Positions 1 to 64,000 of a DNA stretch of 64,000 bases are shown here, piece by piece (the first letter of the stretch is position 1; the number at the start of each line of letters is the position of its first letter). The notes beneath the pieces are model-generated. The model made no database searches, was not told the origin of the DNA, and saw only the letters and a program-made list of their open reading frames with translations. The position numbers and the translations under genes are program-made. The stretch covers positions 2,480,001 to 2,544,000 of the forward strand of contig NZ_CP040887.1 of NCBI RefSeq assembly GCF_006337125.1, given 5' to 3'. The DNA comes from Serinicoccus chungangensis. GTDB taxonomy: Bacteria; Actinomycetota; Actinomycetes; Actinomycetales; Dermatophilaceae.

Positions 1-139
1 GTCCGTACCCGGCTCGGCCGGGGCTTGCGCTGCCGTCGCCCGCGCCCTGGGGCGCGTGCCAGACGGCCGGCGACGCACACATGGGTGCGCGACGCGCGTC
101 AAGCAACCTGTCTAGTGTGCCATGCGGCGTCGGCATACC

Positions 140-757
140 TCAAATCGGTGCCGCGAGGCACTCCAGCAGGGCCGACCTCGACCACGCCTCGCGCACGACC
201 GGGCTCCCCCGCAGGTAGTCGGCGACGGCCTCCGTGCTCATGCCGTGGCTGTCCCGGAGCCCCTCGGCGATGGTGCGCAGGTAGGGCGCCGTGGGTGCCA
301 GCGACCCCAGGGCGTCGACGTCCTTCGCGGTGAAGGTGAGCACCGGCGCGTCCTCGATCGTCCCGACCCGGTGGATGGTCTCGTAGCGCCCCGGCCCGGC
401 GACGTCGTAGCCCTCGGAGAGCACCCGGGACAGGTCCAGCCGCCCGCGGGGCTCACGGTGCATCTCCTGCGCCGCGACGTCCACGAACTGGTCGGCGGTG
501 AGGAGGTAGGCCCGGGCCGCCACCCCGTGCGGGTCCTCGCCCGGGACGTAGAAGGCGATCCCGCCGCCCCAGGTCACGGACTCCCAGCCGAAGTGGAGCC
601 GGCCGGGGAGGTGGACCGGACGGTCCCCCGTCGGCAGCTGAGGGTCACGCGCGCCGGTCTGCCCGCGCCGGGCCCCTGAGGCCGTCCCCCCCTGCAGATA
701 GGTGAGGAAGCGGTGGCGGCTGAGGTTCGACCCGTAGGCGGCGTACCAGACCCTCAT
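140..757 (-). CDS. Gamma-glutamylcyclotransferase-like (GGCT fold) protein
   Basis: The predicted protein is about 205 residues and opens with [11 protein letters not shown], the glycine-rich YGSN motif of the gamma-glutamylcyclotransferase/AIG2-like fold, followed by the [10 protein letters not shown] segment. I chose ATG at 757 because the motif should lie at the very N-terminus and a G-rich stretch precedes it; an upstream start would add 14 unconserved residues. Members of this fold cleave gamma-glutamyl peptides or gamma-glutamylamines, but substrate cannot be read from sequence. It lies downstream of tuf in the same direction, separated by a strong terminator, so it is probably transcribed on its own. 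The octamer GGCATACC sits just past its stop codon. Confidence 0.75.
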
Positions 758-813
758 GCCCCCAGCCTGCCACGCCTCCCCCGGCCGTCGGCGAGGCACC
801 CGTCCCGGACGCC

Positions 814-851
814 AGGAGCCCCCGTCACCGGTGTCGGTGACGGGGGCTCCT
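814..851 (-). terminator. Strong stem-loop terminator after tuf
   Basis: A perfect 16-bp stem (814-829 with 836-851) and a 6-nt loop lie 24 bases past the tuf stop codon. There is no obvious U-tract, as is common in high-GC actinobacteria. It probably ends the str operon and insulates the next gene. Confidence 0.85.
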
Positions 852-874
852 GCGCGGGACGGGCCCGGCTCAGG

Positions 875-2068
<1,194 letters not shown>

Positions 2069-2181
2069 TGGGGTGTCCTCCTGTTGGACTCGGGATGTGC
2101 GATCGTCACCGGTGCGGGACCGGGGGCGACGTCTGGATGGGTGTTGCTCGGTCCATCACTCCGCGGACGGAGTGAACGGGA

Positions 2182-4284
<2,103 letters not shown>

Positions 4285-4385
4285 AGTCTCTCTTCTCTGG
4301 TTGGTCTCTCGTGGTCAGTGCGATGCCGGTGCGCGGTCGGGGCGGGGGGCGCGACCGGCGCGCCTGCCCTGCCCCGACCCGCGGG

Positions 4386-4856
4386 TCACCAGCGGTAGTG
4401 GGCGAACGCCTTGTTGGCGTCGGCCATCTTGTGCGTGTCCTCGCGACGCTTCACCGCGGCGCCCAGGCCGTTGCTCGCGTCGAGGATCTCGTTCATGAGG
4501 CGCTCGGTCATGGTCTTCTCCCGGCGCTGCCGCGAGTAACCCACGAGCCAGCGCAGGGCCAGCGTGGTGCTGCGGCCGGGCTTGACCTCGATCGGCACCT
4601 GGTAGGTGGCACCACCGACGCGGCGGGACTTCACCTCGAGGGCCGGCTTGACGTTGTCCAGCGCGCGCTTCAGCGTCTGCACGGGGTCGGTGCCGGTCTT
4701 GGCGCGGCAGCCCTCGAGGGCGCCGTAGACGATGCGCTCGGCGGTCGCCTTCTTGCCGTCCAGCAGGATCTTGTTGACCAGCTGGGTGACCAGGGTCGAG
4801 CCGTAGACCGGGTCGTTGATGAGGGGACGCTTGGGAGCAGGGCCCTTACGAGGCAT
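4386..4856 (-). CDS. rpsG: 30S ribosomal protein S7
   Basis: The 156-residue protein is the normal length for S7 and has the family start [11 protein letters not shown] and the conserved block [12 protein letters not shown]7 nucleates assembly of the 30S head by binding the 3' major domain of 16S rRNA, and in other bacteria it represses the str operon translationally. Its ATG overlaps the rpsL stop in a TAATG arrangement, implying translational coupling. Confidence 0.99.
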
Positions 4857-5230
4857 TACTTCTTCTCCTTCTTCGCGCCGTAGCGGGACCGGGCCTGGTT
4901 GCGGCCCCGGACGCCCTGGGTGTCCAGGGACCCGCGGATGATCTTGTAGCGGACGCCGGGCAGGTCCTTCACCCGGCCGCCGCGGACGAGCACGATGGAG
5001 TGCTCCTGGAGGTTGTGGCCGACCCCCGGGATGTAGGCCGTGACCTCGACGCCGCTGGTGAGGCGCACGCGGGCGACCTTGCGCAGGGCGGAGTTCGGCT
5101 TCTTGGGGGTGGTGGTGTAGACACGGGTGCAGACGCCGCGGCGCTGCGGGTTGCCCTTGAGGGCCGGGGAGTTGGTCTTCTTGACCTTGTCCTGCCGGCC
5201 CTTGCGGACAAGCTGGTTGATCGTAGGCAC
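4856..5230 (-). CDS. rpsL: 30S ribosomal protein S12
   Basis: The 124-residue protein has the invariant start [12 protein letters not shown] and the decoding-centre segments [13 protein letters not shown] and [13 protein letters not shown]. The lysines near positions 43 and 88, where streptomycin-resistance changes arise in other bacteria, are both wild type here. S12 monitors codon-anticodon pairing on the 30S subunit. It is the first gene of the str operon, and its stop overlaps the rpsG start. Confidence 0.99.
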
Positions 5231-5478
5231 TGATGCTCCGTCAGTCGTCGATGGTCGTCGTGGGCCGCACGGCGTCCGTGCGGGTCACGCTCCTTGGGTT
5301 GCGCCGCTCCTCGACCCCCGCATCCGGGTGTGTCGGAACAGCTGCTCTCCCCTGCACTTCCCGTCCGGTTCACCGTGCGGCGCGAGGCCGCGGCGACCCG
5401 GGCGGACTGCCCGGCGAGAGGTAGGTGCGGGCACCGAGGCCCGCGTGCACGCAGGACCTAGCCCGCACACAGTTCTCC

Positions 5479-5508
5479 AGGATACCGGGCGCGACGTCGC
5501 GGGGACAA
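5479..5508 (-). promoter_or_regulatory. Candidate sigma-70-type promoter of the str operon
   Basis: On the minus strand TTGTCC and TATCCT are separated by 18 bases, a good match to the principal actinobacterial promoter, about 250 bases upstream of rpsL. The 363-base gap between rpsL and rpoC (5231-5593) holds this promoter, the rpoC terminator and otherwise untranslated leader. No gene is seen there. Confidence 0.5.
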
Positions 5509-5527
5509 ATCCGTCACCCGCGGACGC

Positions 5528-5572
5528 GCCAGGGGCGGGTATGCCGTGCGTCACGGCATACCCGCCCCTGGC
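5528..5572 (-). terminator. rpoC terminator built from an inverted GGTATGCC pair
   Basis: A perfect 21-bp stem (5528-5548 with 5552-5572) with a 3-nt loop follows the rpoC stop by about 20 bases. Each arm contains one copy of the octamer GGTATGCC (5538-5545, and inverted at 5555-5562) that recurs across the window. It should end the rpoBC transcript and separate it from the str operon. Confidence 0.85.
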
Positions 5573-5593
5573 GGTGTGCGGTCGGACCTGCGC

Positions 5594-9520
<3,927 letters not shown>

Positions 9521-9567
9521 TTCGTGCTTCCTTCTCTCGTATGCAGAAATCTCACGTTCATGGGTGG

Positions 9568-9603
9568 GTCGCCGGGCGTGGCGGTCGGGCTACGCCCGGC
9601 GAC
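9568..9603 (-). other. Hairpin in the rpoB-rpoC spacer
   Basis: A 12-bp perfect stem (9568-9579 with 9592-9603) and a weaker second inverted repeat (about 9613-9648) occupy the space between rpoB and rpoC. They may be an RNA-processing or partial attenuation site that sets the beta to beta-prime ratio; that role is inferred. Confidence 0.5.
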
Positions 9604-9649
9604 CTCGACACTCCGCGGAACCAAGCTCGCTTCGCTCGCGGTTCTGCGG

Positions 9650-12600
9650 TCAGACTTCCTCGACCGAGCTGGGCTCGCGGCGGCTCAGGTCGATCCCGAG
9701 CTCCTCGGCGGCCCGGAACACCTCGGTGTCCGACTCGCGCAGGTCGATCTGGCTGCCGTCGGAGGACAGGACCTCGACGTTCAGGCACAGCGACTGCATC
9801 TCCTTGATGAGCACCTTGAAGGACTCGGGGATGCCGGGCTCCGGGACGTTGTCGCCCTTGACGATGGACTCGTAGACCTTGACCCGACCGGTGACGTCGT
9901 CGGACTTGATGGTGAGCAGCTCCTGCAGGGCGTAGGCGGCGCCGTAGGCCTCCAGCGCCCACACCTCCATCTCACCGAAGCGCTGGCCACCGAACTGGGC
10001 CTTACCACCGAGCGGCTGCTGGGTGATCATCGAGTACGGCCCGGTGCTGCGCGCGTGGATCTTGTCGTCCACGAGGTGGTGCAGCTTGAGGATGTACATG
10101 TAGCCCACCGAGATCTCCTCGGGGAAGGGCTCGCCCGAACGGCCGTCGAAGAGCTTCGTCTTGCCGCTGGAGTCGATGAGCCGGTCCCCGTCACGGGTCG
10201 GCGTGGTCGAGTCCAGCAGCCCGGCGATCTCCTCCTCGCGGGCACCGTCGAAGACGGGGCTCGCGACACGGGTCCGCGGCGGGGCGCTGCGGGCGTCGTC
10301 GGGGATGAGCTCGGCCCACTCCGGCTGCCCGGCGATCTCCCAGCCCTGCGCCGCGGCCCAGCCGAGGTGCAGCTCCAGGATCTGGCCGATGTTCATCCGG
10401 CCCGGGACGCCCAGCGGGTTGAGCACGACGTCGACCGGCGTGCCGTCCTCGAGGAACGGCATGTCCTCGACCGGGAGGATCTTGGAGATGACGCCCTTGT
10501 TGCCGTGCCGTCCGGCCAGCTTGTCGCCGTCGGTGATCTTGCGCTTGTTGGCGACGTAGACCCGGACCAGCTGGTTGACGCCCGGGGGCAGCTCGTCGCC
10601 CTCCTCGCGGTCGAACACCTTGACGCCGATGACCGTGCCGGTCTCGCCGTGCGGCACCTTCATCGAGGTGTCGCGGACCTCGCGCGCCTTCTCGCCGAAG
10701 ATGGCGCGCAGCAGGCGCTCCTCCGGGGTCAGCTCGGTCTCACCCTTGGGCGTGACCTTGCCGACGAGCAGGTCGCCGTCGCGGACCTCGGCACCGATGC
10801 GGATGATGCCGCGCTCGTCGAGGTCGGCGAGCACGTCGTCGGAGACGTTCGGGATGTCCCGGGTGATCTCCTCCGGACCCAGCTTGGTGTCGCGGGCGTC
10901 GATCTCGTGCTCCTCGATGTGGATCGAGGAGAGCACGTCGTCCTGGACCAGACGCTGGGAGAGGATGATCGCGTCCTCGTAGTTGTAGCCCTCCCACGGC
11001 ATGAACGCCACGAGCAGGTTGCGACCCAGCGCCATCTCGCCGCCGTCGGTCGCGGGACCGTCGGCCAGCAGCTGACCCGCCTCGACGTGGTCGCCCACGT
11101 CGACCCGTACCTGCTGGTTGTAGCAGTTGCCCTGGTTGGAGCGGGTGAACTTGTTGATCTTGTAGGACTGGTAGGTGCCGTCGTCGTTGGCCACGGTGAC
11201 CAGGTCGGCGGAGACCTCCTGGACCGCGCCCGCCTTGGCGGCGCGCACGACGTCACCGGAGTCCAGCGCGGCGCGGTGCTCCATACCGGTGCCCACCAGT
11301 GGCGCCTCGGCGCGCACCAGCGGCACGGCCTGACGCTGCATGTTGGCGCCCATGAGCGCACGGTTGGCGTCGTCGTGCTCGAGGAACGGGATCATCGCGG
11401 TCGCGGCGGACACCATCTGGCGCGCCGAGACGTCCATGTAGTCCACGTCGCCGGCGGGCACGTCGACGGCCTCGCCCTCGCGGGCCCGCACGAGCACCCG
11501 CTCGTCGAGGAAGGTGCCGTCGTCGTCCAGCTTGGCGTTGGCCTGGGCGATGACGAACCGGTCCTCCTCGCCGGCCGACAGGTAGTCGACGACGTCGGTG
11601 ACCTTGCCGTCGCGGACCCGCCGGTAGGGGGTCTCGACGAAGCCGAACGGGTTGATCCGGCCGTAGGACGCCAGCGAGCCGATGAGACCGATGTTGGGAC
11701 CCTCAGGGGTCTCGATCGGGCACATGCGGCCGTAGTGGCTGGGGTGCACGTCGCGCACCTCCATGCCGGCCCGGTCACGGGACAGACCACCCGGGCCCAG
11801 CGCGGACAGACGACGCTTGTGCGTCAGCCCGGAGAGCGGGTTGTTCTGGTCCATGAACTGCGACAGCTGGCTGGTGCCGAAGAACTCCTTGATGGAGGCG
11901 ACGACCGGCCGGATGTTGATGAGCGTCTGCGGCGTGATCGCCTCGACGTCCTGGGTGGTCATCCGCTCGCGGACGACCCGCTCCATCCGGGACAGGCCGG
12001 TGCGCACCTGGTTCTGGATGAGCTCGCCGACGCTGCGCAGGCGGCGGTTGCCGAAGTGGTCGATGTCGTCGACCTCGGCCGGGACCTCGCCGCTCGGGCT
12101 GGTCACGGCCTGCTCGCCGGCGTGCAGCGCGACGAGGTACTTGATCGTCGCGACGATGTCGTCGATGCCGAGCACGGACTCGCCGAGCGGCGCCTGCAGC
12201 CCCAGCTTCTTGTTGACCTTGTAGCGGCCGACCTTGGCGAGGTCGTAGCGCTTGGGGTTGAAGTAGAGGTTGTTGAGCAGCGTCTCGGCCGCGTCGCGCG
12301 TCGGGGGCTCGCCCGGACGCAGCTTGCGGTAGATGTCCAGCAGCGCCTCGTCCTGGTCGGTGGTGTGGTCCTTCTCCAGGGTGAGCCGGATCGACTCGTA
12401 GTCGCCGAACTCCTCGAGGATCTGGTCCGTGGTCCAGCCGAGGGCCTTGAGCAGGACGGTGACGCTCTGCTTGCGCTTGCGGTCCACGCGGACGCCGACC
12501 TGGTCGCGCTTGTCGATCTCGAACTCCAGCCAGGCACCGCGGCTGGGGATGACCTTGGCGGAGTAGATGTCCTTGTCCGAGGTCTTGTCGAGGCTGCGCT

Positions 12601-13123
12601 CGAAGTAGACGCCCGGGCTACGCACGAGCTGGGACACCACGACCCGCTCGGTGCCGTTGACGATGAAGGTGCCGCGCGGCGTCATGAGCGGGAAGTCGCC
12701 CATGAACACGGTCTGGCTCTTGATCTCACCGGTCGAGTTGTTGATGAACTCCGCCGTGACGAACAGGGGGGCGGAGTAGGTCATGTCCTTCTCCTGGCAC
12801 TCCTCGACGGAGTACTTCTGCTCCTCGAACCGGTGGTCGCGGAAGCTCAGCGACATGGAGCCGGAGAAGTCCTCGATCGGCGAGATCTCCTCGAAGATCT
12901 CCTCCAGACCGGAGGTGGTGGGGATGTCGTCGCGCTCCTCGGCCTGGGCTGCGGCGACCCGCGCCTGCCAGGCCTCGTTGCCGAGGAGCCAGTCGAAGCT
13001 CTCGGTCTGGAGCGCCAGGAGATCGGGAACCTCGAGGGGCTCCCGGATCTTGGCGAAGCTCAGTCGTCCGGAGGGCGTCTGAGCGGTGGACACAGTCTTC
13101 TTCGCAGTGCGCGAGGCAGCCAA
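9650..13123 (-). CDS. rpoB: RNA polymerase beta subunit
   Basis: This protein of about 1,157 residues has the actinobacterial N-terminal block [20 protein letters not shown]. The rifampicin-binding region around residues 415-445 ([17 protein letters not shown], then [13 protein letters not shown]) looks wild type and rifampicin-sensitive. I favour a TTG start at 13123, because GGAAGG sits about 7 bases upstream and the product then begins LAASRT, close to the MAASR start of related proteins. The alternative GTG at 13138 has no visible ribosome site and would absorb this one into its own codons. It is the first gene of the rpoBC unit. Confidence 0.98.
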
Positions 13124-13289
13124 GGATGGTCCTTCCACGGGCCTAAATGTGTGCGGCGGTCAGGCGGCGCCCGGCCTGCTCACGGATGCAGCGCGAAGTG
13201 ATGGTGTCCAGCGCCCCGGCGGACCGGCCGGGGCGCGCACCGATCTCTTCAACGGGATCGAGGGCAGGTGAAGGGCAGCGCAAAGAATT

Positions 13290-13319
13290 AGTCTACACGC
13301 CGCATGGCCCGACGTCCAA
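13290..13319 (-). promoter_or_regulatory. Candidate sigma-70-type promoter of rpoBC
   Basis: On the minus strand TTGGAC and TAGACT are 18 bases apart, giving a leader of about 160 bases before rpoB. It sits in a short AT-rich patch in otherwise GC-rich DNA. The rest of the 13124-13604 gap holds two small hairpins (13359-13378 and 13514-13531), probably part of the rplJL terminator, and no gene. Confidence 0.55.
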
Positions 13320-13513
13320 CCCTGGACGACGGGGACGCCGCAGCCCCGGACGTCGGCTCAGGGGCGGGCGCGCCCCTGGTGGATCCCGACCTCCGCCACC
13401 GGCGGATGCGTCCGACGATGGTGCTCCCTGCGCCCCCCGCCCGTCAAGCACGCCCGCTCCCCCGCGCGTGTCCGTCTCCTCCGCCCGGCTCCGGACGCAC
13501 CGCGGGCGGGGCC

Positions 13514-13531
13514 CGGGCACCATAGGTGCCC
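13514..13531 (-). terminator. Possible terminator after rplL
   Basis: A short perfect stem (GGGCACC at 13514-13520 with GGTGCCC at 13525-13531) lies about 75 bases past the rplL stop, and a second 8-bp palindrome is at 13359-13378. Either could attenuate rather than fully end the rplJL transcript ahead of rpoB. Confidence 0.4.
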
Positions 13532-13604
13532 CGACCCCGCCCGCGGCGGAGGTGAGAGGTGTCGGCGGGACGTCACGGCCTGAGCCGCGGCCCCACCGAC
13601 GGGC

Positions 13605-13994
13605 TCACTTGAGGGTGACGGTCGCGCCGGCGCCCTCGAGCTGCTCCTTGGCCTTCTCGGCGGCCTCCTTGTCGACCTTCTCCAGGACCGGCTTCGGCGC
13701 ACCGTCGACCAGGTCCTTGGCCTCCTTCAGGCCGAGGGAGGTCAGCGCACGGACCTCCTTGATGACCTGGATCTTCTTGTCGCCGGCGGCCTCGAGGACG
13801 ACGTCGAACTCGTCCTGCTCCTCGGCGGCGTCGTCGCCGCCACCGGCGGCCGGGGCACCCGCGGCCGCCACGGCGACCGGGGCGGCAGCGGTGACCTCGA
13901 AGGTGTCCTCGAAGGCCTTGACGAACTCGGACAGCTCGATGAGGGTCATCTCCTTGAACTGGTCAAGGAGCTCCTCGGTGCTCAGCTTCGCCAT
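13605..13994 (-). CDS. rplL: 50S ribosomal protein L7/L12
   Basis: The 129-residue protein has the N-terminal dimerisation helix ([20 protein letters not shown]), an alanine-rich hinge around residues 35-55 and the C-terminal factor-binding domain with [21 protein letters not shown]7/L12 dimers form the ribosomal stalk that recruits EF-Tu and EF-G. It follows rplJ by 80 bases in the usual rplJL order. Confidence 0.99.
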
Positions 13995-14074
13995 GATGGG
14001 CGTTCCTTCCTGTTGTATGCCGTGAGTGGCGTTGTGATGAATGTGCTGCTCGCGTGGCCCGGGGGCCGCCGCGC

Positions 14075-14719
14075 TCAGCCCTCGTCGCCACCCTCGGCGA
14101 CGTCGGTGCCCGCCTCGGCCTGTGCCGGTGCGGTGGTGTCGGCGGAGTCCGCCGACGGGGACTCGTCGGCAGCCGCCGACGTCGCCCCGGAGAGGGGACC
14201 GCCCTGCTCCTCGACCTTCGCGCGCAGCGCCTCGACGACCCGGGCGGTCGACGACAGCGGAGCGGCGAACAGGCCGGCAGCCTTGGACAGGTTGCCCTTC
14301 ATGGCACCTGCCAGCTTGGCCAGCAGGACCTCGCGGGACTCCAGGTCCGCGAGCGTGGTGATCTCGGCGGGGGTCAACGGCCTGCCGTCGAGCACCCCAC
14401 CCTTGATGACCAGGGCCGGGTTGGCCTTGGCGAAGTCACGCAGCCCCTTGGCCGCCTCGACCGGGTCACCGGTGACGAAGGCGATGGCCGTGGGGCCCTG
14501 CAGGTGCTCGTCGAGGCCTTCGATGCCGGCCTCGGCAGCAGCACGCTTGGTGAGCGTGTTCTTCACCACGGCGTAGGTGGCGTGCTCCCGCATGGAGGCG
14601 CGCAGCTCGGTGATCTGACTCACCCGCAGCCCGCGGTACTCCGTGAGCACGGCCCCACCGGAGCTGCGGAACTTCTCCGTCAGCTCGGCGATGGCAGCAA
14701 CCTTCTCGGGCGTCGCCAT
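14075..14719 (-). CDS. rplJ: 50S ribosomal protein L10
   Basis: The 214-residue protein begins [19 protein letters not shown] and contains the rRNA-binding block [17 protein letters not shown]10 anchors the L7/L12 stalk and is the autogenous repressor of its operon in other bacteria. It is longer than the roughly 165-175 residues of the core family because of a low-complexity acidic C-terminal tail of about 40 residues rich in Ala, Glu, Asp and Ser, as in several actinobacteria. Confidence 0.98.
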
Positions 14720-14830
14720 ACTGGCCTCCTATCACGTCGTGGTGCCGGCTACCCCCGGGCCCGGCATGACGAGAGCCCCGGCGCAGGTGCACCGGGGCTC
14801 GCAGGACGATCGTCGACGGAGTCGGACGGG
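14720..14830 (-). promoter_or_regulatory. L10 operon leader with a stem-loop
   Basis: A 9-bp perfect stem (14773-14781 with 14792-14800) lies 50-80 bases upstream of the rplJ start. Family knowledge says L10 or the L10-L12 complex binds a leader RNA here to repress translation. The structure is visible; its binding is inferred. Confidence 0.5.
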
Positions 14831-14938
14831 TCGTGCTCGGTTCACCTACGCTGGACGCCCGACTTGGTCGGAACCTTCGGCCGACGCCACCCGACCCGGC
14901 TCACGCCGGACCCGGGCACGCCGACGACCGGCGGTCTT

Positions 14939-14966
14939 GGGTATGCCACCAGGGTACGGCATACCC
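14939..14966. repeat. Inverted pair GGGTATGCC / GGCATACCC between divergent genes
   Basis: Nine-base arms (14939-14947 and 14958-14966) are separated by 10 bases between the rplJ leader and the divergent MFS gene. They could form a stem-loop or act as an operator. It is one of three inverted pairs of the window-wide octamer, and unlike the other two it follows no stop codon, so a terminator role is less obvious. Confidence 0.6.
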
Positions 14967-15021
14967 GTGGGCGGCCCAAATCCCGGTGCCGGTCTCCGGT
15001 GCGGTCGGGCCGCCCGGCATC

Positions 15022-16356
15022 ATGGGGCCGGTGAGCGAGCAGTCGACACGGGCGCGGTGGTACCACCGGTTCGTCAGCGAGGATCCGCAGGCCGAGAGCG
15101 ACTTCGGCGGGAGCGACCGGGTGAGCCGTGGCGGGCTGCGGCTCATCGGTGCCAACGCCCTGCAGAGCATCGGCGACCAGGTCGTCAACGCCAAGACGGT
15201 CCTCCCCTGGTTGCTCACCCTCGTCGGCGCGCCCGCCGCGCTGGTGGGGCTGCTGGTGCCCGTGCGCGAGGCCGGGTCGATGCTGCCGCAGGCCGCGCTG
15301 ACGCCGTGGGTGGTGGCCCGCCCGCGCCGCACCCGGGTGTGGATGCTCGGTGCGGCCGGCCAGGCCGGGGCGACGGCGGCCATGGCGGCAGCGGCCCTGG
15401 CGCTCGACGGGTGGGTGGCGGGGGCCGCCGTCCTCGCGGCGCTCGCGGTCTTCGCCCTCGCGCGCTGCCTGTGCTCGATGGCGGCCAAGGACGTGCAGGG
15501 CCGGACGGTGCCGAAGGGGCAGCGCGGCCAGGTGACCGGGGCCGCGACCATGGTGTCGGGGGTGGCGGCCCTGGTCATCGGGGTGGCCCTGCAGCTGCTC
15601 GGGCCCGGCCTGGACGCCCCGGCGCTGGCGGCCTTCCTGCTCGGTGCGGCGCTGATGTGGGCGCTCGCGGTCCTGGTCTACGCGGGGATCCCCGAGGAGC
15701 CCCAGGAGCCCGAGGAGGAGCGCCAGCACTGGTGGACCGACACGGTCGGCCTCCTGCGGGACGACGCCGGGTTCCGCCGGTTCGTCCTGGCCCGGGGGCT
15801 GCTCCTAGTGTCGGCGCTCGCGCCGCCCTTCCTCGTGACCCTGGCGGTCGACGCGGGCCGGTCGGGCGGCCAGGGCACGGTCGCCGCGCTGCTCGGCGGG
15901 CTCGGGTCGTTCGTCATCGCGCAGGGCGTCGCCTCGGTGGTCGGCGGGAGGGTCTTCGGGTCGCTGGCCGACCGGTCCAGCCGGCTCGTCATGGTGCTCG
16001 GCGCGCTCGTCGCCTCGGTCGTCGTGCTCCTCGCGGTCGTGGCCGTCCTGGCGCTGCCGGGGCGCCCGGGGGCGCTGCTCGCGGTGCTGGTCACGGCATA
16101 CCTCGTGCTGAGCCTCGTGCACGTGGGCGTGCGGGTGGCCCGCAAGACGTATGTCGTGGACCTCGCCGAAGGCGACCTCCGCACGCGCTACGTCGCGGTC
16201 TCCAACACCGCCATGGGCGTCGTCCTGCTCGTCACGGGTGCGGTGAGCGCGGCCCTGGCGACCCTCGGCGCCGTCGCCGCCCTGGTCTTCCTGGCCCTGC
16301 TAGGGCTGGTCGGCGCCGCCGTGTCCTGGCGGCTGCCCGAGGTGTCCCGGGGCTGA
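15022..16356 (+). CDS. MFS transporter (permease)
   Basis: This protein of about 444 residues has roughly twelve hydrophobic segments and a single MFS fold. An N-terminal soluble stretch (ARWYHRFVSEDPQAES) precedes membrane segment 1. The short loop GGRVFGSLADRSSRLVM in the second half resembles the MFS motif between helices. Start choice is uncertain: ATG at 15022 or GTG at 15031, neither with a convincing ribosome site. The substrate is unknown. It is divergent from rplJ, and the octamer pair at 14939-14966 lies upstream. A further octamer (16095-16102) lies inside the coding region. Confidence 0.75.
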   Translation: MGPVSEQSTRARWYHRFVSEDPQAESDFGGSDRVSRGGLRLIGANALQSIGDQVVNAKTVLPWLLTLVGAPAALVGLLVPVREAGSMLPQAALTPWVVARPRRTRVWMLGAAGQAGATAAMAAAALALDGWVAGAAVLAALAVFALARCLCSMAAKDVQGRTVPKGQRGQVTGAATMVSGVAALVIGVALQLLGPGLDAPALAAFLLGAALMWALAVLVYAGIPEEPQEPEEERQHWWTDTVGLLRDDAGFRRFVLARGLLLVSALAPPFLVTLAVDAGRSGGQGTVAALLGGLGSFVIAQGVASVVGGRVFGSLADRSSRLVMVLGALVASVVVLLAVVAVLALPGRPGALLAVLVTAYLVLSLVHVGVRVARKTYVVDLAEGDLRTRYVAVSNTAMGVVLLVTGAVSAALATLGAVAALVFLALLGLVGAAVSWRLPEVSRG

Positions 16357-16411
16357 GAGTCCCGGGGTCCGCGCACCCGGCCCGCCCACGGGACCCACTC
16401 CCCCGGCTCCA

Positions 16412-16483
16412 CGACCCCGCGACCCCACGACCCCACGACCCCACGACCCCACGACCCCACGACCCCACGACCCCACGACCCCA
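16412..16483 (+). repeat. Nine tandem copies of an 8-bp unit (CGACCCCA)
   Basis: Nine uninterrupted copies of CGACCCCA, the first with G at the last base, lie just past the MFS stop codon, with degenerate copies on both sides. A pure octamer array of this kind should vary in copy number by replication slippage. It lies in the 375-base non-coding gap 16357-16731, which also holds an inverted repeat and the rplKA terminator but no gene. Confidence 0.95.
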
Positions 16484-16528
16484 CGAGTCGACGATCCCAC
16501 GAGCCACACAGGTCACACCGGCCACACC

Positions 16529-16588
16529 GTGCGGGGACAGTCCCGTCTGCCGGCGCTATGTCCCCGGCCCGGAGGGATGTCCCCGCAC
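16529..16588. repeat. Inverted repeat with GTGCGGGGACA arms
   Basis: GTGCGGGGACA (16529-16539) pairs with TGTCCCCGCAC (16578-16588), and the intervening bases contain a further TGTCCCC and GGGACAG. The layered inverted structure suggests a dispersed REP-like element. Whether it recurs in the genome cannot be seen from this window. Confidence 0.6.
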
Positions 16589-16658
16589 GTCGGGACCCCT
16601 GTGACAGGAGAGGCCGACGGGTCGACACCACGGCGCGACGCGTGCTGCCCCGACGCGA

Positions 16659-16699
16659 CGACGCCCCCGGGAGCACGTGGGGTGCTCCCGGGGGCGTCG
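16659..16699 (-). terminator. Strong terminator of the rplKA operon
   Basis: A perfect 18-bp stem (16659-16676 with 16682-16699) and a 5-nt loop lie about 30 bases past the rplA stop. It could work in both directions and also stop transcription coming from the MFS gene. Confidence 0.85.
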
Positions 16700-16731
16700 A
16701 CGGCGAGCGGCCGCAGCCGCTCAGGCGGGTC

Positions 16732-17448
16732 TCACTCGGCCGGCGCGGTCTCCAGGACGCTGGCGACGCGCGCGGGGTCCAGGGGGATGCCCGGGCCCAT
16801 CGTCGTCGACATCGTCGCCTTGGTGACGTAGCGACCCTTGGAGCTGGTCGGCTTCAGCCGCAGGATCTCCTCGATCGCGACGGCGTAGTTCTCCGCGAGG
16901 GTCGCCTCGTCGAAGGAGGTCTTGCCGATGATGAAGTGGAGGTTGGCGTGCTTGTCCACCCGGAACTCGATCTTGCCGCCCTTGATGTCGGACACGGCCT
17001 TGCCGGTGTCCATCGTGACGGTGCCGGTCTTGGGGTTGGGCATGAGCCCGCGGGGGCCGAGCACCTTGCCCAGGCGGCCGACCTTGCCCATGAGGTCCGG
17101 GGTGGCGACGACGGCGTCGAAGTCCGTCCAGCCGCCGGAGACGCGCTCGATCATGTCGTCCGAGCCGACGTAGTCGGCGCCGGCGTCCAGGGCGGCCTGC
17201 GCCTTGTCGCCGTTGGCGAAGACGAGCACCCGGGCCGTCTTGCCGGTGCCGCCGGGCAGGTTGACGGTGCCGCGGACGAGCTGGTCGGCCTTGCGCGGGT
17301 CGACGCCCAGGCGCAGGGCGACCTCGACGGTCGCGTCGTACTTCGTGGTGCTGGTCTCCTTGGCCAGGCGGATCGCCTCGCGGGGGGTGTAGAACGACCC
17401 CTCGGCGAGCTTCTCCGCGGAGGCGCGGTAGGCCTTGCTGCGCTTCAT
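16732..17448 (-). CDS. rplA: 50S ribosomal protein L1
   Basis: The 238-residue protein is the normal length. It has the N-terminal block [14 protein letters not shown], the linker [12 protein letters not shown] near residue 130 and the C-terminal [17 protein letters not shown]1 binds 23S rRNA at the E-site stalk and, in bacteria studied, represses its own operon. It follows rplK by 113 bases across a hairpin built from the window-wide octamer. Confidence 0.99.
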
Positions 17449-17516
17449 GTGTCACTCCTCGTGGTGATGGTGGAGCTGTGGTCGGACGGGCCGAAGCAGG
17501 CCCTGCCACAGGGTTC

Positions 17517-17555
17517 GGGGTATGCCGTCCGCCCGGTGGGCGGAGGGCATACCCC
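17517..17555 (-). terminator. rplK-rplA intergenic stem-loop with an inverted GGTATGCC pair
   Basis: Two 18-base arms (17517-17534 and 17538-17555) pair with a single mismatch around a 3-nt loop. Each arm carries the octamer (17519-17526, and inverted at 17546-17553). Because rplA lies downstream in the same direction, this is more likely an attenuator or processing site than a full stop. Confidence 0.7.
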
Positions 17556-17561
17556 GGAGGT

Positions 17562-17990
17562 TCAGCTGGTGGTGATGCCCATCGACCGGGCGGTGCCAGC
17601 GATGATGCGCTTGGCCATGTCCAGGTCGTTGGCGTTGAGGTCGGCCATCTTCATCTCGGCGATCTCGCTGAGCTGGGCGTCCGTCAGCGTGCCGACCTTG
17701 GTCTTGTGCGGCTCGCCGGAGCCCTTGCCGACGCCCGCCGCCTTCTTGATGAGCTCGGCGGCCGGCGGGGTCTTGGTGATGAAGGTGAACGAGCGGTCCT
17801 CGTAGACCGTGATCTCGACCGGGATGACGTTGCCACGCTGGGACTCCGTCGCGGCGTTGTACGCCTTGACGAACTCCATGATGTTGACGCCGTGCTGACC
17901 CAGCGCGGGGCCGACGGGCGGGGCCGGGGTGGCGGCGCCGGCCTGGATCTGCAGCTTGATGAAGCCGGAGACCTTCTTCTTGGGGGGCAT
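17562..17990 (-). CDS. rplK: 50S ribosomal protein L11
   Basis: The 142-residue protein has the family start [17 protein letters not shown] and the segment [17 protein letters not shown]. The C-terminal rRNA-binding domain ends with GTARSMGI. L11 forms the GTPase-associated centre with 23S rRNA and is the docking site for thiopeptides and for the stringent-response factor Rel. It lies between nusG and rplA as expected. Confidence 0.99.
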
Positions 17991-18096
17991 GGTGCTCTCC
18001 TTGGATCGTGGGCCGACGCCCTGGGCGATGACCCGGTTGCATGCCGTGCACCGGCCGGTGACGGCGGGGTCGGGGGACGAGGTCCCCCGGGGGGGA

Positions 18097-18909
18097 TCAG
18101 ATCTTGGCGACCTGGTTGAACGACAGCTCGACGGGGGTCTCGCGGCCGAAGATCGAGACCAGCACCTTGAGCTTGTTGCTCTCGGGCAGGATCTCGGAGA
18201 TCGTGGCGGGCAGCGTCTCGAACGGGCCCTCCATGACGGTGACCGACTCGCCGACCTCGAAGTCGACCTGCGGCTGGGCCGGGCGGCTGAAGCCGTCGTC
18301 CGAGGTCGCGCCGCCGTCGCCCGCGGCGCTGGGCGCCGGGGTCGGGGTGTCGAACTTCGGGGCCAGCATCGAGACGACCTCGTCGATGCTCAGCGGCACC
18401 GGCTGGTGGGCGTTGCCGACGAAGCCGGTGACGCCCGGCGTGTGCCGGACGGCGCCCCAGGACTCGTCGGTCAGCTCCATGCGCACGAGGACGTAGCCGG
18501 GCATCCGCACCCGGCGCACCTGCTTGCGCTGGCCGTTCTTGATCTCGGTCACCTCCTCCATGGGGACCTCCACCTCGAAGATGTAGTCCTCCATGTTGAG
18601 GCTGGTGATCCGGGTCTCCAGGTTGTGCTTGACCCGGTTCTCGTAGCCGGCGTAGGAGTGGATGACGAACCAGTCGCCGAACTTGCCGCGCAGGACCGAG
18701 GTGAACTCCTCCAGCGGGTCGACCGCCTCGAGGACCTCCTCGGCGTCCGCGGGCTCCTCGGAGGCCACCTCGTCGTCCTCGCCGTAGACGGCCTCCTCCA
18801 CGGGGTCGGCCGGGTCGTCACCGTCGTGACGCTCGGCGGCCTCCACGTCGGCGTCCTGCACGGACTGCTCGGCGGTGACCTCGTCGTGGTCGGGGGTCTG
18901 CTCGGACAT
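18097..18909 (-). CDS. nusG: Transcription antitermination/termination factor NusG
   Basis: The 270-residue protein has an acidic, low-complexity N-terminal extension of about 85 residues, typical of actinobacterial NusG. The NGN domain follows ([19 protein letters not shown], then [11 protein letters not shown]), and the C-terminal KOW domain has [19 protein letters not shown]. NusG binds the RNA polymerase clamp and links it to Rho or the ribosome. An Ala/Gly/Pro-rich insert of about 25 residues separates the two domains. It is 57 bases after secE. Confidence 0.97.
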
Positions 18910-18966
18910 GCCCTACTTCCTCAATGTCGTGTCGCGGCGCCGATCGGCACCGGGTGCTGCTCGCGG

Positions 18967-19212
18967 TCAGGCCCCGAAGACGAGACCGACCAGCCACTGG
19001 AACAGCTGGTCCAGACCGAAGACGAACGCCATCATCACCAGCACGAAGACGAAGACGACGATCGTGTAGGTGATGAGCTCGTTGCGCGTGGGCTGGACGA
19101 CCTTGCGCAGCTCGGCCATGACCTGCTCGACGAAGGTCGCCGGGCGCCCACCCGGACCGGCGCCGGCCTGGCTGCGGGCAACACCGTCGGTGTCGCGGGC
19201 GGAGTCGGCCAC
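18967..19212 (-). CDS. secE: Preprotein translocase subunit SecE
   Basis: The 81-residue protein has the short conserved amphipathic helix VMAELRKVVQPTRNELITYT and one C-terminal membrane helix, the minimal single-span SecE of Gram-positive bacteria. SecE clamps the two halves of SecY in the membrane. It lies between tRNA-Trp and nusG, as in other actinobacteria. Confidence 0.97.
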   Translation of the reverse strand: MADSARDTDGVARSQAGAGPGGRPATFVEQVMAELRKVVQPTRNELITYTIVVFVFVLVMMAFVFGLDQLFQWLVGLVFGA

Positions 19213-19271
19213 GGCTCGCCTTCCTGTCGCTGGTTGAGATCTCCCGGGGGGCGGGGCGCCTCCCGGTCACG

Positions 19272-19344
19272 CAGGGCAAGAGGGACTCGAACCCCCAACC
19301 GCCGGTTTTGGAGACCGGTGCTCTACCAATTGAGCTATTGCCCT
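19272..19344 (-). tRNA. tRNA-Trp (CCA anticodon)
   Basis: The minus strand folds as a 73-nt tRNA with a 7-bp acceptor stem (AGGGCAA/TTGCCCT), D-loop AGCTCAATTGGTAGAGC, anticodon loop centred on CCA and T-arm GGGGGTTCGAGTCCCTC. The 3' CCA is not encoded. Position upstream of secE is the conserved actinobacterial location for tRNA-Trp. Confidence 0.97.
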
Positions 19345-19485
19345 TCACCAGGTCCTCGCGACGCCGACCCGCTGCTGGGAGGCAGGCTGGCGCACGGTGC
19401 GAACACCCGAAGGGTCAGCATACGGGACGGCCGACGCGTTGGGCAAAGACGGGCGGGGGCTGACGCCACGTGAAGCGTCGATGCC

Positions 19486-20715
19486 ATGATGGGTCACGTG
19501 AGCGAGCAGACCCGCATCAGCACCCGCATCGGATCCATCGCCGAGTCGGCCACCCTGGCCGTCGACGCCAAGGCCAAGGCCCTCAAGGCCCAGGGCCGAC
19601 CCGTCATCGGCTTCGGCGCCGGCGAGCCGGACTTCCCCACGCCCGACTACGTGGTGCAGGCGGCCGTCGACGCCTGCTCGGACCCGGTCAACCACCGCTA
19701 CTCCCCCGCCGGCGGCCTCCCCGCGCTCAAGGAGGCGATCGTCGCCAAGACGCGCCGGGACTCCGGGTACGTCGTGGAGCCGGCCAACGTGCTGGTCACC
19801 AACGGTGGCAAGCAGGCGGTCTACAACACCTTCGCGGCGCTGCTCGACCCCGGCGACGAGGTCATCCTGCCGACCCCCTACTGGACGACCTACCCTGAGT
19901 CGATCCGGCTCGCCGGCGGGAGCCCGGTCGAGGTCTTCGCCGGCGCCGACGCCGAGGCCGGGGCCTACCTGGTCACCGTGGAGGAGCTGGAGGCCGCGCG
20001 CACCGAGCGCACCAAGGCCCTGCTGTTCTGCTCGCCGTCGAACCCGACCGGCGCGGTCTACCCGACCGAGCAGGTCGAGGCGATCGGCCGCTGGGCGCTG
20101 GAGCACGGCATCTGGGTCATCACCGACGAGATCTACGAGCACCTGCTCTACGACGGCGCGCAGGCCCCCTCGATGCCGGTGCTCGTGCCCGAGCTGGCCG
20201 ACACCTGCGTGGTGCTCAACGGGGTGGCCAAGACCTACGCGATGACCGGCTGGCGGGTCGGCTGGATGATCGGCCCGACCGACGTCATCAAGGCCGCGAC
20301 CAACCTGCAGAGCCACGCGACGTCCAACGTCGCCAACGTCTCGCAGCGGGCCGCGATCGCGGCGCTCGAGGGCAGCCTGGACGCGGTCGAGGAGATGAAG
20401 GTCGCCTTCGACCGGCGCCGTCGCCGGATGGTCGAGATGCTCAACGCGATCGACGGGGTCGAGTGCCCGGTGCCGCAGGGGGCGTTCTACGCCTACCCCT
20501 CGGTCGAGGGCGTGCTCGGCAGGGAGATCCGCGGCCGCACGCCGCGCACCTCCGTGGAGCTGGCCGCCCTCATCCTCGAGGAGGTCGAGGTCGCGGTGGT
20601 GCCCGGCGAGGCCTTCGGGCCCAGCGGTTACCTCCGGCTGTCGTACGCCCTCGGTGACGACGACCTGGAGGAGGGCGTCAGCCGGATCCAGGCGCTGCTC
20701 GCCGAGGCCCGCTGA
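19486..20715 (+). CDS. Pyridoxal-phosphate aminotransferase, aspartate-type (class I/II)
   Basis: This protein of about 409 residues has the full class I/II aminotransferase fold: [14 protein letters not shown] near the N-terminus, the [14 protein letters not shown] segment, [10 protein letters not shown] in mid-protein, and the PLP-lysine region [17 protein letters not shown] with the Lys near residue 250. The family converts aspartate and 2-oxoglutarate to oxaloacetate and glutamate; some members also act on prephenate or aromatic amino acids. Two starts are possible (ATG 19486, GTG 19498) and neither has a clear ribosome site. The position next to tRNA-Trp/secE is conserved in actinobacteria, where it is usually named aspC or aat. 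Confidence 0.93.
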
Positions 20716-20742
20716 CCTCTCCCCGGTCGACGCCGGGACGAC

Positions 20743-20782
20743 GACCGCCCGCCCGTCCTGGCAGCAGGACGAGCGGGCGGTC
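20743..20782. terminator. Bidirectional terminator between the aminotransferase and argG
   Basis: Arms 20743-20759 and 20766-20782 pair over 16 of 17 positions around a 6-nt loop, midway between two converging genes. Confidence 0.8.
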
Positions 20783-20799
20783 TGGCGTCCGCGCCCCGG

Positions 20800-22350
<1,551 letters not shown>

Positions 22351-22395
22351 TCACGCGGCCTTCCCCCGCCGGGGTGCGCGTGGTGTGATGAGCGT

Positions 22396-23712
22396 ATGCC
22401 CCGCCTCGCCCCGCACTCCGCCCGGGCGCGGGCGTGGGTGACCGACGGGTGGCGCGCCCTGGTCCTCGCGTGGCGGCCCGACTGGATGAACCTGGTGCGG
22501 GTGACCACGGCCGCCGTGCTGGCCTACGTCATCACCCGGGCGGTGACGGTGGGGCCGATCGACCTCACCTGCTCGCTCACCGCGATCCTCGTCACCCAGG
22601 CGAGCGCGACCGGCTCCCTGCGCATGGGGATGGTGCGGGTGGGCGCGGTGCTCACCGGCATCGGCGTCGCCCTCGTCGTCTCGATCTGGTTCGGTCTCAC
22701 CTGGTGGTCGTTGGGCCTGGTCATCTTCGTCTCGTTGCTGCTCGGCAGCCTCCTGCGGCTGGGACCGCAGGCGCTGGAGACCCCGATCAGCGGCATGCTC
22801 ATCCTCGGGGCGTCGCTGCAGAACACCGCGGCCGAGACGCGGGTGCTCACCACGCTCATCGGCGCCGCCGTGGGCATCCTGCTGCCGCTGCTGTGGCCCC
22901 CGGCCATCCCGGTCGGCGCGGCCGCCGCCTCCGTGCGGACCGTGGCCCGACGCCAGGCCGAGGTGTTCGCCGCGGCGGCCGACGACATCGACGAGGGCAC
23001 GGTCACGGGAGAGTCGATCGCCGCCCACCTGCGCGCCGCCCGGGACGTCGGTGACGACCTGGGCCGGGCGGGCGAGCTCGTCGGGCGGGTCAGCGAGATG
23101 TGGCAGTGGAACACCCGCACCATCGGCCGCGCCGACGTGAGCCCGCTGCTGCGCTCGGGCCTGGACTCCCTCCAGGACTGCGCCGCCGCGACCCGCGCGC
23201 TGTTCGTGGCCCTGGGCCACGAGGCCCGGGACGCCGACGTGGACAGCACGCCGGAGTTCTCCGACGAGGTGCGGGCGGCGGTCGCGGTCGTGCTGCGCGA
23301 CGTCGGCAGCTGCATCGACTCCTTCGGGGCGTTGGTGGAGGCCGAGACCAGCGGGGACCCGGAGCGGCGCCGGGTCCTGCTCGACGACAACATGGAGCTG
23401 CTGCGGGAGACCCGTGCCATCCTCACCGAGCTCATGCTCATGGAGTCCGGCGGCGGGCCGACCGACCAGTGGCTGCTGCGGGGCTCGATCCTGCGCGCCG
23501 TGGACCGCATCCTGCAGGTGCTCGACGCCCCCGCCCGGGCGGCGCAGCACGCGCGGTGGCGCGACGAGCAGGGTGGCCGGGCGCTGCCCGGCCCCACCAT
23601 CTCGCGGGAGTTCGCGCCGCTGGACCGTGCCGTGCTGACCTCGCTCAGACGGGCCTGGCGCCGGGCCCGTCACCCCGGACCGGCCGGCGCGCAGGCTACT
23701 CGTCGCCCTTGA
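22396..23712 (+). CDS. FUSC/aromatic-acid-exporter (ArAE) family membrane protein
   Basis: This 438-residue protein has about five membrane helices in the first 180 residues, including the family-like segment LTAILVTQASATGSLRMGMV and a glycine-rich helix LETPISGMLILGA. A long, mostly helical cytoplasmic domain of about 260 residues follows, with no catalytic motif. The architecture is that of bacterial FUSC/ArAE proteins, proposed exporters of small aromatic or lipophilic compounds. ATG at 22396 is chosen because the upstream open frame only mirrors argG. The last 17 bases overlap the 3' end of the convergent ABC permease gene. Confidence 0.75.
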   Translation: MPRLAPHSARARAWVTDGWRALVLAWRPDWMNLVRVTTAAVLAYVITRAVTVGPIDLTCSLTAILVTQASATGSLRMGMVRVGAVLTGIGVALVVSIWFGLTWWSLGLVIFVSLLLGSLLRLGPQALETPISGMLILGASLQNTAAETRVLTTLIGAAVGILLPLLWPPAIPVGAAAASVRTVARRQAEVFAAAADDIDEGTVTGESIAAHLRAARDVGDDLGRAGELVGRVSEMWQWNTRTIGRADVSPLLRSGLDSLQDCAAATRALFVALGHEARDADVDSTPEFSDEVRAAVAVVLRDVGSCIDSFGALVEAETSGDPERRRVLLDDNMELLRETRAILTELMLMESGGGPTDQWLLRGSILRAVDRILQVLDAPARAAQHARWRDEQGGRALPGPTISREFAPLDRAVLTSLRRAWRRARHPGPAGAQATRRP

Positions 23713-24406
23713 GCTGGAAGCGGGCCAGCCGCCAGCCGGCCGCGCCGACGCCCACGACCAGCAGCACGAGCGAGGCGATGACCGCGTAGGTCGTCGAGAG
23801 GTCGGACACCGGCAGGTCGACGTCGGCGGCCACCTCCCCCAGCCGCTCGGCGAAGGCCCGCACGGAGACGTAGCGGAAGCCGCTGAGGAACCGGCCGAGC
23901 AGGCTCTCGACCACGGTGACGTAGACGAGGCCGGCGATCATCCCGTGCCGCGTGGCGGCGGCGATCGCGCTGAACAGCGCCGTGTAGAGGACCGCCCCAC
24001 CGGCCCCCACGACGACCGAGACCACGACCCACCGACCGCTGAGCCCGCCGGCGAGCGTGGCCCCCAGGAGCCCGGTGACCGCGGCCACGGCGGCGACGCC
24101 GGCGGCGACGACGAACTTGGACGCGGCCACGGCATACCTGCTCACCGGTGTGGACAGGAGGTAGACGACCGAGCCGTCGTCGATCTCCGGCCCGAGGACG
24201 CCGTTGGCCGCGAGCAGCGCCACGAGCGGCACCACGAGCGCGATCCCGACCTCGACGACGACGGCGTTGGCCGAGACAGGCTCGCCGGTCAGCGCGCGGA
24301 GCACGCCGGCCAGGGCGATGAGGAGCACCGGCAGGGCGAGGATGACCAGGCCGCGGCGCTGACCCACGAGGGCCTGCAGCGCGAGGCGCATGATGGTGAG
24401 GTTCAT
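23696..24406 (-). CDS. ABC transporter permease
   Basis: The 236-residue protein has six hydrophobic helices and the segment GPEIDDGSVVYLLSTPVSR, typical of ABC-2-type permeases that pair with a separate ATPase. The ATG overlaps the ATPase stop (ATGA), so the two are translationally coupled. It is the last gene of a four-gene operon of two ATPase-permease pairs. The substrate cannot be inferred. Confidence 0.85.
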   Translation of the reverse strand: MNLTIMRLALQALVGQRRGLVILALPVLLIALAGVLRALTGEPVSANAVVVEVGIALVVPLVALLAANGVLGPEIDDGSVVYLLSTPVSRYAVAASKFVVAAGVAAVAAVTGLLGATLAGGLSGRWVVVSVVVGAGGAVLYTALFSAIAAATRHGMIAGLVYVTVVESLLGRFLSGFRYVSVRAFAERLGEVAADVDLPVSDLSTTYAVIASLVLLVVGVGAAGWRLARFQLKGDE

Positions 24407-25326
24407 GACTGCACCAGGTAGGTGAACACCGACTCCAGGCTCTCGTCCGAGGGGGCCAGCTCGCGCACCGTGATGCCGGCCGAGCGCGCCAGGCGGGGCA
24501 GGGCCAGGGTGAACTGGCCCATGTCGGTCACCTCCACCGTGATCGCCTCCCCGGTACCCACCCGGCCGAGCGCGACCGAGCGCACCCCGGTCAGGCCCAT
24601 GAGCATCGAGGCCAGGCCCCGGTCGTCGCTGGAGCGGACCACGTAGTGGCTGGGGCGGTCGGTCATGAGCCGCCGGATGGCGCCGAAGTCCCCGCTGGCC
24701 GCGTGCCGCCCCGACACGACGACCTCGATCTGGCGGGCGATCTGCTCGACCTCCTCGAGGATGTGGCTGGAGAAGAGCACGGTGCGGCCCTGCTCCCCCA
24801 TCCGGGTCAGCAGCTCCATGAGGTGCATGCGCTGCCGGGGGTCGACGCCGTTGAACGGCTCGTCCAGCAGCAGCACCGTCGGCTCGTGCACGAGCGCGGA
24901 AGCGAGCTTGGCGCGCTGCCGCATGCCCTTGGAGAAGGTGCTGATCGGCCGGTCCGCGGCGTCCACGAGGTCCACCTCCGCCAGCGCCCGCGCCGTCGCG
25001 GCACGCGGGTCGGCGAGCCGGTGGAGCTCGGCGGAGGCCTGCACGAAGGCGCGGCCGGTGAGGTAGGAGAAGCTCACCTCCCGCTCGGGCACCAGGCCCA
25101 GGTCGCGGTAGGCGCCGACGTTGCGCCACACGGGCGCCTCGCCGAGGCGGATGTCCCCCGCGGAGGGGGCCAGGAAGCCGGCCATCATGGCGATGAGGGT
25201 CGACTTCCCCGCGCCGTTGGGCCCGAGGAGGCCGGTGACGCCGGGACGGATGGACATGGTGACGTCGTTGACGGCGACGACGTTGCCGTACCACCGGGAG
25301 ACACCGGTGAGGGTGAGGTCGGTCAT
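24403..25326 (-). CDS. ABC transporter ATP-binding protein
   Basis: This 307-residue ATPase has the Walker A GPNGAGKST near residue 40, the signature SKGMRQRAKLA, the Walker B LLLDEPFNGVDP and the H-loop FSSHIL. A C-terminal extension of about 90 residues with beta-rich spacing follows, as in ABC-2 exporter ATPases. The start at 25326 overlaps the stop of the upstream permease gene. Confidence 0.93.
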   Translation of the reverse strand: MTDLTLTGVSRWYGNVVAVNDVTMSIRPGVTGLLGPNGAGKSTLIAMMAGFLAPSAGDIRLGEAPVWRNVGAYRDLGLVPEREVSFSYLTGRAFVQASAELHRLADPRAATARALAEVDLVDAADRPISTFSKGMRQRAKLASALVHEPTVLLLDEPFNGVDPRQRMHLMELLTRMGEQGRTVLFSSHILEEVEQIARQIEVVVSGRHAASGDFGAIRRLMTDRPSHYVVRSSDDRGLASMLMGLTGVRSVALGRVGTGEAITVEVTDMGQFTLALPRLARSAGITVRELAPSDESLESVFTYLVQS

Positions 25327-26210
25327 CACGCCCCCTTGCTGCGGTAGCGGCGCACGAGCAGGGCGATCCCGAGGAGCATGAGGGCGAGGGCGCTGGCGAG
25401 CAGCAACAGGCCGGTCGTGACGGTGTCGGCCGGGGCGGGGAACTGGCTGGTGGCGTCGCCGAGCGCCACCTGCACCGAGTCGACGAGCACGAAGGGGGAC
25501 AGCAGGGCCGCCCAGTGCGCCAGGCTCGTGGCGCCCTCGGTGCTGGCGACCTCCTGCAGCCCGGCGGTCACGCCGAGCCCGACGAGCAGGACCATGATCG
25601 AGCCGGCGATGGCCAGGCCCCGACGCAGCGTCCAGGAGGCGACGAGGGAGGCGACGGTGGCGACCAGCATGGCGAGCAGCACGGCCCCGGCGAGGGCCAC
25701 CGCGACCCGCGGCAGCTCCTCCTGCAGGCTGGCGCCGGCGGCGAGCCCGCCGATGAAGAGCACGAGCAGCGGGGTGAGCACGAAGGCCAGGATGGCCAGC
25801 ACCAGGGAGGCCCACCGGGTCAGCGCGAACGCCGTGGCGCCCAGGGGGCGGGCGAGGTAGAGGCTGATGACACCGGATCGCAGGTCGCGGCTGAAGAGCA
25901 CCGGCGCCTGGGCCGCGACGAAGAGCACGACGAGGAAGGAGGAGCCGGCGTTGTAGGCGGAGTAGTTGAGCAGGTCCGCGGAGAGGCCGATGATGCTCAT
26001 GATCCCCACCTGGATGACCGCGGGGACGAGCGTCATGCCCAGCAGGGCGAAGGGCAGCACCTTGGCCTTGCCCGAGCGGCCGAAACCGAAGACGGCCAGG
26101 ACCCCGGAGGCCAGCAGCGCCCGGATGATGCCGGCGCGCGAGGTGCGCTCCCCGGCATACCGGCGGTAGCCGATGTCGTGGATGACCCCGGCGCTGTCGT
26201 GGGCGCTCAT
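25326..26210 (-). CDS. ABC transporter permease
   Basis: The 294-residue protein has about six membrane helices and an N-terminal cytoplasmic start IHDIGYRRYAGERTSR, a recurrent opening in ABC-2 permeases. The FSRDLRSGVISLYLARP loop matches the same permease class as the downstream gene. It overlaps both neighbouring ATPase genes by 1-4 bases, so the four genes 23696-27163 form one tightly packed operon. Two octamers fall in this operon's permease genes (24131 and 26154). Confidence 0.88.
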   Translation of the reverse strand: MSAHDSAGVIHDIGYRRYAGERTSRAGIIRALLASGVLAVFGFGRSGKAKVLPFALLGMTLVPAVIQVGIMSIIGLSADLLNYSAYNAGSSFLVVLFVAAQAPVLFSRDLRSGVISLYLARPLGATAFALTRWASLVLAILAFVLTPLLVLFIGGLAAGASLQEELPRVAVALAGAVLLAMLVATVASLVASWTLRRGLAIAGSIMVLLVGLGVTAGLQEVASTEGATSLAHWAALLSPFVLVDSVQVALGDATSQFPAPADTVTTGLLLLASALALMLLGIALLVRRYRSKGA

Positions 26211-27163
26211 GCCGGCACCTCGTCGCGGAAGACGTCCTCGAGGCGGCCCGTGCGGGCCTGGACGCGCACCAGCCCGAGGTCGAGGTCGGCCGCGGTGTCG
26301 CGGACGAGGTCGCGCAGCCGGTCGTGGGCCGCCGCGGCGGCCTCGCCGTCCTCCCCGACCGCGGCGGGGTCGATCTCGATGAGGCCGCCGTGCGGACGGC
26401 AGCTCAGCCCGCGCGCCGCCAGGGCCTCGCCCATGCGCTGCTGCGCGTCCCCCTCGCCGGTGACCTCCACCAGGACCGTGCCGGTGTCGGCGAGGAAGCT
26501 GCGGGTCGCCTCCGAGCGGAGCAGCCGCCCCCCGTCCAGGACGACGACGTGGTCGCTGATGCGCTCGAGCTCGCCGAGCAGGTGCGAGGTCACGAGGACC
26601 GGTATGCCGAAGTCGTGCCCGATGCGGTGCACGAGGGCCAGCATGTCGTCCCGCGCGGCGGGGTCCAGACCGTTGGTGGGCTCGTCGAGCATCACCAGCT
26701 CGGGGTCGTGGACGAGGGCCTGGGCGAGCTTGGCCCGCTGCTTCATGCCGGTGGAGTAGCCGCCCATGAGGCGGTAGCGCTCCTCGGCGAGCCCGACGTG
26801 CCGCAAGACGTCGGCAGCCCGCTCGCGGGCAGGCGCCGGCGGCAGACCGGACATCCGGCCCATGTGGACCACGAAGTCGATGCAGCGCATGTCGGGGGGC
26901 AGGCAGTCGTGCTCGGGCATGTAGCCCACGGCCCGGCGGATCTGCTCCCCCGACCCCTGGATGTCGTGGCCCAGCACGCTCGCGGAGCCGGAGGACGGGG
27001 CCAGCAGGCCGAGGAGGATCTTGATGAGCGTGGACTTGCCCGCCCCGTTGGCACCGACCAGACCGGTCACCCCGTCGCCGACCTCGATGCTGAGGTCGTC
27101 GAGCGCAGGCACCTGGGCGGAGCCGTAGCGCTTGGTCAGCGCCGTCGTCTGGATCACGGTCAC
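26207..27163 (-). CDS. ABC transporter ATP-binding protein
   Basis: The ATPase is about 318 residues, with the Walker A VGANGAGKSTLIK, the signature STGMKQRAKLAQA, the Walker B VMLDEPTNGLDP and the H-loop TSHLL, plus a C-terminal domain of about 90 residues. GTG at 27163 is taken as the start because the ABC core should begin at VIQTTALTKRYG. It is the first gene of the operon. The short gap to the divergent add gene (27164-27228) must hold both promoters. Confidence 0.93.
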   Translation of the reverse strand: MTVIQTTALTKRYGSAQVPALDDLSIEVGDGVTGLVGANGAGKSTLIKILLGLLAPSSGSASVLGHDIQGSGEQIRRAVGYMPEHDCLPPDMRCIDFVVHMGRMSGLPPAPARERAADVLRHVGLAEERYRLMGGYSTGMKQRAKLAQALVHDPELVMLDEPTNGLDPAARDDMLALVHRIGHDFGIPVLVTSHLLGELERISDHVVVLDGGRLLRSEATRSFLADTGTVLVEVTGEGDAQQRMGEALAARGLSCRPHGGLIEIDPAAVGEDGEAAAAAHDRLRDLVRDTAADLDLGLVRVQARTGRLEDVFRDEVPA

Positions 27164-27228
27164 GGCAGCGACTCTAGCGAGGGGTGGGGACCTCTCCCAG
27201 GGGGCCATCCCCCGTCTACCCTGGGGGG

Positions 27229-28275
27229 ATGCCTGGACGCACGCGCTCGCTGCTCGCGCTGCCCAAGGCCCACCTGCACCTGCACTTCACCGGGTCGATG
27301 CGGGTGGACACCGTGCGTGACCTCGCGGACAAGCACGGCCTGCACCTGCCGCACGCCCTGACCAGCCAGTGGCCACCCCGGCTGTCCGGCCACGACGAGC
27401 GCGGCTGGTTCCGGTTCCAGCGCCTCTACGACGCCGCCCGTGCTGTCGTGCGCGACGAGGCGGACATGCGTCGCATCGTGCGCGAGGCGGCCGAGGACGA
27501 CGCCGCCGAGGGGTCGCGGTGGCTGGAGATCCAGGTCGACCCCACGTCATACGCTCCTTTCGTCGGTGGTCTGACCCCGGCCCTGGAGATCGTGCTCGAC
27601 GAGGCGCGGGCGGTCTCCGCGGCGGGCCCGACCCAGGTCGCGGTGGTCGTGGCGGCCTCCCGCATGCGGCACCCCCTGGACGCCCGCGCCCTCGCCCGCC
27701 TCGCGGCCCGGCACGCCGGTGACGCCGCCGGGACGGTCGTCGGCTTCGGCCTGTCCAACGACGAGCGGCGTGGCTGGACCGGTGACTTCGAGCCGGCCTT
27801 CCGCATCGCGGCCAAGGCGGGCCTCGCCAGCGTTCCGCACGCCGGTGAGCTGCTGGGCGCCGACCACGTCGCAGTCGCGCTCGACCACCTCCTCCCGGAC
27901 CGGCTGGGCCACGGCATCCGCGCGGTCGAGGACGAGTCCGTGCTGGCGCGGGTGGTCGAGGAGCAGGTGACGCTCGAGGTCTGCCCCGGGAGCAACGTGG
28001 CGCTGGGGGTCTACGCCCACCTCGCCGCCGTGCCGCTGCGCCGGCTGCTCGAGGTGGGTGCGCGGGTCGCGCTCGGCGCGGACGACCCGCTGCTCTTCGG
28101 CACCCGCCTCGCCGACCAGTACGTCTCCGCCAGGGTCGACCACGGGCTCGACGACGGCGCCCTCGCGCTGCTGGCCCGTGGCTCCATCGAGGGCTCGGTG
28201 GCCTCCCCGGCGACCCGACGCCGGCTGCTCGCCGAGGTCGACGCCTGGCTCGACACCCCCGCACCCCCCACCTGA
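27229..28275 (+). CDS. Adenosine deaminase family protein
   Basis: This protein of about 348 residues has the metal-binding KAHLHLHFTGS near residue 15 (KAELHxHLxG in the family), PHAGE near the middle, the DRLGHGIRAVED segment and SNVALGVY near the C-terminus (SN motif). These residues hold the zinc and purine in adenosine and adenine deaminases. Adenosine is the likeliest substrate, but adenine or another purine is possible. ATG at 27229 follows a run of six G. It is divergent from the ABC operon, and a strong hairpin follows it. Confidence 0.85.
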   Translation: MPGRTRSLLALPKAHLHLHFTGSMRVDTVRDLADKHGLHLPHALTSQWPPRLSGHDERGWFRFQRLYDAARAVVRDEADMRRIVREAAEDDAAEGSRWLEIQVDPTSYAPFVGGLTPALEIVLDEARAVSAAGPTQVAVVVAASRMRHPLDARALARLAARHAGDAAGTVVGFGLSNDERRGWTGDFEPAFRIAAKAGLASVPHAGELLGADHVAVALDHLLPDRLGHGIRAVEDESVLARVVEEQVTLEVCPGSNVALGVYAHLAAVPLRRLLEVGARVALGADDPLLFGTRLADQYVSARVDHGLDDGALALLARGSIEGSVASPATRRRLLAEVDAWLDTPAPPT

Positions 28276-28339
28276 CCTCTGGGCCCGCGGCTCTCCCCCG
28301 CGCGGCCCGCGTCCGCGGACCCTCCACCGGACACCCCTG

Positions 28340-28528
28340 CCGGAGACGTCACCGTGACTCCCCAGACGAATCAGCCCGCCGTTGAGCCGCCTCCTGGATC
28401 AACGGCGGGCTGAGCCTGCTGGTGACTCAGGGGCGGGGTGATGCGGTGTCAGCCTCAGCTCGCCGGTGATTCGCCTGGAGGCTCAGGGGCGGGCTGATCC
28501 GGGGGCTGACTCAGTGTGACGTCTCCGG
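28340..28528. repeat. Nested inverted repeats after add
   Basis: CCGGAGACGTCAC (28340-28352) is inverted at 28516-28528, enclosing the terminator hairpin at 28371-28413 and repeats of the type CTCAGGGGCGGG. The 391-base gap between add and the next gene (28276-28666) holds only these structures. Confidence 0.7.
28371..28413 (+). terminator. Terminator after add
   Basis: A perfect 15-bp stem (28371-28385 with 28399-28413) and a 13-nt loop lie about 95 bases past the add stop codon. Confidence 0.8.
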
Positions 28529-28666
28529 CGGGGGTGGTCCGGCGGCGTGGGATTTCCCCAAGGGGCGCGACGGTGGGGTGCCGTCCACAGGGCGGTGCGC
28601 GACGGTGGCGCGTAGCGGTGCGGGTCGGGCAGGGTGACGGCACGGCACCCGGGGGTGGGAGGACAG

Positions 28667-29335
28667 ATGGCGGCGATCGACGCCGGTGGGGCACAGCCGG
28701 ACGACAGCGAGGCACAGCCAGGTGAGGCCCGGGCACAGCCGGGCGACGGCGGGACACAGCCGGACGAGGGCCGGGCGCAGCCAGGCGGGGGCGAGGCACG
28801 GCCGGACGGGGCCGCTGATGACCCGGGTGGGCTCGTCTCCTTGGCTCGAGCGGACGTGGCCGGACCGCCGTCACCGGGCCCCGTCGAGCAGGTGGGGCTG
28901 GCGCTGCGCGCGTTTCGCCGCGAGCGCGGATGGAGCCAGCGGGCGCTGGCCGAGAGCTGGGGCATCCCCCAGAGCCTGGTGGCACGGGCAGAGCGCCACG
29001 CCGAGCAGCTCAGCCTCGACGCCTGCCTCGCGCTGCTGCGCCGGGCCGGGGTGGGCCTGGCGGTGCTCGGCCCCGACGGTATGCCGGTGGTCCGCTGGGA
29101 GGAGACCGACCTGCTCGCCACCGACCGCTCCGGTCGGCGGTTCCCCGCCCATCGCGCCGTGCGGCCGAGCACGTACGGGCCGCGGTGGTGGTGGTTCCAC
29201 GACTACTTCGGCGGACGCAGCCCGGGCCCAGCACCACGCTGGACCGCGGAGGGGTTCGCCATCCCGCCGGGGACCCGGTACGGGAGGAGACCCCGGCCGG
29301 ACGCCCCGGACGAGAGCCCGCGCTGGCCCGGGTAG
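28667..29335 (+). CDS. XRE-type helix-turn-helix protein with a repetitive N-terminus
   Basis: The 222-residue protein has a helix-turn-helix around residues 75-130 (RGWSQRALAESWGIPQSLVA, then SLDACLALLRRAGVGL) and a basic, tryptophan-rich C-terminus (YGPRWWWFHDYFGG). The first 50 residues are six or so degenerate copies of an 8-9 residue GxAQPGD/E unit, encoded by a minisatellite. The start is ATG at 28667, because GGGAGGA lies 5 bases upstream. The target is unknown. It stands alone, followed by tandem repeats. The HTH resembles XRE-family regulators, but no partner toxin or phage gene is adjacent. Confidence 0.7.
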   Translation: MAAIDAGGAQPDDSEAQPGEARAQPGDGGTQPDEGRAQPGGGEARPDGAADDPGGLVSLARADVAGPPSPGPVEQVGLALRAFRRERGWSQRALAESWGIPQSLVARAERHAEQLSLDACLALLRRAGVGLAVLGPDGMPVVRWEETDLLATDRSGRRFPAHRAVRPSTYGPRWWWFHDYFGGRSPGPAPRWTAEGFAIPPGTRYGRRPRPDAPDESPRWPG

Positions 29336-29368
29336 GACGGGGTCCGGGTAGGACGGGGGCCGGGTCCC

Positions 29369-29443
29369 TGCCTCCGGAACGGCGAGTGGACCCTGCCTCC
29401 GGAACGGCGAGTGGACCCTGCCTCCGGAACGGCGGGTGGACCC
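29369..29443 (+). repeat. Three tandem copies of a 25-bp unit
   Basis: Units at 29369-29393, 29394-29418 and 29419-29443 start TGCCTCCGGAACGGC and differ at one base in the third copy. A degenerate fourth copy follows. They lie between the XRE-like gene and the lipoprotein gene; the 181-base gap holds nothing else. Confidence 0.9.
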
Positions 29444-29516
29444 TCCCTCGGGGACGACGCGCGGCACCTGCCTCCGCGACCCGCCCCGGGGTGATGCCGT
29501 GGGGACGACCCCGGGA

Positions 29517-29957
29517 TCATCCCCCGTCGACGCGGAGCGGCGGGTAGCCCTGCGGCTGCTCGGCGGTGAGGGGCCGGGTCAGCGTGAACGTGCCCTGCTC
29601 CCCACCGTCGGGCGCGTAGGTGCCGACTCCGTAGTACGTCTCGTCGGTCCAGCGGACCTCGCCCTGCTGGCGCGCCTCCACGTCCTCCCAGTCGAACTCG
29701 CCCGCCAGCACCGGCCCCCGGCACTGGGGCGGCATCGACTCGGCGATCGGCCCGACGCACAGCTCGGGGGGTGCGTCCGCAGAGCGCTGCATGACGATGC
29801 CGGTGCCGACCACCTCCTCGGCGTCGGCTCCCGGCGTGGACGTCTGCGTGACGGCTCCGCCGGCGGGGTCGGTGCCCTCGGTCCCGCACCCGGAGACGGC
29901 GAGCCCGACGCCGAGGAGGGCGGAGAGGAGCGCGACGGGCTGCCGGTGACGTCTCAT
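29517..29957 (-). CDS. Predicted secreted lipoprotein of unknown function
   Basis: The protein is about 146 residues. Its basic start MRRHRQPVALL precedes a hydrophobic run and the lipobox LAVSGC, so the Cys near residue 22 should be lipid-modified and the protein tethered outside the membrane. The mature part has two cysteines (ELCVGPI and PPQCRGP) that could form a disulfide, and no recognised domain. ATG at 29957 is chosen to give a normal signal peptide. It lies 69 bases downstream of murB in the same direction. Confidence 0.6.
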   Translation of the reverse strand: MRRHRQPVALLSALLGVGLAVSGCGTEGTDPAGGAVTQTSTPGADAEEVVGTGIVMQRSADAPPELCVGPIAESMPPQCRGPVLAGEFDWEDVEARQQGEVRWTDETYYGVGTYAPDGGEQGTFTLTRPLTAEQPQGYPPLRVDGG

Positions 29958-30026
29958 GAGGTCATCGTGGCCCCTACCCCCGGGGTCGCGCACCTGGCCG
30001 GCGGCGCGAGAGGGCGGGGCCAGCCC

Positions 30027-31202
30027 TCACAGCGTGAGGCCCACGAGCACGGGCTCGTTGACCAACCGCACCCCGAGCGTCTGCTCGACCCCGTCCCGGA
30101 CCTCGCGGGCGATCGCCAGGACGTCGGCCGCGCTCGCCTGGCCACGGTTGGTCACCGCGAGCGTGTGCTTGGTGGACAGGCCGGCGGGGCGCCCGCTCCT
30201 CGAGCCGAACCCCCGGCCGAAGCCCGCGTGCTCGATGAGCCACGCGGCGGAGGTCTTGACGAGCTGCTCGCGGTCCGTCGGGTAGGTCGGGGGGACCGCG
30301 GAGCGTCGGTCCTGACCGACGCTCTCCTCGGCCCGCAGCCGCACCTGCTGCAGCTCCTCCCGCGACAGCACCGGGTTGGTGAAGAAGGAGCCGCAGGACC
30401 ACGTGTCGTGATCCTGCGCGTCGAGCACCATGCCCCGACGGCGTCGCTGCTCCAGCACCGCCTCCCGGGCCCGGGCCAGCGGCACGCGCTCCCCCAGGGC
30501 GACCCCGAGGCCGTCGGCGAGCGCGGCGTACCCGACGGGCTGGGACAGCTCCGTGGGGCGCAGCGAGAAGGTGACGGTGAGCACGACGTAGCGCGGGGTC
30601 ACCGTCCCCGGGGCGGCCTCCGGCCCGAGCATCGACTCCTTGAGCACGGAGTGCCGGTAGGCGAAGCCGAGGTCGCCGGCGAACATCGTCCGGACGCGCT
30701 GCTCGACGCGGTCCCACACCCGCACCCGGGCCACGGTCTGCGCGACCTCCTGCCCGTAGGCCCCGACGTTCTGGACCGGCGTCGCGCCGGTCGACCCGGG
30801 TATGCCGGAGAGCGCCTCGATCCCCGACCACCCCTGCGCGCAAGCCCGGGCGACGAGCTCGTCCCAGTCCTCGCCGGCGGCGACCGTCACGCTCACCCCG
30901 CCGCAGGCCGAGTCGTGCGGGACCTCGATCCCGCGGGTACGCACCAGGACGACGGTGCCGGGGAACCCGGCGTCGGCGACCACGAGGTTGGACCCGCCAC
31001 CGACGACCAGCAGCGGCTCACCGGCCTCGTCGCACCCGCGCACGGCCTCGATGAGCTCGGCCTCGGTGCGCGCGGTGACGAGCCGCCGGGGCGCCCCGCC
31101 CACCCGCATGGTCGTCAGCTCGGCGAGGGTCGTGCCCGCCGGGACAGCATCGTCCAGGCTCGGGGCACCGGTCTCGGCACCCCGCGGCTCCGGCGCTCTC
31201 AC
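30027..31202 (-). CDS. murB: UDP-N-acetylenolpyruvoylglucosamine reductase
   Basis: The protein is about 391 residues. It has the FAD-binding segment LVVGGGSNLVVAD, the GIPGSTGATPVQNVGAYGQE block and the catalytic serine region SCGSFFTNPVL. MurB reduces the enolpyruvyl group with NADPH to make UDP-MurNAc for peptidoglycan. The GTG start at 31202 overlaps the upstream stop codon (GTGA), so the gene is translationally coupled to the MaoC-type gene. This rpmG-dehydratase-dehydratase-murB order is known in other actinobacteria. An octamer (30799-30806) lies in the coding region. Confidence 0.96.
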   Translation of the reverse strand: MRAPEPRGAETGAPSLDDAVPAGTTLAELTTMRVGGAPRRLVTARTEAELIEAVRGCDEAGEPLLVVGGGSNLVVADAGFPGTVVLVRTRGIEVPHDSACGGVSVTVAAGEDWDELVARACAQGWSGIEALSGIPGSTGATPVQNVGAYGQEVAQTVARVRVWDRVEQRVRTMFAGDLGFAYRHSVLKESMLGPEAAPGTVTPRYVVLTVTFSLRPTELSQPVGYAALADGLGVALGERVPLARAREAVLEQRRRRGMVLDAQDHDTWSCGSFFTNPVLSREELQQVRLRAEESVGQDRRSAVPPTYPTDREQLVKTSAAWLIEHAGFGRGFGSRSGRPAGLSTKHTLAVTNRGQASAADVLAIAREVRDGVEQTLGVRLVNEPVLVGLTL

Positions 31203-31603
31203 GCCTGGGCCCCGAGCGGGCGCACCACCGCCTGGCAGCGGCCGAGCACCTTCTCCCCCGCGCACGTCGCGCTCAGCTCCAGCGTCTGGGTGCCCGCGGC
31301 CTCGTCGACCTTCTTCACCACACCCGTGACGAGCACCTCGACGGTCTCCCCCTCCGGCACGACCACCATCCCGGTGAACCGGGTCTGGCAGGACAGGATC
31401 CGGGCCGGGTCGCCGCCGACGTAGTCGGTGACGACCTCGAGCGCGGCACCCATGGTCCACATGCCGTGCGCGATGACGTCGGGCAGACCGACCCGGCGGG
31501 CCACGTCGGCGTCCTGGTGGATCGGGTTGTGGTCGCCGGAGGCGTCGGCGTACGCCACGAGACGGGCGCGGTCGACGGTCACGGTGCGGGTGAGGTCGCT
31601 CAT
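31199..31603 (-). CDS. MaoC-type (R)-hydroxyacyl dehydratase, HadB-like
   Basis: The 134-residue protein is a single hotdog domain with the hydratase motif ASGDHNPIHQDADVA near residue 22, where Asp and His are the catalytic pair, and LPDVIAHGMW. In mycobacteria HadB, next to HadA and rpmG, dehydrates long-chain acyl intermediates in FAS-II. The adjacent HadA-like gene overlaps it by one base (ATGA), suggesting an HadAB heterodimer. It is translationally coupled to murB. Whether it acts in ordinary or unusual lipid synthesis here is not known. Confidence 0.85.
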   Translation of the reverse strand: MSDLTRTVTVDRARLVAYADASGDHNPIHQDADVARRVGLPDVIAHGMWTMGAALEVVTDYVGGDPARILSCQTRFTGMVVVPEGETVEVLVTGVVKKVDEAAGTQTLELSATCAGEKVLGRCQAVVRPLGAQA

Positions 31604-32049
31604 CAGCCCTCCCCCCGGACCACGATGGTCGAGGTCACCGTCGTGACCGCCGCCCCGGCGGCGTCGACCAGCTCCACGCGGGTGGCCACCATGCCGTGCC
31701 CGCCGGCCTCGCGCATGGTGTCGACGTGCAGCGTGCCGGTCAGGCTGTCGCCGGCCGTGATCGGGCGGTGGTGCACGAAGCCCTCCTGGCCGTGCACCAC
31801 GCGGGAGAAGTCGATGCCCGCCCCGGGGTCCTCGACCAGCTGCGCCTCGCACGCCTGCGCGAGGCGGACCGCGAAGGTCGGCGGGGCGACGACGTCGGCG
31901 TGCCCCATGGCGCGGGCCGCCTCCGGGTCGCGGTGGGCGGGGCTGCTGGCCCCGACCGCGTCGGCGAAGGCGGCGAGCTGCTCGCGGGTGACCTCGAAGG
32001 GGCCGGCCGGGGGGTACTCACGACCGGCGTAGTCAGGGTTGACGGGCAT
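31603..32049 (-). CDS. MaoC-type dehydratase, HadA-like
   Basis: The 148-residue hotdog-fold protein opens with PVNPDYAGREYPPAGPFEVT and has the weaker binding-type motif VGASSPAHRDPEAAR in place of the D-H catalytic pair of its neighbour. In mycobacterial HadAB the HadA chain supports substrate binding while HadB is catalytic, which fits what is seen. The gene is about 110 bases downstream of rpmG, in the order known from other actinobacteria. Confidence 0.83.
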   Translation of the reverse strand: MPVNPDYAGREYPPAGPFEVTREQLAAFADAVGASSPAHRDPEAARAMGHADVVAPPTFAVRLAQACEAQLVEDPGAGIDFSRVVHGQEGFVHHRPITAGDSLTGTLHVDTMREAGGHGMVATRVELVDAAGAAVTTVTSTIVVRGEG

Positions 32050-32106
32050 ACGGCCCAGCCTAGCGATCCACCCTCCTGGCCCGGAGCGCGGTCAGGTATG
32101 ACGAAG

Positions 32107-32131
32107 GCCGCCACCCGGTGCGGGTGACGGC
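32107..32131 (-). terminator. Stem-loop downstream of rpmG
   Basis: An 11-bp stem with one mismatch (32107-32117 with 32121-32131) and a 3-nt loop lie about 25 bases past rpmG. It may attenuate transcription into hadA. Confidence 0.55.
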
Positions 32132-32156
32132 CTGGTCGTCGTTGCCGACGGGTGGG

Positions 32157-32324
32157 TCAGCGGGTCTCGCGGTGCGCGGTGTGCTTGCCGCAGCGCGGGC
32201 AGAACTTCGCCATGTCGAGCCGGTCGGGGTTGTTCCGCCGGTTCTTCTTGGTGATGTAGTTGCGCTCCTTGCACTCCGTGCACGCCATGGTGATCTTGGG
32301 GCGAACGTCGGTGGACTTAGCCAC
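32157..32324 (-). CDS. rpmG: 50S ribosomal protein L33
   Basis: The 55-residue protein starts with GTG ([18 protein letters not shown]) and ends KHTAHRETR. Two CxxC pairs (CTEC and CPRC) make this the zinc-binding C+ form of L33. L33 sits near the ribosomal E site. It lies between the tRNA pair and the hadA-like gene. Confidence 0.96.
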
Positions 32325-32382
32325 GGTGCAACCTGCTCTCGGTGTGGATCTGTGCTTGTGCGGTCCGTACCTACCCGGTACG

Positions 32383-32459
32383 TGGTAGCGGAGGCGGGGC
32401 TCGATCCCGCGACCTCACGATTATGAGTCGTGCGCTCTAACCAGCTGAGCTACTCCGCC
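32383..32459 (-). tRNA. tRNA-Met (CAT anticodon, elongator-type)
   Basis: The minus strand folds as a tRNA with acceptor GGCGGAG/CTCCGCT (a G-U first pair), D-arm TAGCTCAGCTGGTTAGAGC, anticodon CAT and T-arm GCGGGATCGAGCCCCGC. The terminal CCA is encoded. The G-U first acceptor pair and A discriminator are not the C-A mismatch of an initiator tRNA. Confidence 0.95.
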
Positions 32460-32488
32460 TCGCGGCGCCCGGCGAACCGGCTCACCAG

Positions 32489-32561
32489 AGCCCCCAAACG
32501 GAATCGAACCGTTGACCTTCTCCTTACCATGGAGACGCTCTACCGACTGAGCTATAGGGGC
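32489..32561 (-). tRNA. tRNA-Thr (GGT anticodon)
   Basis: The minus strand folds as a 73-nt tRNA with acceptor GCCCCTA/TGGGGGC, D-arm TAGCTCAGTCGGTAGAGC, anticodon GGT and T-arm AACGGTTCGATTCCGTT. The CCA end is not encoded. It is 29 bases upstream of tRNA-Met in the same direction, so the two are likely co-transcribed with rpmG. Confidence 0.96.
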
Positions 32562-32664
32562 GGGCTGTCGATCCTGACGGGCGGAGGCCCGCAGGCAGCG
32601 AGACGCAACTTTACACGAGGCCGGCGGGCGTTTCCAAAACGGGCACGACGGCCACGAGCACCGC

Positions 32665-33627
32665 TCAGACCCGCCCGTCGACCTGCATCGACAGGTGCGT
32701 CCTCGAGCCGTCGCGATCGGTCACGGCGAGGTCGCCGAGCCCCTCCGCGCCGGTGCGCAGCACCACCGTCGAGGGCAGCAGGATCGGCTTGACGAAGGTC
32801 GCCGAGACGGCATAGCGCTGCGGCAGGCGCGGCTGCACGGCCGCCAGCACGCGCGCGTGCGTCCACATGCCGTGGGCGATGGCCCGGGGGAAGCCGAACG
32901 CCTTGGCGCTGAGCGCCGAGAGGTGGATCGGGTTGGCGTCGCCCGCCACCCGGGCGTAGGAGCGCCCGAGGTCGGCCGGCAGACGCCACAGCGCGACCTG
33001 GCGCCCAGGCCCGTCGGCGCCGGGGCCGGCCGGGCCCTGCGGCGACCCGTCGGCGCCGGGGCCGGCCGGGCCCTCGGGCGGCCCGTCGGCGCCGGCGCCG
33101 GCCGCTGACGACGGCGCCCGCTCGGCGGGCGGGCCGGGGGGCGTGGCGCCGCGCACGAGGTAGGTGCTGCGCCCCTCCCAGACCACCTCGTCGGCGACGC
33201 GGACCTCCCCGACGAGGTCGACGGTGCTGCCCTTGCGGTGCGGCGCGAGGTGCTCGGCCCAGGTGGACAGGGTGAGCTCCTCGGTCACCCGCACCGGGCG
33301 GTGCACCCTCATCCGGTTGCCGACGTGCACCATGCCGAGCATGGGGAAGGGGAAGTCCCGGGCGGACATGAGCCGGACCTGGAGCGGGAAGGTGAGGACG
33401 TGCAGCCAGGTGGCCGGCACGGTGTCGGCCAGCAGGCCCCCGGTGACCTCGCAGAACCCGGCGAGCCTCGGCACGTCCTGCCGGACGCCGGGGAGCACGA
33501 GCCGTCGCCCGGGCAGCTCGCCGCGGGCGCCGGGTCGGCCCAGCCCGGTGGCGACCCCGGTCGCGAAGGAGGTCGCCACCCGGGGCGTCCGGTCGAGCAG
33601 CTCGACGTCGACGTCCACCCCGCTCAC
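32665..33627 (-). CDS. Double-hotdog 3-hydroxyacyl-thioester dehydratase, HtdX-like
   Basis: This 320-residue protein has an N-terminal degenerate hotdog half and a C-terminal MaoC half with the catalytic motif VAGDANPIHLSALSAK and the AIAHGMW segment. The two are joined by a Gly/Pro/Ala linker that contains about three copies of a 12-residue ADGxPxGPAGPG repeat (33004-33108). Mycobacterial HtdX (Rv0241c) dehydrates (R)-3-hydroxyacyl thioesters. The start overlaps the stop of fabG4 by four bases. It is the last gene of a lipid operon with fabG4-like and fadA2-like genes. Confidence 0.83.
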   Translation of the reverse strand: MSGVDVDVELLDRTPRVATSFATGVATGLGRPGARGELPGRRLVLPGVRQDVPRLAGFCEVTGGLLADTVPATWLHVLTFPLQVRLMSARDFPFPMLGMVHVGNRMRVHRPVRVTEELTLSTWAEHLAPHRKGSTVDLVGEVRVADEVVWEGRSTYLVRGATPPGPPAERAPSSAAGAGADGPPEGPAGPGADGSPQGPAGPGADGPGRQVALWRLPADLGRSYARVAGDANPIHLSALSAKAFGFPRAIAHGMWTHARVLAAVQPRLPQRYAVSATFVKPILLPSTVVLRTGAEGLGDLAVTDRDGSRTHLSMQVDGRV

Positions 33628-35045
33628 GCCCCGATCTGGCTCTGGCCGCAGACGCGCAGCACCTCGCCGGTGACCGCCGAGCTGGCCGGGTCGGCGAGGT
33701 AGCCGATGGCCTCGGCGACGTCGACCGGTCGGCCGCCCTGCTGCAGGCTGTTGATGCGCCGCGCCACCTCCCGGGTGGCCACCGGCATCCGGCCGGTCAT
33801 CTCCGTCTCGATGAAGCCGGGGGCCACCGCGTTGACGGTGATCCTGCGCGCGGCCAGGCGGGGGTCGGCCCCCATCGCCCGGACGAGGCCGATGACCCCC
33901 GCCTTGGACGCGGCGTAGTTGGCCTGCCCGCGGTTGCCCGCGATGCCCGAGGTCGAGGCGACCCCGACGATGCGGCCGCCGTCGTCGAGACCCCCGGGCA
34001 GCCCGGCGTCCAGGAGCACCTGGTTGATGCGGATCTGGGCCGCCAGGTTGACCTCCAGGACGCTGCCCCAGCGCTCCTCGTCGGTGTTGGCCAGCAGCTT
34101 GTCGCGGGTGATGCCGGCGTTGTGGACGATCGCGTGGATGCGCCCCATGTCGCCGAAGCGCTGGGCGACGTGCGCCGCGATGCGCGCGCCCGCGTCCGGC
34201 GCCGTGATGTCGAGCTGGAGCGCGGTGCCGCCGATGCTGTTGGCGACCTCGGCGAGCCCCTGCCCCCCGGCCGGCACGTCCACCGCGACGACCAGCGCCC
34301 CGTCCCGGGCGAGGGTGCGCGCGATCCCGGCGCCGATGCCGCGGCCGGCCCCGGTGACGACGACGACCCGTCCCTCGTAGGGACGCTCGGCCAGCACCTC
34401 CTCGACCTGCGGGTCGCGGGCGCCGTGGCCCACGTGCAGCACCTGGCCGGAGACGTAGGCCGAGCGCCCCTGGAGCAGGAAGAGCAGGGTGGAGGCGAGC
34501 TCCGACGGCGAGGTCGGCTCGGCGGTGAGCAGGTCGACCCGCACGAGGTTGGCCGTGGCACCTCCGCGCAGCTCCTTGCCGACGCTGCGCACGACGCCCT
34601 CGAGCGCCTGCTGCGTCGCCACCGCGGTGGGCGCCCCGGCGGTCTCCGGCTCGAGGCCCAGGACGACGACCCGACCCGAGCGCTCCAGGCCCTTCATCGC
34701 CGGGCGCAGCAGCCCCCGCACGACCTCGAGGTCGGGGATCGAGGTCGCGCCGGTGGCGTCGACCACCAGGGCGCCGATGCTGCCGGGGTATGCCTCGGGC
34801 ACCTCGCGGGTCCGTCCGTCGTCGGTGGTCTCGCTGACGCGGGTCTCGGGGCGGTCGACGAGGGCCACGCGGGTCGGCACCCCGAGCAGCTCCAGGGTGC
34901 GCACGGCCAGCGTGCCCCCGCCGACGGCGCCGACGGCCACCGGCCCGGAGGGCAGCTCGCGTCCGCGCCGCAGCCGGGTCGCCTGCGGCACCCCGAGCTG
35001 CTTGGCGAGCGGGTTGGTGGTCAGCAGCTGCATCAGGTCGGCCAT
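33624..35045 (-). CDS. FabG4-like 3-oxoacyl-thioester reductase
   Basis: The protein is about 473 residues, twice the length of ordinary FabG. The first 210 residues form a degenerate flavodoxin-like domain. The C-terminal SDR domain has the NAD(P)-binding TGAGRGIGAGIA, the NAG motif (VHNAGITRD) and the catalytic S-Y-K set (ASTSGIAG, then YAASKAG). Mycobacterial FabG4 (Rv0242c) has this same two-domain layout and prefers NADH and long-chain substrates. ATG at 35045 is chosen because the preceding frame lies in the thiolase gene. Sits between htdX-like and fadA2-like genes. Confidence 0.9.
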   Translation of the reverse strand: MADLMQLLTTNPLAKQLGVPQATRLRRGRELPSGPVAVGAVGGGTLAVRTLELLGVPTRVALVDRPETRVSETTDDGRTREVPEAYPGSIGALVVDATGATSIPDLEVVRGLLRPAMKGLERSGRVVVLGLEPETAGAPTAVATQQALEGVVRSVGKELRGGATANLVRVDLLTAEPTSPSELASTLLFLLQGRSAYVSGQVLHVGHGARDPQVEEVLAERPYEGRVVVVTGAGRGIGAGIARTLARDGALVVAVDVPAGGQGLAEVANSIGGTALQLDITAPDAGARIAAHVAQRFGDMGRIHAIVHNAGITRDKLLANTDEERWGSVLEVNLAAQIRINQVLLDAGLPGGLDDGGRIVGVASTSGIAGNRGQANYAASKAGVIGLVRAMGADPRLAARRITVNAVAPGFIETEMTGRMPVATREVARRINSLQQGGRPVDVAEAIGYLADPASSAVTGEVLRVCGQSQIGA

Positions 35046-35046
35046 G

Positions 35047-36333
35047 TCAGCACCCTTCCAGGATCGCGACGACACCCTGGCCGCCGGCCGCGCAGACGGA
35101 GATGAGCCCGCGCGAGCCGGGCCCCAGGTCGTGGAGCATCTTGGCCAGGGTGGCCACGATGCGGCCGCCGGTGGCGGCGAACGGGTGCCCGGCGGCGAGC
35201 GAGGAGCCGTGCACGTTGAGCCGGCTGCGGTCCACCCGGCCGAGCGGGCCGTCCAGCCCCAGCCTGCCGGTGCAGAACTCCTCGGACTCCCAGGCGGCCA
35301 AGGTGGCCAGGACCGTGGAGGCGAAGGCCTCGTGGATCTCGAACCGGTCGATGTCGTCGAGGGTCAGCCCCTGCCGGGCGAGGAGCCGGGGCACGGCGTA
35401 CGCGGGGGCCATGAGCAGGCCCTCGTCACCGGACACGTAGTCCACGGCCGCGACCTCGGCGTCGACGAAGCGCGCCAGGGCGGGCAGCCGGTGCTCCGCG
35501 GCCCACTGCGGGCTCCCGAGGAGGACCAGCGCGGCGCCGTCGGACAGCGGCGTCGAGTTGCCGGCGGTCATCGTCGCGCCCTCGCCCTTGCCGAAGACCG
35601 GGGACAGCCCGGCGAGCTTGTCGACCGAGGTGTCCGGCCGCAGCCCCTCGTCGCGGGAGAGCCGCAGGAAGCCGGTGGCGAGGTCGTCGAAGAAGCCGGA
35701 GTCCCACGCGGCCGCGAGCTGGTGGTGGCTGGCGGCGGCGAGCTCGTCCTGCGCCTCCCGGGTGATGCCCCACTCGCGGGCGGTCAGCGCCTGGTGCTCC
35801 CCCATGGACAGCCCGGTCCGCGGCTCCGCGTTGCGCGGCGTCTCCGGGGCCAGGTCGCCCGGCCGGACCGAGGCCAGCGCCTTGACCCGGGCCATCGGCG
35901 TGCGGGCCCTGCTGGCGCCCAGCAGAGCCTTGCGCAGCCCCTCCCCGACGGCGATGGGCGCGTCGCTGGCCGAGTCGACACCACCGGCGACGCCGGAGTC
36001 GACCTGCCCCAGCCGGATCTTGTTGGCGACCTGGATGACCGTCTCCAGACCGGTGCCGCAGGCCTGCTGCAGGTCGTAGGCCGGGGTCGTCGCGGCCAGC
36101 GCCGACCCGAGGACCGCCTCGCGGGTGAGGTTGAAGTCCCGCGCGTGCTTGAGGACGGCGCCCGCGGCGACCTCGCCGAGGCGCTCGCCCGCCAGACCGA
36201 AGCGGGCGACGAGCCCGTCGAGGGTGGAGGTGAGCATGGCCTGGTTGGAGGCATCGGCGTAGGCACCCCCCGCCTTGCCGAACGGGATCCGGTTGCCGCC
36301 GAGGATGACGGCATCGGTGAGCTGGTCGGGCAT
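35047..36333 (-). CDS. Acetyl-CoA acetyltransferase/thiolase, FadA2-like
   Basis: The 428-residue protein has the acylated cysteine in QQACGTGLE near residue 90, the EIHEAFAST segment, GHPFAATGGR and the C-terminal CAAGGQG, the full thiolase catalytic set. It reversibly cleaves or makes 3-ketoacyl-CoA. It is the first gene of the fadA2-fabG4-htdX-like operon, with tight junctions (1-base gap, then overlap). The intergenic region before it holds repeated GATAC elements that may be the operator for the divergent TetR regulator. Confidence 0.93.
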   Translation of the reverse strand: MPDQLTDAVILGGNRIPFGKAGGAYADASNQAMLTSTLDGLVARFGLAGERLGEVAAGAVLKHARDFNLTREAVLGSALAATTPAYDLQQACGTGLETVIQVANKIRLGQVDSGVAGGVDSASDAPIAVGEGLRKALLGASRARTPMARVKALASVRPGDLAPETPRNAEPRTGLSMGEHQALTAREWGITREAQDELAAASHHQLAAAWDSGFFDDLATGFLRLSRDEGLRPDTSVDKLAGLSPVFGKGEGATMTAGNSTPLSDGAALVLLGSPQWAAEHRLPALARFVDAEVAAVDYVSGDEGLLMAPAYAVPRLLARQGLTLDDIDRFEIHEAFASTVLATLAAWESEEFCTGRLGLDGPLGRVDRSRLNVHGSSLAAGHPFAATGGRIVATLAKMLHDLGPGSRGLISVCAAGGQGVVAILEGC

Positions 36334-36421
36334 GGGGTTCTCCTCGCGGGCAGGTCACGACGGGGCATCTATCTGATACCGACTGTAGCCGATACAGCGG
36401 GTACGCGGTACTCTCGAGGGT
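36334..36421. promoter_or_regulatory. Divergent promoter/operator between the thiolase and tetR
   Basis: The 88-base gap is AT-rich for this genome and holds direct GATAC repeats (GATACC at about 36377, GATACA at about 36391), GGGTACGCGGTACTC and CTG/CAG outer arms. A TetR-family protein encoded next door probably binds here to control both directions. The exact operator is not resolved. Confidence 0.5.
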
Positions 36422-37096
36422 ATGACGATCCAGACCGACGGTGCAGGCCGGACCGTGGCCGAGCCTCGCGACGGGCGGGACTCACGCTGGGAGGCGCACC
36501 GCACGCGCCGCCGCCGGCAGCTCGTGGAGGCCGCCCTCAAGGCGATCCGCCGCCACGGCGCGGGCGTCGGCATGGACGAGATCGCCGCGCAGGCCGGGAC
36601 GAGCAAGACCGTGCTCTACCGCCACCTGGGCGACCGCGCCGGTCTCTACGGCGCCGTCGTGCAGGCCGTCGACGAGAACGTCCTCACCGACCTGGAGGCC
36701 GCGCAGCAGCACGGCGGCGACGTCGTCACCCGGATCGAGGCCATGGTGCGCTCCTACCTCGCGCTGGTGCAGCGGGACCCGGAGATCTACCGCTTCGTCA
36801 TGACCCGACCGCTGGAGACCACCGAGGGGGACCCCGACGACCCGGTCCACCGCCTCACCGACCGGGTCGGCGAGCAGATCGCCGTCGCCATCCGCGGCCA
36901 CCTGCTCGACACCGGTCGCGCGGACGAGGCGGACACGCTGGCCCTGGCCTGGGGCCACGGCATCGTCGGGCTCGTGCGCGCCAGCGCCGACCACTTCCTC
37001 ACCGGCCGCAGCACCACCCAGCTCAGCGTCGACGCGGCCACCCACGCCGTCGTCGAGCTCATCCGCCCCGCACTCGCAGGAGGACCCCGCCCATGA
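36422..37096 (+). CDS. TetR-family transcriptional regulator
   Basis: The 224-residue protein has a basic start followed by the TetR helix-turn-helix around residues 40-85 (MDEIAAQAGTSKTVLYRHLG) and an all-helical ligand-binding domain. It is divergent from the thiolase operon, and its stop overlaps the start of the acyl-CoA oxidase-like gene (ATGA). It is therefore likely to control both, probably derepressed by an acyl-CoA or fatty acid; the ligand is inferred. Confidence 0.93.
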   Translation: MTIQTDGAGRTVAEPRDGRDSRWEAHRTRRRRQLVEAALKAIRRHGAGVGMDEIAAQAGTSKTVLYRHLGDRAGLYGAVVQAVDENVLTDLEAAQQHGGDVVTRIEAMVRSYLALVQRDPEIYRFVMTRPLETTEGDPDDPVHRLTDRVGEQIAVAIRGHLLDTGRADEADTLALAWGHGIVGLVRASADHFLTGRSTTQLSVDAATHAVVELIRPALAGGPRP

Positions 37097-39138
37097 CCAC
37101 GTCCGCCCAGCCGCAGACCCACACCCCCCAGCCGGACACCGACGTCAGCATGCCCGCCAGCGCCGACGCGGCGGCGACCCGGCCGCAGTCGGACGAGGAG
37201 CTCACCGACCTCGGTGAGGCCCTGCGCCGGGCGACCGGCGGCCGCTACGGCCCGGTCCGTGACCTCGCCCGCGCGACCGTCCCCGCCTCGACTATGGTGC
37301 GCGACCCCGAGCTCACGATGCCCGAGGCGCGCGAGTGGACCACCGACGCCCTGCGGCGGCTGATCGAGCTGGGCATGGCCGGCAGCGGCTTCCCGGTCGC
37401 CCAGGGGGGCCTGGACGACGTCGGCCGCTCGTGCGTCGACTTCGAGATGACGGCCCACGGCGACCTGTCGCTCACCGTGAAGTCCGGGGTCCACTTCGGC
37501 CTCTACGGCGGGGCGGTCACGGCGCTCGGCACGCAGTGGCACCACGAGACCTTCCTGCCGCCCATCCTGTCGATGGAGCAGGTCGGGTGCTACGCCATGA
37601 CCGAGTTCGGGCACGGCTCCGACGTCGCGTCGCTGGAGACCACGCATACCTATGACGCGGCCACGGACGAGATCGTCGTGCACTCCCCCACCCCCTCGTC
37701 GACCAAGACCTACATCGGCGCCGCCGCGCACGACGCGCACGTCGCCGCGGTCTACGGCCAGCTCGTCGTGGACGGCGAGTCGCACGGCGTGCACGTCGTC
37801 GTGGTGCCGATCCGCGACGAGGACGGGCGTCCCGCGCCCGGCGTCACGCTCGGCGACAACGGCGCCAAGGGCGGGCTGGCCGGGGTGGACAACGGGACGA
37901 TCACCTTCGACCAGGTGCGGGTCCCCCGCAGCCACCTGCTCAACCGCTACGGCGGGATCGACGACGAGGGACGCTACGTCTCCGACATCGACAGCGACGG
38001 CAAGCGCTTCTTCACCATGCTCGGGACCTTGGTGCGCGGGCGCATCTGCGTGGCAGCCGGCGCCGCCACCGCGTCCCGCAAGGCGCTGTCGATCGCCACC
38101 CGCTACGCCCTGCGCCGTCGCCAGTTCAGCGCGCCCGGGCACGACGGCGAGGTGCTCCTGCTGGACTACCTCGCCCACCAGCGCAAGCTCATCCCCGGCA
38201 TCGCCACGGCCTACGCCCACATGTTCGCGGTCAACGAGCTCACCGATCGGCTGCAGGAGCTGCACGAGATGCCGACCAAGGACCAGGAGGCGCAGCGCGA
38301 GCTGGAGACCCGGGCCGCCGGGCTCAAGGCCGTCACGACGCGGTTCAGCAACGACACCATCCAGATGTGCCGGGAGGCGTGCGGCGGCGCGGGCTACCTC
38401 GCCGAGAACGGCCTGACCACGCTGCGCGGCGACGCCGACGTCTTCGCCACCTTCGAGGGCGACAACACGGTGCTGCTGCAGCTGGTGGCCAAGGGGCTGC
38501 TGTCGGGCTACAAGGAGATGTGGGGCGACCTCGACATGCGCGGCATGGTGCAGTTCGCCGCTCGCGCCTTCGGCGGGCAGTTCGTCGAGGCCACGGCCGC
38601 GCGGCCGCTCGTCGAGCGGCTGCGCTCGGCGGCGGCCCGCAAGGGCGAGGACGACACCCTGCTCGACCGCGGCTGGCACCTCGCGATGTTCGCCGACCGC
38701 GAGCGCCACGTCCTGGAGACCCTCGCGACCCGGCTGCGGCGCCGGGCCGACGACCGGGACTCCTTCGAGGCCTTCAACTCGGCGCAGGACCACGTGCTCC
38801 TCGCCGCCCGCACCCACATGGACCGCGTCGTGCTGGAGGCCTTCGTCACGGGCGTCGAGGCGTGCGAGGACGAGCAGGTGCGCGAGGTGCTCGAGCGGCT
38901 CTGCACGCTCTACGCCCTGAGCTCCATCGACGCCGACGCGGGATGGTTCCAGGCCCACAACCGGATGTCGGCCGGCCGCGCCAAGGCCGTCATCGCGCAG
39001 ATCAACACGCTGTGCGCCGAGCTGCGCCCGCAGGCGCTCGAGCTGGTCGAGGGCCTCGGCATCCCCGAGCCCTGGCTCAACTCCCAGATGCTGCGCGACG
39101 AGACCGCCGCACGCTGGACGCCGGGCGCCGCGGTCTGA
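37093..39138 (+). CDS. Acyl-CoA oxidase-like/acyl-CoA dehydrogenase family protein
   Basis: This 681-residue protein has the FAD-binding CYAMTEFGHGSDVASLETT near residue 180, then VPRSHLLNRYG, the REACGGAGYLAENGL segment containing the catalytic Glu region, and a helical C-terminal domain. The length and the GHGSD pattern are closer to acyl-CoA oxidases than to the roughly 380-residue dehydrogenases, and it differs from mycobacterial FadE5 (about 611 residues), which occupies this place in Rv0244c. It probably does the first dehydrogenation of acyl-CoA beta-oxidation. Translationally coupled to tetR. Confidence 0.88.
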   Translation: MTTSAQPQTHTPQPDTDVSMPASADAAATRPQSDEELTDLGEALRRATGGRYGPVRDLARATVPASTMVRDPELTMPEAREWTTDALRRLIELGMAGSGFPVAQGGLDDVGRSCVDFEMTAHGDLSLTVKSGVHFGLYGGAVTALGTQWHHETFLPPILSMEQVGCYAMTEFGHGSDVASLETTHTYDAATDEIVVHSPTPSSTKTYIGAAAHDAHVAAVYGQLVVDGESHGVHVVVVPIRDEDGRPAPGVTLGDNGAKGGLAGVDNGTITFDQVRVPRSHLLNRYGGIDDEGRYVSDIDSDGKRFFTMLGTLVRGRICVAAGAATASRKALSIATRYALRRRQFSAPGHDGEVLLLDYLAHQRKLIPGIATAYAHMFAVNELTDRLQELHEMPTKDQEAQRELETRAAGLKAVTTRFSNDTIQMCREACGGAGYLAENGLTTLRGDADVFATFEGDNTVLLQLVAKGLLSGYKEMWGDLDMRGMVQFAARAFGGQFVEATAARPLVERLRSAAARKGEDDTLLDRGWHLAMFADRERHVLETLATRLRRRADDRDSFEAFNSAQDHVLLAARTHMDRVVLEAFVTGVEACEDEQVREVLERLCTLYALSSIDADAGWFQAHNRMSAGRAKAVIAQINTLCAELRPQALELVEGLGIPEPWLNSQMLRDETAARWTPGAAV

Positions 39139-39143
39139 GCAGG

Positions 39144-39710
39144 TCAGCGCGCCCCGTGCGCCCACAGGTCGCGCAGCAGCGCGACCTCCGCGAGGTGGTG
39201 GATGACCTCACGGTTGATGTGCAGCACGAGGGCGATCATCGGGGCGTCCGCCCACGGTCCCTCGGCCGGTCCCACCGGGCGCCGGAGCGCCTCCGCATCG
39301 AGCCCGCGCACCCCGGCCGACCAGGCGGCATACGCCGCGTCCAGCTGGTCGAGCGCCCCGTCCGCGGTGCCCGCGTAGTCCCAGCCGAGGAGGTCCGCCG
39401 GCGGGCCGCCGAAGTGGCTGTGCGCGCGCGTGCCCAGGACCCCGACGACGACGTGCCCGAGCCTCCAGGCGATCGAGGTGACGGGAGCCGGCTCCGGCTC
39501 CGGGTCGGCCCAGTCCAGCTGCCAGTCACCGCCCCCCGCCCGCGCGGTGACCGACGGAGGCGGTGCCGCCGCCCGCGGCCGCGCGGTCCAGGTCCCCGGG
39601 ACCGGCTCCCAGAGGTACTCCTCGTCGGTGAGCCCGTCCAGCCGGGGTCTCGCCTGCTGCGTCCAGTGCCAGTCCAGCTGCTCCACCAGGTCTCTCGTCA
39701 GCGCATCCAT
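39144..39710 (-). CDS. DinB-like metal-dependent protein
   Basis: The 188-residue protein begins MDALTRDLVEQLDWHWTQQ and ends with NREVIHHLAEVALLRDL, matching the DinB/YfiT four-helix bundle with histidines placed to bind a metal. Such proteins include mycothiol- and bacillithiol-dependent transferases, but the reaction is unknown. It is transcribed divergently from a WYL regulator and separated by 60 bases, a pairing seen in many actinobacteria. Confidence 0.8.
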   Translation of the reverse strand: MDALTRDLVEQLDWHWTQQARPRLDGLTDEEYLWEPVPGTWTARPRAAAPPPSVTARAGGGDWQLDWADPEPEPAPVTSIAWRLGHVVVGVLGTRAHSHFGGPPADLLGWDYAGTADGALDQLDAAYAAWSAGVRGLDAEALRRPVGPAEGPWADAPMIALVLHINREVIHHLAEVALLRDLWAHGAR

Positions 39711-39770
39711 ACGCCGAGGACACCACCTCAGCCGGACAGGTGATGTCCGCGGTCGTGGCACAGTGGCGCC

Positions 39771-40745
39771 ATGACCGATCCGACGACCCGGGTGCTGCGT
39801 CTGCTGGGGCTGTTCCAGACCCGCGCGCTGTGGACCTCCGAGGAGCTCGCCGAGCGGCTCGGCGTGACCACCCGCAGCATCCGCCGCGACATCGACCGGC
39901 TGCGCGAGCTCGGCTACCCGGTGCGGGCGAGCAGCGGGACCGGCGGCGGCTACCAGCTGGGGGCGGGCGGGTCGCTGCCCCCGCTGCTGCTCGCCGAGGA
40001 CGAGGCGGTCGCGATCGCCGTGTGCCTGCGGCTGGCCGCCGGGGGCAGCGTCGCGGGTGTCGCCGACAGCGCCGTGCGGATCCTCGCCAAGCTCGACCAG
40101 GTGATGCCCGCCTCGGCCCGCGAGCAGGTCTCCGCCCTCCACGACAGCCTGGTGACCGTCGGCACCCCCGCCGCGGTCGTCGACCCTTCCATCCTCATGG
40201 CCGCCTCGCGCGCCTGCCGGGACCGGCTGCGCGCGACGCTGCGGTACGTCGCCCGCGACGGCGAGGAGTCGAGGCGGCGGATCGAGCCCGCGAGCCTGGT
40301 CGCGGTGAGCTACCGGTGGTACCTCCTCGCCTTCGACCTCGACCGCGACGACTGGCGCAGCTTCCGCCTCGACCGGGTCCGCGAGCTGTCCGTGGGCACC
40401 CTGCGCGGCGCCGTCCGTGAGGTCCCCGACCCCGCGGCGTACATCACCCGGTCGGTGACCCGCTCGCCCTACCGCCACGTCGCGACCGCGCGGGTGCGGA
40501 TGTCGCTGGCAGACCTGGCGGACCGGGTGTCGCCGCTGGCCGGCGAGATCCGTGACCTGGGTGAGGGGTGGTGCGAGCTCGTGACCGGCGGGGAGTCGCT
40601 GGACTACCTGGTCGTCGAGCTGCTCATGCTGGGCGTCGAGGTCGAGGTGGTGGACCCGCCCGAGCTGGTCGAGCACCTGCGGACGGTGCTCGACCGGCTC
40701 GGTGGCGCCGTGGGTCAGGGCAGCGCGCGCCGCAGCAGCCCGTAG
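39771..40745 (+). CDS. HTH-WYL transcriptional regulator (DeoR-type N-terminus)
   Basis: The 324-residue protein has an N-terminal winged helix (LWTSEELAERLGVTTRSIRR, residues 20-45) and a C-terminal WYL domain where the VAVSYRWYLLAFDLDRDDW segment carries the W-Y-L triad. WYL domains bind ligands such as nucleic acids. It is divergent from dinB and probably regulates it. Its last 31 bases overlap the convergent ABC permease gene. Confidence 0.92.
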   Translation: MTDPTTRVLRLLGLFQTRALWTSEELAERLGVTTRSIRRDIDRLRELGYPVRASSGTGGGYQLGAGGSLPPLLLAEDEAVAIAVCLRLAAGGSVAGVADSAVRILAKLDQVMPASAREQVSALHDSLVTVGTPAAVVDPSILMAASRACRDRLRATLRYVARDGEESRRRIEPASLVAVSYRWYLLAFDLDRDDWRSFRLDRVRELSVGTLRGAVREVPDPAAYITRSVTRSPYRHVATARVRMSLADLADRVSPLAGEIRDLGEGWCELVTGGESLDYLVVELLMLGVEVEVVDPPELVEHLRTVLDRLGGAVGQGSARRSSP

Positions 40746-41398
40746 GACGCCAGCGCCAGGAGCGCCAGCACCGGCAGGCTCCACAGGGTGAGCCCGAGGA
40801 CACCGGTGTCGGCGACCCATCCGGCGACCTGGCTCCAGGCCTCCAGGCGGGTGACGACCCAGAGCCCGACGAGGACCAGCAGGGCCAGCACGATCAGCCC
40901 GGCGGTGAGCACGAGGGTCCCGAAGCGCTTGTAGACCACGGCGCAGAAGAACCCGACCTTGAAGAAGGCGAAGGACAGCACGAGGTAGAGCAGGCCGGCC
41001 ACCGCCCAGCCGTCGGACCAGACGCCGGGCACCTGGAAGAAGACGCTGCCGGTGCCGAACCCGCCGGTGGCCTCCTCCAGCAGCCCACCCAGGACGTAGA
41101 TCACGGCCAGGACCGCCGACGCCAGCAGGGCGGTGAGGACGGTGCCCAGGTAGAACTCGCGCCGGGTCACGCTGAGCGCCTGCGAGAAGGGGAAGGTGAG
41201 GGTGAGGGACTGCACGCCCACGACGAGGAAGTACCACATCGGGGCCTGCGCCCCGCCGCCCACGATGCCGTCCACCGGCAGCAGGGCGAAGATCGTCATG
41301 GTGACGAGGAAGGCGCCCCCGAGGACGAGGAGCGGGACCCAGACGTAGGTCTGCGTGTTGACCAACTGCAGGCGGACGACGGACAGGGTGCGGTTCAT
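40715..41398 (-). CDS. ABC transporter permease (YtrB/YtrC-type partner)
   Basis: The 227-residue protein has about six membrane helices with no recognised substrate motif. It is the third gene of a gntR-ATPase-permease operon and overlaps the ATPase stop. Similar three-gene sets in Gram-positive bacteria respond to cell-wall-active antibiotics. Confidence 0.78.
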   Translation of the reverse strand: MNRTLSVVRLQLVNTQTYVWVPLLVLGGAFLVTMTIFALLPVDGIVGGGAQAPMWYFLVVGVQSLTLTFPFSQALSVTRREFYLGTVLTALLASAVLAVIYVLGGLLEEATGGFGTGSVFFQVPGVWSDGWAVAGLLYLVLSFAFFKVGFFCAVVYKRFGTLVLTAGLIVLALLVLVGLWVVTRLEAWSQVAGWVADTGVLGLTLWSLPVLALLALASYGLLRRALP

Positions 41399-42300
41399 GA
41401 CACGAGCTCCTGGTGCTCCGGGACGGACTCCTCGGCCCGGCGGGCGAGGCGGACGACGAGCTGCTGGAGGGACACCGGGACGACGTCCAGGTCGGCGTCG
41501 CGCAGGCGCTGCCGGTCCAGCTCGGACAGCCCGCCCAGGACCGTGGCCGAGGTGACCCGGCCCAGCCTCTCGGTGTGGATGACCTCGCGTCCGGCGACGA
41601 AGTCCTCGACCGCGGCCGAGGGCCCCACGACGGCGGAGGCCCGACCACGCAGCGCGTCCGTGTCCTCGTCGATGAGGATCCGGCCCTGGTCGATGACCAG
41701 CACCCGCTCGAGCAGCGGGGCGACCTCGTCGATGAGGTGGCTGGACAGGACGACGGTGCGCGGGTGCTCGGCGTAGTCCTGCAGCAGCCGGTCGTAGAAG
41801 AGCTGGCGGGCCACCGCGTCGAGGCCGAGGTAGGGCTCGTCGAAGAAGGTGATCTCCGCGCGGGAGGCCAGGCCGATGATGACGCCGACGGCGGACAGCT
41901 GACCACGGGAGAGCTTCTTGATCCGCCGCCGCACCGGCAGCGCGAACTCCTCGACCAGCTCCTGCGCGAGGTCCTCGTCCCAGCGGGGGAAGAACAGCCG
42001 GGCCATCCTCAGGGCGTGTCTACCGGTCGCGTCGTCGGGGTACTTCTGGCTCTCCCGGACGAAGCACATCCGCGACAGCACCCCCGGGTTCTCGAACGGG
42101 GCCTGCCCGAACACCCGAACCTCGCCGGAGGTGGCGAAGTTCTGGGCGGTGATGATGGACATCGCCGTCGTCTTGCCTGCCCCGTTGCGACCGAGCAGCC
42201 CATAGATGGCGTCCTGCTGGAGGGAGAACGACACGTCGTCCAGCGCGGTCGTCTCCCGGTATCTCTTGGTGAGGTTCTGCACCTCGATGACCGAACCCAT
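41395..42300 (-). CDS. ABC transporter ATP-binding protein
   Basis: The 301-residue ATPase has the Walker A GRNGAGKTT near residue 38, the signature LSRGQLSAVGV, the Walker B ITFFDEPYLGLDA and an H-loop histidine in LSSHLI. It is coupled to both neighbouring genes by overlapping starts and stops and probably energises the downstream permease. Confidence 0.92.
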   Translation of the reverse strand: MGSVIEVQNLTKRYRETTALDDVSFSLQQDAIYGLLGRNGAGKTTAMSIITAQNFATSGEVRVFGQAPFENPGVLSRMCFVRESQKYPDDATGRHALRMARLFFPRWDEDLAQELVEEFALPVRRRIKKLSRGQLSAVGVIIGLASRAEITFFDEPYLGLDAVARQLFYDRLLQDYAEHPRTVVLSSHLIDEVAPLLERVLVIDQGRILIDEDTDALRGRASAVVGPSAAVEDFVAGREVIHTERLGRVTSATVLGGLSELDRQRLRDADLDVVPVSLQQLVVRLARRAEESVPEHQELVS

Positions 42301-42677
42301 CAGCTCGGCTCCTTCCTGGTGGTGGCGCTGCGCTCGGCGATGATGTCGGCCACGTCCCGCGGCCCCAGCCCGAGACGCCGCGCCTCGGCCAGCAGCGGGT
42401 CGACGTAGGCGGCCGCGAAGTCCTGGGTGCGCCGGGCCAGCAGCCGGGCGCGGGCACCGTCGGCGACGAACATCCCCACGCCGCGCCGCTTGTAGAGCAC
42501 GCCGTCGTCGACGAGCTGGTTGACGCCCTTGGCGGCGGTGGCGGGGTTGATGCGGTGGAAGGCGGCGAGCTCGTTGATCGAGGGGGCCCGCTCCTCCTCG
42601 GACAGGCTGCCGTCGACGATCGAGGCCTCGATGCTCTCCGCGATCTGCAGGAAGATCGGGCGGCCTTCCTCCATCAC
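42300..42677 (-). CDS. GntR-family regulator, YtrA subfamily
   Basis: The 125-residue protein is a winged helix (PSINELAAFHRINPATAAKG) with a short C-terminal tail, the size of YtrA-type GntR repressors that control adjacent ABC operons. A strong ribosome site AAGGAGG lies 9 bases upstream of the ATG, unusual in this high-GC window. The palindrome at 42698-42710 in its promoter region is a likely autoregulatory operator. Confidence 0.92.
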   Translation of the reverse strand: MMEEGRPIFLQIAESIEASIVDGSLSEEERAPSINELAAFHRINPATAAKGVNQLVDDGVLYKRRGVGMFVADGARARLLARRTQDFAAAYVDPLLAEARRLGLGPRDVADIIAERSATTRKEPS

Positions 42678-42697
42678 CGGTAACCTCCTTGGTTAGT

Positions 42698-42710
42698 TAC
42701 TAGACTAGTA
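42698..42710. promoter_or_regulatory. Likely operator of the YtrA-type regulator
   Basis: TACTAGACTAGTA is a perfect 13-bp palindrome (6-bp arms around one base) in an AT-rich patch 20 bases upstream of gntR, with TTAG/CTAA outer arms. YtrA-family repressors bind palindromes of this kind. Confidence 0.6.
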
Positions 42711-42766
42711 CACCACTAAACCCCGTCAGCTGGCAAGGGGTCGTCTCAAAAGAGGGACGCGGGCCG

Positions 42767-43675
42767 TCAGCGTGCGGCGAGGCCGGCCAGCAGGGCGACC
42801 ACGACCAGGAGGGCGGCGGCCACGACGTGCGCCCACCGGGCCTGCTTGAGCACGATGAGCAGCTCGCGCAGGTATGCCCCGGTCGCCGACTCCAGCGGCA
42901 CCGGCACCCCCACCACCCGGAACGGCAGCCGGAGGCGCTGGACGAGCCACCTGGTCCGGGGAGCGTGGTAGGCGCTCGTCACGACCGCGTACGGCGGCTC
43001 GGCCCCGCGGTCGCGCAGCAGCGCCGTGGAGAGCAGGAGGTTCTCGACGGTCGTGGTGGCGCGATCCTCGAGCAGGACGGCCGCTGCGGGCTCGACCCCC
43101 CGGACCCACCGCTGCATGGCCACCGCCTCGGCCGGGCGCGCGCGGGTGCCGCGGCCCCCGGTGAGGACGAGCGGGACGACGTGCCCGCCGGCCTCGAGAC
43201 CTGCGCCCCCCTGCCCGGCCCCGTCGGCGCGGGCGACCCCTCCCCCCAGGGACGCCACGGTCGCGAGCCCGCCCCGCAGCCGCGCCGCGAGCTCCGGGCC
43301 CACCACGCCGTCGGGCACGGGCATCCCGAGCACGACGACGGCGCCGCAGCGGGCTGCGGCGCCGGGGCGGCAGAGCCGCCACCGCACGGCCAGCAGGAGG
43401 AGCGTGACGAACCCCGGCCAGGCGGCGAGCAGCAGCAGCCCCGTGGCCGTCCCGACGGCGACCGGGCCGGCGGCATACGCCAGGAGCACCAGCCCGCCGA
43501 TCGGGACGAGCGACGTGCCGAGCGCGCCGGCCAGCGCCCCGAGCGTGTCCGCGTCGCGGCGGCCCCGGGCGAGCCGGCGCCCGGCATACCCCAGCAGCAG
43601 CCCGGGCAGGACCAGCCCGAGTGCCGCCAGGACGACCCCGCCCCCCAGGAGCGAGGACGAGAGCGCGTCGCTCAG
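42767..43675 (-). CDS. DUF218 (YdcF/SanA-like) membrane protein
   Basis: The protein is about 300 residues. Three N-terminal hydrophobic segments precede a DUF218 domain with VVVLGMPVPDGVVG, VLTGGRGTRARPAEAVAMQ and LLEDRATTTVENLLLS. Proteins of this type are linked to vancomycin tolerance and envelope metabolism in E. coli, but their chemistry is unknown. No ATG or GTG fits upstream. The frame can begin with CTG at 43675, overlapping the stop of the ornithine aminotransferase gene (CTGA). The start is therefore uncertain. Two octamers occur at 42871 and 43583. Confidence 0.7.
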   Translation of the reverse strand: MSDALSSSLLGGGVVLAALGLVLPGLLLGYAGRRLARGRRDADTLGALAGALGTSLVPIGGLVLLAYAAGPVAVGTATGLLLLAAWPGFVTLLLLAVRWRLCRPGAAARCGAVVVLGMPVPDGVVGPELAARLRGGLATVASLGGGVARADGAGQGGAGLEAGGHVVPLVLTGGRGTRARPAEAVAMQRWVRGVEPAAAVLLEDRATTTVENLLLSTALLRDRGAEPPYAVVTSAYHAPRTRWLVQRLRLPFRVVGVPVPLESATGAYLRELLIVLKQARWAHVVAAALLVVVALLAGLAAR

Positions 43676-44892
43676 CCGCGCGCCTCGGCGAGCACCGACG
43701 CCAGTGCGTCGGTGACCTGCCGCAGCTCGTCCTCGGTGATCGTCAGCGGCGGGGCGAGGCGGATGGTCGAGCCGTGGGTGTCCTTGGCGAGGACGCCCTT
43801 CTTGGCCAGCGCCTTGCACGCCTCCTTGCCGGTCATGAGCTCGGGGTCGATGTCGATGCCGGCCCACAGCCCCCGCACGCGGACGGCCTTGGCACCGTGC
43901 CCGAGCAGCTTGCCGAGCTCCTCGGCGAAGACGCCCTCGAGCTGCTTGGCGTGCGCCTGGTGCTCCCCGGTGGCGAGCAGGTCGACGACGGCCTTGCCGA
44001 CGGCGGCCGCCAGCGGGTTGCCGCCGAAGGTGGACCCGTGGGTGCCGGGCGTGATGACGTTCATCACCTCGGCGTCGGCGGCGACCGCCGAGACCGGGAC
44101 GATGCCGCCGCCGAGGGCCTTGCCGAGGGTGTACATGTCGGCCTCGACACCCTCGTACTCGCAGGCCAGCGAGGTGCCGGTGCGCCCGAGCCCGGACTGG
44201 ATCTCGTCGGCGATCATGAGGACCTTGCGGCTGGTGCACAGCTCACGCAGACCGGGCAGGAAGCCCTCCTCGGGGATCATCACGCCCTGCTCGCCCTGGA
44301 TCGGCTCGACGAGCACGGCAGCCGTGTTGTCGGTGATGGCCGCCTCGATGGCACCGAGGTCGCCGTAGGGCACCGCGACGAAGCCCGGGGTGTAGGGACC
44401 GTAGTGGTCGTGCGCCTCCGGGTCGTCGGAGAAGGAGATGATCGTCGTCGTGCGGCCGTGGAAGTTGCCGTCCATGACGATGATCTCGGCCTGCCCCTCC
44501 GGCACGCCCTTGACCTGGTAGGCCCACTTGCGGGCGATCTTCAGGGCGGTCTCGACGGCCTCGGCGCCGGTGTTCATCGGCAGGATCATGTCCTTGCCGA
44601 CGAGCTTCGCCAGCGCCTCGCAGAACGGGCCCAGCTGGTCGTTGTGGAAGGCGCGCGAGGTCAGGGTGGAGCGGTCCAGCTGGTCCTTGGCGGCCTGCAC
44701 GAGCCCGGGGTGGCGGTGCCCGAAGTTCAGCGCCGAGTAGCCCGAGAGCGCGTCGATGTAGGTGCGCCCCTCGACGTCGGTCACGTGGATGCCCTCGGCG
44801 TGCCCCACGACCACCGGCAGCGGGCTGTAGTTGTGGGCGGCGACCTTGTCCTCGAGGTCGATGTAGGCCTGGTTCGTGGACAGCTCAGTCAT
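43672..44892 (-). CDS. rocD: Ornithine aminotransferase
   Basis: The protein is about 406 residues. It has the class III PLP aminotransferase core: ALSGYSALNFGHRHPGLV near the N-terminus, MNTGAEAVETALKIARKWAY, the FHGRTTTIISFS loop, LIADEIQ-type metal-free D (VLMIADEIQSGLGRTG) and the PLP lysine in TLGKALGGG. It converts ornithine and 2-oxoglutarate to glutamate semialdehyde. ATG at 44892 is preferred over 44901 because AGGA lies 8 bases upstream. An ARG-box-like site about 95 bases upstream and its sharing with argG suggest ArgR control. Confidence 0.93.
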   Translation of the reverse strand: MTELSTNQAYIDLEDKVAAHNYSPLPVVVGHAEGIHVTDVEGRTYIDALSGYSALNFGHRHPGLVQAAKDQLDRSTLTSRAFHNDQLGPFCEALAKLVGKDMILPMNTGAEAVETALKIARKWAYQVKGVPEGQAEIIVMDGNFHGRTTTIISFSDDPEAHDHYGPYTPGFVAVPYGDLGAIEAAITDNTAAVLVEPIQGEQGVMIPEEGFLPGLRELCTSRKVLMIADEIQSGLGRTGTSLACEYEGVEADMYTLGKALGGGIVPVSAVAADAEVMNVITPGTHGSTFGGNPLAAAVGKAVVDLLATGEHQAHAKQLEGVFAEELGKLLGHGAKAVRVRGLWAGIDIDPELMTGKEACKALAKKGVLAKDTHGSTIRLAPPLTITEDELRQVTDALASVLAEARG

Positions 44893-44986
44893 GCTCGTCA
44901 TCCTAGGGGTCGCGCGGGGGTGGGCAGGCAGCGCCCGGGGGCTGGTGGGCACGACCACACCACGCCGTGTAGTCATGCACAAGTCA

Positions 44987-44999
44987 GTATACCTATGCA
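44987..44999 (-). promoter_or_regulatory. ARG-box-like site upstream of rocD
   Basis: TGCATAGGTATAC on the minus strand closely matches the argG box at 22329-22343 (TGCATA-N2-TATAC), again in a local AT-rich patch. It sits about 95 bases upstream of the rocD start. Confidence 0.45.
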
Positions 45000-45028
45000 T
45001 TCGCTGTGACAGCGCAGCCGACTCGAGG

Positions 45029-45094
45029 GCCGGAGCACGCGTCCTGTGCGGCCGGAGCACGCGTCCTGTGCGGCCGGAGCACGCGTCCTGTGCG
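45029..45094 (+). repeat. Three tandem copies of a 22-bp unit
   Basis: Identical copies at 45029-45050, 45051-45072 and 45073-45094 contain GCCGGAGCACGCGTCCTGTG. Each unit can fold on itself (GCAC with GTGC). They lie between rocD and the MFS gene. Confidence 0.95.
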
Positions 45095-45116
45095 GGGTGG
45101 GGTCGGGTCGGCTCGG

Positions 45117-46457
45117 TCAGGACGTCTCGAGGGCGTCGCCGGCCTGCTCGGGCAGCAGGAGGTAGGCCGCGAGCGCACCGACGACGAAGGCCGCCCCGAA
45201 GATCGCGAAGAGCGCCGCGTTGCCCCAGGCGGCCAGGATGACCGGCACGAGGAGCGGGGCCGCGATGGAGGCGACGCGCCCGAAGCCGGCCGCGGCGCCC
45301 GCGCCGGAGGCCCGCACGCTCGTGGGGTAGATCTCCGGGGTGATGGCGTAGAGGGCGCCCCAGGCACCGAGGTTGAAGAAGCTCATCGCGCACCCGGCGG
45401 CGATGATCTGCCACACCTCCCCCGCCATGCCGAAGCAGACCGCCGCCACGGCCGACCCCAGCAGGAAGGTCGCCAGCGTCACCCGCCGGCCCCACACCTC
45501 GACGAGGACGGCGGCGAGGGCGTACCCCGGCAGCTGGGCCAGCGTGATGACGAGGGTGTAGCCGAAGGAGCGCACCAGGTCGAAGCCCTGGGCGTAGAGC
45601 AGGCTGGGCAGCCAGATGAAGGCGCCGTAGTAGGAGAAGTTGACGCAGAACCACACCACCCAGATGCCGGCCGTGCGGACGCGGTAGGCCGCCGACCACA
45701 GCGCGCCGGGGGTCTTCGGGGGCGCCTCGGGCAGCGCCCGGCTCTCCTCGTGCGCCACCCCGGCGGACTCTTCGAAGGAGCGCACCACCGCCTCGGCCTC
45801 GGCGGCCCGGCCGCGCCGCTCGAGGAAGAGCGGCGACTCGGGCATGCCCCACCGGACGACGACGGCGTAGAGCGCCGGGACCAGACCGAGCGCGAAGGCC
45901 CAGCGCCAGCCGTCGTCCCCCAGCGGCACGACGAAGAATCCGATGAGCGCGGCCAGGAGCCATCCCACCGCCCAGAACGACTCCAGGACGACCACCATGC
46001 GGCCACGGATCCGGGTCGGCGACAGCTCGCTGACGAGGGTGGAGGCGACCGGCAGCTCGGCGCCCAGGCCGATGCCGACGAGGAAGCGCAGCACCAGCAG
46101 CGCCGCGAGCCCCGTCGCGAGCGCCGACGCCCCGGTGGCGAGCCCGTAGACGAGCAGGGTGAGGGCGAAGACCGTCCGGCGGCCGTAGCGGTCGGCGAGC
46201 ATCCCGCCGACGGTCGCGCCCAGCGCCATCCCGACGAAGCCGATGGACAGCAGCCAGGACTGCTCGGTGCGGGTCAGGTCCCACTGGGTGGCGATCGCCA
46301 GCCCGACGAAGGAGATGAGCCCGACGTCCATGGCGTCGAGGGCCCAGCCGGTGCCGGAGCCGAGCAGCACCCGGGTGTGCGCCCGGCTGTACGGCAGCCG
46401 ACCCATCCGCTGCGGCCGCGTGGGGAGTGACTGGTCGGTCACGTCAGTGCTCACCAT
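45117..46457 (-). CDS. MFS transporter, sugar/metabolite:H+ symporter family
   Basis: The protein is about 446 residues with twelve membrane helices. The loop between helices 2 and 3 is GGMLADRYGRRTV and the linker helix 4-5 has ELSPTRIRGRMVVV, both motifs of the sugar-porter/metabolite:H+ symporter group. The substrate cannot be named. Start is ATG at 46457 or 46463, neither with a clear ribosome site; an octamer lies at 46468-46475 just upstream. It stands alone between a 22-bp repeat array and the damaged tetR gene. Confidence 0.85.
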   Translation of the reverse strand: MVSTDVTDQSLPTRPQRMGRLPYSRAHTRVLLGSGTGWALDAMDVGLISFVGLAIATQWDLTRTEQSWLLSIGFVGMALGATVGGMLADRYGRRTVFALTLLVYGLATGASALATGLAALLVLRFLVGIGLGAELPVASTLVSELSPTRIRGRMVVVLESFWAVGWLLAALIGFFVVPLGDDGWRWAFALGLVPALYAVVVRWGMPESPLFLERRGRAAEAEAVVRSFEESAGVAHEESRALPEAPPKTPGALWSAAYRVRTAGIWVVWFCVNFSYYGAFIWLPSLLYAQGFDLVRSFGYTLVITLAQLPGYALAAVLVEVWGRRVTLATFLLGSAVAAVCFGMAGEVWQIIAAGCAMSFFNLGAWGALYAITPEIYPTSVRASGAGAAAGFGRVASIAAPLLVPVILAAWGNAALFAIFGAAFVVGALAAYLLLPEQAGDALETS

Positions 46458-46524
46458 GAGCATAGATGGTATGCCGTCCGGCCCGGTCGGCGCACCACCC
46501 CGGCGCACCGGCGGCGACCCCGGC

Positions 46525-46980
46525 TCAGCGCGGCAGGGTGGCGAGCAGGGCGAGAGCGCGGTCGACCGAGTCCGGGGGCAGCGCACCGCTGCCCCCCAGC
46601 GCGGTACGCACGTAGATGCCGTCACTGACCCGGAGCACGAGGAACGCCAGGTCGGCGTCCCCCAGCGCCGTCGTGAGCGCCTCGAGGAAGTGGTCGTCCA
46701 GCCGCACGAGGGCGTCCCGGGCCACCTGGTGCTCGTCCAGCTGCCCGATCTTGAGGAGCGCGAGGTAGGTGCGGTCCAGCGGCTGGTCCGCGGCGACCGA
46801 CTCCCGCAGGAACACCTCCAGGGCGTCGGGCATCCGGGAGAGCCGCTCCTCCTCCGCGGCCTCGAAGGCCCCCAACCGGTCGGCCAGGCCCTGGACGAGC
46901 GCGTCCTTGGAGCCGAAGTGGTAGAGCAGCCCTCCCTTGGAGACGCCCGCCTGGTCGGCCGTCGCCGCGAGCGTCCCGGC
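46525..46980 (-). pseudogene. N-terminally truncated TetR-family repressor
   Basis: The readable frame gives TLAATADQAGVSKGGLLYHF, the recognition helix region of a TetR DNA-binding domain, and continues intact to the stop. The first 25-30 residues of the DNA-binding domain and any start codon are missing. Upstream, the DNA instead encodes the MFS frame on the other strand. TetR proteins of this kind usually repress a divergent efflux pump, which fits the truncated MFS next door. Loss of the N-terminus should abolish DNA binding. Confidence 0.85.
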
Positions 46981-47466
46981 GCGACTGGGCCGGCCTCGCC
47001 GTGCTGATGCTGCCCGTGCTCCTCGTGTCCATCGACACGACCGTGCTGAACGTCGCCCTGCCCCAGATCGCGCGGGACCTCTCCCCCACCGCCGCCCAGC
47101 AGCTGTGGCTCATCGACGCCTACCCGCTCGTGCTGGCGACGCTGCTGGTGACCATGGGCACGGTGGGTGACCGGGTGGGTCGGCGTCGCACCCTGCTGGT
47201 GGGAGCCACCGGTTTCGCCGGGGTCTCGGTCGTGGCCGCCGTCGCCCCGACAGCCGAGCTGCTCCTCCTCGCGCGGGTCGCCCTGGGCGTCTTCGGCGCC
47301 ACGCTCATGCCGGCCACGCTGTCGCTGCTGCGCACGATGTTCCTCGACCGCGCCCAGCGCCGCCTGGCCGTCGCCATCTGGGCGACCGCCTTCTCCGTCG
47401 GGTCCGCCCTGGGCCCGGTCGTGGGCGGGATCCTCCTGGCGCGCTTCGCGTGGGGGTCGGTCTTCC
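46980..47466 (+). pseudogene. 5' part of a DHA2-type drug-efflux MFS gene, interrupted by an ISL3 element
   Basis: The frame begins RDWAGLAVLMLPVLLVSIDT and contains TTVLNVALPQIARDL, the conserved motif C region of 14-helix DHA2 efflux pumps. The first dozen residues and the start codon are missing, merged with the truncated tetR. It ends at RFAWGSVF, where the element at 47467 inserts. Joining it to 51186 restores RFAWGSVFLVAVP in frame. See the partner fragment at 51186-51978. Confidence 0.9.
47459..47466. repeat. Left copy of 8-bp target site duplication (GGTCTTCC)
   Basis: GGTCTTCC here and at 51186-51193 are identical and immediately flank the element at 47467-51185. An 8-bp duplication is typical of ISL3-family transposition, so the whole 3.7-kb unit inserted as one event. 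Confidence 0.93.
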
Positions 47467-47633
47467 GGCTCTTCCCAGATGAGGGTGTAGGTCGGCCGGG
47501 CGCGTCGGTCCGCAGGTAGACGTCGAGGTCTCCCGACGACGGAGGTTCCTACGCCATCCATCCGAAAGACCTCGACGTGACCGACGCTACCCCGCCGGCC
47601 GGGCTCCGGCCGCCCTGACCTGACCGCCTTCGC
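47467..47633 (+). mobile_element. Truncated left-end copy of the ISL3 element
   Basis: The 167 bases match 49747-49912 with a handful of substitutions and one single-base indel, and include the transposase GTG start at 47577. The similarity ends abruptly at 47633 where unrelated passenger DNA begins. This stub supplies the left terminus used in the latest transposition. Confidence 0.92.
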
Positions 47634-47862
47634 GTCTCATCCCCATCGACCCTGATCGAGTCTGCTGACCCCCCTCGACGAGAACGCAGCGACATCACAG
47701 CCACCCAACCCCGACCGTCCGGGAAGCCGGGACACGTCACATGGCCTGTGCTGCGGGCGTGTCGAGTGGGTCGTCCAGGGGCGACGCAGGAGCGTCGACG
47801 CGACGTGCTGAGAGGTGGTTCCAGTCGAGCACTAGGACACCGGCTACAGGCATGGCGATAGG

Positions 47863-48804
47863 TCAGGAACGGCGTCGCTCCCTACGCAGGAGGGAGCGCA
47901 GAGTCTCGGCGTTCGCGTAGCCGACCCGTAGCGCGATCTCGGCGGAGGTGAGGTCCGTGGTTGCTGAGAGGTGCCGAGCTCGTTCGATGCGAAGCCGTTG
48001 GACGAAGCCGAGCGGAGTGAGGTTGAGCGCCGCACGGACTCGTCGTTCGAGGGTGCGCCGGCTGGTGCCGAGCGACTGCGCGACGAAGGCGACGTTGAAC
48101 GGTTCGTCCAGGCGGGCGCGCACGAAGCGTTCGAACTCGACGACGATCGGGTCCTCGTGCCGGAGATGTTCGTAGGCGACGAAGGCCGCCTGCGACGGAC
48201 GCTCGTCGATGATGAGGAGCTTGGCGACATGTTGGGCCAGGTCGGGGCTGATCGATCGCACGAGTGAGAGCGCGAGGTCGATGTGGGCGAACGCGGCGCC
48301 GGCGGTGACGAGGTTCCCGTCGACCACGACCATGGTGTCGAGATCGAGGGCGACGGTCGGATAGCGCTTCAGGAACTCCGGCCCCAGGAACCAGCTGGTC
48401 GTCGCCCGCCGATGATGCATCCGTCCGGTCTCGGCGACAGCGAACACGCCGGTGCACGCCGCGGCAATCCGGGTGGTCGCGTCGTCGAGGCGCCCGAGCG
48501 AGGCGATGACCGAACGAGCATCTCGGCTCTGGAGGGCGTCGTTGGTAGCGGCGGCCGTGAGGGTTCCAAGCGCAGGGACGACGACCACGTCGAACTCTGC
48601 GGACTCCGACAGCGGGTGGTCCACCGACAGGGTCATCGATGCCGTCGTGGTCACTCTCCGTTTCGGTCCGAGGATGGCGAGTTCGATCGGGTCGATCCGC
48701 GGGTCGACATCGCCGCGGGCTCCGTCGGCCACCCGCACGATGTCGATGACCGACGCGACAGCCGAACCGAAGCAGCCGTCGATCGCGATCAGTCCGATAC
48801 GCAT
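47863..48804 (-). CDS. DJ-1/PfpI (GATase1)-AraC transcriptional regulator, passenger gene
   Basis: The 313-residue protein has an N-terminal DJ-1/PfpI fold with the nucleophile-elbow motif AAACTGVFAVAETG near residue 105 and the RRATTSWFLG segment. A C-terminal AraC HTH with two helix-turn-helices follows (NVAFVAQSLGTSRRTLERRV, then SAEIALRVGYANAETLRSLL). Proteins of this class sense small molecules and control adjacent genes. ATG at 48804 is taken because IGLIAIDGC is the fold's first strand. It is divergent from the ABM-fold gene, which it most likely controls. The 229 bases between the IS stub and its stop hold nothing I recognise. Confidence 0.85.
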   Translation of the reverse strand: MRIGLIAIDGCFGSAVASVIDIVRVADGARGDVDPRIDPIELAILGPKRRVTTTASMTLSVDHPLSESAEFDVVVVPALGTLTAAATNDALQSRDARSVIASLGRLDDATTRIAAACTGVFAVAETGRMHHRRATTSWFLGPEFLKRYPTVALDLDTMVVVDGNLVTAGAAFAHIDLALSLVRSISPDLAQHVAKLLIIDERPSQAAFVAYEHLRHEDPIVVEFERFVRARLDEPFNVAFVAQSLGTSRRTLERRVRAALNLTPLGFVQRLRIERARHLSATTDLTSAEIALRVGYANAETLRSLLRRERRRS

Positions 48805-48912
48805 GGCGCGAACAATAGCAATACTGTCGTATACGCCACTTCTCACCTGCCCTTGCTCGTCATACGCTGAACTCGCTTCACCAAGAAGCCTCGACACCTA
48901 GGAGAACCCCTC

Positions 48913-49224
48913 ATGTCCACACCCGCATCACTTCCGTATGCCTTCGTCGCCAAGATCGTCGCGGCCGATGGACAGCACGACGCGCTCGCCGATCTGCTCG
49001 CCGGCGCTGTCTCGCTCGCCAACGAAGAAGTAGGAACGATTGTCTGGTTCGCGGTCAGGACCCACGCCGACACCTTCTGGATCTTCGATGCATTCCCCGA
49101 CGAGGCCGCTCGCGACGCCCACGCCAACGGCGCCATCGTCGCAGCCCTGATGGCCAACCAGCACCTCCTCGGCGCAGCACCCGAGATCCTGGCGGCCGAC
49201 GTCCTCGCGTCCAAGCTCCCGTAG
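48913..49224 (+). CDS. Antibiotic biosynthesis monooxygenase (ABM)-fold protein, passenger gene
   Basis: The 103-residue protein fits the ABM ferredoxin-like fold: FVAKIVAADGQHDALADLL, then GTIVWFAVRTHADTFWIFDA and DEAARDAHANGAIVAAL. Such small enzymes include quinol monooxygenases and heme- or polyketide-modifying oxygenases; the substrate is unknown. A ribosome site AGGAGA lies 8 bases before the ATG. It is transcribed divergently from the AraC-type regulator with 108 bases between. The pairing is the likely functional cargo of the element. Confidence 0.8.
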   Translation: MSTPASLPYAFVAKIVAADGQHDALADLLAGAVSLANEEVGTIVWFAVRTHADTFWIFDAFPDEAARDAHANGAIVAALMANQHLLGAAPEILAADVLASKLP

Positions 49225-49746
49225 TCCGCCAACGCACGAGACGATCGCGCCCCGCCGAGCCGTCGCCAGGTCGCGACGCAACGCCACGCTGCGTTGCCGA
49301 GCGGTGCGAGGCCTATCGGCACACGGACAGGATGCCGGCCGCGAGCGCTCAGTCGGCGAGGGGTCCGTCGCAGAGGAGAGCGACGTCGGTGTCGGGCAGA
49401 GCCGTGAGGCCAGCGCATCGCGCGACCACCAGAACCGAACCGCCCCTGCCCTGCGTTTCCGCAGGTCAGGGGCTGTTCGCCGGAGCCGCCTGCCGGAATC
49501 GAACCGACGACCTCATCACGTCGGCTTTGCGTCTATCGCTTGATGCGCCCACTGGGCGAACGAGCCGCTGACCTGCGCAAACGCCGAGCGTGGGGGACGC
49601 CGCCATCCGGTGGTGACCGACGACGACCGACCAGTACCGACCGTTTCACCGGAGCCTGCGGCGGCGTCGAAGCCGAGCAAGCTCCATTCCTTTAGCTCAC
49701 CGCGCCCTCCTCCTCGCCGGTGCTGTCGTCGTCGAAGACGTTTCAG
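49225..49746. other. Non-coding end of the passenger segment
   Basis: No convincing gene is seen in these 522 bases. They contain a hairpin (49442-49473) and, at about 49487-49530 on the minus strand, a tRNA T-arm-like stretch (GTCGGTTCGATTCCGGC) without a matching acceptor or D-arm. The latter may be a tRNA 3' fragment captured with the passenger. Confidence 0.5.
49442..49473. terminator. Hairpin in the passenger segment
   Basis: GCCCCTGCCCTGCG (49442-49455) and CGCAGGTCAGGGGC (49460-49473) pair with one mismatch around a 4-nt loop. It could terminate transcripts of the ABM gene or of the DNA from which the passenger was taken. Confidence 0.6.
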
Positions 49747-49800
49747 GGGTCTTCTCAGATGAGGGTGTAGGTCGGCCGGGCGCGTCGGTCCGCAGGTAGA

Positions 49801-49857
49801 CGTCGAGGTCTCCCGACGACGGAGGTTCCTACGCCATCCATCCGAAAGACCTCGACG
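49801..49857 (+). promoter_or_regulatory. Hairpin sequestering the transposase start
   Basis: CGTCGAGGTCT (49801-49811) pairs with AGACCTCGACG (49847-49857), and the G of the transposase GTG start is the last base of the stem. Read-through RNA would fold this way and block translation. Many IS elements use such a structure to limit transposase when copied by an outside promoter. The same arms are present in the left stub (around 47521-47577). Confidence 0.6.
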
Positions 49858-51182
49858 TGTCCGACGCTACCCCGCCGGCCGGCTTCGGCCGCCCTGACCT
49901 GACCGCCTTCGCTCGACTCGACGGCCTCGGTCTGAGCGTGACCGGACAACGACTTGAACCGGGTCGTGCGGTCCTCGCGTGCCGCGTGGTGGAACCAGAT
50001 CAGTGGTGCCGACGGTGCGGCATCGAAGGCGCTGCTCGTGACACCGTGATCCGGCGGTTGGCCCACGAGCCGCTGGGCTGGCGACCGACCGTGCTGGAAG
50101 TTGTAGTGCGCCGCTACCGCTGTGCCGACTGCGGACACGTGTGGCGCCAAGACACCAGCGCCGCGGCGGAGCCACGCGCGAAGCTCTCGCGCACCGGGCT
50201 GCGGTGGGCGCTGGAAGGGATCGTGGTCGCACACCTCACCGTCGCCCGTGTCGCCGAGGGACTCGGGGTCGCGTGGGACACCGCCAACAACGCGGTCCTG
50301 GCTGAAGGCAAGCGGCTGCTGATCAACGACCCCACGCGGTTTGAGGGCGTGAAGGTCATTGGCGTCGATGAGCACGTCTGGCGCCACACCAGGCGTGGCG
50401 ACAAGTACGTCACCGTGATCATCGACCTCACCCCGGTCCGCGATGGCGCCGGCCCAGCAAGGCTGCTGGACATGGTCGAGGGCCGGTCGAAGGCGGCGTT
50501 CAAGACCTGGCTCGCCGACCGCGACGACGCCTTCCGTGACGCGGTCGAGGTGGTCGCGATGGACGGCTTCACCGGGTTCAAGACCGGCGCTGCAGAGGAG
50601 ATCCCGGACGCGGTCACGGTGATGGATCCCTTCCACGTCGTGCGCCTGGCCGGTGACGCCCTCGACAGGTGCCGGCGCCGGGTCCAACTCGCGATCCACG
50701 GGCACCGTGGGTTCAGGGACGACCCGCTCTACAAGTCGCGGCGCACGCTGCACACCGGCGCGGACCTGCTCACCGACAAGCAGAGCGACAGGCTACGCGC
50801 GCTGTTCGTTGATGACGCTCACGTCGAGGTCGAGGCGACCTGGGGTGTCTACCAGCGCATGATCGCCGCCTATCGCCACGAGGACCGGCAACGTGGCCGC
50901 GAGCTCATGGAGAAGCTGATCACCGACCTCAGCGCCGGCGTCCCCAAGGTGCTCACCGAGCTCACCACCCTGGGCCGGACCCTGAAGAAGCGAGCCGCTG
51001 ACGTGCTCGCCTACTTCGAACGACCCGGCACCAGCAACGGGCCGACCGAGGCGCTCAACGGACGGCTCGAACACCTGCGCGGCTCCGCACTCGGGTTCCG
51101 CAACCTGACCAACTACATCGCCCGAAGCCTGCTCGAGACCGGCGGCGTCAGACCCCAACTCCTACACCCCCGATTGGGATGA
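49857..51182 (+). CDS. ISL3-family transposase
   Basis: The 441-residue protein has an N-terminal zinc-binding region with CxxC pairs (WCRRCG and YRCADCGHVW), a HTH, and the DDE catalytic core (VIGVDEHVW for the first Asp, VVAMDGFTGFK for the second, and a C-terminal Glu in GPTEALNGRL). This domain set is the ISL3 family. The start is GTG at 49857, and the stop is three bases from the right end of the IS. It is intact and could still be active in transposing either the IS or the whole 3.7-kb unit. Confidence 0.93.
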   Translation: MSDATPPAGFGRPDLTAFARLDGLGLSVTGQRLEPGRAVLACRVVEPDQWCRRCGIEGAARDTVIRRLAHEPLGWRPTVLEVVVRRYRCADCGHVWRQDTSAAAEPRAKLSRTGLRWALEGIVVAHLTVARVAEGLGVAWDTANNAVLAEGKRLLINDPTRFEGVKVIGVDEHVWRHTRRGDKYVTVIIDLTPVRDGAGPARLLDMVEGRSKAAFKTWLADRDDAFRDAVEVVAMDGFTGFKTGAAEEIPDAVTVMDPFHVVRLAGDALDRCRRRVQLAIHGHRGFRDDPLYKSRRTLHTGADLLTDKQSDRLRALFVDDAHVEVEATWGVYQRMIAAYRHEDRQRGRELMEKLITDLSAGVPKVLTELTTLGRTLKKRAADVLAYFERPGTSNGPTEALNGRLEHLRGSALGFRNLTNYIARSLLETGGVRPQLLHPRLG

Positions 51183-51185
51183 GCC

Positions 51186-51193
51186 GGTCTTCC
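51186..51193. repeat. Right copy of 8-bp target site duplication (GGTCTTCC)
   Basis: This matches 47459-47466 exactly and directly follows the right end of the ISL3 compound element. Confidence 0.93.
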
Positions 51194-51978
51194 TCGTGGC
51201 GGTGCCGATCCTGCTGCCGCTGCTCGTCCTGGGCCCCTTCCTCGTCCGGGAGTCGCGGGACCCGGCCCCCGGCCGGGTGGACCCGGTCGGGATCGCGCTG
51301 TCGATGGCCCTCAGCGTCGTCGCGCTGACCGGCTTCCTCTTCTTCGTCACCCAGCACCTGCAGCTCGTCGAGGGCATGCCCGCGCTCGACGCCTCCCTCG
51401 TCCTGGTGCCGGGCGTGGTCGCCATGGTGGCCTCCGGCCTCCTGGTGGTCCGGCTGGTGCGGCACGTCCGACCGGCCACCGCCGTGGTGGGCGGGCTCAC
51501 CTTCTCCTTCAGCGCCTACGCCCTGCTCGCCGTGGGCGGCGAGACCGTCACGGTGCCCCAGATCGCGCTGGCCTTCGCCCTCCTCGGACTGGGCATCGGA
51601 GCGGCCGAGACCATCTCGAACGACCAGATCCTCACCGCCGTCTCCCCGGCCAAGGCGGGGGCCGCCTCGGCGGTGAGCGAGACCGCCTACGAGTTCGGCG
51701 CCGTGCTCGGCACCACGGTGCTGGGCGGGATGCTGACGGCCGTCTACCGCTCCTCGCTGCGCGTCCCCGCCGGCACCGACGAGGACGCCGCGGCCGCCGC
51801 CCGCGAGACCCTGGGCGGCGCGGTCGCGGCGGCGGAGCGGACCGGGGACCCGCACCTGCTGGAGGCGGCCCGCGCGGCCTTCGACGCCGGCGTGGGCGTC
51901 ACCAGTACCGCGGGCGCCGTCCTCGTGGCTGTCGCCGCCCTGGTCGCCTGGACCACGCTGCGCCGGGCCGAGAGCTGA
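51186..51978 (+). pseudogene. 3' part of the DHA2-type MFS gene, with an internal deletion
   Basis: The frame resumes at FLVAVPILLPLLVLGPFLV after the target duplication and runs to its natural stop. After ESRDPAPGRVDPVGIALSM it passes directly into ALSVVALTGFLFFVTQHLQL. In intact DHA2 pumps about 70-80 residues (helices and the LFRNRxF-type loop) usually lie between these. An in-frame deletion at about 51300 is therefore likely, in addition to the IS insertion and N-terminal loss. The length estimate comes from family knowledge, not an alignment. Confidence 0.8.
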
Positions 51979-51990
51979 GCAGCCCCCGGG

Positions 51991-52488
51991 CTACCGGTAG
52001 TTGGTGAACTGCAGGGCCACGTCGAGGTCCTTCTCCTTGAGCAGCCGCTGCACCGCCTGCAGGTCGTCGCGCGACTTGGAGGTGACCCGCAGCTCGTCGC
52101 CCTGGATCTGGCTCTTGACCGCCTTGGGGCCCTCGTCGCGGATGATCTTGGCGATCTTCTTGGCGTTCTCGCTGGAGATGCCGCTCTTCAGCGCCGCCTC
52201 GAGCCGGTACTCCTTGCCCGAGGCGTAGGGCTCGCCGTCGTGGGTGTAGTCGAGGTGCTTGAGCGAGACGCCTCGCTTGACCAGCTTGGTCTGCAGCACG
52301 TCGAGCACCGCCTTGCACCGCTCCTCGCTGTTGGCCGCCATCGAGATGCTCTCGTTCGCGAGCTCCACCCGGGCGCCGACGTTCCGGAAGTCGTAGCGGG
52401 TGGAGATCTCCTTGGCCGCCTGGTTGACGGCGTTGGCGACCTCCTGGTGATCGACCTTGCTGACGATGTCGAAGGACGAGTCGGCCAT
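51991..52488 (-). CDS. YajQ-family nucleotide-binding protein
   Basis: The protein is about 165 residues and opens with [20 protein letters not shown]. It contains [20 protein letters not shown] and ends ALQFTNYR, the full YajQ/DUF520 pattern. YajQ proteins bind cyclic di-GMP or nucleotides and act in signalling or RNA-linked roles; the partner here is unknown. ATG at 52488 is supported by AGGAGG 7 bases upstream. That ribosome site runs into an octamer copy (52490-52497, GGCATACC on the plus strand). Confidence 0.93.
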
Positions 52489-52584
52489 GGGCATACCTCC
52501 TGTGTCGTGGCGGGCCGGCGGCTCCTGGACGAGTTCGGAGCACCGGGACATCACTGTTAGCATGTCACCCGCGCTTCGCGCACT

Positions 52585-52667
52585 GGCAGGTTGTCCGAGC
52601 GGCCAATGGAAGCGGACTGTAAATCCGTCGGCGTATGCCTACGCAGGTTCGAATCCTGCACCTGCCA
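52585..52667 (+). tRNA. tRNA-Tyr (GTA anticodon)
   Basis: An 83-nt tRNA with a 7-bp acceptor stem (GGCAGGT/ACCTGCC), anticodon GTA and a long class II variable arm (GTCGGCGTATGCCTACG region). The CCA end is not encoded. It follows yajQ on the other strand and is followed by the ECF sigma gene. Confidence 0.95.
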
Positions 52668-52850
52668 CCCACGAGGACGGGCACCGGGAGACCGGCGCCC
52701 GTCCTTCTCGCATCTGCCTCCCTCGTCCCGGTCTGCCGTCGCGTCGGCCGGGCCCAGGCGCTCAGCGCGGCTCGTGCAACAGCCCGCGACCCTCCGACAT
52801 AGTGCAGGTGGACGGGTCGACGGGGCCCGCCGCAGACCGCAGGAGGACCG

Positions 52851-53399
52851 ATGGCCCTACGCCTCGCCGGGACCGGCCCCCACCAGGGCGCGTCCGGGAG
52901 CACCCGGGACACGGCCTGGTTCGACTCGTTCTTCGCCCAGCACGCGACGCAGATCCACCGGTACTTCGTCCGCCGGGCCACCGGCAACGACGTCGAGGAC
53001 CTCACCGCCGAGGTGTTCGCGACCGCCTGGCGGCGCCGTGACCGCATCCCGGCCGACTACGAGCTGCCGTGGCTCTACCGCACCGCCTCCTACGTGCTGG
53101 CCAACCACCGCCGCAAACCGACCCTCACCCTGCTGTCCGACTACTCCGGACAGGAGGACGCCGCCGACCAGCACATGCGCAGCGTCGACCCGGCCGACCT
53201 GGTCATGGCCGACGACGAGGTGCGTCGGGCCCTGGCCCGGCTCAGCGCCCGCGACCGGGGCATCCTCATGCTCCACGCCTGGGAGGGGCTGGACGGGGAG
53301 GGCCTGGCTCAGGCCCTCGGCCTCACCCGGGGCGGCGCCGCCGCCGCCCTGTCCCGCGCCCGCGCCCGGCTGCGCGAGGCCTGGGAGCACGACCACTGA
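52851..53399 (+). CDS. ECF-type RNA polymerase sigma factor
   Basis: The 182-residue protein has sigma region 2 (FDSFFAQHATQIHRYFVRRA, then VEDLTAEVFATAWRRRDRI) and region 4 (LARLSARDRGILMLHAWEGL, with a HTH at GEGLAQALGLTRGGAAAALS). There is no region 1 or 3, as in ECF factors. AGGAGGACCG precedes the ATG. The next gene, 60 bases downstream, encodes a membrane-anchored protein and may be its regulator. No zinc-binding anti-sigma domain is visible, so the control mechanism is open. Confidence 0.9.
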   Translation: MALRLAGTGPHQGASGSTRDTAWFDSFFAQHATQIHRYFVRRATGNDVEDLTAEVFATAWRRRDRIPADYELPWLYRTASYVLANHRRKPTLTLLSDYSGQEDAADQHMRSVDPADLVMADDEVRRALARLSARDRGILMLHAWEGLDGEGLAQALGLTRGGAAAALSRARARLREAWEHDH

Positions 53400-53459
53400 C
53401 ATCCCGGGCCCGCCCGGCACCACCGCACCACCCGGCACCACCGCTCGAAGGAGACCCTC

Positions 53460-54857
53460 ATGGTCCAGCACCACGGTGACGAGGCCCTGCACCGCCTGCA
53501 GGCCAGCGACCCGGCCACCGGGTCCCACCCCGACCTCCACCGGCTGCGCTCGCTCGTCGCGCACAAGGCGCCCGCGAGCCAGGGTGCCGAGCGGGCCAGC
53601 CGGGTCGACGACGACCTGCTCCGGGGGCCGGCGATCCGGGCCCCGTGGGTGGCCGCGGCCTGCATCGCCGCCCTCGCCATCGGGGCGGGAGGGTATGCCC
53701 TCGGCACCCAGCGCGGCAGCGGCACCCTGCTCGTGGCCGGCGGGGACTCGCTGCTCGCGCCCGCCGGGGCCGGCATCGACGCGGGCCTGAGCGCCGAGCT
53801 CTCCGGCGAGTCCTTCTCCTCGGGCGGTACCACGGTCGCCGACGGCGCCGCCCAGCCCTACGACCCCGGCCCGGTCCGCCTCGTGCCGGGGCCCGGCCTG
53901 TCCTCCGAGCGCACCACCGCGCCGGTGCGGGTGCTGCGCAGCGACGAGGACCCGGAGGCCTTCGTCGAGGCGTGGGCCAGGACGCTGGGGCTGCAGGGAG
54001 CGCCGCTGCCGACCGACGTCGACTTCCTCCCCGAGGACAACGTCGGGGTGGCCGAGGCGGACACCGGGCGGATGATCATGGCCTCCAGCGAGGACGGCGC
54101 CCTGCACATCATCTACACCGACGTCTTCTCCTCCCCGGACTGCCGGGAGACCCTCGAGCTGGGCTACGCGGAGGAACGGGAGATGCTCGAGGAGTTCTGG
54201 CAGGGGACGTTCGGCGCGGACACGCCGCTGCCGACGGCGCAGGACTGCCGGGAGGTCGGTGGCGAGCGGCCGAGCGACGAGCAGGCCGTCGGCGCGGCGC
54301 AGGACTTCCTCACCCTGGCCGGCGTCCCGACCGACGGCTACGACTTCCAGGTGCAGGACTACGCCGACGAGGGCTCGAGCACCGTCTACGTCGAGGCCGC
54401 GCCCGAGGGCGGCGCCTACGGTCCGCGGCACATCAACGTCACCGTCGGCCCGGCGGGGGTCGTGGACGCCTACGCCGGCCTGGGCGAGATGGTCTCCCTC
54501 GGCGACTACCCCGTCATCTCCCCCGTGGAGGCGGTGCAGCGCTACGGGCTGCGCGAGTTCTCCATGGAGTACGGCGTCCAGCTCCCCGAGGACCTCGAGG
54601 AGGCCGTCCCCGGCGAGGAGGGCCTGACCTTCGTCGAGCCGCAGATCCCGGACAGCCCCGAGGTCACCGACGGCATGGACCTCCCGCTGCTGCTCAAGGA
54701 CAAGGAGGTCACCGGTGCCACCCTCGTCCAGGGCACGATCTACACCCAGTCCGGCAGCATGGAGGTGCCGACCTGGGAGCTCACGACCGACGACGGCATG
54801 AGCTACCCGGTCATGGCTGTCGCCGACGAGGCGATCGACTGGGTCGCCTGGGAGTGA
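53460..54857 (+). CDS. Single-span membrane-anchored protein, possible sigma-factor partner
   Basis: The 465-residue protein has a charged cytoplasmic N-terminus of about 60 residues, one membrane helix (PWVAAACIAALAIGAGGYAL) and a large extracytoplasmic domain with repeated charged/beta-type segments. No family is recognised. The gene lies 60 bases after the ECF sigma gene, in the same direction, so they are probably one operon. An anti-sigma or sensor role is possible, since a cytoplasmic head plus a periplasmic domain is a usual anti-sigma layout, but the head lacks a recognised zinc anti-sigma motif. An octamer (53692-53699) lies in the helix region. Confidence 0.65.
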   Translation: MVQHHGDEALHRLQASDPATGSHPDLHRLRSLVAHKAPASQGAERASRVDDDLLRGPAIRAPWVAAACIAALAIGAGGYALGTQRGSGTLLVAGGDSLLAPAGAGIDAGLSAELSGESFSSGGTTVADGAAQPYDPGPVRLVPGPGLSSERTTAPVRVLRSDEDPEAFVEAWARTLGLQGAPLPTDVDFLPEDNVGVAEADTGRMIMASSEDGALHIIYTDVFSSPDCRETLELGYAEEREMLEEFWQGTFGADTPLPTAQDCREVGGERPSDEQAVGAAQDFLTLAGVPTDGYDFQVQDYADEGSSTVYVEAAPEGGAYGPRHINVTVGPAGVVDAYAGLGEMVSLGDYPVISPVEAVQRYGLREFSMEYGVQLPEDLEEAVPGEEGLTFVEPQIPDSPEVTDGMDLPLLLKDKEVTGATLVQGTIYTQSGSMEVPTWELTTDDGMSYPVMAVADEAIDWVAWE

Positions 54858-54873
54858 GCCGACGGGTGGGACG

Positions 54874-55845
54874 ATGGCGGGCATGAGCCCGCCCGCGGTC
54901 CGTCCGGTCTTTCTGCCCCGCCCGCCCGCGCTCGTGCTGCGCGGGCGGGCTCTCGACGCCGGCCACCCGGGGGTCATGGCCATCGTCAACCGGACGCGCG
55001 ACTCCTTCTGGGCGGGCAACCGGCACGCCGCCCTCGAGGACGCGATGGCCGCCGTCCACGAGGCGGTCGCGCAGGGCGCCGACATCGTCGACGTCGGAGG
55101 CGTCCGGGCCGGGCAGGAGGGCGAGCACGTCGGCGCCGCCGAGGAGGTCGACCGGGTGGTGCCGGTGCTCGAGGCGGCGCGGCGCGCCTACCCCGACCTG
55201 GTGCTCTCCGTCGACACGTGGCGCAGCGAGGTGGCCCGGGCCTGCGCCGGCATCGTGGACCTGGTCAACGACACGTGGGCGGGGCACGACCCCGGGCTCG
55301 TGCACGTGGCGGCCGAGCTGGGTGCCGGGGTCGTCGTCTCGCACACCGGTGGGCTGCCGCCGAGGACCGACCCGGTCGACGTGGTGTATGCCGACGCCCG
55401 GGGCGCCGACGAGCTCGCGGTGGTGCGGGACGTGCTCGACGTGCTCAGCCGTGGCGCGCAGGTCGCGGTGGAGGCCGGGGTCCCGCCGGAGCGGGTGCTC
55501 GTCGACCCGACGCTGGACTTCGGCAAGACCACCCGGCACTCCCTGGTGACGCTGCGCCACACCGCGGACGTCGCGGGCCTGGGCTACCCGGTGCTGCAGG
55601 CGCTCTCCCGCAAGGACTTCGTCGGCGAGACCCTGGACCTGGAGCCGCAGGACCGGCTGGAGGGCACCCTGGCCGCGACCGCGGTGGCGGCGTGGCTCGG
55701 GACGAGCGTCTTCCGCGCGCACGACGTGCGGGCCACGAGGCGCGCGGTCGACATGGTGGCCAGCATCCGCGGCGACCGCCCCCCGGCCCGCGCCGTCCGG
55801 GGCGAGCCGACCGGCGGCCCAGCCCGCGGCGGACGCCACGTCTGA
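54874..55845 (+). CDS. folP2: FolP2-like dihydropteroate synthase homologue
   Basis: The 323-residue protein starts the DHPS barrel with VMAIVNRTRDSFW and ends with SRKDFVGETL and VFRAHDVRATRRAVDMVASI. In place of the sulfonamide/pABA loop TRPG it has DVGGVRAGQEGEHV. This closely follows mycobacterial FolP2 (Rv1207), which has the same loop change and is reported not to be a working DHPS. It may therefore be a non-catalytic or altered-substrate homologue; that is inferred. It lies just downstream of the ECF sigma/membrane-protein pair. Confidence 0.85.
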   Translation: MAGMSPPAVRPVFLPRPPALVLRGRALDAGHPGVMAIVNRTRDSFWAGNRHAALEDAMAAVHEAVAQGADIVDVGGVRAGQEGEHVGAAEEVDRVVPVLEAARRAYPDLVLSVDTWRSEVARACAGIVDLVNDTWAGHDPGLVHVAAELGAGVVVSHTGGLPPRTDPVDVVYADARGADELAVVRDVLDVLSRGAQVAVEAGVPPERVLVDPTLDFGKTTRHSLVTLRHTADVAGLGYPVLQALSRKDFVGETLDLEPQDRLEGTLAATAVAAWLGTSVFRAHDVRATRRAVDMVASIRGDRPPARAVRGEPTGGPARGGRHV

Positions 55846-55872
55846 GCCCGGCCCCCCGTCGGGGGCGACCGG

Positions 55873-56745
55873 TCAGAGGCGCTCGATGCCGGGCTGGTTG
55901 CCCTGGGCCATCTGCTCCAGCCGGGCGATCCGCTGGCCCATCGGCGGGTGGGTCGCGAACATCCGGGTGACGTCCTTGGCGCGGAACGGGTTGGCGATCA
56001 TCATGTGGCTGGCGTTGACGAGCTGGCGCTCGGGGGCCAGCGGAGCGCGGGCCGTGCCCGCCTCGAGCTTGCGCAGGGCCGAGGCGAGAGCGAGCGGGTC
56101 ACCGGTGAGCTGCGCGCCGTCCTCGTCGGCGTCGTACTCGCGGGTCCGGCTGATGGCCATCTGCACGACCGAGGCGGCGAGCGGCGCGAGCAGGGCCATG
56201 GCGAGCATGGCGATGGGGTTGCCGCCGTTCTCCCGGTTGCCCCCGAAGAAGAAGGCCATCTGCGCGACCGAGGTGATGACGCCCGCGATGCCGGCCGCGA
56301 CCGAGCTGGTGAGGATGTCGCGGTTGTAGACGTGCATGAGCTCGTGCCCCAGGACGCCGCGCAGCTCGCGCTCGTCGAGCAGGTGCAGGATGCCCTCGGT
56401 GCAGCAGACCGCGGCGTGGTCCGGGTTGCGGCCGGTCGCGAAGGCGTTGGGCGCCGCGGTCGGGCTGACGTAGAGCCGGGGCATGGGCTTGCGCGCCCGC
56501 TCGGACAGCTCCTCGACGATGCGGTACATCTGCGGCTGCTGCTCCCGGGTCACCGGCTGGGCCCGCATGGCCCTGATGGCGAGCTTGTCGGAGTTCCAGT
56601 AGCTGTAGAACGTCGTCCCGAGCGCGAAGAGGCCGAACAGCCAGATGAACCGACCTTCCCCGATGATCGCGCCCATGCCGAGAAAGATCGCCCAGATGGC
56701 GCCGAAGAGCAGCGTCGTCTTCAGCCCGTTGTAGTGCCGGTTCAT
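55873..56745 (-). CDS. htpX: Zinc metalloprotease HtpX homologue
   Basis: The 290-residue protein has two N-terminal membrane helices, the zinc motif HELMH in [13 protein letters not shown] near residue 132, and further helices with a C-terminal domain. HtpX degrades damaged membrane proteins in heat and envelope stress. It is convergent with folP2 and lies 119 bases after nuoN in the same direction. Confidence 0.95.
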
Positions 56746-56863
56746 GTCCGCTCAACGACGCGGCGTCGGGCCGGTGTTCCCGGCGCCACCGGCCGGCTGC
56801 GCCAGCGCCGGGACCAGCCCGCGCCCGTGGTCGTGGCACCGGTGGGCTGAAGGCCGACGGTGC

Positions 56864-58333
56864 TCACAGGACACCGACCGGCAGGACGCTGCCGACGACG
56901 AGCAGCGCCGTGAGCACCCCGCCCAGCGCCCACAGGCGCGTGGGGACGCGGGCGGAGGGCCGGCCGGCCCCGGGGGCGGCCGGCAGGAGCAGCACGCCGA
57001 CCCAGCGCAGGTAGACCGCGAGCCCGAGAGCGATGTTGACGGCGGCGACGAGGGCCAGCCACCACGTCTCGTCGCCCAGCACGGGCCGCAGGACCACGAT
57101 CTTGGCCACCACGCCGGCCACGGCGGGGGGCAGCCCGGCGAGGGTGAGCAGCGCCAGCGCCAGCGGCAGCGCGAGCAGCGGGTGGCTGCGCAGCAGGCCC
57201 CGCTGGGCGTCCAGGGAGGTGGGGCGCTGCGCCGGGGCCACGGCGAGCACGGCGGCGAGGACGACGAAGGCCAGCAGCGTCGCGGTGACGTAGACGACGA
57301 GGTAGGACCCGGCCGCGTTCGCCGCCTCGGCGGAGAGCGAGGCGAGGGGCAGCAGCACCCACCCCGCCTGCGCGACCGTGGACCACGCCAGCAGCCGGAC
57401 GGTGTCCTGCTGCACGAGCGCCACGAGGTTGCCCACCGTCATCGACGCGGCGGCGAGCACCGCGACGGCGACCAGCGTCGCGCCGTCGACCGCACCCAGG
57501 GCGCGGACGACCACCACGAGCCCTCCGAGCGCCGCCACCTTGGACGCGGTCGCGAGGTAGGCGGTCACCGGCAGGGGCGCGGCGGCATACGTGAGGGGCG
57601 TCCACGCGTGGAAGGGCACCGCGGAGATCTTGAAGGCCAGCCCGGCCACGAGCAGCACCGCGGCCAGGACGACGAGCTGCGGGTGCTCCACCTGCGTCCG
57701 GCCGTCGAAGCGGGTGCTCCCGGTGGCGGCGACCCACAGGGCCGCCCCCAGCGCCAGGAGGCCGAAGGAGACCAGCGAGGTGGTGAGCAGCGAGACCGCG
57801 CCGTCCACCGCCCGGGCGCGGCGCTCCGGGGCCCACGTGGTCCGCACCAGGGCGACCAGCGCGACGGTGGGCAGCGTCGCGAGCTCGAGGGCGACGAGCA
57901 GCGACCCGAGGTCGCCCGAGGCCGGGACCGCGAGGACCCCGGCGGTGGCCGCCAGCAGCAGCGCCGTGACGACCGGCGCCCGACCGGTGCCCTCCTGACC
58001 CCCGCCGTCGCCGGGTGCCGCCCAGTCCCGCCAGGTGAGGACCAGGACGACGAGGGCTGCGCCGAGGGCGCACACCTGGAGCGCCGAGACGAGGTGGTCG
58101 GCACGGTAGGCGCACCAGCCGCTCGGCAGGCACAGCGCCGAGCGGACCTCACCGGCGCCCAGCCCGAGACCGGGCAGCGCCCCCAGGAGTCCCGCGACGA
58201 GCCCGGCGGCGCCGAGCACCAGGTGCGGCTCACGACGCCCGGGGACGGCGGCGTCCAGCAGCAGCACGAGCACCGCCGCGGCCACGGGGGCCAGGACGGG
58301 CAGGACCGACACGAGACCGAGCTCCAGGCTCAC
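56864..58333 (-). CDS. nuoN: NADH-quinone oxidoreductase subunit N
   Basis: The 489-residue protein has about 14 membrane helices and the antiporter-like core with LALGAALWVAATGSTRF and KISAVPFHAWTPLTYAAAP, including the lysine of the proton channel. It forms one of three antiporter-like modules of complex I. Its start overlaps the nuoM stop by four bases. It is the last gene of the nuo operon in this window. Confidence 0.96.
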   Translation of the reverse strand: MSLELGLVSVLPVLAPVAAAVLVLLLDAAVPGRREPHLVLGAAGLVAGLLGALPGLGLGAGEVRSALCLPSGWCAYRADHLVSALQVCALGAALVVLVLTWRDWAAPGDGGGQEGTGRAPVVTALLLAATAGVLAVPASGDLGSLLVALELATLPTVALVALVRTTWAPERRARAVDGAVSLLTTSLVSFGLLALGAALWVAATGSTRFDGRTQVEHPQLVVLAAVLLVAGLAFKISAVPFHAWTPLTYAAAPLPVTAYLATASKVAALGGLVVVVRALGAVDGATLVAVAVLAAASMTVGNLVALVQQDTVRLLAWSTVAQAGWVLLPLASLSAEAANAAGSYLVVYVTATLLAFVVLAAVLAVAPAQRPTSLDAQRGLLRSHPLLALPLALALLTLAGLPPAVAGVVAKIVVLRPVLGDETWWLALVAAVNIALGLAVYLRWVGVLLLPAAPGAGRPSARVPTRLWALGGVLTALLVVGSVLPVGVL

Positions 58334-59933
58334 CGGGCCAGCACCCCCTCGACGAACGGCGCGGTCACGCCGAGCAGCAGCGTCGGGGCCAGCCCGAGGA
58401 CCAGGACGAGCAGACCGAGCAGGCGCAGGGCGGTCCGCTCGGTGAGCACCGCGTCCGGCACCTGCGGCTCGAGCCGGTCACCGGCCCAGACCTCCCGGAG
58501 CACCCGGACGGTGTAGGCCACCGCCAGCGCCCCGCCGACCGCCGCGAGCACGGCGAACCCGCGGAACCAGCCCTCCGGCCGGTCGGCGGCGGGGGCCCAG
58601 GCGGACAGGACCGCGCCGATCTCGCCCCAGAAGACGGCCAGCCCGGGCAGTCCGCTGGAGGCGGCCATGCCGAGCACCAGCGCGAGCCCCAGGCGGGGGG
58701 CCACCTCGCGGACGGCGGCTCGCCGCCGGCCCAGGTCCGCGCTGCCCCACCGGTCCTTCAGGGCCCCGACCACCACGAAGAGCAGGGCCGAGACGAGGCC
58801 GTGGGCGACGTTGCCGAAGAGCGCCGCCTGCAGCCCGGCCTGCGTGCCGGTGGCGAGACCGAGCACGACGAAGCCGAGGTGGGCCACCGACGACCACGCG
58901 ATGAGCCGCTTGAGGTCACGCTCGACCAGGCAGACCAGCGAGGCCCACACGATGCCGGTGACCCCGAGGCCCGCCAGCAGCGGCGACCAGGCCGCGAACC
59001 CCTCGGGCACGACCGGGACGACCAGCCGCACGACGCCGTAGGTCCCGAGCTTGAGCAGGACCGCGGCGAGCAGCACCGACCCGGCCGTCGGCGCGGTGGC
59101 GTGCACCCACGGCAGCCAGGTGTGCAACGGGAAGACCGGGATCTTGAGCCCGAGACCGACGAGGAGGACGGCCGCGACGGCGAGCTGGGAGCGGCGGCCG
59201 AGCGCGGCGCCCCCGTCCGCCGCCCACTGCGCCAGGTCGGTGGTGCCGGTGGCGGACGCGACGGCGAGGATGCCGAGCAGCACCAGCGAGGAGCCGACCA
59301 CGGTGACCAGCAGGAAGCGGAGCGCGGCTCCCTCGCGGTCGCTGCCGGGGTCGCCGTAGCGCGCCACCAGCACCCACATGGGCACCAGCACCAGCTCGAA
59401 GCCGATGAAGAAGACGAGGGCGTCCCCGGCCAGGAACGCGACGAGCGCCCCGAGCAGCACGACCAGCAGGCACGCGTGGTAGGTCGCGAGGCCCGGGACG
59501 TCCTCGCCGCGGACCACGGGGATGGGTGAGGTGGGGTCGGTGTCGGCGAGGTCGACCGGCTCGGGTCGGGGCTCGCGCGCGGGGTGCAGGTGCAGGGCCG
59601 TCGCGACCACCCCCACGAGCGCGGTGAGGAGCAGCAGCGGGACCGACAGCCCGTCGGGGCGCAGGCTGAAGGACACGCCGAGGCTCGGGATCCAGCTCAG
59701 CTCGAGGACGGGGCGGTCCAGGGCGACCCCGGCCACCCCCAGGGCGCTGAGGATGGCGGCGGCCATGGAGCCGCGGTGCGGGACACGGTGCCCGGGCGGC
59801 ACGCTGCGGCGTCCCAGGCCCAGCAGCAGCACGGCCACGACCAGCAGCGGGGCGAGAGCGAGGGCGTACCACCACACCCCGAGGTCGGGCACCAGGGCGA
59901 GGAGGTCCGCCCGCACCCGGCCGGCCGCGCCGC

Positions 59934-59937
<4 letters not shown>
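58330..59937 (-). CDS. nuoM: NADH-quinone oxidoreductase subunit M
   Basis: The 535-residue protein has the antiporter-like core VVFFIGFELVLVPMWVLVARYG with the charged residues of a complex I proton channel, and LKIPVFPLHTWLPWVHATAP. It is in the usual nuoL-nuoM-nuoN order, with overlapping start and stop codons on both sides. Confidence 0.96.
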
Positions 59938-61944
<2,007 letters not shown>

Positions 61945-61952
<8 letters not shown>

Positions 61953-62277
61953 GTCCTCCCACCTCCCCCTCGGTGCGCTCGTCCAGCTCGGCGTGCAGGT
62001 CGACGTGGCCCCGGGCACGGAAGAGCGCGAGGAAGATCGCCAGGGCGAGCACGACCTCGGCCGCGGCGATGGTGATGACGAAGAGGGTGAGGACGGCGGC
62101 CCCGGGGTCGCCGCCCGCACCGGTCTGCGCCACGGTGACGAGCAGGAGCCCGGCGGCGCCGAGCACGAGCTCGACGCCGATGAGCACGAGGACGGCGTGC
62201 CGGCGGGCGAGGATGCCGTAGACCCCGAGGCCGGCGAGGACGGCGGCCAGGAGGTAGGGCAGGGCGGGGCGGATCAC
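61945..62277 (-). CDS. nuoK: NADH-quinone oxidoreductase subunit K
   Basis: The 110-residue protein has three membrane helices and the two conserved glutamates of the MrpC-like family (LIGVELVLGAAGLLL and IAAAEVVLALAI). It is encoded between nuoJ and nuoL with overlapping GTGA and TGA-type junctions. Function is in proton translocation by complex I. Confidence 0.95.
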
Positions 62278-62834
62278 GGTCGCTCCCCCTGCACGGCCTC
62301 GACGTCGGCCGGGGGGTCCGGTCGCTGGCGGGGGTCGTCCTGTCCGCCCACCGGCGCCCGGGCCACCGCGACCGCGGCGACCAGGGCCATGAGGAGCAGC
62401 ACCGAGAGCAGCTCGAAGGGCCAGACGTCGGTGCCGAAGATCGTCGCGGCGACCTCGGTGCTGCTGCCCCCGTCGATCGCGACGCTCCCCCACCCGTAGG
62501 CCGAGAGCAGCGCACCGCCGAGGACCACCGTGGTGCCTGCGCCGACGAGGCCGGCCGCGACCCGCTGCGGGACGCCGGTGACGACCGGCACGCCGCCGGC
62601 GCGGGTGAGCATGAGGGCGAACAGCACGAGGACGACGACCGCGCCGACGTAGACGAGCAGCTGCACCAGCGCGACCAGCTCGGCACCGAGGACGAGGTAG
62701 CACCCGGCCAGTCCGCCGAGGGTCACGACGAGCCACAGCGCGGCGTGGAGCACCTGCCGGGAGGTCACCGACAGCGTCGCGGCGCCGGCCGTGAGGAGCC
62801 CCACCGCGAGGAGGAGGACGTCCGGGCCGCTCAC
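62274..62834 (-). CDS. nuoJ: NADH-quinone oxidoreductase subunit J
   Basis: The 186-residue protein has five helices with [20 protein letters not shown], the conserved NuoJ helix-3 segment, and a charged C-terminal tail. The GTG start overlaps the nuoI stop (GTGA). Standard position in the operon. Confidence 0.94.
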
Positions 62835-63388
62835 CGGTCCGCCTCCGGCTCCGGGTCCTCGTCCGGCTCCGGCTCCCCGTCCGGGGTCACCGGCCCGGTC
62901 GCCTCCGCGGTCCCGGCCACGGTCGGGGGCCGGTAGCCCTCCGGCAGGGCGGCCTCCGGCACCGACGCCATGAAGGTGCCGAGCCGCTCCTTGTCGTGCA
63001 GCAGGTTGCGGATGTCGCCCTCGGCGTAGGCGAAGTCGGGTGCCCAGAAGAGGGCGTCGAAGGGGCAGACCTCGATGCAGATGCCGCAGTACATGCACAG
63101 CGAGAAGTCGATGTCGAAGCGGTCCAGGACGTTGTGCGCCCGCTCCCTGCCGCCCTCGGTCTCCGGCGGCGAGGTCTCCTTGTGGGAGTCGATGGTGATG
63201 CACCAGTCCGGGCACTCGCGGGCGCAGAGCATGCACGAGGTGCAGTTCTCCTCCAGCAGCGCGATGACGCCCCGGCTGCGCTCGGGCAGCTCCGGCTCGG
63301 TATGCGGGTACTGGACCGTGTGCGCGCGTCGGGTGAGCGTGCGGGCAGTGGTGCCGAGGCCGCGCAGCAGGCCGGTGATGCCGCTCAT
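62831..63388 (-). CDS. nuoI: NADH-quinone oxidoreductase subunit I
   Basis: The 185-residue protein has two 4Fe-4S motifs, [12 protein letters not shown] and [12 protein letters not shown], that carry electrons from NuoG to NuoB. The C-terminal 25 or so residues are an acidic, Pro/Glu/Asp-rich extension ([14 protein letters not shown]), longer than in the E. coli protein but common in actinobacteria. The start overlaps the nuoH stop. Confidence 0.96.
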
Positions 63389-64000
63389 CCGAGGACCACC
63401 ACCCCGACGCCGGTGAGCGCGAGCTGCAGGAGGGCGAGCGGGAGCAGGACCAGCCAGGCGAAGCGCTGCAGCTGGTCCTCCCGGACCCGCGGCCAGGCCA
63501 CCCGCAGCCACAGGAAGAGGACGCCGACGGCGGTCGCCTTGAGGAGGGTCCACAGCACCCCGACGAGCCCCGCACCCGCGTCCGCCCAGGGCCCCCGCCA
63601 GCCACCGAGGAACAGGACGGTGAAGAGCACGGCCATGACCACCATGCCGGCGTACTCGGCCAGCAGGAAGAAGGCGAAGCGCAGCCCGGTGTACTCGGTC
63701 AACGGGCCGAAGACGAGCTCGGAGTCGGCCACCGGCGCGTCGAAGGGGGTCCGCTGGAGCTCGGCGACGCTGGCCGCGAGGAAGACCACCGCGGCGGGGG
63801 CCTGCCACACCAGCCACCACCACGACCACTGGGTGACGATGCCCGTGAGCGACAGGGTGCCGGCGGCCATCGCCACGCTGGCCGCGGCCAGGATGAGGGG
63901 CAGCTCGTAGGAGACCAGCTGCGCCCCGGCCCGCAGCCCGCCCAGCAGGGAGTACTTGTTGCCCGATCCCCACCCCGCCATGAGCGTCCCGATGACCCCG
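63385..64000 (-). CDS. nuoH: NADH-quinone oxidoreductase subunit H (3' part, cut by window edge)
   Basis: The visible 205 or so C-terminal residues include [38 protein letters not shown] and [15 protein letters not shown], all conserved NuoH segments at the quinone-binding end of complex I. The gene continues beyond position 64000, where nuoA-G should lie. Confidence 0.96.

Follow-up and report, generated by a model that had tools for sequence, protein, structure and literature searches.

A gene for an MFS transporter in the window, the 64,000-nucleotide stretch of DNA analysed here, is split by 3.7 kb of DNA that carries a single complete insertion sequence (IS) together with two unrelated genes. 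This raises the question of whether the whole 3.7 kb moved as one unit, and if so, which ends it used and how such an arrangement arose.

The unit and its insertion site

The unit occupies positions 47467-51185 (3719 bp) and lies between two copies of the target repeat GGTCTTCC, at 47459-47466 on the left and 51186-51193 on the right. The left copy directly abuts the left end GGCTCTTCCCAGATGAGGGTGTAGG, which begins at 47467, and the right end CCTACACCCCCGATTGGGATGAGCC stops at 51185 and is followed by the second copy. From left to right, the unit consists of an IS stub, a divergent gene pair, a stretch with a tRNA-Thr 3' fragment, and a complete IS. The stub (47467..47633, plus strand, 167 bp) comprises the end and the beginning of the transposase gene of an ISPfr2-like IS, and is 97-98% identical to 49747-49912, the left end of the complete copy. 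Its terminal 25 bp form the outer left inverted repeat (47467..47491, plus strand; this end form is also written GGCTCTTCCC), the end used in unit movement as judged from its position at the outside of 35 copies bounded by target duplications (TSDs). The complete ISPfr2-like ISL3 insertion sequence (49747..51185, plus strand, 1439 bp) encodes a 441-aa ISL3-type DDE transposase (49857..51182, plus strand; PF01610 189.1 bits against a cut-off of 23, E 1.4e-55; NF033550 361.7 bits against a cut-off of 180). It begins with an inner left inverted repeat of variant sequence, GGGTCTTCT (49747..49771, plus strand), which has no target repeat of its own and is functional in genome G475, as described below. 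It shares its right inverted repeat (51161..51185, minus strand) with the unit. The outer left and right ends are identical at 20 of 25 positions, the inner left and right ends at 18 of 25, and the two left ends at 23 of 25, differing at positions 3 and 9 (GGGTCTTCT in the inner end versus GGCTCTTCC in the outer). These results agree with a sequence-only reading of the locus, which had described a full IS and a 167-bp left-end stub with passenger genes, bounded by an 8-bp duplication at 47467 and 51185; the coordinates were right, and the repeat is present on both sides. A search for a complete tRNA or other known RNA inside the unit found none; the segment at 49482..49513 (minus strand), in the cargo region, is a fragment of a tRNA-Thr gene 3' end, with short 88-97% matches to genomic tRNA-Thr genes (six loci).

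The interrupted gene encodes a DHA2-type MFS transporter, and its best NCBIfam matches, to LfrA, are far under that model's cut-off. Its left part lies at 47001..47466 and its right part at 51186..51978, both on the plus strand. The sequence-only reading had predicted that removal of the unit with one repeat would restore an MFS reading frame, and that related genomes might hold an empty site. The second point was borne out: the left and right pieces are in a single frame without internal stop in 18 of 18 relatives at this locus (L027-L044; Serinicoccus chungangensis considered apart), eight of which (L037-L044) match the left MFS piece at only 53-61% identity and are possibly paralogues. Among the ten closer relatives (L027-L036) one octamer position lies at the meeting point of the two flanks, and is occupied by GGTCTTCC in seven, CGTCTTCC in two and CGTGTTCC in one.

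The same reading had asked whether a sister genome would show the two junctions as separate IS copies in unrelated contexts. Instead, S. chungangensis (genome G028; loci L055/L006), the only relative in which these junctions turned up, carries the same unit in the same place. Its flanks are 99.3-99.6% identical to those of the window over most of their length and 95% identical over the first 139 right-side bases, and its cargo is sister to the window cargo in the cargo tree (100/89). Because both genomes share the unit at the same site, the insertion is probably older than their split, and for the same reason the unit may now be immobile in the window genome. The transporter gene has been damaged further: approximately 195 bp of the right half, after ~51309, are missing in the window genome and present in S. 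chungangensis, and approximately 178 bp around the TetR and MFS starts are absent in both genomes and present in relatives. Intact copies of the MFS gene occur in relatives, and nothing has been mended.

Recurrence across Actinomycetota and the cargo genes

We collected further loci from whole-genome searches, a transposase scan of named genomes, and plasmid records. Of 553 relatives the scan retained 80, and of 111 matching plasmid records 18 were fetched; the result is a sample and not a census. De-duplication by flank gave 81 right-end rows, 47 of them with cargo and the outer left end. Of these 46 were testable, a set that leaves out 17 cargo rows without the outer end (several of which are shorter fetches of counted copies) and L052, which is cut by a contig end. 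A perfect 8-bp outer duplication was present in 35 of the 46 units, the window site included, with 34 different octamers, against a maximum of 6 octamer matches when the right flanks were shuffled 10,000 times. No TSD was found at the inner left end in any of the 47 units with cargo and outer left end. Together with the uninterrupted site in relatives, these 35 insertions with outer, never inner, repeats support movement of the 3.7 kb as one unit, as the sequence-only reading had proposed from a single locus.

The unit is not local but is distributed through Actinomycetota, with 25 of the 35 TSD-bounded copies spread over 18 named genera. An 8-bp repeat was also seen in seven of 13 testable cargo-less rows, two of which (L057 and L060) represent pieces of cargo-bearing copies, and the octamers of the 35 units and these seven cargo-less copies are AT-rich in the middle. 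On the other side, eleven of the 46 testable copies have no TSD, five of them Rhodococcus plasmid copies, and some copies were therefore altered after insertion, by rearrangement or recombination. For some copies (for example L221, L246 and L247) the IS tree conflicts with the cargo tree, so that copies exchange parts, in trees where many branches are poorly supported and the IS-tree bootstrap had not settled. The junction between stub and cargo was common to all 62 examined copies with the outer end, which were chosen for that end and, in 47 of the 62, for the cargo, and therefore indicates a single origin. Passengers other than this gene pair had been thought possible behind the same outer ends; the unit recurs widely, and among the 81 de-duplicated right-end rows no outer end with a different cargo was seen. 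The left-end pattern by itself (at most one mismatch) was present in 26 of the 396 genomes from the order and in nine of the 394 from the class; it lacks specificity, as in G760 it is part of a solo IS of 73% similarity.

The cargo is a divergent pair. Gene 1 (47863..48897, minus strand) encodes a GlxA-type regulator with DJ-1/PfpI and AraC helix-turn-helix domains (Pfam PF01965, PF12833), which probably starts at the internal ATG 'MRIGLIAIDG' (314 codons counted). Gene 2 (48913..49224, plus strand) encodes a 103-aa ABM-domain, quinol-monooxygenase-like protein (PF03992 just below cut-off), for which the nearest solved structure is PDB 2pd1 (E 3.5e-23), labelled 'hypothetical protein'. In the sources, this small protein is labelled either a putative quinol monooxygenase or an antibiotic biosynthesis monooxygenase. 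These labels, and an HbpS-like gene that neighbours the pair in a longer form of the unit, prompt the guess that the cargo has a protective role, probably regulated protection against a reactive compound. Related gene pairs without stub or IS in the fetched stretches were present in G168 (89% identity) and in G301 and G312 (81%), and a chromosomal source of the cargo genes is therefore probable.

The two genes could be passive hitch-hikers of no benefit to the host, and that the insertion disrupts a transporter gene counts in favour of this reading; however, the state of the genes makes it doubtful. In none of 80 cargo loci (not all independent) is either cargo gene visibly broken; 78 have a complete regulator and 79 a complete ABM gene, and contig ends cut the remaining three. 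The same test found the transposase complete in 45 of these loci, flagged in 25 (for a stop, a gap or a partial match, some being cut by the fetched stretch) and not found in the stretch in 10. Values of pN/pS, from which loci cut by contig ends were left out, were 0.28 for the regulator (2211 pairs, 67 copies), 0.23 for the ABM gene (2278 pairs, 68 copies) and 0.33 for the transposase (903 pairs, 43 copies). Both cargo values also count against passive cargo, and by this sequence measure the cargo genes are under purifying selection. A regulator and an ABM enzyme kept intact and passed around in bacteria of many genera are worth testing.

The inner left end and the size forms of the unit

The IS and its cargo would be forced to move together if the inner left end were dead. 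Changes at this end suggested as much: among the 35 TSD-bounded units, 23 have a C3G change at the inner end, 19 of these also C9T (GGGTCTTCTC), and in ten the inner end is missing. We nevertheless consider a dead inner end unlikely, because G475 contains two solo IS copies with the GGGTCTTCTC left end, each with its own perfect TSD, and because L234 moved using GGGTCTTCCC as its outer end. The solo copies refute a dead inner end as a general rule; the end may still be weakened in degree. A whole-genome pattern search of G475 returned exactly these two left ends, and the solo copies fall within the clade of type A units in the IS tree (98/82; bootstrap not settled). The resident IS can therefore leave the unit, and by sequence comparison the element acts like a compound transposon whose inner end is altered yet still works. 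Whether units in which the inner end is intact prove the ancestral state was also considered. This was rejected, since the IS of the Pseudonocardia oceani unit is identical to two solo copies in the same genome and gene conversion is equally likely there.

The units fall into several size forms. Type A, as in the window, is ~3.7 kb. Type B is ~4.07 kb and has an extra 360 bp after unit position 1799. We rejected this segment as a nested mobile element, as no inverted or target repeat was seen by eye at its borders, and in the cargo tree the copies that carry it are found at the base as well as scattered elsewhere; on these two grounds it is more likely old DNA that was lost from the 3.7-kb form. 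Type C is ~3.19 kb and has a deletion that fuses position 1796 to IS position 27, so that the inner left end is gone. In the IS tree, the units that lack the inner end group in one clade (11 rows, 100/99), and since the ten with a TSD have no inner end, the outer end must have served in their movement. Members of this clade would have to move as a whole unit, and only type C looks committed to doing so.

Other variants were also found. L218 is 4355 bp long, has the TSD GCGAAACC and contains an additional HbpS-like gene, which by sequence is also present in L216, L248 and L250; the Pfam test was done on L248. In L163 the IS lies after unit position 2052, 13 bases from its position in five other copies (L057, L060, L064, L068 and L091), and the outer TSD is perfect. 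Larger forms closed by another IS and flanked by outer repeats were also considered, for example at L248, and were rejected because no matching octamer was found downstream.

Origin and relation to known elements

We regard it as very probable that the unit is a compound ISL3 element that is mobile as a whole, its two-gene cargo lying between a full ISPfr2-like IS and what remains of the left end of a second copy. Comparison of sites shows that the whole 3.7 kb moved as a unit into an 8-bp target, which was duplicated; the transposase of the full IS would have made the cuts, at the outer left end carried by the stub and at the right end that IS and unit share. The common junction points to a single origin, probably an arrangement in which two direct IS copies bracketed a chromosomal gene pair, before most of the left IS was deleted and the stub was left. 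The element has since reached many actinobacteria, and deletions have shortened it. In some lines the IS can still leave alone by way of its inner left end; in one clade this end is deleted, and the element appears to have become a committed cargo-carrying transposon.

Two separate events at the MFS gene, an IS that was cut to a stub and a second IS that arrived later with cargo by recombination, would fit the single complete IS and the recombination seen in copies elsewhere, but are scarcely credible given the whole unit at 34 other places with matching outer octamers and the same stub/cargo junction, and an inner end that lacks a TSD in 47 of 47 units. Equally implausible is a transposable module, in which the IS bypassed its own left end and took along DNA as far as an end-like sequence: one IS with adjacent DNA and one alternative outer end would suit it, but the outer end is a genuine left end, identical to the inner at 23 of 25 positions and set within 167 bp of IS at 97-98% identity, and the 62 copies examined all join it to the cargo in the same way.

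For the compound element, we lean, with some reserve, towards reading the copies as a natural series within a single-origin element, which would run from an active inner end through a changed to a lost inner end, a selected two-gene cargo becoming permanently tied to an ISL3 transposase. If true, the series would be a directly comparable record of the birth of a cargo-carrying IS.

An 8-bp target duplication is a mark of the ISL3 family. The unit agrees with this in 35 of 46 testable units and seven of 13 testable cargo-less rows, and in its related inverted repeats, which start with GG at both ends (outer left versus right, 20/25), in addition to the transposase profile matches. Repeats of 8 bp are listed in the literature for two ISL3 elements. 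The closest named relative is ISPfr2 (ISL3, Propionibacterium freudenreichii), after which NCBI names the unit transposase, and there are solo copies of 1439 bp that have these ends and are flanked by 8-bp repeats. However, ISPfr2 has apparently been described without cargo, whereas the present unit carries two genes: the genome paper apparently attributes other genes to just ISPfr21 and an ISPfr11-derived cassette, and ISPfr2 in Brevibacterium is likewise mentioned without cargo.

Cargo-carrying ISL3 elements, transporter ISs and composite transposons are already known in general. In a composite (class I) transposon, cargo between IS sequences is moved by the IS transposase; here the outer ends are likewise jointly used in movement, but in place of two complete flanking copies one IS is complete and the other is a 167-bp stub. 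The transposable modules (TMo) of the ISPme1/ISEcp1 type similarly consist of one IS with adjacent DNA, but the outer end here is a real IS end with 167-bp homology rather than a chance end-like sequence, and the cargo junction is constant in the copies examined. The 441-aa transposase sets the unit apart from mobile insertion cassettes, which have none of their own. In a transporter IS (tIS), exemplified by the ISL3-family ISPst2, whose forms have as cargo an ArsR regulator together with a permease and are listed with 8-bp repeats, the IS ends enclose transposase and cargo. The present unit is alike in that one pair of IS ends encloses the transposase and unrelated genes, which move together. 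That the cargo is never left behind is contradicted where the inner end is active, as in G475, and expected for the inner-deleted clade. Compared with the tIS so described, it keeps a recognisable 167-bp second left end and, in most copies, the inner end, so that its compound origin is still visible. It is a compound element en route to a transporter IS, and with dozens of comparable copies offers a worked case of a composite transposon turning into a unit element. In the open-access literature searched, we found no published description naming this unit. The sequence-only reading had called such structures rarely described for ISL3, which these searches could not show. The examined plasmid records annotate just an ISPfr2-family transposase beside ordinary genes, and the mobility of the cargo therefore goes unrecognised.

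Possible recombination and variant structures among unit copies

Three copies of the 3.7-kb ISL3 unit, L221, L246 and L247, were placed discordantly in the tree built from the IS and the tree built from the cargo. Because the positions of these copies differ between the two trees, the sequences suggest that unit copies have recombined with one another.

The position of the IS also varied. It was located after unit position 2065 in five copies (L057, L060, L064, L068 and L091), which shared an identical left junction and had right flanks that were all different. The outer repeat was absent from L068, the only one of these copies in which it could be tested.

Longer forms of the cargo contained an HbpS-like gene (L218:2490-3099 and L248:3620-4030, with PF03928 in the latter). 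Part of the end of the ABM-domain gene was present as a repeat in L218, and an additional reading frame started downstream of the HbpS-like gene in L248. At L101:5876-9534, unit positions 1-2224 were joined to another ISL3 transposase, 82% similar and in the opposite orientation.

IS copies outside the unit

Genome G475 carried two IS copies lacking stub and cargo (L213 and L214), each with the inner-type end and its own target repeat, and a pattern search of this genome for the outer end found none. These solo copies apparently descended from a unit. In G000, the genome containing the window, partial matches to the IS of 73-82% (G000:C1:2184492-2185090; L002 and L003) are probably IS remnants; a search of G000 for a further near-identical IS copy found none.

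Sequence flanking the unit

To the left of the unit, at window about 46960-47000, the MFS gene and the divergently oriented gene for a TetR regulator both seem to have lost their starts. Comparison with relatives showed that approximately 178 bp of their sequence is absent here, and absent in S. chungangensis too. The right part of the MFS gene lacks approximately 195 bp at window about 51309-51310, a stretch kept in S. chungangensis and other relatives.
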